Below, piece after piece: positions 1-25,236 of a stretch of 25,236 nt of DNA. A model generated the notes under the pieces. That model was not told the DNA's origin. It worked only from the letters and a program-made list of their open reading frames with translations, and made no database searches. This DNA comes from a virus, in IMG/VR virus record IMGVR_UViG_3300047480_000301, positions 1 through 25,236 of that record; one strand, given 5' to 3'. The stretch's first letter is position 1. Each line of letters starts with the position of its first letter. Made by a program: the position numbers and the translations under genes.

Positions 1-187
1 GTCCCATAGTAGGGCTTACATAGAGTACAGCAGAGCCTTGTGGACACTTTAAACCCTCAATCAACAAGGTAACAGCCGCCATCCTAGACTTACCACAGCG
101 ACGACCAGCAGCCACTACCTTAAACCTCGTGGTATCCTTGAAGACTTCTTGTTGCCAAGGTAAGAGAGAGAAATTAAGGTCTGCCAT
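1..187 (-). CDS. terL: Terminase large subunit, N-terminal part (cut by window edge)
   Basis: The ATP-driven packaging motor and headful or cos nuclease of tailed phages. Only the first 62 codons are present; the rest lies beyond base 1. The start MADLNFSLLPWQQEVF is a typical entry to a TerL ATPase domain, and residues 26-35 read AAGRRCGKSR, a Walker A (P-loop) motif with the GKS lysine at residue 33. The ATG at 187 lies inside the end of the preceding gene (14-bp overlap), with AAGG-type purines upstream. It follows a small-terminase-like gene and a small linker gene, which is normal packaging-operon order. The Walker A motif and context make the call solid; the nuclease domain cannot be seen. 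Confidence 0.88.
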   Translation of the reverse strand, partial: MADLNFSLLPWQQEVFKDTTRFKVVAAGRRCGKSRMAAVTLLIEGLKCPQGSAVLYVSPTMG

Positions 188-356
188 CAAAATACTCCAT
201 CTTGGTAGGTTTAATGGTTATGTAGTCCCCATCCGCCCAAACGCCCTCATCTTCTAAGATTTGAGTCACCAACTTCGTAATCTTATCTTTTGGCACTAAC
301 AACGCTTGTGTCTCCAAATACGATGGCCTGTTAACAGTAACAATCCAATTACTCAT
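174..356 (-). CDS. Small hypothetical protein between the terminase genes
   Basis: A 60-residue protein starting MSNWIVTVNRPSYLET. I prefer the ATG at 356 over an in-frame ATG at 386 because the sequence TATGAGTAA places this start directly over the stop of the small-terminase-like gene, giving termination-reinitiation coupling. The protein has no membrane segment or Cys cluster. It has a short hydrophobic N-terminus, a Lys-rich middle and a C-terminus ending EYFDGRP. It overlaps the terL start by 14 bp. Its position between the two terminase genes suggests packaging or regulation, but I do not recognise the family. Confidence 0.75.
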   Translation of the reverse strand: MSNWIVTVNRPSYLETQALLVPKDKITKLVTQILEDEGVWADGDYITIKPTKMEYFDGRP

Positions 357-717
357 ATTTAGCCTCCACATCTTCTGCTTGGTCAATTATGGTCGGTTCT
401 TGCCCCAACCCTGTAATGTTAATCGTTACAGCAGACCTCTGACTCTTATCCTTCTCAAACATACTCACTGGTAGTGTCCTGTCTAAACACATCTTTAAAG
501 CCACCAATTGATGCGGATGCTCGTCATTCAATGCTATCTCTATCACCTTCTGAGCAACATCCTTACCCCCTGACCTAATCATCAACTCCTTAAGCTCCTT
601 TAAGCGTTGATGGTCAGTCTTAGGCAATACAGCAGGAGGGTTATCAGCAAACCTCTGTATCGTCATCTTTACAGAACCCTTTGGTCTTCCTCTTCCTCGT
701 TTTAGAGTCGTTTCCAT
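349..717 (-). CDS. Putative terminase small subunit / DNA-binding protein
   Basis: A 122-residue basic protein. Residues 7-15 (RGRGRPKGS) form an AT-hook-like RGRP element followed by a Lys/Arg-rich region. The centre is helical (QRLKELKELMIRSGGKDVAQ and HQLVALKMCLDR) and the C-terminal strand SAVTINITGL is typical of phage proteins encoded just upstream of terL. Small terminases bind the packaging start site and hand the DNA to TerL; the position, basic N-terminus and size fit. The ATG at 717 follows CGAAAGGTAAT, giving an AAGG Shine-Dalgarno. A general DUF5681-type DNA-binding protein is the main alternative. Confidence 0.65.
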   Translation of the reverse strand: METTLKRGRGRPKGSVKMTIQRFADNPPAVLPKTDHQRLKELKELMIRSGGKDVAQKVIEIALNDEHPHQLVALKMCLDRTLPVSMFEKDKSQRSAVTINITGLGQEPTIIDQAEDVEAKYE

Positions 718-735
718 ATTACCTTTCGTTTTAGC

Positions 736-792
736 TTTTTCAGAATGGTGGAGGCTTTTATCCTATTTTCCTTTTTTCGGAATCTAGGAGGC
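736..792 (-). repeat. Imperfect direct repeat in the packaging-operon leader
   Basis: On the minus strand two 20-base copies follow GCCTCC-N3-ATTC-Y-GAAAAA. They lie at 773-792 and 736-755, 37 bp apart, and agree at 16 of 20 positions. They sit between the small-terminase start and the G-rich tract, inside the presumed 5' untranslated leader. Function unknown; a duplicated protein-binding or mRNA element is possible. Confidence 0.5.
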
Positions 793-808
793 TCCATCAA
801 TCTCTTCA

Positions 809-832
809 CCCTCACCCTACCCCCTCCCCCCC
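809..832 (-). other. Canonical four-tract G-quadruplex motif
   Basis: The minus strand carries four G-runs of 7, 5, 3 and 3 bases separated by loops of 1, 2 and 3 bases, which satisfies the G3+N1-7 rule on the sense strand of the terminase operon. It lies about 90 bp upstream of the small-terminase start, in an AT-leaning genome where such runs are rare. Confidence 0.6.
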
Positions 833-849
833 TATCAACCCAACACACC

Positions 850-863
850 TAGGGGAAACCCTA
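850..863. repeat. Inverted repeat TAGGG-N4-CCCTA
   Basis: Perfect 5-base arms around GAAA, between the G-quadruplex tract and the GTTAT-N5-ATAAC boxes. Related TAGGG-N5-CCCT inverted repeats occur in two other intergenic regions (7837 and 11181). It may be a protein-binding site or simple hairpin. Confidence 0.4.
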
Positions 864-874
864 ACTCTCTAATC

Positions 875-911
875 GTTATGAGTCATAACTAAATTGGTTA
901 TGTTTTATAAC
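875..911. promoter_or_regulatory. Paired operator-like palindromes GTTAT-N5-ATAAC
   Basis: Two 15-bp palindromes share the form GTTAT-N5-ATAAC, at 875-889 (centre GAGTC) and 897-911 (centre GTTTT). Their centres are 22 bp apart, close to two helical turns, so dimeric repressors would bind the same face. The second box overlaps the -10 element of a candidate leftward promoter. This is the geometry of a phage repressor operator controlling the packaging operon; the cognate regulator is not identified. Confidence 0.5.
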
Positions 912-931
912 TAACTGTGGGAGAGAGTGAA
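904..931 (-). promoter_or_regulatory. Candidate promoter of the terminase operon
   Basis: Minus strand: TTCACT (926-931) as a weak -35, a 16-bp spacer, then TATAAA (904-909) as -10. It overlaps one of the two operator-like palindromes and would give a leader of roughly 180 bases before the small-terminase ATG. The -35 match is poor, so this is tentative. Confidence 0.3.
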
Positions 932-1009
932 GCACCATTTCTAGGGTACTTGTTTTACTGTTTGGCATTGTGTTCCCTTATCTGTTCCCTATTGTTTCTC
1001 TTACCTTAC

Positions 1010-1255
1010 CTACAATAGATTGATCTTCATTGGGGCTGCTTGTTTACTCGCGGATTCAATCGTAACCAATGCGATCTGATCTAAGGGGTTGTCTGCCCTG
1101 TATCCTATGGAATGGAGATGCTGATAAATGGCTAAGAGGTTTTCAAAACCCTTAGTGATGTTCCCATGTCCAGCGGCTAATAAGATGTTTCTCTTGGGGT
1201 TGTCTAGTTTTCTGCGAAACTGAACTGTATCGATCTGAGGGTAACGACCAGGCAT
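1010..1255 (-). CDS. Hypothetical phage protein (81 aa)
   Basis: An 81-residue protein starting MPGRYPQIDTVQFRRK. The first third is basic (RRKLDNPKRN), followed by LLAAGHGNITKGFENLL and a helical stretch. No membrane segment or metal motif is visible. The ATG at 1255 follows GGGGAAAATAAC, with GGGG as ribosome-binding site. It is the first gene leftward of the divergent promoter region at 1256-1443, separated from the terminase genes by a 292-bp regulatory gap, so it may be an early or regulatory gene rather than a packaging gene. I do not recognise its family. Confidence 0.7.
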   Translation of the reverse strand: MPGRYPQIDTVQFRRKLDNPKRNILLAAGHGNITKGFENLLAIYQHLHSIGYRADNPLDQIALVTIESASKQAAPMKINLL

Positions 1256-1285
1256 GTTATTTTCCCCAAAAAATTTATTTATTTA

Positions 1286-1315
1286 ATTATTGCATACTTT
1301 AATTCTAAGGGTAAA
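1286..1315 (-). promoter_or_regulatory. Candidate leftward sigma70 promoter
   Basis: Minus strand: TTTACC (1310-1315) as -35, an 18-bp spacer, and an extended -10 reading TGC-AATAAT (-10 at 1286-1291). It stands about 30 bp before the ATG of the 81-residue gene and is back to back with the rightward promoter. Confidence 0.4.
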
Positions 1316-1363
1316 TACTTATAGGGTTTTGGAGGGGTCAATAGAATCAACGACTTACAAGAG

Positions 1364-1391
1364 TTGGCACGATTCTTTCGCGCTATATATG
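1364..1391 (+). promoter_or_regulatory. Candidate rightward promoter for the clamp module
   Basis: TTGGCA (1364-1369) as -35, a 16-bp spacer, then TATATG (1386-1391) as -10 within CTATATATG. The first gene starts at 1444. The -35 core also resembles a sigma54 -24 element, but the -12 GC is absent. Confidence 0.45.
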
Positions 1392-1423
1392 TGAGAGGGT
1401 CGAAAAAATGCTCTCTCTTTTTA

Positions 1424-1449
1424 TCAACTCAATAGGTGTCAACATGAAA
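1424..1449 (+). promoter_or_regulatory. Repeated translation leader, copies 1 and 2
   Basis: TCAACTCAATAGGTGT followed by CAACATGAAA supplies the AGGTG ribosome-binding site for the gene at 1444. A shorter second copy, TATAGGTGTTCACATGAAA, precedes the gene at 1819. The leader decides the start at 1444 over an upstream in-frame ATG at 1408 that has no such site. Confidence 0.6.
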
Positions 1450-1698
1450 CAATTTGAATATCAACTAATAAACAAAACAACGGGTAGAGCAGAACATGCT
1501 CGAGCAACGGCTAAAACGGCTGACATAGCTCGTTTACAGATCGTCCTAATGTACGGGCGTCAATTTGAGGTCTTAGAGCTTTACAGCAACGTTAATCCAC
1601 CTCACCACGTCTTAGGTGAGATCGACTGCTCAGATTTTCCAGATTCTGACATTCAGTGGCTTATCAGTGAAGTTGCAAAACAAGAGGTTACAGCATGA
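1444..1698 (+). CDS. Hypothetical early protein (84 aa)
   Basis: An 84-residue protein starting MKQFEYQLINKTTGRAE, with alternating strands (FEYQLINK, FEVLELYS) and a helical middle, ending in an acidic segment (EIDCSDFPDSD) and EVAKQEVTA. The start at 1444 is chosen because the conserved AGGTGTCAAC leader precedes it. It is the first gene of the rightward module that carries the clamp-like protein, and its stop overlaps the next start (ATGA). No family recognised; a small host-directed early protein is a guess from position only. Confidence 0.7.
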   Translation: MKQFEYQLINKTTGRAEHARATAKTADIARLQIVLMYGRQFEVLELYSNVNPPHHVLGEIDCSDFPDSDIQWLISEVAKQEVTA

Positions 1699-1790
1699 AA
1701 AACACTCTCTTAGACCTCTTATCTGTCCTTATCATTGCTTCATTGCTTTGCATTGGGCTATTGGCTTATTTTGACGTTTTGGTCAAATAA
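1695..1790 (+). CDS. 31-residue single-span membrane micro-protein
   Basis: Reads MKNTLLDLLSVLIIASL and continues LCIGLLAYFDVLVK before a TAA. Residues 5-27 are almost entirely hydrophobic, so it should be a single transmembrane helix with a Lys at each end. The ATG overlaps the upstream stop as ATGA, which is the strongest evidence that it is translated; a 28-bp gap and another AGGTGT leader follow. It could be a membrane or host-physiology modifier. Its small size leaves a real chance that it is fortuitous. Confidence 0.55.
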   Translation: MKNTLLDLLSVLIIASLLCIGLLAYFDVLVK

Positions 1791-1818
1791 TCTTTTTTTT
1801 CTTTTTATAGGTGTTCAC

Positions 1819-2013
1819 ATGAAAATTATCGTTCACGTTCAAGGCAACTCTGAGAAAACGTTTGCTTCTATCAATGAAGCTCTATCGTTTGCCCGTTTGC
1901 AAGTGTATGCAACTCAAGCGACAATTATTAGGGCTTTTGATGCTTTGCAAGATGGAAACCTTGCACAATGGAATTATGGGTTTTCCTCAGTGGCGGTATA
2001 TCCTGAAAACTGA
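1819..2013 (+). CDS. Hypothetical early protein (64 aa)
   Basis: A 64-residue protein starting MKIIVHVQGNSEKTFASINE. Pattern: strand, acidic helix (NEALSFARLQVYATQA), then FDALQDGNLAQWNYGFSS and a final strand VAVYPEN, suggesting a compact alpha/beta fold. The ATG at 1819 sits immediately after the repeated AGGTGTTCAC leader, so the longer in-frame reading from 1735 is rejected. It lies between a micro-membrane protein and the clamp gene. Family unknown. Confidence 0.7.
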   Translation: MKIIVHVQGNSEKTFASINEALSFARLQVYATQATIIRAFDALQDGNLAQWNYGFSSVAVYPEN

Positions 2014-2017
2014 CATT

Positions 2018-2065
2018 CCAGCGGGTAAGCTCACGGGCTGGGCTTATTCGATGCAATGTTGCATC
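2018..2065 (+). repeat. Two inverted repeats upstream of the clamp gene
   Basis: CCAGC-N14-GCTGG (2018-2041) is followed by a 16-bp palindrome, GATGCAA-TG-TTGCATC (2050-2065), which as RNA would fold as a 6-bp stem with a 4-base loop. Both lie in the 74-bp gap before the clamp ATG at 2088. They could be an operator or a structured leader; no U-run follows, so neither is a terminator. Confidence 0.5.
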
Positions 2066-2067
2066 AT

Positions 2068-2093
2068 TCAACTCAATAGGTGTTCAAATGAAA
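2068..2093 (+). promoter_or_regulatory. Repeated translation leader, copies 3 and 4
   Basis: TCAACTCAATAGGTGT recurs here exactly, followed by TCAAATGAAA at the clamp start. A fourth, shorter copy (AAAGGTGTCAACATGAAA, 2783-2800) precedes the acidic-protein gene. Together with those at 1424 and 1806 they give four near-identical AGGTGT leaders in 1.4 kb. Confidence 0.6.
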
Positions 2094-2717
2094 TTCTCCA
2101 TTCAACGCAAGTCAATCCGTGCAATGCTTCACTTAGCAGCTAAAAAGGATATCCGATACTACTTGCAAGGGGTTAACGTGGTGCGCGACAATCGCGGTAC
2201 ATACTTAGAAGCCACTGACGGGCACGTTTTAGGCCGTTTATTGATTGACGGGATCAAGTCAGACACAAAATTAAACGTTGTTTTGCCTACTGATGCACTC
2301 TTAAAACTCAAGGGAACAAAAAAACAAGGCGAAGAGTGGTTGCATTTTGACGTCAACGGATTGTCAGTAGAGTGCATCGATTCTCAATCTACAACCCGCT
2401 TTTCCGCCCATGATGCACGTTTTCCTGATGCTGACCGCGTTATTCCGATAGTTTTCAAGGATGAAGATGTAAAACCCGCAACATTTAACCCTGATTTACT
2501 GGTGCGTTTTGTTGATGTCAGTGAAGATTTATATGGGAAACGTCAAATACCTCATGTTTTGCAGCGCGGTACTCAATCGGCTATTGTCAGTTTTCCAAAA
2601 TTTGACGATTCTTTCATCGGGGTTATCATGCCCATGCGCGAAGATGGTACGGCTCGCGTGCCCTCATGGTGCTATACACCCTCAGTAAAACCCGTAGAAA
2701 CGACAGAAACGGCTTAA
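2088..2717 (+). CDS. Shortened DNA polymerase III beta sliding clamp-like protein
   Basis: 209 residues. From the family sequence I know, it aligns with E. coli DnaN from domain 2 onward: KKDIRYYLQGVN matches the domain-2 start, LEATDGHVLGRL (40-51) matches ATDGHRLA, and HDARFPDADRVIP (108-120) matches the end of domain 2. The end VIMPMR (179-184) matches the DnaN C-terminus, with a 25-residue tail after it. Domain 1 is absent and domain 3 appears internally shortened. The retained residues are those lining the cleft that binds clamp-binding peptides of polymerases and the loader. It may act as a phage clamp, a heterologous ring subunit or a decoy. The start is set by the repeated AGGTGT leader. 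Confidence 0.8.
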   Translation: MKFSIQRKSIRAMLHLAAKKDIRYYLQGVNVVRDNRGTYLEATDGHVLGRLLIDGIKSDTKLNVVLPTDALLKLKGTKKQGEEWLHFDVNGLSVECIDSQSTTRFSAHDARFPDADRVIPIVFKDEDVKPATFNPDLLVRFVDVSEDLYGKRQIPHVLQRGTQSAIVSFPKFDDSFIGVIMPMREDGTARVPSWCYTPSVKPVETTETA

Positions 2718-2754
2718 TTTCAGACTGCAAAGCCTCTTTTTAGGGGTTTTGTGG

Positions 2755-2773
2755 CCTGCAATTCGCAGGTTTT
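2755..2773 (+). terminator. Weak hairpin plus T-run after the clamp gene
   Basis: CCTGC-AATTC-GCAGG followed by TTTT, 37 bp after the clamp stop. The 5-bp stem and short T-run suggest at most partial termination or mRNA 3'-end protection before the acidic-protein gene. An AGCCTC...GGGGTTTT stem with G-U pairs lies just upstream. Confidence 0.3.
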
Positions 2774-2794
2774 CAACATTTAAAAGGTGTCAAC

Positions 2795-3121
2795 ATGAAA
2801 ACTATTGTTTCTTTTTCTGAATTTTCCGATTCTTTCCGCGATATTCGCCCTGATAACTTTTCATACCAGGCGCTGAGAATTCTATTTTCTTATTTTGAAC
2901 AATATGAAGATGAAACGGGCGAAGAGATTGAACTAGATGTAATCGCTATTTGCTGCGAGTTTTCCGAAGACACTTGGCAAAATATTGCAGATCAGTACGG
3001 TTTAGACCTTGAAAAATACGTTTCAGATGAAGACAAGCAAGAGGTTGTTGCAGATTATTTATCAGATCAAGGGGTTTACATTGCCGAAGTAGGCGACTGC
3101 ATCGTTTACCGTCAGTTTTGA
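2795..3121 (+). CDS. Strongly acidic phage protein (108 aa)
   Basis: A 108-residue protein with about 26 Asp/Glu against about 7 Lys/Arg. The core YFEQYEDETGEEIELDVI then AICCEFSED resembles a recurring small phage and mobile-element protein whose function I cannot name. The acid runs are spread over predicted helices (EDKQEVVADYLSDQ), which is also how DNA-mimic antirestriction proteins look, but no specific Ocr or ArdA signature is seen. The start uses the conserved AGGTGTCAAC leader; the gene ends 60 bp before a strong terminator. Gene reality is firm; function is open. Confidence 0.8.
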   Translation: MKTIVSFSEFSDSFRDIRPDNFSYQALRILFSYFEQYEDETGEEIELDVIAICCEFSEDTWQNIADQYGLDLEKYVSDEDKQEVVADYLSDQGVYIAEVGDCIVYRQF

Positions 3122-3129
3122 GGGGTTTC

Positions 3130-3180
3130 ATGATCTATGCCACTTTAGCGCTGATTCTGCGAATACTTACAAAACGATAA
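3130..3180 (+). CDS. Possible 16-residue micro-ORF
   Basis: MIYATLALILRILTKR, preceded by GAGGGGTTTC, a good ribosome-binding site 5-6 bases upstream, and 8 bp after the acidic-protein stop. Hydrophobic with a basic end, so it could be an amphipathic membrane peptide. It is too short to support from sequence alone. Confidence 0.25.
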   Translation: MIYATLALILRILTKR

Positions 3181-3184
3181 ATTT

Positions 3185-3212
3185 AAGCCCTCTTCGGAGG
3201 GTTTTTCTTTTT
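3185..3212 (+). terminator. Rho-independent terminator of the rightward clamp module
   Basis: CCCTC-TTCG-GAGGG stem-loop with a UUCG tetraloop (flanking AAG/TTT can extend it), followed by TTTTTCTTTTT. It ends the 1444-3180 transcription unit and faces the end of the long leftward operon at 3249. Confidence 0.9.
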
Positions 3213-3248
3213 GTGCCACCCAACTATGCACCTATGCTAAAAAACGGC

Positions 3249-3536
3249 TCAAAACTCGTTTAAATCGGTTCTAGAGGCATTTCCAAACCCTTGATTGACT
3301 AGGTTTTCTATTGTGTTATTCAGGGCGTCTAATTCATCCATCTTGTAAACCCTCCAAAGCGCTTTAGTTCCATGCAAGCTATTGTGGCAATCACGGCACA
3401 AGGCAACCACGCAGAATTGTAGTTTTTGCTTTATGTGATGTGCGTCTGAAACGCCTGGTTTACCGCATACCGAACACGGCAACATTTTTACCCGTCCGAT
3501 ATGCTCTCTTTGCTTTGCCGTTAGTTTGTTGTTCAT
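3249..3536 (-). CDS. HNH/Ref-like zinc-binding nuclease
   Basis: 95 residues. Residues 20-38 carry CSVCGKPGVSDAHHIKQ and residues 47-57 LCRDCHNSLHG: two Cys pairs for zinc, the HH of a beta-beta-alpha-metal site and a late N/H, as in HNH nucleases of the phage P1 Ref (RecA-dependent nuclease) kind and related NinX-type phage proteins. The C-terminal helix ALWRVYKMDELDALNN is also typical of that group. It is the last gene of the leftward replication operon, joined to its neighbour by an ATGA overlap. Likely a recombination or DNA-processing nuclease; exact subfamily uncertain. Confidence 0.75.
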   Translation of the reverse strand: MNNKLTAKQREHIGRVKMLPCSVCGKPGVSDAHHIKQKLQFCVVALCRDCHNSLHGTKALWRVYKMDELDALNNTIENLVNQGFGNASRTDLNEF

Positions 3537-3856
3537 TGGGTGGCTTTGGCCTCCATGCGGGCATTAAATTGGGTGGTCTGCCAATAGGATACCTTGGCCT
3601 GTGCTGCGGTCATCATCCATCGGTAGGTTTCCTCTTGTTGAACGGCTTGTCTTATGCCCTCCAAAATGGCTATGTAATCTGGGTGAGCATAGGCGTAGGT
3701 TTCTTGTTTTCCAAGCACTTCGGTTCCAGCTTGTGACATGAGTTGGGCTTTTCTGCTTTTCCTGAATTCCTCTAAATACATTCTGTCGGCCTTGGCTTTG
3801 GCATAGAGTGGCGCAGTGTCAATCAAGTATTGAATGGCTTTAGTTGGTTCGTTCAT
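3533..3856 (-). CDS. Hypothetical phage protein, helical (107 aa)
   Basis: A 107-residue, mostly helical protein starting MNEPTKAIQYLIDTAPLYA, with a charged segment YLEEFRKSRKAQLM and a later helical pair ending YWQTTQFNARMEAKA. The start at 3856 is preferred because it overlaps the upstream stop as ATGA with GGAG just before; an in-frame ATG six codons earlier lacks this. Such proteins are common next to resolvase and HNH genes in phage recombination operons, but I cannot assign a function. Confidence 0.75.
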   Translation of the reverse strand: MNEPTKAIQYLIDTAPLYAKAKADRMYLEEFRKSRKAQLMSQAGTEVLGKQETYAYAHPDYIAILEGIRQAVQQEETYRWMMTAAQAKVSYWQTTQFNARMEAKATQ

Positions 3857-4029
3857 TCGATCTCCATCGTGCATGGGTCTTTGAGCTTGCGAGCAAATTC
3901 ATAGGCGCGGTCGTAGGCTTTGTCACCAAAAAACACCTCGTGGAAATTCCAACCAAATAGAAATCCCCAAAATCCTTTGCTCTCCACCATCCAACCACCT
4001 CGTGGATGCTCTTTAATACGCACTCTCAT
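3853..4029 (-). CDS. Hypothetical protein (58 aa), Trp/Phe-rich
   Basis: 58 residues from MRVRIKEHPRGGWMVE, with an aromatic stretch SKGFWGFLFGWNFHEVFFG and a charged C-terminus. The ATG at 4029 is chosen over an upstream in-frame ATG because it carries the GGAAATAACATGA junction that recurs in this operon. The aromatic segment is not long enough to be a clear transmembrane helix; a small beta-rich DNA- or protein-binding fold is possible. No known family recognised. Confidence 0.65.
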   Translation of the reverse strand: MRVRIKEHPRGGWMVESKGFWGFLFGWNFHEVFFGDKAYDRAYEFARKLKDPCTMEIE

Positions 4030-4030
4030 G

Positions 4031-4273
4031 TTATTTCCTTGATCTAATGGCTTCTGCACATTTTTTGACTATCTTTAAGCCATAAGATTTATGCGGGCCT
4101 AATTGTTTGTCGCACAGCGTTGCACATTTTTCTCTCTCTTGTTCAGCAACTAGAGAAGCAAAGTAAGTCAATTCAGGCAAACTAGGGCCTGCATCAATCC
4201 AGTCAACATACCCATTTGATGGGTAGCATAATCCTGCTTCAGTAGCCATTGCGATGATTTCGTCTTTAGTCAT
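4031..4273 (-). CDS. MTKDE-family accessory protein (80 aa)
   Basis: 80 residues. Starts MTKDEIIAMATEAG and has the module TYFASLVAEQEREKCATLCD followed by a C-terminal AEAIRSRK. The same layout (MTKED..., FAxLVAxxEREKCAxLCD, EAIR) recurs in the gene at 4814-5062, so the two are paralogues. This N-terminal helix plus EREKCA plus EAIR arrangement is common among small phage accessory proteins of unknown function. GGGAG precedes the ATG, which overlaps the upstream stop (ATGA). Confidence 0.75.
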   Translation of the reverse strand: MTKDEIIAMATEAGLCYPSNGYVDWIDAGPSLPELTYFASLVAEQEREKCATLCDKQLGPHKSYGLKIVKKCAEAIRSRK

Positions 4274-4434
4274 TTGATCTCCCGTTCATAGTGGCGGTAT
4301 ATTGGGGCTGGTTCATCTCTACCGCATCGCCTTCCATGCTCGTTGGCCTCTTGTAAAGCCTGAAAAGCCCATTTGCAGTTAGTGCATACCCAATATGGTG
4401 GGTTGCCTGGTGCGTCTTTCTTTTGTTCAATCAT
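4270..4434 (-). CDS. 54-residue CxxC zinc-finger-like protein
   Basis: 54 residues: MIEQKKDAPGNPPYWVCTNC, then KWAFQALQEANEHGRRCGRD and a basic tail. C17 and C20 with H33 and C37 could form one zinc site. Both ends are four-base ATGA overlaps with neighbouring genes, which strongly supports translation despite the small size. The fold resembles a minimal zinc finger; a nucleic-acid or protein adaptor is plausible but not shown. Confidence 0.7.
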   Translation of the reverse strand: MIEQKKDAPGNPPYWVCTNCKWAFQALQEANEHGRRCGRDEPAPIYRHYEREIK

Positions 4435-4817
4435 GCTTGACCCTTAAACTTTAAACCCTCTAATTCCATCGCTTCTTTTAAGTACTTCAACCCAGTTTTC
4501 CCAAGGTTTGGTATTCTTTTTATGTCCTTTTCAGGCCATTCGCATAGTCTCTTTTTTGTGTGAATATCCTCAGCCACTAGGCATCGGTAGTATCTAAGAG
4601 GTAGATTTAGTTCGTGAATGTCGGCGGTTGCATATTGGAGTTGTCTTTCCTCTTCTGCTTTCCACTCCGCAAGAATACGCCTTCGGTTGTCCAACATATC
4701 CTGAGCTACTCGGTATGCTGTTTGGGCTAAGTTGTAAGGATTTGTAACCCCGAACTTTTCTATTTGCGCTGCCATTGCATGGGTCGCAAAATGATCTAGT
4801 AATTCGTCTTTGGTCAT
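4431..4817 (-). CDS. MTKDE-family protein with an RNA polymerase alpha-CTD-like domain
   Basis: 128 residues. The N-terminal half (MTKDELLDHFATHAMAAQIE to about residue 60) is helical and starts like its operon paralogues. Residues 67-124 closely follow the alpha C-terminal domain of bacterial RNA polymerase: IHELNLPLRYYRCL matches DLELTVRSANCL, and RIPNLGKTGLKYLKEAM matches TPNLGKKSLTEIKDVL. Of the DNA-contacting positions known in E. coli alpha, the equivalents of R265 (R75), C269 (C79) and G296 (G106) are kept, while N268 becomes Arg and K298 becomes Thr. It might bind DNA, activators or RNA polymerase-associated factors. ATGA overlaps on both sides place it in the operon. Confidence 0.78.
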   Translation of the reverse strand: MTKDELLDHFATHAMAAQIEKFGVTNPYNLAQTAYRVAQDMLDNRRRILAEWKAEEERQLQYATADIHELNLPLRYYRCLVAEDIHTKKRLCEWPEKDIKRIPNLGKTGLKYLKEAMELEGLKFKGQA

Positions 4818-5062
4818 GTTATTTCCCTTATTGCCTCACCATAACCACTCATAGGCTCGCCCATGTCTTCCCATAGCTTCTGATCGAGATCGTCGCACAG
4901 CTTTGCACATTTCTCTCTCTCATGTTTAGCAACTAAGATAGCAAAGCGTTCTAAGTATTCGGTTAACTCGTGATCTGCTTGATTGGATGGGCTATAAACT
5001 TCATTTCTTTCGACATAAAACCTAGCCTTTTGTGCCATTTTGTAAATATCTTCTTTAGTCAT
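4814..5062 (-). CDS. MTKDE-family accessory protein (82 aa), paralogue of 4031-4273
   Basis: 82 residues starting MTKEDIYKMAQKARFYVE, then LERFAILVAKHEREKCAKLC and ending YGEAIREIT. It shares the N-terminal helix, the EREKCAxLCD block and the EAIR end with the gene at 4031. The start is embedded in GGAAATAACATGAC, the junction also found at 4817 and 4029. Function unknown; the two copies and their shared linkers suggest duplication or recombinational exchange of accessory genes. Confidence 0.75.
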   Translation of the reverse strand: MTKEDIYKMAQKARFYVERNEVYSPSNQADHELTEYLERFAILVAKHEREKCAKLCDDLDQKLWEDMGEPMSGYGEAIREIT

Positions 5063-5520
5063 GTTATTTCCACCACTAGGTTGCCGTTTGATCTGATGTA
5101 GTCTTTGGTTTTTTGAATGTACTTTTCGAAGTCTGCCCTTGGAATACTTGCTTGCTGAAGGTCTGCATATTCGATTAGCTCTCTAACCGCTTGAATGCCT
5201 TGTCCTGATAAACCCATGCTCAATGTCTTTTGATAGCGTTCTGCGGCTTCATGGAGGGCTTGTTGAGCCTTTTGGCAAACAGGGAGTACTTCATCTTTTC
5301 CGATATTGTGCCTAGCCATCGTTTCGGATAGGTTTAAAACGTCAACAAGGGTTCGCCAGTCGTGGATAGTCCCTTGACCCTTGGTCATGGCTTCTAGTGC
5401 TGAGTATTCCATTAGACGTAGTTTGTCTAGCTTGTCTCTGTGAGTGATTGAAGCGCCTACGATACTGTGAGCTATCGGGTCAATCAATGCCCAGAATTTG
5501 CGTTTAGTTCGTTTTCTCAT
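5059..5520 (-). CDS. Conserved hypothetical phage protein (153 aa)
   Basis: 153 residues starting MRKRTKRKFWALIDPIAHSI. A Lys/Arg-rich start is followed by an all-helical body with the segments YSALEAMTKGQGTIHDW, LVDVLNLSETMARHNIG and AVRELIEYADLQQASI, and ends NLVVEIT. I recognise this as a recurrent family in phages and prophages of proteobacteria without a known activity. It overlaps the upstream gene by 17 bp and the downstream start by ATGA. The basic N-terminus hints at nucleic-acid contact. Confidence 0.75.
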   Translation of the reverse strand: MRKRTKRKFWALIDPIAHSIVGASITHRDKLDKLRLMEYSALEAMTKGQGTIHDWRTLVDVLNLSETMARHNIGKDEVLPVCQKAQQALHEAAERYQKTLSMGLSGQGIQAVRELIEYADLQQASIPRADFEKYIQKTKDYIRSNGNLVVEIT

Positions 5521-5734
5521 TTTTTTCTTTTAACTTGTACTCTACAAGCCTTGCCACAGCAAACATATCGCCATAACCATAATCACCAGATAAATCAGTA
5601 CTTGGGATTAAATCGCTTATCTCGTCAGCAGATAAACCTTCCCATGGTCGCCATTTGCGCTTGGGTTGATCTTGGTCTGGCATCACAATGTACATCTTGT
5701 CTTGGTTAAGTGAATGTTCAATGTCTTTACTCAT
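5504..5734 (-). CDS. Hypothetical accessory protein (76 aa)
   Basis: 76 residues from MSKDIEHSLNQDKMYIVMPD. Contains PKRKWRPWEGLSADEISDLI and ends ARLVEYKLKEKNEKTN. The C-terminal module (xLSADEI...A..VE.KLKEKN) recurs in the gene at 6494 (GLTDEEA...IEAKLKEKN), a mark of the shuffled accessory family in this operon. The start could be the ATG at 5734, which overlaps the upstream stop as TATGAGTAA, or the ATG at 5740 with GAG five bases upstream; I chose 5734. Confidence 0.65.
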   Translation of the reverse strand: MSKDIEHSLNQDKMYIVMPDQDQPKRKWRPWEGLSADEISDLIPSTDLSGDYGYGDMFAVARLVEYKLKEKNEKTN

Positions 5735-6020
5735 AATCATCACACTCGCAGATAAAGTTATAGCAACGCAGGCAGTAACCAGCCTCGCCCATTTGCATCC
5801 TGACTTCGTGCTTCAGGCTGTAATAACGCTCAAACAATGGCGTCCCGTCTTCCATGTCAGCATCTTGTGGCAAATCAGCATCGTAAAACCTTGCCCATGC
5901 TTCAAATAACTCCTCGTTTTGCTTAAATACCCTTGCGCTTCTCTCAATTAGCTTTTTGTTGCCTTCGGTTAAATCGTCTATTTTCTTTTGCTGTTCAGCA
6001 ATAATTCTTTCTAAACTCAT
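5727..6020 (-). CDS. Coiled-coil protein with C-terminal Cys cluster (97 aa)
   Basis: 97 residues. Residues 1-40 form a heptad-like coiled coil (RIIAEQQKKIDDLTEGNKKL). A middle acidic segment follows, and the C-terminus is GYCLRCYNFICECDDYE, giving C-x2-C-x4-C-x-C, likely one zinc site. The start overlaps the upstream homing-endonuclease stop (ATGA) behind AAGGAGAAC. Probably a dimeric small zinc protein; function unknown. Confidence 0.72.
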   Translation of the reverse strand: MSLERIIAEQQKKIDDLTEGNKKLIERSARVFKQNEELFEAWARFYDADLPQDADMEDGTPLFERYYSLKHEVRMQMGEAGYCLRCYNFICECDDYE

Positions 6021-6472
6021 GTGTTCTCCTTGTATGCTTGATGTGCAAGCTCTGCCGTTTCATACAACCCTAAATAGATTTGTTTGCCATTCTTATGAAT
6101 GTGAGCGGCATATTTGTTTCTACGCTTTACGACACCCAAAAATCCAGTTTTATTTTTTGTAGTAGCCGACTTGCGGTTTTGCATGTTTACGCTATGCGGA
6201 ACATCACGTAAATTTTCAAGTTTGTTATTTGATGGATTGCCGTCTATGTGGTCTATGTCGCCAACAGGCCAAACACCATGATGAAGAAGCCAAGCAATAC
6301 GATGAACCAAATACTGTTTGTTGCAAAACTTTAGCTTTCGGTATCCGTTCTGCATCATGTTGCCTGCCTCCGTCCCATTGGCGGTTGATCGCCTTGGGCG
6401 GTTGATCCACCAAACTTTTCCATCTTCAGGTGTATACATAAGACGCTCAAAAATCATTGCTTCAATGTTCAT
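6017..6472 (-). CDS. HNH homing endonuclease with AP2-like C-terminus
   Basis: 151 residues. An HNH_3-type core has LVHRIAWLLHHG (the first His region) and DIDHIDGNPSNNKLENLR, the DHxxGxxxNN signature. A typical NMQNRK linker follows, and then an AP2-like DNA-binding domain: NKTGFLGVVKRRNKYAAHI and IYLGLYETAELAHQAYK. The AP2 end appears shortened, because the usual residues after the AYK helix are missing. Free-standing HNH-AP2 genes are selfish mobile elements. The ATG at 6472 is separated from the upstream gene by 21 bp, but its stop overlaps the next start (ATGA). Confidence 0.9.
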   Translation of the reverse strand: MNIEAMIFERLMYTPEDGKVWWINRPRRSTANGTEAGNMMQNGYRKLKFCNKQYLVHRIAWLLHHGVWPVGDIDHIDGNPSNNKLENLRDVPHSVNMQNRKSATTKNKTGFLGVVKRRNKYAAHIHKNGKQIYLGLYETAELAHQAYKENT

Positions 6473-6493
6473 AATGAATCTCCTTGCGTTTCA

Positions 6494-6748
6494 TTATAGA
6501 CCATTCTTCTCCTTGAGTTTGGCTTCAATGGCATCTAGCAAAGTCAACCAATCCTCGCTAAGACAACCGCAATCCACGCAGATTTGCATGGCTTCCTCAT
6601 CCGTCAGCCCAACCCATGTGCGCTGTGCCAAGGCTTCTTTGCACTCAAACAACAAAGTTCTAACTGCAAGGTGGTCGGCTAGCTCTGGATTGAACAACCC
6701 GCCAGAAGCTAAATAAAAGCTGATGCGGTTAATCAAGTTTTCAGTCAT
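6494..6748 (-). CDS. Shuffled-module accessory protein (84 aa)
   Basis: 84 residues. Helical N-terminus MTENLINRISFYLASGG, then LLFECKEALAQRTWVGLTDE, then CLSEDWLTLLDAIEAKLKEK. The block KEALAQ is followed directly by RTWVGLTDEE. In the neighbouring gene at 6745 the same KEALAQ is followed by a 46-residue PVAW...PLYTSPP insert before RKPLSEEE. So this looks like the same architecture with the middle module missing. Overlaps both the upstream stop (ATGA) and a 21-bp gap before the endonuclease. Function unknown. Confidence 0.7.
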   Translation of the reverse strand: MTENLINRISFYLASGGLFNPELADHLAVRTLLFECKEALAQRTWVGLTDEEAMQICVDCGCLSEDWLTLLDAIEAKLKEKNGL

Positions 6749-7170
6749 GCTTTTCCCTTAATGCCGTGTGCGGCTTCGATGGCTCGGGCAAATGTATATA
6801 GCCGTGTGCCATAGGCGTTAACACCTTCAAGGATTGCGCCTATTTCCTCTTCACTTAGCGGCTTGCGCTGTGGTGGAGATGTGTAGAGGGGTGTGGTTCG
6901 CTTGAAACCATGGTAATCATCAGTCTCGTGCGTGTTGTGCCAATATATGATTTTCTTTTCTTCATTTAGCCACGCCACAGGCTCCTGCTCCTGCTCTGGC
7001 TGTGCCAAGGCTTCTTTGATGGCATCTTCCATTAGTTGCTCAAACTTTGCTCTGGTCACATCAGATTTTTTATTTTGACTTACATACTCGTGGTCTGCTT
7101 GATACCAATAGTCTTGACCAAGTTGAAATGCTTGTTTAAATGCCTTCTTCAATGCTTCGTCTTTAGTCAT
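6745..7170 (-). CDS. MTKDE-family protein with PVAW...PLYTSPP module (141 aa)
   Basis: 141 residues: MTKDEALKKAFKQAFQLGQD, a helical Lys-rich part, EDAIKEALAQPEQEQEPVAW, a beta-like insert ending TTPLYTSPPQ, then RKPLSEEEIGAILEGV and TFARAIEAAHGIKGKA. The PVAW...PLYTxPP block is a module I know from many small phage accessory proteins (Ea22-like contexts). Starts with ATGACTAAAGACGA like its paralogues at 4273 and 4817. ATGA overlaps both sides. Confidence 0.75.
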   Translation of the reverse strand: MTKDEALKKAFKQAFQLGQDYWYQADHEYVSQNKKSDVTRAKFEQLMEDAIKEALAQPEQEQEPVAWLNEEKKIIYWHNTHETDDYHGFKRTTPLYTSPPQRKPLSEEEIGAILEGVNAYGTRLYTFARAIEAAHGIKGKA

Positions 7171-7313
7171 CTCTTAACTCCACAAACAGGAAAGTACTCC
7201 TCATGAAAAACCCATGCGATTAACCAATCCCATGAGCCTTCTTCATCTTTGCAAATAAAGCAATGCTCTGCCATATTCAGGCAAAACTGCTTTGTTGGTG
7301 GTCGGATAATCAT
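7167..7313 (-). CDS. 48-residue Cys-rich micro-protein
   Basis: 48 residues: MIIRPPTKQFCLNMAEHCFI, CKDEEGSWDWLIAW and VFHEEYFPVCGVKR. C18 and C21 form a CxxC; C44 and H17 or C11 could complete a zinc site. Starts at 7313 with an ATGA overlap to the upstream stop (GAGGGTAGAGAA precedes it) and ends in an ATGA overlap with the next gene. This linkage supports it as a real gene. Function unknown. Confidence 0.68.
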   Translation of the reverse strand: MIIRPPTKQFCLNMAEHCFICKDEEGSWDWLIAWVFHEEYFPVCGVKR

Positions 7314-7555
7314 TTCTCTACCCTCTTAAAAGAAACACTAGTCACCTCAGCTTCTCCCTTGCGTACAAGGTCTGACCATTTATTCAGGTCTTCCAATGCG
7401 CCTAAGAACTTTTCTTTTACCAATTCAGTTTCTCTAAGGGCTTTGCGTGCTCTTTGGATAACAGCGTCAGGGTCGCAAGCGCCATCAACCTTCCAGTCAC
7501 CAGAAGCAATTGCAGCCTCTACTGCTTCCAAAAGGTCTTTTAGTTCGTCTCTCAT
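7310..7555 (-). CDS. Hypothetical helical protein (81 aa)
   Basis: 81 residues, highly charged and helical: MRDELKDLLEAVEAAIASGD, then AVIQRARKALRETELVKEKF and a basic C-terminus FKRVEK. Looks like a small coiled-coil or helical-bundle protein. Both ends overlap neighbours by ATGA. No catalytic motif is visible and no family recognised. Confidence 0.7.
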   Translation of the reverse strand: MRDELKDLLEAVEAAIASGDWKVDGACDPDAVIQRARKALRETELVKEKFLGALEDLNKWSDLVRKGEAEVTSVSFKRVEK

Positions 7556-7785
7556 ACAGCCTCTTGCTTAAAGTTCAGCTTGTGGACAGCAAAACGCATG
7601 GCGGCTTCCATGTCTAGTTCTTTAAACTGTTCATCAGACAGTAACCCAATGACATCCCGACCATTGAACCAAATCTCTTTGATTGACTCGTTATAGGTCG
7701 AATCTTGGTCGGACTCATACTCATAAACGACAGTAACGATTTCGCTACCTGCACCTGTTGTTGTGTCAAATTCCCATGTAGACAT
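7552..7785 (-). CDS. Hypothetical protein (77 aa), acidic
   Basis: 77 residues starting MSTWEFDTTTGAGSEIVTVV. An N-terminal beta part with YEYESDQDSTYNES, then WFNGRDVIGLLSDEQF and a C-terminal helix AAMRFAVHKLNFKQEAV. Acidic overall in the first half. The ATG at 7785 has AGGAGTAAAT in front, the first strong independent ribosome-binding site after a 64-bp intergenic gap. That gap carries a TAGGG-N5-CCCTT inverted repeat, so a transcript may start or be processed here. Function unknown. Confidence 0.72.
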   Translation of the reverse strand: MSTWEFDTTTGAGSEIVTVVYEYESDQDSTYNESIKEIWFNGRDVIGLLSDEQFKELDMEAAMRFAVHKLNFKQEAV

Positions 7786-7836
7786 ATTTACTCCTGTTAA
7801 AAACTGTTAATTTACGCTTGTTTTTTTCTTTTTGAA

Positions 7837-7851
7837 TAGGGACTTACCCTT
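7837..7851. repeat. Inverted repeat TAGGG-N5-CCCTT in an operon gap
   Basis: TAGGG-ACTTA-CCCTT in the 64-bp gap between rusA and the next gene, similar in form to TAGGG-N5-CCCTA at 11181 and TAGGG-N4-CCCTA at 850. The sites may be operators or processing sites. Confidence 0.35.
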
Positions 7852-8278
7852 ACTCCAAACACTCTTTCACACAAATATCGACACCTGGTTCACTTGAGTA
7901 AACCTTCGTAACGTGAATGTTGACGATCTGAGAATCATCTTTGTAAACAACTCCATTCATCCCGTCCTCCACCGATTTCAGGACGTTAGACGCATCGGGC
8001 TTCTTTGTTGGTTTCTCTGATCCATCGGCAATGGCTTGTAGGCGCTTTTTGGTTGCTGATGCAGGGATTGGCACTCTGATGTACAGATATAGGCTTACAG
8101 GGGTCTCCAAAGGCTCGGATGCACCCATTGCTTGCCTAGCGGCATCTTTAATCAAGGTTTCATAGGTTCTTGTTTTCTCAGGGGTGTAGGCTTGAACAAA
8201 GTTACCCCTTTTGACATACCTTGCTCGACCTTTTGGTACGGGTACGCCATCTACTTTAAATGTCACCATGAATGTCAT
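7850..8278 (-). CDS. rusA: RusA-family Holliday junction resolvase
   Basis: 142 residues from MTFMVTFKVDGVPVPKGRAR. The family features are present: VPVPKGRARY, AYTPEKTRTYE, KPTKKPDASNVLKSVEDGMN and VVYKDDSQIV. RusA resolves Holliday junctions by paired incisions using three conserved acidic residues. Here D95 and D115 fit two of them, but the residue expected as Asp two after D95 is Ser97, so activity is uncertain. The start at 8278 is chosen because it overlaps the upstream stop (ATGA) and has AAGGAAGC upstream; longer in-frame starts run into the neighbouring gene. Confidence 0.88.
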   Translation of the reverse strand: MTFMVTFKVDGVPVPKGRARYVKRGNFVQAYTPEKTRTYETLIKDAARQAMGASEPLETPVSLYLYIRVPIPASATKKRLQAIADGSEKPTKKPDASNVLKSVEDGMNGVVYKDDSQIVNIHVTKVYSSEPGVDICVKECLE

Positions 8279-8421
8279 GTTGCTTCCTTGCTTGCCAACC
8301 AAGCAGCTTCCCAAACTTGATACATACGACCATGACAAGGAAAGTCTTGTACTTTGTAATCAGGAAATGATAGCTTGCACCAGTTTCTGTATGCGATTTT
8401 GATTTTTGTTTCAGGTTTCAT
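8275..8421 (-). CDS. 48-residue hypothetical micro-protein
   Basis: 48 residues: MKPETKIKIAYRNWCKLSF, PDYKVQDFPCHGRMYQVW and EAAWLASKEAT. Basic N-terminus, aromatic-rich centre and a helical end typical of small phage accessory proteins with an ...AWLASKEA tail. Both ends overlap neighbours as ATGA (with the 8418-8630 gene and with rusA), which is the main evidence for translation. Function unknown. Confidence 0.68.
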   Translation of the reverse strand: MKPETKIKIAYRNWCKLSFPDYKVQDFPCHGRMYQVWEAAWLASKEAT

Positions 8422-8630
8422 AAAAGTGTCCCATCTCTCATTTGTGCCATGTACATCCTTATGCGATCTCTTGCACCAGAGCCGTAGATTCTTTCGGCTC
8501 TTTCTAGTCTCGCTCGGATAAGGTCTCTGTTTTTTGTTTGTTCCCAGTTATGGAATAACTCTCGGGCTTCTGCTTGCTCAAGAGTTACTCTGTCACTAGG
8601 GCCTTGAATATTACGTCTGCTCCAAGTCAC
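8418..8630 (-). CDS. Hypothetical basic protein (70 aa), GTG start
   Basis: 70 residues: MTWSRRNIQGPSDRVTLEQA, EARELFHNWEQTKNRDLIR and ARLERAERIYGSGARDRIRM. Rich in Arg/Glu helices; pI likely basic. It uses a GTG at 8630, with GGAATT upstream. The start lies within the preceding 37-residue gene, a 20-bp overlap. Probably a small nucleic-acid-associated or regulatory protein, but nothing specific can be recognised. Confidence 0.65.
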   Translation of the reverse strand: MTWSRRNIQGPSDRVTLEQAEARELFHNWEQTKNRDLIRARLERAERIYGSGARDRIRMYMAQMRDGTLL

Positions 8631-8724
8631 CAGTTAATTCCAATGCTTTGTTTATCAGGTGTAGTGGATAAGGTACGCCTTCACGCACCTTGTCCAGTAG
8701 TTGATGTGCTTCGTAGTGGCTCAA
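8611..8724 (-). CDS. 37-residue micro-protein with a TTG start
   Basis: Reads MSHYEAHQLLDKVREGVPY then PLHLINKALELTGDLEQT. The pattern VREGVPYPLHLINKALELTGD resembles a short conserved element I have seen in phage proteins. The TTG at 8724 overlaps the methyltransferase stop as TTGA and has GAGG nine bases upstream, so it continues the operon's coupling pattern with a rare start codon. Function unknown. Confidence 0.6.
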   Translation of the reverse strand: MSHYEAHQLLDKVREGVPYPLHLINKALELTGDLEQT

Positions 8725-9401
8725 AACATAGCCTCTTGAATTTGCTTGGGCTGTTCATGTGCAAACAATTGAGGTTGCGATACGGCTTGCTCAATACGCT
8801 TGCAAGCAATATCAAAATACTTTTGTTCACGCTCGATGCCAATGAATTTTCTGCCCATTTGTATCGCAGCTACACCAGTAGTACCGCTACCCATAAATGG
8901 GTCAAGAATTGTTCCAGAAATCCACTCAACAAACTTGCACATCAATCCAATTGGTTTTTCAGTTGGATGAAACTCATTGTTTGTTCTTGGATATTCAATT
9001 ACATCAGTTGGTCTTTGCTTTGGAAAAAAGTGATCTTTCATTGCATAGAAAAAAGCAACTTCAGTTTGTCTTGCGTGTTCATGGTGCAAGTCCCCCATTG
9101 ACCAATTGTTTTTTACCCATGTAATTAAACTTTTTGGTTTTGGATAGTCGTAAAGGTTATCCCATCTACCAAAAGCATAGATTGAATGATTTGTGTTTTG
9201 CAGACACCAATTGATAACTTGAATAGCAACTTCAGCAGAATCATCATTTGCAATCTTTAAATGTTTTTCATTTCTAAAATTAGATTGAAAATTCATTCCA
9301 TAAGGAGGGTCAGTAATAACAGCATCAACCTTGTCAATCAATGGCAAAACCTCTAAACAGTCACCAAGGTAAAGTGTTGCGTTTCCAATTTCTACTTTCA
9401 T
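8721..9401 (-). CDS. DNA methyltransferase (N6-adenine/N4-cytosine, beta class)
   Basis: 226 residues. Motif IV TDPPYGM sits near residue 30 (catalytic DPPY), and motif I DPFMGSGTTGVAA near residue 165 binds S-adenosylmethionine. The order IV before I marks a beta-class amino-methyltransferase (N6-adenine or N4-cytosine). Also seen are HPTEKPIGLM, which precedes motif I, and FIGIEREQKYFDIACKRI. No restriction partner lies nearby, so it is an orphan phage enzyme, likely protecting DNA from host restriction or altering regulation. The target sequence cannot be read from this. The ATG at 9401 overlaps the upstream stop (ATGA). Confidence 0.92.
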   Translation of the reverse strand: MKVEIGNATLYLGDCLEVLPLIDKVDAVITDPPYGMNFQSNFRNEKHLKIANDDSAEVAIQVINWCLQNTNHSIYAFGRWDNLYDYPKPKSLITWVKNNWSMGDLHHEHARQTEVAFFYAMKDHFFPKQRPTDVIEYPRTNNEFHPTEKPIGLMCKFVEWISGTILDPFMGSGTTGVAAIQMGRKFIGIEREQKYFDIACKRIEQAVSQPQLFAHEQPKQIQEAMF

Positions 9402-9790
9402 GCTTTACTCCAATTCTTTTTTAGTTCAGCAAGTCTTGCCAAACCTTCAGCTTTAATCCTGTCAGCTTCCATTTGCTCATGCAGCGTTTTCTTGCGCTCA
9501 ATCTGAACCAAAGGCTTAACAGGAATCTCAGGGCCAGCATTGCACAAATTACGGAACTTAATAGCGCTCGGAATGAACTCACCATCAAGTTTGGCAATAG
9601 CAAAGTCCATGCTTGGTCTGTAAGTCAGGAACTTACCTAATTGGGTTTTCCATTCCTGACGAACAAAGTCTGGGTCTAGTCCATCAAAGTGACGATTGAA
9701 TGGCGCTCCGAAAATAGCCATCATTCGTCCAAAGATGTAATCAAGTCCTTGGTCTTGTGTGCAAAAATCAGTTTCCGAGTAGCTTGACAT
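9398..9790 (-). CDS. Replication P-like / helicase-loader-like protein
   Basis: 130 residues starting MSSYSETDFCTQDQGLDYIF. Contains YIFGRMMAIFGAPFNRHF and FVRQEWKTQLGKFL, then PSAIKFRNLCNAGPEIPVKP and a charged C-terminal helix. This resembles the lambda-P-like replication proteins that load DnaB, which usually sit directly downstream of an O-like initiator, as here. The start at 9790 has GGAGGCAACAGC in front and lies within the end of the O-like gene (23-bp overlap). No Walker motif is seen, consistent with P rather than DnaC. Confidence 0.65.
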   Translation of the reverse strand: MSSYSETDFCTQDQGLDYIFGRMMAIFGAPFNRHFDGLDPDFVRQEWKTQLGKFLTYRPSMDFAIAKLDGEFIPSAIKFRNLCNAGPEIPVKPLVQIERKKTLHEQMEADRIKAEGLARLAELKKNWSKA

Positions 9791-10454
9791 TGCTGTTGCC
9801 TCCAATAAGTCCACGAGTTAAGCCTGAGATTACACGCTGATTCATTTGACCAGTCTTGCTGAGATTCTTTTCATCAGGCTTTAACCAGTCAGCTTGCAAA
9901 CCTTGTGAACCTCTTGCACACCAAACAGACAAGAAGTCGCTAAATGACATATTTGCTTTAGTCGCTTCTTTTCTTGCGCTGTTAACAACAGTCTCTGTTA
10001 CTGGTGCTTTTTTGGCTTTGCGTAACTGTTTCCAATCATCCCAAATTTGTTGGTCAACATCAGGAGGGCAAGCAACGCTAGTTGCTTTCTCTCTCTTTGC
10101 CTCTGTCTCTTTCTCTGTCTCTCCCTCTCTCTCTGGGATAGCATCTTGCAAGCGTTCTGCTAGCACTCCACTAGCAATGATGAAAAAGTCGTTATCAATC
10201 AATGGTTTGACACCAGCTTGGTATTCTTTTTCAGTTATGTGCAATCGAAAGACTAGCTCATCTAGTGAGCCATCAAAAACACCATCTTTTGATTCACTTG
10301 CAAGCAACCAAAGCATTGGTGCTATCGCTTTGCTAGCAATAGGCAAGCGCATGAAAACTCTGTCGTTTAACAGGTCACGATGTAATTTAATCCATGGTGG
10401 GCATCGGTCTTTGTAATGTTGAAAGACGGCCCAATTTTTTGGCTGTAAAAGCAT
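9768..10454 (-). CDS. Phage replication initiator (O-like, winged-helix N-terminus)
   Basis: 228 residues from MLLQPKNWAVFQHYKDRC. Residues 15-100 look like a DUF1376-type winged helix (WIKLHRDLLNDRVFMRLP through LHITEKEYQAGVKPLIDND). A Glu/Lys-rich linker (PEREGETEKETEAKREKA) follows. A DnaT-like C-terminal segment holds WDDWKQLRKAKKAPVTETVV and WCARGSQGLQADWLKP. Such O-like proteins bind the phage origin and recruit DnaB through the P protein. GAGGTAAAA precedes the ATG at 10454. The linker is encoded by an almost pure polypurine stretch that could be the origin. Confidence 0.75.
   Translation of the reverse strand: MLLQPKNWAVFQHYKDRCPPWIKLHRDLLNDRVFMRLPIASKAIAPMLWLLASESKDGVFDGSLDELVFRLHITEKEYQAGVKPLIDNDFFIIASGVLAERLQDAIPEREGETEKETEAKREKATSVACPPDVDQQIWDDWKQLRKAKKAPVTETVVNSARKEATKANMSFSDFLSVWCARGSQGLQADWLKPDEKNLSKTGQMNQRVISGLTRGLIGGNSNVKLLGN
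10085..10134 (-). repeat. Polypurine/polypyrimidine tract inside the initiator gene
   Basis: 47 of 50 bases are purine on the minus (coding) strand; only three interruptions (at 10099, 10105, 10117). It contains two AGAGACAGAG-type repeats. It encodes the charged linker of the initiator. The location, in the middle of an O-like gene, resembles the lambda origin. Confidence 0.55.
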
Positions 10455-10520
10455 TTTTACCTCGCACAGTCCACCCACTAACACAAAGAAACAGTCGGCA
10501 GGCGGGGAGGCTCGCTTTTC

Positions 10521-10542
10521 GGTTGGGAGATCAGGCCCAACC
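10521..10542. repeat. Perfect 7-bp inverted repeat in a 136-bp gap
   Basis: GGTTGGG-N8-CCCAACC in the gap between the winged-helix gene (ends 10591) and the O-like gene (starts 10454). Locally GC-rich with a neighbouring GGCGGGGAGG block. No T-run follows, so it is not a terminator; an operator, a processed mRNA hairpin or part of an origin is possible. Confidence 0.5.
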
Positions 10543-10590
10543 TAGCCGTTGTTTCAAAACATTGTAAACTTAAAAAAGCCTATTGGATAC

Positions 10591-10968
10591 TTAAATTCTT
10601 TGGTTATTTGTAATTGTTTTCGTAAAGTCTGGATTAGCCTTGTACAGCCTCTTAGCTTGAGCGTTCATCACTCGATACTCAGCAGGGGTAAAAATACCCT
10701 TGGCATTACGAATGTCAAATGGGTTTAGCTTGCAACGAGTTTCCTCGTCATCCTTCTTAGGTTTGTACTCAATCAGATCATCGTCTAAGGTGTACTGAGC
10801 AACCCAATGGCGACCAACTTTGATGATCTCTGTGGTCAGTTTACCTTGGTTGCGTAGTTTCTTTGCTGTGGATAGGACTGTGGCTTGTGGCATACCAGTT
10901 AGGTTTGCTACTTCGTGAGATGTGAGAGGCCCATTGCGTAGGGCGTTAAGTACTTTTTCTTGGCTCAT
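10591..10968 (-). CDS. Winged-helix DNA-binding protein (125 aa)
   Basis: 125 residues. Residues 5-60 form a winged helix-turn-helix: VLNALRNGPLTSHEVANLTG, then TVLSTAKKLRNQGKLTTE and a wing GRHWVAQYTL. The C-terminal half is Lys-rich and has FDIRNAKGIFTPAEYRVM. Likely a phage transcription regulator or a replication accessory protein. It is the second gene of the leftward operon, joined to the upstream gene by ATGA, and adjacent to the divergent control region at 11145-11262, so autoregulation is plausible. Confidence 0.78.
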   Translation of the reverse strand: MSQEKVLNALRNGPLTSHEVANLTGMPQATVLSTAKKLRNQGKLTTEIIKVGRHWVAQYTLDDDLIEYKPKKDDEETRCKLNPFDIRNAKGIFTPAEYRVMNAQAKRLYKANPDFTKTITNNQRI

Positions 10969-11144
10969 TTGTATAGGTTTTCTAGGTTAAGGGGTCGGTT
11001 AAGGTGTAGTTCTAGTGTTCTGGCAAGCAGAGCAGTTACCGCAGCGGTAAAGTCCTCTGGTTCGTCCACATAGACACTAGCCATGCGATTAGCGTAACCT
11101 TGTAGGGTTTCCGCACATTGTTGTTCAAGTTTTTCGTAGTTCAT
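10965..11144 (-). CDS. Hypothetical protein (59 aa), first gene of the leftward operon
   Basis: 59 residues from MNYEKLEQQCAETLQGYANR. A helical protein with an acidic centre (VYVDEPEDFTAAVTALLART) and LELHLNRPLNLENLYK at the end. The ATG at 11144 is preferred over a TTG at 11150. No strong ribosome-binding site is visible, which is unusual for an operon-leading gene. Ends with an ATGA overlap to the winged-helix gene. Function unknown. Confidence 0.65.
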   Translation of the reverse strand: MNYEKLEQQCAETLQGYANRMASVYVDEPEDFTAAVTALLARTLELHLNRPLNLENLYK

Positions 11145-11262
11145 GGGCAAGATAGTAGTGTTGTTTTTTTGTTTGTCTATTAGGGTTTATCCCTATATTT
11201 TTGTATAAAAACCTGTGGCACATTATCGATGTGGACAACACCACGTTTAACAGGAGTAAATG
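11145..11262. promoter_or_regulatory. Divergent control region between leftward and rightward operons
   Basis: The 118-bp gap carries three inverted repeats: TAGGG-TTTAT-CCCTA (11181-11195), CACAT-TATCG-ATGTG (11219-11233) and GTGG-ACAACA-CCAC (11231-11244). An AGGAGTAA ribosome-binding site (11252-11259) serves the gene at 11263. I could not place convincing -35/-10 pairs, though divergent promoters are required. Confidence 0.5.
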
Positions 11263-11463
11263 ATGCCAATGCTTAATGGAAAGAAGGTTGTAGACCTAGA
11301 AGTAGATGGAGTAGATTCAAGAGATTATCCAGATTTCTCTGATGCTTACTTCTCTTATGGATGCTATGAAGATGGAACACCTTTGACAGAGGACGAGTTA
11401 GATAAACTCACTATTCTGGCAGACGATGTTCTGTGGGAAATGGCTTACGAGAGTCTTCACTAA
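11263..11463 (+). CDS. Acidic conserved phage protein (66 aa)
   Basis: 66 residues from MPMLNGKKVVDLEVDGVDSR. Strongly acidic: DYPDFSDAYFSYGCYEDGTP then LTEDELDKLTILADDV. I know this DxxDYPDFxDAYxxxAxYxDGTPLTEDEL layout as a recurring small phage protein of unknown function. Two tandem ATGs (11260 and 11263) are possible; AGGAG at 11252-11256 gives a 6-base spacer to 11263, which is the better fit. First gene of the rightward recombination module. Confidence 0.72.
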   Translation: MPMLNGKKVVDLEVDGVDSRDYPDFSDAYFSYGCYEDGTPLTEDELDKLTILADDVLWEMAYESLH

Positions 11464-11654
11464 TGAAATCATTATTTCAGACCTATTTGGAAGAGTTCTC
11501 AAGCATACAATACTGTCCCTACTGTTTGGCAGTAAAGGGAAACAAGTCATGCTGTACTGGTGACTGGATCGAATTCAAGGACTTTGGACTTGAAACACAG
11601 AAACAAATCATTCAACAAGAGTTAGATCAAGGATTTAATCATGGGCGTACATAA
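11463..11654 (+). CDS. CxxC-type small protein (63 aa)
   Basis: 63 residues from MKSLFQTYLEEFSSIQYCPY. CPYCLAVKGNKSCC gives a CxxC plus a CC pair, likely a small zinc site, followed by a mainly charged helix ending DQGFNHGRT. The ATG overlaps the upstream stop by one base (TAATG), and the end overlaps the Erf start by 14 bp. A recurrent small phage protein in recombination modules; role unknown. Confidence 0.72.
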   Translation: MKSLFQTYLEEFSSIQYCPYCLAVKGNKSCCTGDWIEFKDFGLETQKQIIQQELDQGFNHGRT

Positions 11655-12261
11655 GAAACTAATGGAAGCACGAATTGCACTTCAGGCTGCTCCACTCAAG
11701 AAATCAGGTCACAACAAGTTTGCTGGCTATCAGTACTTTGAGCTTGGCGACTTCTTGCCAACAATCAATCAAATCTTCTCAAAGGTCGGTCTTTGTGGTG
11801 TTGTATCGTTCGATAAAGAACTGGCAACCCTGACAATCACAGATACAGACGATAACTCTGAGATCAAGTTGACAAGCCCTATGGCAGATGCCAATCTAAA
11901 GGGGTGTCATCCAATCCAAAATCTCGGAGCGGTGGAGACATATACCAGGCGCTATCTTTGGGTGTCAGCAATGGAAATCGTAGAGCATGATGCCCTCGAT
12001 TCTTCTGCTCCACTTAAAGATGAGAAACAAGCTCCTGTTATCACCCCAACTCAGGGTGCAATGGACAACATTCCTATTGAGGAATTAAGGTATCTTGATG
12101 AGCTGGCAGTCGATCTGATTGCCATGTGTGAGCAAGGTGATCCCAAGGGAGCTTGGGTTAAGTTGGAGGCAGAGAGCTTAGACGATCAACAGAAGATTGC
12201 TCTATGGACTTTGCTTCCCAGTAAAGTAAGAAGTGCGTTAAAAAAGGCTAAGGAGCTATAA
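11641..12261 (+). CDS. erf: Erf-family single-strand annealing protein
   Basis: 206 residues. The ERF signature is clear: KFAGYQYFELGDFLPTINQI in the first 50 residues, then LTSPMADAN and QNLGAVETYTRRYLWVSAM plus EIVEHDALD. Erf (phage P22 type) anneals complementary single strands to circularise or recombine phage DNA. The C-terminal part is helical, with EELRYLDELAVDLIAMCE and a Lys-rich tail. It abuts a ribbon-helix-helix gene (12262) with no gap and is followed by an SSB-like gene, a common recombination cassette. Confidence 0.9.
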   Translation: MGVHKKLMEARIALQAAPLKKSGHNKFAGYQYFELGDFLPTINQIFSKVGLCGVVSFDKELATLTITDTDDNSEIKLTSPMADANLKGCHPIQNLGAVETYTRRYLWVSAMEIVEHDALDSSAPLKDEKQAPVITPTQGAMDNIPIEELRYLDELAVDLIAMCEQGDPKGAWVKLEAESLDDQQKIALWTLLPSKVRSALKKAKEL

Positions 12262-12453
12262 ATGGAAAGAGTGTTTCATGCACCAGATGGATATAAAAGA
12301 CTGACGATTAACTTGCGTGAGGACATCCATAAAAAGATAAAACTGATTGCTGTTCAAGAGGAATCTACTGTGACAGACATCATTTCAGACTTTCTTGAAA
12401 AAGAAATTGCATATAAAGAATCTAAAAAGGAGTTGGTATATGGAAAAGCGTGA
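12262..12453 (+). CDS. Ribbon-helix-helix protein (63 aa)
   Basis: 63 residues. KRLTINLREDIHKKIKLIA followed by TVTDIISDFLEKEI reads as one strand and two helices, the ribbon-helix-helix fold of CopG/Arc dimeric DNA-binding proteins. The ATG follows the Erf stop directly and the gene overlaps the SSB-like gene by 14 bp. Likely regulates this module or acts as a plasmid-type copy-control protein. Its binding sites are unknown; nearby inverted repeats are at 11181 and 11219. Confidence 0.75.
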   Translation: MERVFHAPDGYKRLTINLREDIHKKIKLIAVQEESTVTDIISDFLEKEIAYKESKKELVYGKA

Positions 12454-12682
12454 TAACAGTGGTGTACTTTTTAAAGCCGATAAAACCGACAATGATCGGT
12501 CGCCACAGTACAAAGGAAATATTACTGTTGATGGAAAAGATTATTGGATATCAGCTTGGGTAAAAGAAGGTAAATCAGGTAAGTTCATGGGTCTAGCAGT
12601 AGCACCAAAAGAGCCACAAGCAAAGCCTTCTACACGATCTAAAGACACAGGGTTTGATGATGGGGGAGACCTGCCCTTCTAG
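12440..12682 (+). CDS. SSB-like protein with acidic tip
   Basis: 80 residues from MEKRDNSGVLFKADKTDNDR. Core: QYKGNITVDGKDYWISAWVK followed by GKSGKFMGLAVAPKE, a beta-rich segment typical of a small phage OB-like/SSB-like family, then a Pro/Lys linker and a terminal DDGGDLPF. The final acidic-hydrophobic DLPF resembles the DDDIPF tip with which SSB recruits partner proteins. AAGGAG precedes the ATG at 12440. Located after Erf, where an SSB would be expected. Assignment rests on motif form, not on a search. Confidence 0.62.
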   Translation: MEKRDNSGVLFKADKTDNDRSPQYKGNITVDGKDYWISAWVKEGKSGKFMGLAVAPKEPQAKPSTRSKDTGFDDGGDLPF

Positions 12683-12829
12683 TTTACGAAGCTGAAAGCG
12701 GATACTGTGGAATCTATCGGTCGTATGAGCACAGACGCAGCGAGTAGGCTTCACCAATATGGGGGAAAGCGGCTAGAAATAGCGGACGAACGTTAGTACC
12801 CCTCTTTTTAACAATGATAGGAGTGAATG
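12683..12829 (+). other. 147-bp gap: possible hidden micro-ORF or structured RNA
   Basis: After the TAG of the SSB-like gene the same frame stays open for 37 codons (to a TAG at 12794-12796) and includes GTG (12707) and ATG (12725) candidates, giving MSTDAASRLHQYGGKRLE then IADER from the ATG. The region is also rich in stems: CTGTG...CACAG, GAAGC...GGCTTC and a GCTA-GAAA-TAGC tetraloop hairpin, ending near CCCCTCTTTTT. No good ribosome-binding site precedes either start. I cannot tell whether it is coding, an RNA element or neither. Confidence 0.35.
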
Positions 12830-13162
12830 ATGAATGATATTTTTGGCAACATGAAGCAGTCAATGGAGAAATTCTTTGGCACACCAGCATTTAAGTTGGT
12901 ACGAAAAGAAGACCCTACAACGAGTCAAGAAGCGGCTCAAGTAGTTGACAGTACCAAGCTCGAAAAACTTGTCTATGAGGCTATAAAAGGCTTTCCTGAA
13001 GGTTGTATTTCAGATCAAGTCTTAGAGTTGTTCCCGCAGTACCCATATTCCTCAATAACAGCACGATACAAGTCTCTGTTAGACAAAGGATTCATTGAAA
13101 TTACTGGAGTCAAAGTAGGTCGCTCTGGTCGTAAACAACGTGTTATGAAGGCTGTCAAATGA
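12830..13162 (+). CDS. Winged-helix protein (110 aa)
   Basis: 110 residues from MNDIFGNMKQSMEKFFGTPA. The C-terminal half is a helix-turn-helix with wing: TKLEKLVYEAIKGFPEGCIS, then YPYSSITARYKSLLDKGFIE and GVKVGRSGRKQRVMK. Likely a DNA-binding regulator or replication accessory protein. Two ATGs occur; AGGAG (12819-12823) fits 12830 better, mirroring the layout at 11263. The end overlaps the next start by ATGA. Confidence 0.75.
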   Translation: MNDIFGNMKQSMEKFFGTPAFKLVRKEDPTTSQEAAQVVDSTKLEKLVYEAIKGFPEGCISDQVLELFPQYPYSSITARYKSLLDKGFIEITGVKVGRSGRKQRVMKAVK

Positions 13163-13341
13163 TTGAAAAACCACCTTATTCAAAGATTAGTTATCCCTCT
13201 GTGCCAAACAAGGATTTCAAATGGTCATCAGGTTCCGATGTTCAAGCAATATGGAGAAAGTATGGATGGACTCCTCCTTCGGAAAAGATGATTGCACCAC
13301 CACCAGAGAAGTATCAAGAGCCACTCAGGAGAGTTAGATGA
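13159..13341 (+). CDS. Hypothetical phage protein (60 aa), Pro/Trp-rich
   Basis: 60 residues: MIEKPPYSKISYPSVPNKDF then SSGSDVQAIWRKYGWTPPSE and a basic end QEPLRRVR. The DVQAIWRKYGWTPPSE element recurs in small proteins of freshwater-type phages, in my recollection. Joined to both neighbours by ATGA overlaps. No function can be assigned. Confidence 0.7.
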   Translation: MIEKPPYSKISYPSVPNKDFKWSSGSDVQAIWRKYGWTPPSEKMIAPPPEKYQEPLRRVR

Positions 13342-13646
13342 CCTTTGCCAAAACAGAAATGTTGACAATTCAATGGGGAGAGGCTCGTGGCATTGTCCAG
13401 AACTCTACCCCTTATGCCCAAGCTAAAAAGACTCAGGAAGAGCTATACGAGCTTTTTGAAGCCATTGAGGATGGCGATAGAGAGGCTATGGCAGACGCTT
13501 ATGGAGATATCCTCGTAACACTAGTTATGGGATGTGCTTGTGCTGACCTAGACCTTCTAACTTGCTTTCAAGGTGCTTACCAAGAAATCAAGGATAGAAA
13601 AGGTTTCCTAAACAAAGAGGGAATCTTCGAGAAAGTTACGCAGTAA
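13338..13646 (+). CDS. mazG: MazG-like nucleotide pyrophosphohydrolase
   Basis: 102 residues. Motif KKTQEELYELFEAIEDG carries the E34-E35-x2-E38 signature, and MADAYGDILVTLVM gives the downstream Asp pair (D53, D57), the metal-binding set of all-alpha MazG-type NTP pyrophosphohydrolases. C-terminal AYQEIKDRKGFLNKEGIFEK is also typical. Phage MazG enzymes hydrolyse non-canonical or alarmone nucleotides, probably shifting host metabolism toward replication. It ends convergently, overlapping the endolysin gene by 11 bp, with no terminator between them. Confidence 0.85.
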   Translation: MTFAKTEMLTIQWGEARGIVQNSTPYAQAKKTQEELYELFEAIEDGDREAMADAYGDILVTLVMGCACADLDLLTCFQGAYQEIKDRKGFLNKEGIFEKVTQ

Positions 13647-14235
13647 GGATTGCGAGTGCCTGGTTGTAGTGTTTCTCTCTATCAATCAGGCCAATATATC
13701 CACCATTTATGCGCTTAGTCATGGTCTTTAAGTCCCTTGAATCAGCGTATTGGTTTAATTTTTGGGTGTTCCAAAAGAATCCTGCACTTAAAGCAGCATA
13801 CTGAGGTGTTGCAACAAGGTCTGGTTGCATCACAAAGTCCTCACCAAGGGCTTGTCCTGCATGGTAATAGTTGGCATGACCTGTTAACTGAATACAACCA
13901 CGACCCCTAAAGCGATAACCATCACCAGAAGCCTCATCACGATTGCCCATGCGATTGGCATAAACCATATTGGCGATCTTCTTTGGATTCTTTGCATACT
14001 GGTTAGCAATCTCAAGAGTTGGAAAGCGTTTAGGCCATAACTTCATCAAAGTTTCGGCTCTATAGTTCAAATTCTCTTCCAGAATCCTAAAGTTGCCACA
14101 CTCGTGACCACATTGAGCGATAAAAGCCGCCTGTCTAAGTGGCGTAGAGATGTCAAAACGCTCAAAAGTCGTGTTTAGAGGTGCTTCCCAAACAGGGTCT
14201 ATGTGCATTTGTTGTAGCTGTTCTTTACTGACCAT
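13636..14235 (-). CDS. GH19 family endolysin
   Basis: 199 residues. Catalytic region: AAFIAQCGHECGNFRILEEN with H44-E45 and the second Glu pair at 53-54, then ENLNYRAETLMKLWPKRFP. Later GDGYRFRGRGCIQLTGHANY is the conserved substrate-binding stretch of GH19 (chitinase-like) lysozymes. Cleaves peptidoglycan glycan strands at lysis. No signal peptide, so it needs a holin. It follows Rz/Rz1 in transcription order and overlaps Rz by 11 bp. Confidence 0.92.
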   Translation of the reverse strand: MVSKEQLQQMHIDPVWEAPLNTTFERFDISTPLRQAAFIAQCGHECGNFRILEENLNYRAETLMKLWPKRFPTLEIANQYAKNPKKIANMVYANRMGNRDEASGDGYRFRGRGCIQLTGHANYYHAGQALGEDFVMQPDLVATPQYAALSAGFFWNTQKLNQYADSRDLKTMTKRINGGYIGLIDREKHYNQALAILTA

Positions 14236-14701
14236 TTACGATTCTCCTTACTTCTTCGTAGGCTGAGACGCAGGCATTGAGCTTGGTAATGGCTTTGTCT
14301 CCTTCTGCTGCGATGTCGATAAGAGTTGCAATAACTTGTCGCTCAGATTCGGTTTCAGGGGGATCGCTGGGTTGTGTATTTCCAACGGGAGTGGAGGCAC
14401 TTGGACTGGTTTGTGGACAACTTGGGGCTGGGAGCCGCATCCTGCCAGTCCTAGCAAGCTCGTGCATAGCAGACTGTTTTTTAGCAATGTCATCTTGTGC
14501 CTTTCTTAATTGGGTTTCCTGATCTTGTAACTTCTCGCCAAGCTCTTTCTCTTTAGCTCTGGCTTCATCATTCTTCTTAGCAATGGCTATCTTCATGTCG
14601 TTATCACGCTCTAGCCATCCATAGTGATGTCCTACCCTGTAAGTCCCAAACAAAGATATAAGAACACCAACAATTAACCAAGGCAAAGGTATAGGTAGCA
14701 T
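14225..14701 (-). CDS. Rz: Rz-like inner-membrane spanin (i-spanin)
   Basis: 158 residues. One N-terminal transmembrane segment (PLPWLIVGVLISLFGTYRVG), then a coiled coil of about 70 residues (EARAKEKELGEKLQDQETQL, DDIAKKQSAMHEL), a Pro-rich hinge and a C-terminal helix. This is the layout of i-spanins, which join the o-spanin to disrupt the outer membrane of Gram-negative hosts. The ATG overlaps the holin-like stop (TAATG). It contains an Rz1 gene in another frame. Confidence 0.85.
   Translation of the reverse strand: MLPIPLPWLIVGVLISLFGTYRVGHHYGWLERDNDMKIAIAKKNDEARAKEKELGEKLQDQETQLRKAQDDIAKKQSAMHELARTGRMRLPAPSCPQTSPSASTPVGNTQPSDPPETESERQVIATLIDIAAEGDKAITKLNACVSAYEEVRRIVNGQ
14248..14493 (-). 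CDS. Rz1: Rz1-like outer-membrane lipoprotein (o-spanin), nested in Rz
   Basis: 81 residues, wholly inside Rz, read one base off in frame (208 bp downstream of the Rz start). The signal MTLLKNSLLCTSLLGLAGC has a lipobox LAGC with Cys19, and the mature part is Pro-rich (VPPLPLEIHNPAIPLKP), exactly as in Rz1. An AAAGGCACAAG ribosome-binding site precedes the ATG. Embedded Rz/Rz1 pairs are known in lambda and relatives. Confidence 0.88.
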   Translation of the reverse strand: MTLLKNSLLCTSLLGLAGCGSQPQVVHKPVQVPPLPLEIHNPAIPLKPNLSDKLLQLLSTSQQKETKPLPSSMPASQPTKK

Positions 14702-15228
14702 TAGTCAGCCTCCTGACGAGCTTTGGCAATCTCTTCACGAACTTCATCTGGCTCTTGGTGATCTGGTGGAGTTGTTGGTGGAGGGCCTGGTGTCCAACTT
14801 TCATCCAACTCAGGATTAGTCCAAACAGGCATAGCACCAAAAGGTTGGCTTGGCAAACCATACGCAGACTGTGGAGGTGCGTAAGATGAACTTACTGGAT
14901 AACCGCCTTGGAAGCCTTGTTGGGGCTGACACATAGGTTGCATCATCTGAGGTGGATTAGGCGCTCCAAAAGCCTTAGAAGCGGCTCCTACAGCCCTTTT
15001 AGACATCACTCCACCGATACCACCCACAATCAGCAAAACAATGTCATTCAGCATCTTTGTGTAAGCCTGATCGATTGGAGCCATCGACTTAATTGGCTGT
15101 GTAACAAATGTGACTGAGTACAGAAGAGCGACAACAATAAAGCACAGAATCAATGTGACCGCAACGACCACAAAGCCCCAAACAAGAACCTCTACCTCTT
15201 CAATTGTTAGCTTTTTCTGGTTGGACAT
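14701..15228 (-). CDS. Holin-like membrane protein with Pro/Gln-rich tail
   Basis: 175 residues. A first hydrophobic segment about residues 15-38 (VWGFVVVAVTLILCFIVVAL) and a second about 60-78 (NDIVLLIVGGIGGVMSK), then a long Pro/Gln/Gly tail with repeated PPQ/PPP elements and a charged end. The two helices and the location directly before the spanins and endolysin suggest a holin or accessory lysis protein; the tail is longer than in typical holins. Overlaps the lipoprotein gene by 29 bp. A structural membrane protein is the alternative. Confidence 0.6.
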   Translation of the reverse strand: MSNQKKLTIEEVEVLVWGFVVVAVTLILCFIVVALLYSVTFVTQPIKSMAPIDQAYTKMLNDIVLLIVGGIGGVMSKRAVGAASKAFGAPNPPQMMQPMCQPQQGFQGGYPVSSSYAPPQSAYGLPSQPFGAMPVWTNPELDESWTPGPPPTTPPDHQEPDEVREEIAKARQEAD

Positions 15229-15409
15229 CGTTTACCTTTTTCTCTAGGATTGGGGCTACCAAGTACTCAGGACAAGTCTGAGTAAATTGGCATCGAGGCT
15301 TCTGACATTGTTCAGCATGAAAGTTATCTGGTGACTGGCAGAAATATCGATACCTGTCCTCTAGGCAACCACCTAGAAGTAGTGTTGATAGAAGCAGTAA
15401 ATATCTCAT
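15200..15409 (-). CDS. Small Cys-rich lipoprotein (69 aa)
   Basis: 69 residues. MRYLLLLSTLLLGGCLEDRY carries a signal peptide with a lipobox LGGC (Cys15), followed by a mature part with further Cys (FCQSPDNFHAEQCQKPRCQF and TQTCPEYL), probably disulphide-bonded in the periplasm. It may assist lysis or block superinfection, as other phage lipoproteins do; the sequence does not decide. Starts by ATGA overlap with the upstream gene. Confidence 0.75.
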   Translation of the reverse strand: MRYLLLLSTLLLGGCLEDRYRYFCQSPDNFHAEQCQKPRCQFTQTCPEYLVAPILEKKVNDVQPEKANN

Positions 15410-15582
15410 GCTTGCACATCCACTTGATTAACCTTCACCCAATTGGTCTTGATCTCTTGGGCTTTCTGTTGTTGTTCAGCTTGACGATTTAACTCTGCCA
15501 ATCTCTGCATATTCTGTTGGTGGATCACCCTATGAGCCTCCCATAGCATCCTAGCGTTCTGTGCATAAGTAGTGACTTTCAT
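15406..15582 (-). CDS. 58-residue Gln-rich helical micro-protein
   Basis: 58 residues: MKVTTYAQNARMLWEAHRVI, HQQNMQRLAELNRQAEQQ and a C-terminus WVKVNQVDVQA. Almost one continuous Gln/Glu/Arg helix, likely coiled coil. ATGA overlaps at both ends link it to the lipoprotein and to the membrane micro-protein upstream. A structural or lysis-related adaptor is possible; unproven. Confidence 0.68.
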   Translation of the reverse strand: MKVTTYAQNARMLWEAHRVIHQQNMQRLAELNRQAEQQQKAQEIKTNWVKVNQVDVQA

Positions 15583-15728
15583 AATCCAACCATTCCCAGA
15601 AGTTTAGCTACGATCTTGTCTGACAAGTCATCAGGAAGGAACTTGAGAAACCCAATAACGTACCACGCAACGCAAAAACGTATGAATACTTTGAGAAACA
15701 GATCAAATTGTTTCTGGTACTCATTCAC
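15579..15728 (-). CDS. 49-residue membrane micro-protein, GTG start
   Basis: MNEYQKQFDLFLKVFIRFC, VAWYVIGFLKFLPDDLSD and a final KIVAKLLGMVGL. One hydrophobic segment (about residues 11-31) with a Lys/Asp-rich end. GTG at 15728 overlaps the upstream stop (GTGA) and its own stop overlaps the next start (ATGA). It could be a holin or antiholin partner in this lysis-adjacent cluster. Confidence 0.6.
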   Translation of the reverse strand: MNEYQKQFDLFLKVFIRFCVAWYVIGFLKFLPDDLSDKIVAKLLGMVGL

Positions 15729-16228
15729 CGCCCACACCGCTTGGTAGTTGCACAGAACTCAACCATCTCATTTATGCCGATACCAACAAGAAGTAGAACG
15801 AACGCTACTCCTCCAATAATCATTGCCATTTCTAGTTGCTCTTGCTCGGCTTGCTTGGCTTTTTTTTCCTCAGCTTTTAGTGCGCTAATCTCTTTAGCGT
15901 CTGCCAAATCCATCTCTGCTTGACGAGCCTTAATCTTGTTCCAGACGTCAATCTTGCCAGTCTGCATGAACAACATTTTGAGTTCTTCTTCAAATGCTCT
16001 GGCTTGCTCTAATGCCATCTCAATCTGAAGTGCAGTACCCATGTTGCTACCTTTCTTGTCACGCTTGGCTTGAAGCATGGCTTTAGTAGCAGCACTTTTA
16101 GCATTGAACATCTGCCCCAACATCGGGGCTAAACCACCTAGGTCATTGGCTACTTTACTAGCCTTCTTGACCATGCCGATAGCTTTTTGTAAGCCATCTA
16201 GCGCAGCAATCGGGTCTAAAGGTATCAT
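15725..16228 (-). CDS. Phage protein with C-terminal transmembrane helix (167 aa)
   Basis: 167 residues from MIPLDPIAALDGLQKAIGMV. An N-terminal helical, Ala/Lys-rich part (GGLAPMLGQMFNAKSAATKA), a charged coiled coil (KARQAEMDLADAKEISALKA), and one C-terminal transmembrane helix (IIGGVAFVLLLVGIGINEM). In related phages a similar gene sits between virion and lysis genes, but its role is not known to me. The ATG at 16228 is chosen because of GGGAGAGAAAGAA and the ATGA overlap with the upstream micro-gene. Confidence 0.7.
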   Translation of the reverse strand: MIPLDPIAALDGLQKAIGMVKKASKVANDLGGLAPMLGQMFNAKSAATKAMLQAKRDKKGSNMGTALQIEMALEQARAFEEELKMLFMQTGKIDVWNKIKARQAEMDLADAKEISALKAEEKKAKQAEQEQLEMAMIIGGVAFVLLLVGIGINEMVEFCATTKRCGR

Positions 16229-16338
16229 TTCTTTCTCTCCCACTTCATGCACACAACCCTTCGGTTGTACACATCACCAGTCCAAGTCCATTTAATACAT
16301 CGGTACTCTATGGTTGCCGCCAAGAGAAAGGCGATCAC
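16225..16338 (-). CDS. 37-residue micro-protein, GTG start
   Basis: MIAFLLAATIEYRCIKWTWT then GDVYNRRVVCMKWERKK. A short hydrophobic start, then an aromatic and basic part (VYNRRVVCMKWERK) that I have seen in small phage proteins. GTG at 16338 overlaps the upstream stop (GTGA) and its stop overlaps the next gene (ATGA). Probably a membrane-associated accessory protein. Confidence 0.55.
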   Translation of the reverse strand: MIAFLLAATIEYRCIKWTWTGDVYNRRVVCMKWERKK

Positions 16339-16427
16339 GGAAATGCCCAAACGATAACAATACTACAAAATATCACAAAGAATGTGACAATGGCTGCTAC
16401 AGATACTGCAAACAGCCAGTCCTTCAT
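16335..16427 (-). CDS. 30-residue single-span membrane micro-protein
   Basis: MKDWLFAVSVAAIVTFFVIF then CSIVIVWAFP: one continuous hydrophobic helix from residue 4 to 29 with a Lys/Asp start. The ATG overlaps the stop of the 796-residue virion gene (ATGA). Size and hydrophobicity suit a holin-like or membrane-modulating peptide, though any role is a guess. Confidence 0.55.
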   Translation of the reverse strand: MKDWLFAVSVAAIVTFFVIFCSIVIVWAFP

Positions 16428-18814
16428 TGCATTGACAAAGGAATCTTATTCCTTGCCGCTTCCATCAATAAAGAGCTAAGGTCACGAGTTGTTCGGTTTA
16501 CACCTGCCTCATCACCAGCACTTTGTTGAGCCATTGATCGACCTGTCAAATCCTTCAATTCTTGGTTAAAGATTGCCTGACGCTGTTGGTCAATAGTTGT
16601 TGTTGGTTGTGGTGGAGGCGCACCTAATTCTGGTGGTAGCTCAACATTTGTTGACGGCATACTCATCAACTCTGGAGGTAATTCAAAGTCAGGAGGCAAC
16701 TCAATTGTTGGCTCTTGCATTGGTTGCTGAGTTTGTGTTGTTGGCAAAGCAGTAGTAGCTGCCGCAAATGGCAATACTGGGCTTGCTTTATCCAAATCAA
16801 CCAATGATTGCAAAGTATTCTTGCTTTGAGGTGAAATAGCCGCATTTTGCAAGAACTTCTTGCCTTCACTAGAAAGCAAAACATTCATCAATTGTTGCTC
16901 GGTCAAACCTTTATCTTTAAAGATATTGTTGACAACATCTGTAGTCAAACGAGTTGCTTTACCAAACTGGTAGCCACCAACTGTTCCTGCTAGTGCTTCG
17001 ATGTCACGAGAAATGGTGGGTGTTAGCAAAGTTTCTTCAGCTTGAGGTGCACCAATCTTAATCTTGCGAGTAAAGACAGCCGCATCTTTCATTCTGCGAG
17101 AGAACTCATTTGCATTTGTACCTAAAGCATCAACAACCTGACCAGCAAGGTTTGGATCGGTTGCTTTTACAGTATTCCATTTATCCGAAATAGCACCTAA
17201 ATCATAGGTAAAAGTGCCATCAGGTTGCTTTTTATAAGTGTCTTTTAAGAAGTCATCAAAGACTTTTTTATCAATTGCCTTCAATGATTCTGCACGATTT
17301 TCACCAACCCACTCTCTAAACTGTTGACGTTGGGCTGGATTTGTCTGTTGATAGGCTTTTGTTAGGTCTTCCAAGTTAATCTCATTCAAAGATTTATTTT
17401 GTAAGAACTTAGGAACACCTTGAGCGATCAAAGCGTCATATTCCTCTGAAGCCTTTTTGTATTGATCTCGTGCTTGAATAAGATAACCAGCAGCTTTTTT
17501 CTGACCAACATCGCCAGCTACTTTTGTGGTGTTCAACAAATCCTGTGTCAATCCGCCAAAAAGCGTAGAGTTAACCCGCTTCATGTCGTCCAATGCAAGC
17601 CCAGTTACTACAGAATCACCACCCTCTGCTTTCTTGCCAAACTCATGCAAAAATCCTTGAAAGCGTTGAACAGTAAGTTTTTCTGGTGACTTTGTGACTT
17701 TATATCCACCTCCACCAGGTATCTGGAATGATGTAGGAACTTGAACTTCTTTTGGCATACCTGCGGCATCCAAAATTGTTTCAGTTCGTGTTGTGTTTAC
17801 TGTAGTACCACCAGCTTTTGGCACATCAAAAGATGGAACTAACTTGTTTTCCAGTTTATTAAGGTAAGCAAGAACGCCATCATTATCTTGATATTGAGAA
17901 CGAAGTTTGTCTATTGCCGCACGAGTATTTGTTGTTTCAACAAAAGGTGTGTCACCCGCTTGTTTAAATGCCTTTTCAAAAGCATCATTGCCAGCCGTTC
18001 TACGAGCTTCTTTTACAGCATTAAGTTTGTCTTGTATGGTTTTAGCAATACCTGTAGCAGCCTCTTCTGAGGTTTGTGCAGAGCCTTTTGGTCGAATGCC
18101 TTTCAAAGCCTGTTTAGCGGCTTCTTGCTCCATTGCAGAAAACAACTCTGAGTACTTTGGATTTGTGCGAACCTTCTCAATCATGGCAGCAACTTCTGGA
18201 GAAGATGAGCCTTGACCACGAACCATGTATTTCTGGAACATATTTCGTTCAGAAGGATTTAACTCTCCCAAAAGTTCATCAGCCTTAGACATTAGCTTTC
18301 TGTCTTTAAAGGCTTTCCAACCAAACTGTGCAAGTTGTGTAAGGCCAACAACACCAACGGCAATATCTGGTGAAGACTGCAAAAGCGCACCTTCTTTTGA
18401 TGTTGCTTCAGGTGTCATGCCTGCAAACTCTAGTGTTCTCTCACGCAATGATGGTAATTTACCTGCCTCTTCGCCAAACAAACCTTTTTTGCCACTCACT
18501 AATTCTGACAATGAAGGAGAACGCTTTTCTTGGTAAAGGTTATAGCCACCTATTGCAAGGTCAGGAATGCCTGTAAGAAGCCCTGTAGCGGCAGAAGTAA
18601 TGCCAGAACCTAGTTCACCAATAAGCCCTGTAGACCGAATCTGACTTTGAATACGATCAATCTCTTTTGCATACTTGCTATTGATGATTGCACGAGAGTC
18701 GTTAGGAACTTCGCCACTTTTAATGGCGGCATTCAAACGATCTTTAGCAGAATTAAGCTGTTTTACAAGGGCATCGTATGCTTCTTGTCGTGTATTAGGA
18801 CGATTGTCAGCCAT
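16424..18814 (-). CDS. Large virion/internal protein (796 aa)
   Basis: 796 residues. An N-terminal helical charged part; a Gly/Ala region (IGELGSGITSAATGLLTG); then long Lys/Glu/Gln-rich helices (EAARRTAGNDAF-type segments near residue 270). Near the C-terminus a Pro-rich repeat (IELPPDFELPPELMSM and VELPPELGAPPP) precedes IDQQRQAIFNQELKDL. There is no catalytic motif I can name. Such composition and position, after two similar large genes and before lysis, fit internal virion or ejection proteins of podovirus-like phages. The start is set by TAAGGATTCATCATGGC. Confidence 0.7.
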   Translation of the reverse strand: MADNRPNTRQEAYDALVKQLNSAKDRLNAAIKSGEVPNDSRAIINSKYAKEIDRIQSQIRSTGLIGELGSGITSAATGLLTGIPDLAIGGYNLYQEKRSPSLSELVSGKKGLFGEEAGKLPSLRERTLEFAGMTPEATSKEGALLQSSPDIAVGVVGLTQLAQFGWKAFKDRKLMSKADELLGELNPSERNMFQKYMVRGQGSSSPEVAAMIEKVRTNPKYSELFSAMEQEAAKQALKGIRPKGSAQTSEEAATGIAKTIQDKLNAVKEARRTAGNDAFEKAFKQAGDTPFVETTNTRAAIDKLRSQYQDNDGVLAYLNKLENKLVPSFDVPKAGGTTVNTTRTETILDAAGMPKEVQVPTSFQIPGGGGYKVTKSPEKLTVQRFQGFLHEFGKKAEGGDSVVTGLALDDMKRVNSTLFGGLTQDLLNTTKVAGDVGQKKAAGYLIQARDQYKKASEEYDALIAQGVPKFLQNKSLNEINLEDLTKAYQQTNPAQRQQFREWVGENRAESLKAIDKKVFDDFLKDTYKKQPDGTFTYDLGAISDKWNTVKATDPNLAGQVVDALGTNANEFSRRMKDAAVFTRKIKIGAPQAEETLLTPTISRDIEALAGTVGGYQFGKATRLTTDVVNNIFKDKGLTEQQLMNVLLSSEGKKFLQNAAISPQSKNTLQSLVDLDKASPVLPFAAATTALPTTQTQQPMQEPTIELPPDFELPPELMSMPSTNVELPPELGAPPPQPTTTIDQQRQAIFNQELKDLTGRSMAQQSAGDEAGVNRTTRDLSSLLMEAARNKIPLSMQ

Positions 18815-18823
18815 GATGAATCC

Positions 18824-20140
18824 TTAAAGTTTTTTAGCGTCACGAAGAGCTTTTTCTGCTTGTGATCTAGTTACTGTAACGCCTTTGCTAGCATTATGCT
18901 GAATAACCAAATCAATCATTTGCTCACGACTCATCTCGCTTACTTTTGTAGTAGGTTTGGGGGTTTGTTTTTGTTCCGTTGGTTTAGCAGAAGGAGTAGG
19001 TTTTTCTTCTGGTTGACCTTGCCTTTGCAAAGAACCTCTACGAGCCTCCAATTCTTCTTTGTACCCAGCTTCAGCTTTCTTTAAATAATTAATAGCGCCC
19101 TGCATTCTTGCAGTACTCAGGAAAGTTGATGGCGATGCTATTTGCTGTTCTGCTCGTGTCGCATCATCTCTTGCCTGAACACCTTTAGCATTGTTAAGTA
19201 CAGTATTAACTCGCTCTTTAAATGCACGAGTAAATTCATCTTTTTTAACTTGATTTCCAACTTCCTGACCACCAAATATTGGAGGAACAACAGCGCCTAA
19301 AAAGTCAAATGTATTTGATGCCGCATTGAACTTAACTTCCCCTGACTTTAATAAGTTTGAAAATTGGTCTAATTGAGGAGAGGTTTTCTCAAGTTTTACT
19401 AAATCTGCTTCAATATCAGCGATCTCTCTTTGTGAAGCCGCAGGTATATTACCAGCAGTTACCTGTTGTTTAGTTGCTTTAGGTACAGCAACACCACCTT
19501 CAGCTTCAGTCTTAGCCATAGCCTTAAATGTCTCAGGAAAGGCTTTAGACGGGTCTGTAGCGGGAATGGTAACTGTCTGACCACTTGCTTGATCGAAGAA
19601 GCTACGAGGTTTAGCAAGAATCTGAGCCGCCATATTAGCGTTAGACAACTCAGTTTTAGTTGGCTCTTTGCCTTCTTGAATTTTTGTTTCAACAAGACGT
19701 AAATCAGCAATGTAACGCTCTTCACCAGTAAGTTTTTGAGGTTGCATAGCCTTAAGTGTTTGGGCTTGTTGCAAAGCAATCTTGGATGCAGATTCTTGCA
19801 AAGACCTTGCTCTATCAATAAGACCTGCTGCTAGTTGTGCATCACCTGAAGAAGTTGCTATTTTTGCTCCTTCAATCAATGATTTAGGGTCTGTCAGATC
19901 AAGTTGAGTCAATAGTTGCTGACGCTGTGTTATTTTTTGCAGTTGTGGGTCTTGAACACCCATAGCACCCGCAATGCCACGACCTAATTGACCAACACTT
20001 GCCTGTAATCCAGCTTGAGCTGCAGCACCTGGCGATAGTTGAGCCAACGCCATACCACGGCTTAAGTCTTGTTGGTATTGTTGGTTTTGATACATTTGTG
20101 GAGTCAAACCAAATAAACCCGCTACGATACTTTCTGCCAT
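18824..20140 (-). CDS. Virion-associated Gln/Ala-rich protein (438 aa)
   Basis: 438 residues: MAESIVAGLFGLTPQMYQNQ, then very Gln/Ala-rich helices (RGMALAQLSPGAAAQAGLQA), a middle rich in Lys/Glu/Gln, and a C-terminal Pro/Lys linker (EEKPTPSAKPTEQKQTPKP) leading to MIDLVIQHNASKGVTVTRSQ. Resembles internal or portal-vertex-associated proteins of podovirus-like phages. Starts after TAAGGAATCATCATGGC, almost the same linker as before the next gene. Confidence 0.7.
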   Translation of the reverse strand: MAESIVAGLFGLTPQMYQNQQYQQDLSRGMALAQLSPGAAAQAGLQASVGQLGRGIAGAMGVQDPQLQKITQRQQLLTQLDLTDPKSLIEGAKIATSSGDAQLAAGLIDRARSLQESASKIALQQAQTLKAMQPQKLTGEERYIADLRLVETKIQEGKEPTKTELSNANMAAQILAKPRSFFDQASGQTVTIPATDPSKAFPETFKAMAKTEAEGGVAVPKATKQQVTAGNIPAASQREIADIEADLVKLEKTSPQLDQFSNLLKSGEVKFNAASNTFDFLGAVVPPIFGGQEVGNQVKKDEFTRAFKERVNTVLNNAKGVQARDDATRAEQQIASPSTFLSTARMQGAINYLKKAEAGYKEELEARRGSLQRQGQPEEKPTPSAKPTEQKQTPKPTTKVSEMSREQMIDLVIQHNASKGVTVTRSQAEKALRDAKKL

Positions 20141-20149
20141 GATGATTCC

Positions 20150-23100
20150 TTATAAGAACAAGCCAAGGTCTTGATTGCCATACGCTAATCCAGTACCAAA
20201 ACCAGACGAACCTAATCCTGTTTGACCAAACGCAGATTGAAGGCCTGACAATCCACCGCTAAACAAACCAGTTAATGACTGACCAATCATAGCGTTAGGA
20301 TTACCTGCGGCAGTTAAGCCTTGAGCCAAAAGGTTGCGTGTAGCATCATCACTTGTTGCTAAACCTGCGCTTAATTGCGCACCTTTAAGACCTAGTTGAC
20401 CAACATTAAACCCTGCTTGTGAGCCAATTTGTCCTAAGTTAACACCCATGTTGTAAGGTTGTTGACCTAAAGTCTCTAAGTTTTGGGCTTGCCCCAAAGC
20501 AGTCGTATATGGAGCATAAGCCGCTTGTTGACCTGCGTAGTACTGACCCATAGTCTGCGCACCAGTACCCAAGAGTCCAGCACCGAATGCGACTTGTTGT
20601 TGACCAGCTTGTTGAGCATTAGCCGCCAATTGAGCCTCTTGTTGAGCACGGGCGTTATACAGAGCTTGCAACTCAGGAGTAGTAGCCCCCATAGTGCCGC
20701 CTTGAGCTACTGCCAAACCACCACGACCTTGTTGTTGCAGTTTGTTTTGCAGATTTGCCAACTCCAACTCACGACCTGGTTGCAACAAAGCCATCTGTTG
20801 ATTCAGATAGTTCTGAGCAACTTGTTCAGGAGATTGAGCAATATACTGATTACCCAAGCTAAACAAACGTTGCGCACCAGTTTGTAAAGGAGCAAATTGA
20901 GCCTGTGCACCCTCTGCTTGTGTCAAACCTTGATTAGACAAAGCCATCAAGCGATCTTGTTGAGCTTTTACATCAGGTGTTAAAGAATAACCAGCGCTTG
21001 ATAATCTACCAGTTGCAGGATCAAAACCAAACTGAGAAGTTCCAAACCTAGTTGTCATGCCAATAGGTCGGAATTGAGCAGCATCTTTAGCCGCTTTTGT
21101 CTCAGCATCAATCATTGCTTGCGCACGTTGAGCCGCTTCTCTTGACGTTTGCATCTGCAAGAGATTACCCGCAGTACCAAGACCCCCAGAGATCAAGTTA
21201 GGCAATCCTGATAACAAATTAGACAAACCTAAAGTCCCTGCCGTGTTTAGCAAAGGATTAGAGTTTGTAGTTTGAGTTGGTATTTCAGGCAATGTTAATG
21301 GCGTACTTGGTTGAATCAATGGAATTGTTGCAGCAGTAATATCACTAGTAATGCTAGATTGTCTTGGTGCAGTAATAGTCTGAGTTGGAAGCGAAGGAGT
21401 AACCAAGCCCGCAGCAATGGCGGCCACATCTTGTGTAGTTACAGGTTTATTGCTGGTAATAATCTGCTCTGCAACACTATTGGTAATGTTTGGTGAAACA
21501 GCAGAAACAGCACCAACCAAATCAGAAACCTTTAAGTTCTGACCACTTGTAATCAATACTTGTGCTTGTGTTTGCGCTTGTTGAACAGTTACATTAGGTA
21601 CAGTTGCAAGAATCGCATTTGTGATCTCTTGTGCTGTAGCAGGTTTATTTGCTGTAACTTGTACATTTGCTAAGTTAGCAGGAGTTCCTACATTAGTTGC
21701 AAGTTGGTTATTAACGAGATTAAGGATTCCTTGATCCACCATTTGTGGCTGTGCTGTACCAGTTACATTTACAGTACCACCCTGTGTTACTGGAGTAGTT
21801 GTTGCAGTTGTTACAGGTGAAGTTGGAGTAGCCAAGCTACTTAATAAACCGCCAGTACTAATCGCAGGAGTTGCAGCACCAGTAACATTTACAGCACCTG
21901 CTGTTGGCAATGTTGATACAGGAGTGCCTGTTAAAGAAGATATTGCTCTTTCAACAACGATGTCGTTATAACCACCAGCCGACAAAGTATCAGCAATTTG
22001 AGTTGTTGATAAACCTTGGCTTGCTAAGTTTTTAGCATCTACAGCAGCAAACTGACGTTCTGTCATGCCAGGGTCTGCAATAGAGCCAGTAGCAAGATAA
22101 TTGTCTAATGCGGATGCACCATAAGAAGCCGCACCACCAAGCAAAGCACCTTTAAGAATATCTTGTCCTGTGCCGCCTGCCAATGCAGTTGTACCACCAC
22201 CAATAGTCGCTCCAGTTAGACCTGCTAACGTAGAGCCAGTAGTACCTGTTAAGCCTCCGAGAAGACCTGTAAGACCAGGCAAGCCAACAGTAGAAGCAGC
22301 CAATCCAACAACAGGAGCAGCAGCCGCCAATAAACCTTTATCACCACCACCTGCGAAAGTGCCTGAGTCAATTACTTCACCAGTTTTGGGGTTAACTGTT
22401 TGCCAGTTAGCAGGATTATTAGGGTCTACTTTAGTCTCATAAACAACTTGAGGAACACCAGCAATCTGCTCTTCAATGTTGTCGCCTTCAATGACATTGC
22501 CACGAACACCAGGAATTGCCTTAACCAAGGACTGAGCAACCACAGGATTAGAAGCAGCCTGAACAATAACTGGAGGAGTTGTATCTACAGTATTTGTCTT
22601 CTGTACTTGGGCAATTGCTTGTGGCGTACTAGATGGAACTTCATTCTTAAACTGAGATAAAGCATCGATAACTGACTGGTTATAGATTGATGTTCCTTCA
22701 GCGTTTGTATGCAAAGCATCTACTAACAATTTCTTGTTTTGCAGAATCTCGCCTTGTGTACCAACCAAAGCAACATTAGAGTTAGCTTTAGCTACATCTT
22801 TGTAAATTTGGTCAACTTCTGGATTAAAGTTGTTGTTGATAACATCTTCAACAGATTTGGCATAAGGAGAACCAGTCAAGACAACATTAACACCTTGGTC
22901 GCCCAAAGTCTTAACGATCTGGTTTAGGTTATCTTTAACAACACCTTTATCTACACCAGTAATGAAGTCAACACCACCTGCTTGCAAGTAAACAGTAGCA
23001 TTAGGGTCAAACTGACCACCACCTGCCAAGAATGTATTTAGTTGATTTAAGGTATCGGTAGTAGTAGAGCCAGCAACAGCATAATTAGCCGTCTGTTGAC

Positions 23101-23365
23101 CAGTAGCCTCAGTAAGTTGGTTCTGTAAAGCTGTATTAGAGCTATTCCAACTAGCACCAGCCATAATGTTTCCACTTAGCAAACCACCTGATTTGCCTCC
23201 AGTAGCAACCGCTACATCTTCTGGAGAAATACCATATTGAGCCATCTGAGCTTGTGTTTGAGCTGCAGTTGGATTAGTAGCTAAGAAGTCATTGATGTTC
23301 TTATAAACATCAGCCTCTGACATACCATTTGCCAAAGCCCATTGCATTGCTGGTGATAAAGCCAT
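20150..23365 (-). CDS. 1071-residue virion protein with SGNH-hydrolase-like N-terminal domain
   Basis: 1071 residues. The region about residues 50-235 follows the SGNH/GDSL plan: YAVAGSTTTDTLNQL (block II glycine 99), VYLQAGGVDFITG (block III place, with Val132 where Asn is usual) and VDALHTNAEG (D216xxH219, block V). The nucleophile block is not clear (GGKS near 57 or GNIMAG near 65). Then come Gly/Ala-rich hydrophobic repeats, 31-37-residue Thr/Val-rich repeats around 570-655, and a long Gln/Ala-rich C-terminus. Probably an internal or tail-associated virion protein; the domain may be enzymatically degenerate. AGGAGAAAATT precedes the ATG. Confidence 0.72.
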   Translation of the reverse strand: MALSPAMQWALANGMSEADVYKNINDFLATNPTAAQTQAQMAQYGISPEDVAVATGGKSGGLLSGNIMAGASWNSSNTALQNQLTEATGQQTANYAVAGSTTTDTLNQLNTFLAGGGQFDPNATVYLQAGGVDFITGVDKGVVKDNLNQIVKTLGDQGVNVVLTGSPYAKSVEDVINNNFNPEVDQIYKDVAKANSNVALVGTQGEILQNKKLLVDALHTNAEGTSIYNQSVIDALSQFKNEVPSSTPQAIAQVQKTNTVDTTPPVIVQAASNPVVAQSLVKAIPGVRGNVIEGDNIEEQIAGVPQVVYETKVDPNNPANWQTVNPKTGEVIDSGTFAGGGDKGLLAAAAPVVGLAASTVGLPGLTGLLGGLTGTTGSTLAGLTGATIGGGTTALAGGTGQDILKGALLGGAASYGASALDNYLATGSIADPGMTERQFAAVDAKNLASQGLSTTQIADTLSAGGYNDIVVERAISSLTGTPVSTLPTAGAVNVTGAATPAISTGGLLSSLATPTSPVTTATTTPVTQGGTVNVTGTAQPQMVDQGILNLVNNQLATNVGTPANLANVQVTANKPATAQEITNAILATVPNVTVQQAQTQAQVLITSGQNLKVSDLVGAVSAVSPNITNSVAEQIITSNKPVTTQDVAAIAAGLVTPSLPTQTITAPRQSSITSDITAATIPLIQPSTPLTLPEIPTQTTNSNPLLNTAGTLGLSNLLSGLPNLISGGLGTAGNLLQMQTSREAAQRAQAMIDAETKAAKDAAQFRPIGMTTRFGTSQFGFDPATGRLSSAGYSLTPDVKAQQDRLMALSNQGLTQAEGAQAQFAPLQTGAQRLFSLGNQYIAQSPEQVAQNYLNQQMALLQPGRELELANLQNKLQQQGRGGLAVAQGGTMGATTPELQALYNARAQQEAQLAANAQQAGQQQVAFGAGLLGTGAQTMGQYYAGQQAAYAPYTTALGQAQNLETLGQQPYNMGVNLGQIGSQAGFNVGQLGLKGAQLSAGLATSDDATRNLLAQGLTAAGNPNAMIGQSLTGLFSGGLSGLQSAFGQTGLGSSGFGTGLAYGNQDLGLFL

Positions 23366-23383
23366 AATTTTCTCCTGTATATA

Positions 23384-23872
23384 TTATGGCATTTCTGGCC
23401 ATGTAATTGTCCAAGGAAATCCTGTTTGGTCAGGAACATCCCTCAATGCTTGGCAGTAGTCTTTCCACTCTTGTGAAGGTGTCATATCACTGCGGAATCT
23501 CCAGTCAGTTTCAGCCAACTTAGCATCACGAGTTGCTCGAACACTCTTAGCCTGTTCAGCATCCTTAGAAGCCTTATAAGCAGTTTCGTGCTGTAGTGCT
23601 GTGGTAGTTACACCATCCTCAACAGTATCGATAAAGGTAGGGCCTAACACATACTTTGTGTACCACTTGCCATCAATCTGCTCAACACCTTGTGCTTGAG
23701 AGTATTGGTAAACAGTTCCACCTGTAGCTTGTGCGCCTTCAAAGACTACATCAGCCCCTAGATCATTGATGAGAGCCTCGCTCAATTGTTGTGGCATTGA
23801 TGTGTTTGGGTGTAATGCACGAAATTCACTTTCGTACATTACAGCGCCAGTTGATCTAATTCTTACTTGCAT
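23384..23872 (-). CDS. Tail fibre assembly chaperone-like protein
   Basis: 162 residues. The C-terminal signature RDAKLAETDWRFRSDMTPS, then EWKDYCQALRDVPDQTGFPW, is that of phage tail assembly chaperones (Phage_tail_APC/DUF4376-type), which fold or attach tail fibres and are encoded next to the fibre gene, as here. The N-terminus is beta-rich (QVRIRSTGAVMYESEFRA). AAAGGACTTAT precedes the ATG. The call is well supported by the C-terminal motif. Confidence 0.85.
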   Translation of the reverse strand: MQVRIRSTGAVMYESEFRALHPNTSMPQQLSEALINDLGADVVFEGAQATGGTVYQYSQAQGVEQIDGKWYTKYVLGPTFIDTVEDGVTTTALQHETAYKASKDAEQAKSVRATRDAKLAETDWRFRSDMTPSQEWKDYCQALRDVPDQTGFPWTITWPEMP

Positions 23873-23881
23873 ATAAGTCCT

Positions 23882-25236
23882 TTAAGCAATTGCTAAAAAT
23901 ATGAATGTGCCACCAGAGGCATTGATAGCTGCTGGCGCAGTGCTGCTGATCTCAAACCCTGCGCTGTATGTGTCAATGTAGTCGGTGCTTGTCACTTCAG
24001 CGGCTGTGCTGTTGAGCAACAGGTAGGGGTCATTGCCAGCCACAATGCCTCTTGCTGAGTCCCACACATACCAGTCGCCAGTTGAGTCGGTGCGCTTGAT
24101 TAGGACAAACCTAGCACCGCCTGTGAAGCCACAATCAACTTGCTGAGTAGTGCCTGTGCCTGTGTAAGAACCAACCTTTGAGACGCCTGCGCAGGTTGCA
24201 AAGAGGTAAGCAACGTAGGTTTTACCTGATGTATTTGTAGACGGCACACCTGCACCAACCAACCAAGGATTAAAGTAGACCGATGTTGTGTATGTTTGAT
24301 AAGCACCCGCTGTGTCAAGATACCCTGTAATTGTGGTATTTAATTCCATCCCATACCTCAAATTTGGGCTAGAAGAACCATTTAAGGCGCACATAACCTT
24401 CCAGTTAGTTGCACCATTTCTCTCTTTCAAAATTATTAGTTCTGGGATGACTTTTAAATTATGACTAACTTGAGTCGTTGTGCTTGTTCCCGTCCCTGTA
24501 TAGCACACCACATCCATAAAGCTGGGGGCACGTCTACCCGTCCACATTGCATAAATAGATGTAGGTGTTCCAGCAGTTTGATTAAAACCTAATTGATTAT
24601 CCCAATAGTTTGTTGAATCAACAATTTCAGCGGCAGTTGAACTTGTTGACAAGCGATTACCGCCAGTCAGCCTCGTTCTTGCATTAACGTTAATAGATGC
24701 ACCATTTCTATAACCAATCCACTCCATATCAGCAGGTGCGCCTAAATAACCCATGATGTTTGAGTTGGGCGTCCATTCCAAAGCAGGGTTAAACACACTC
24801 GTCCCACTCGTAGGCACTTTCATCGGGCCTCTACGAATGGCTATGTAGATGTAATTTTCGCCTTCAGAGTTTGTTTCGGTTGAACTTACTGTAAGCTCAA
24901 AACCTGTTGCTGTTGGTCTAACAAAATTAACAGTTGATGTTTCTGCGGCAGATAAATTTGGATTTAAAACAGGATCATTTGGAGTCCCACCAACAGGTGC
25001 AGCCGCCATCCCCCTCATAACATCAAAAAGCATCCAATTGCCGGTACTAATATTTTTAATTAGTAACCATTGTGGCTCATAGCCAAGTGTTACTGTGTTT
25101 GAGGTTGTTCCGCTGCCGGTATAAGACCCACACGAAATCACATTGTCTGTACCAGTCAGACCAAAGCCTCCTGCGTTGTGGGCGAATAGGTAGGCGACGT
25201 AAGTGCTACCAGTTTCATTTACAGCAATACTATTTC
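23882..25236 (-). CDS. Tail fibre / receptor-binding protein with tandem DUF7483-like repeats (partial)
   Basis: At least 451 codons, still open at the right edge, so the N-terminus is missing. Three related units follow one another: each has a SYTGTGT-like strand, a LIKRTDSTGDWYVWDSARG-like strand pair and a YVAYLFA/IFLAIA ending. Examples are VISCGSYTGSGTTS, DVVCYTGTGTSTT and KVGSYTGTGTTQQ. This is the repetitive beta-rich fabric of phage distal tail fibres. Ends just before the chaperone gene. Internal GTG at 25141 is not the true start because the upstream frame (TGSTYVAYLFAHNAGG) is open and homologous to the other repeats. Confidence 0.82.
   Translation of the reverse strand, partial: NSIAVNETGSTYVAYLFAHNAGGFGLTGTDNVISCGSYTGSGTTSNTVTLGYEPQWLLIKNISTGNWMLFDVMRGMAAAPVGGTPNDPVLNPNLSAAETSTVNFVRPTATGFELTVSSTETNSEGENYIYIAIRRGPMKVPTSGTSVFNPALEWTPNSNIMGYLGAPADMEWIGYRNGASINVNARTRLTGGNRLSTSSTAAEIVDSTNYWDNQLGFNQTAGTPTSIYAMWTGRRAPSFMDVVCYTGTGTSTTTQVSHNLKVIPELIILKERNGATNWKVMCALNGSSSPNLRYGMELNTTITGYLDTAGAYQTYTTSVYFNPWLVGAGVPSTNTSGKTYVAYLFATCAGVSKVGSYTGTGTTQQVDCGFTGGARFVLIKRTDSTGDWYVWDSARGIVAGNDPYLLLNSTAAEVTSTDYIDTYSAGFEISSTAPAAINASGGTFIFLAIA

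Follow-up and report, generated by a model that had tools for sequence, protein, structure and literature searches.

In bacteria, proteins of replication and repair dock mainly at a pocket on the β sliding clamp, DnaN (TIGR00663; PF00712, PF02767, and PF02768), and this pocket is also a drug target. The interface of the β dimer pairs Ile78 and Phe106 of domain 1 with Ile272 and Leu273 of domain 3, and Lys74, Arg96, Arg103, and Arg105 form salt bridges to Glu298-304; the dimer is held at picomolar affinity, monomeric β is unable to tether Pol III, and the affinity of δ for monomeric β is ~50 times that for the dimer (PMC11139829). Phages are known to attack both the clamp loader (N4 gp8, which acts on HolA [PMC6466130]) and the clamp itself (Twort gp168, which acts on β [PMC11139829]). 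Some phages carry a full-length DnaN of three domains (e.g., Caulobacter phage Sansa and Arthrobacter phage Colucci). The trimeric clamps PCNA and T4 gp45 are built from the same repeated fold; each chain has two complete domains, and the ring interface is defined. E. coli also makes β-star, a shorter, UV-induced form of DnaN that lacks domain 1, retains all of domain 3, and works as a processivity clamp.

The protein described here, which we call the mini-clamp, is encoded in a phage sequence of 25,236 nucleotides, the whole of which is referred to as the window. Compared with DnaN, it shares domain 2, the second half of domain 3, and the pocket, but domain 1, the first half of domain 3, and the dimer interface are missing from it; its inner helices are shortened, and one is lost in one branch of the family. 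It is a clamp fragment like β-star but does not retain all of domain 3, and like PCNA and gp45 it has fewer than three domains per chain, although its 1.5 domains are three half-domain units in the model rather than two complete domains, with no known interface. The full-length phage DnaN proteins have a homologous fold and pocket and lie across a tree branch from the mini-clamps. N4 gp8 and Twort gp168 are aimed at the host clamp machinery, possibly with the same outcome as the mini-clamp, but neither is described as a copy of the clamp pocket in PMC6466130 or PMC11139829. Also close are the phage genes of PHROG 3007, of which the window protein is a member. These have the same architecture and length class (170 to 240 amino acids) and include Bcep781 gp15 and genes of Salmonella phage Akira and Serratia phage Eta; the window protein is only about 25 to 33% identical to members outside its own clade, and some ends and tails differ.

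The mini-clamp consists of domain 2 and half of domain 3 in the predicted structure

The mini-clamp open reading frame begins with an ATG, a few bases upstream of which stands AGGTG, which resembles a ribosome-binding site (for coordinates of all window features, see Table 1). Sequence searches detect only the first part of the protein. Residues 9 to 114 match Pfam DNA_pol3_beta_2 (E 7e-6), PDB clamps are matched over residues 3 to 120 with a weak additional piece (147 to 184 onto 330 to 366), and residues 7 to 124 match TIGR00663 dnaN at 135 to 253 with a score of 33.8 bits, which is below the equivalog cutoff of 137.65 bits; the protein does not contain three complete domains. Profile-profile alignment (hhalign) of the mini-clamp family against an E. 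coli-led DnaN alignment places residues 7 to 158 onto DnaN 136 to 284 with a probability of 99.4% (E 7e-22). The first half of domain 3 gives no significant hhalign match (E 0.063, probability 0.9%), and the second half (residues 129 to 185) gives a weak one (E 1.6e-3); the domain 3 assignment, weak by sequence alone, relies on the AlphaFold2 model and on the chain ends of relatives, which terminate KIVVMPMRL, exactly like AYVVMPMRL of E. coli.

The AlphaFold2 model, built from an alignment of 46 relatives, has a mean pLDDT of 90.4 and a pTM of 0.83. It contains three units: unit 1 (E2-6, H7-14, E28-34, E37-43, E47-54), unit 2 (E62-67, H68-74, E84-90, E93-97, E102-106), and unit 3, which is without its first strand (H135-149, E156-160, E164-168, E176-180). 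Residues 1 to 120 thus form two β-α-β-β-β units, the counterpart of E. coli DnaN 126 to 250, and residues 129 to 184 form one incomplete unit, the counterpart of about 307 to 365. Residues 1 to 185 of the model overlay E. coli β 126 to 366 with a Z score of 17.3 and an rmsd of 2.6 Å over 174 residues. The overlay gives the end points of the alignment, and the skipped piece of the clamp is deduced from the 241 residues spanned versus the 174 aligned; a sequence alignment built on E. coli 126 to 250 plus 307 to 366 fits the family without the intervening stretch. A Salmonella phage relative that is only 24% identical has the same architecture in its own model (pLDDT 87.0, pTM 0.85), with a best Z score of 14.1 and, against E. 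coli β, a Z score of 13.6 over 165 residues at 3.1 Å. Based on the profile matches, the models, and the overlays, we conclude that the mini-clamp, as modeled, comprises domain 2 and the C-terminal half of domain 3, or three of the six β-α-β-β-β units of β.

These results bear out an earlier reading of the sequence alone, which had proposed a clamp fragment of roughly 1.5 domains covering domain 2, with domain 1 missing: the overlay begins at residue 126 of E. coli β, the model and the Pfam, TIGR00663, and hhalign matches all place domain 2, and neither structure prediction nor profile comparison gave a complete three-domain clamp fold. That reading was also right that domain 3 is partial, but it assigned only the ends of domain 3, where we find a contiguous C-terminal half (the third helix and three strands, up to VIMPMR). 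The loss is also larger than the missing domain 1 that it had described, since the domain 3 half of the dimer interface is gone as well. No match over the cutoff to domain 1 was found in the window or in 29 other records that carry a mini-clamp, and the single sub-threshold match falls inside the mini-clamp gene itself. A full three-domain clamp hidden by a frameshift or a split gene was rejected, as the gene has its own start and leader and its relatives are equally long. The PxWC of the C-terminal tail is conserved within the clade of the window protein; Jersey-like and Dhillonvirus members have no tail, and their chains finish MPMRL.

Table 1. Positions of the mini-clamp gene, its parts, and other features in the window
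Feature	Position	Strand	Description or basis
Mini-clamp gene	2088..2717	+	209 aa = 1.5 clamp domains + 25-aa tail
Leader AGGTGTTCAAATGAAA, spanning the start codon	2078..2093	+	One of four copies in the gene group
Complete clamp domain 2, residues 1-120	2088..2447	+	Pfam PF02767, hhalign, model strands/helices
Second half of domain 3, residues 129-184	2472..2639	+	Model elements, overlay to residue 366, alignment
C-terminal tail with PxWC, past MPMR	2640..2714	+	Alignment
RYYL, residues 23-26	2154..2165	+	R152, L155 of β; R and L invariant (19 divergent relatives)
TDGHVL, residues 43-48	2214..2231	+	T172, G174, H175 (L177); T 95%, G 100%, H 95% (same 19)
PDADRV, residues 113-118	2424..2441	+	P242, R246, V247; identical to E. 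coli: P 95%, R 95%, V 68% (same 19)
VIMPMR, residues 179-184	2622..2639	+	V360, M362, P363, M364, R365; M 95%, P 89%, R 84% (same 19)
Rightward gene group	1408-3121	+	Includes the mini-clamp gene
Leader copies	1434-1449, 1809-1824, 2078-2093, 2785-2800	+	Pattern search
Second ATG of first gene in group	1444	+	Suggested start
Gene downstream of mini-clamp	2795-3121	+	Acidic 108-aa protein, phrog_9974 (unknown)
Terminator-like hairpin	3185-3204		After the gene group
RusA	7850-8338		phrog_140, E 4.5e-45
N6/N4 DNA methyltransferase	8721-9401	-	C terminus SQPQLFAHEQPKQIQEAMF
Candidate client motifs, methyltransferase tail	8724..8777	-	QPQLF 8763-8777, QEAMF 8724-8738; sequence
1071-aa protein near tail genes	20150-23365	-	Weak N-terminal GDSL-like lipase/acylhydrolase match

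The pocket is kept while the dimer interface is lost and inner helices are shortened

Both faces of the β dimer interface, the one on domain 1 and the one on the first half of domain 3, fall in the deleted pieces and are absent from the mini-clamp. The inner face differs as well. Unit 1 has a helix that in β lines the DNA channel, and every member compared has it shortened by ~4 residues. Jersey-like, Dhillonvirus, LIET2, and plasmid members have the helix of unit 2 deleted or replaced, a change of ~8 residues in the first three, and the model of a Jersey-like member has no helix at this position. Across the Jersey-like, Dhillonvirus, and LIET2 members the pocket is kept, LIET2 excepted. The loss of channel helices from proteins that mostly keep the pocket speaks against encirclement of DNA, at least for that branch. 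The branch of the window protein retains both inner helices; these are basic, with net charges of +4 and +2 in the window protein.

The pocket was defined as the 18 clamp-binding-motif residues of E. coli β listed in PMC11139829. The sequence-only reading had held that the partner-binding cleft is retained, and indeed the cleft residues align with those of DnaN, with 15 of 18 identical to E. coli in the window protein. Among 19 mini-clamps with mutual identity below 70%, 74% of the 18 pocket residues are identical to E. coli versus 17% of the other 167 aligned sites, a contrast that none of 100,000 permutations reached. In a control set of 11 full-length clamps, the corresponding values are 71% and 23%. 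The mini-clamps have therefore kept the pocket as well as real clamps have, while the remainder of the protein has diverged further. Part of the pocket conservation could be explained by the fold rather than by binding. The BcepC6B-type members have a degenerate pocket tip (VIAGCR) and 9 of 18 pocket residues, and in LIET2 the pocket is eroded to 7 of 18, so the pocket cannot be the function in all members.

The mini-clamp family is widespread and under strong purifying selection

Mini-clamps occur at more than 100 loci in IMG/VR, and 231 candidates from one scan were confirmed as relatives. In a phage collection the family is present in more than 275 records (285 by a Jersey-like query and 156 by the window query), compared with about 133 phage records for full-length clamps by an E. 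coli DnaN query. Carriers include phages of Salmonella, Escherichia, Klebsiella, Vibrio, Burkholderia, Xanthomonas, and Acinetobacter. The mini-clamp at locus L146 (positions 8001 to 8534), with its Jersey-like and Dhillonvirus relatives, has lost the inner-channel helix of the second half-domain and kept the pocket. Six plasmid records also have relatives, annotated as hypothetical proteins. A relative at locus L168 (positions 5995 to 6561) is on the conjugative Salmonella plasmid pLG24p2, ~1.3 kb upstream of excisionase and integrase genes, and it probably sits within an integrated element.

The dN/dS of the mini-clamp versus six relatives is 0.03 to 0.11, and the family is under strong purifying selection. 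With these values, more than 100 IMG/VR loci, and 285 phage records, we reject a chance open reading frame or a decaying pseudogene. In a tree, a branch supported at 100/99 separates 17 mini-clamps from 12 full-length clamps. Although the sampling of full-length clamps is sparse (n = 12), this suggests that the mini-clamps arose by a single truncation. Recent decay of a host gene is likewise rejected, by the dN/dS values and by the grouping of the family in one clade. A genome scan for a bacterial source gave 59 pattern matches, none of which (0 of 59) was confirmed as a relative.

The window protein matches the PHROG 3007 profile over its full length (residues 1 to 186 on 1 to 187 of 190, E 9.5e-31). 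In GenBank, members are labeled "DNA polymerase III beta subunit," "DNA Pol III b subunit fragment" (Bcep781 gp15), or "putative beta-clamp protein" (Eta). A search of freely accessible literature found no description of the 1.5-domain architecture. The family is thus already cataloged, while its half-domain architecture and pocket-only conservation are apparently undescribed.

Genome context

The mini-clamp gene is in a short rightward gene group that is flanked by leftward genes and followed by a terminator-like hairpin. The four genes of the group each begin with an identical or nearly identical 16-base leader, AGGTGT(T/C)(C/A)A(C/A)ATGAAA. The 25-kb window contains 4 matches to this pattern, versus 0.13 expected, and none elsewhere than in these genes. 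The shared leader suggests shared translational control of the four genes and also that the first gene of the group starts at its second ATG. The next gene downstream, for an acidic protein, is found close to the mini-clamp at 30 loci. The mini-clamp gene of Dhillonvirus and Bcep781 is on the opposite strand to the head genes; that of Yersinia phage P400 is also in the head-gene region, adjoining four small genes.

The window phage encodes an O-like initiator, an Erf annealing protein, and an SSB-like protein. In 30 carrier records, there was no match to clamp loader, Pol III alpha, or Pol B families, although many of these records, including the window, are fragments, and the absence of a gene is weak evidence for each such record. 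Pol A was matched in 3 of the 30, two of which are BcepC6B-type records with the degenerate pocket tip. On this count we rejected a fixed pairing of the mini-clamp with a phage polymerase. The carrier phages probably need host Pol III.

A pocket module that may compete for or redirect host clamp clients

The reading that we favor, with a probability of roughly 55%, is that the mini-clamp is a pocket module that does not form a β-type ring and that binds, competes for, or redirects clients of the host clamp. The DnaN-type clamp would have been cut down to its pocket-bearing part (domain 2 and the C-terminal half of domain 3), and, since both faces of the dimer interface are missing, it most likely forms no β-type ring around DNA. 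A monomeric state, peptide binding, and competition are together the most likely interpretation of the anatomy, the pocket conservation, and the selection on the gene. In its predicted fold, the protein would be small and soluble and would bind the QLxLF-type peptides carried by clients of the host clamp. In the course of infection it would compete with the host clamp for a subset of these (e.g., clamp-loader δ, Hda, MutL, and translesion polymerases) or, alternatively, hand them over to phage complexes, and host replication and repair would be altered in the phage's favor. For the clamp loader at least, a monomeric pocket should be a strong competitor because δ binds monomeric β so much more tightly than the dimer. 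From the conservation of the pocket we infer binding, and from binding a benefit to the phage.

The sequence-only reading had included a decoy that captures host clamp-binding proteins among its possible roles. This is plausible and is the best-fitting of the functional readings that we predict. However, a phage dependent on host Pol III and the host clamp would be ill served by an indiscriminate clamp decoy, so any such effect must be restricted by timing, dose, or choice of client. The probable need for host Pol III thus leads us to expect selective or timed competition, or delivery of clients, rather than general poisoning. A widespread ring-less pocket protein under strong selection would be a natural competitor for the pocket; it would reveal which clamp clients phages must control and would be a ready-made blocking tool.

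A tentative alternative, which we consider unlikely, is that the mini-clamp is an adaptor whose pocket hands a client of host or phage origin to a phage complex instead of removing it, for example, for post-replicative methylation by a phage methyltransferase or to bring a host polymerase to the phage origin. The probable reliance of phage survival on host replication proteins favors recruitment over poisoning, and the same phage encodes a candidate client. Its N6/N4 DNA methyltransferase ends with two QxxLF-like, and so clamp-binding-like, motifs (Table 1); when its last 30 residues are shuffled, the probability of two such motifs by chance is 0.0001, and both are kept in a relative that is 49% identical, which ends QTQLFAHEQPKQTQEAMF (QTQLF...QEAMF). 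On the other hand, the methyltransferases of six other phages (of Rhizobium, Octadecabacter, Pseudanabaena, Sulfitobacter, and Nostoc and a Caudoviricetes sp.) have QPDMF, QPDLF, QGDLF, QTDLF, QSDFF, or QTTLF in the same place, and none of these phages is named among the mini-clamp matches listed. The tail can be read as a tether to the host clamp: the motif looks like a general sliding-clamp tether, probably to the host's clamp, and suggests that post-replicative methylation may be tethered to a sliding clamp.

The sequence-only reading had also suggested an unusual phage clamp, and this has become less likely, given that both interface faces are gone and that one branch is also missing an inner helix. 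Spelled out, the idea is a genuine processivity clamp with a new stoichiometry, in which the twelve half-domains that make up a normal ring would come from four copies with three each. Clamp rings are known both as two chains of three domains and as three chains of two (PMC9690074), the window protein has basic inner helices and a conserved DNA-side loop (AKKDIRYYL), and the mini-clamp gene of BcepC6B adjoins a Pol A type polymerase gene. Nevertheless, both faces of the β dimer interface are deleted, the Jersey-like branch is without an inner helix, and no clamp loader was found in the 30 carrier records. In addition, an odd number of half-domains would not be expected to repeat the alternating intra- and interdomain contacts of β without a new interface. 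We therefore regard this ring as improbable. For the branch of the window protein in particular, with its basic inner helices, a twelve-unit ring of four 1.5-domain subunits might be loaded by the host clamp loader via the intact pocket; this specific version is very improbable but, if true, would be a clamp stoichiometry not previously seen.

The remaining role suggested by the sequence-only reading, a partner of the host clamp, finds no support in our results. There is at best a slim chance that the host clamp itself is the target, with the mini-clamp joining or capping open β rings as a nonproductive subunit. Its clamp homology makes such co-assembly conceivable, but neither face of the dimer interface is retained, and β dimers are held at picomolar affinity (PMC11139829).

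Database names and another annotation

PHROG 3007 and many RefSeq phage records carry the name "RusA-like Holliday junction resolvase," which is the only support for a resolvase and which we reject as having next to no chance of being correct, since the mini-clamp has no Pfam or NCBIfam RusA match, hhalign gives a probability of 0.3% with the window's own RusA family but 99.4% with clamp domain 2, and a separate, true RusA gene is present in the window. We conclude from these family comparisons that the name is wrong for the mini-clamp family, which corrects a misleading label on many RefSeq phage genomes. Elsewhere in the window, the GDSL-like match of the 1,071-amino-acid protein encoded near the tail genes has an E value of 5e-5, which is just above the cutoff.
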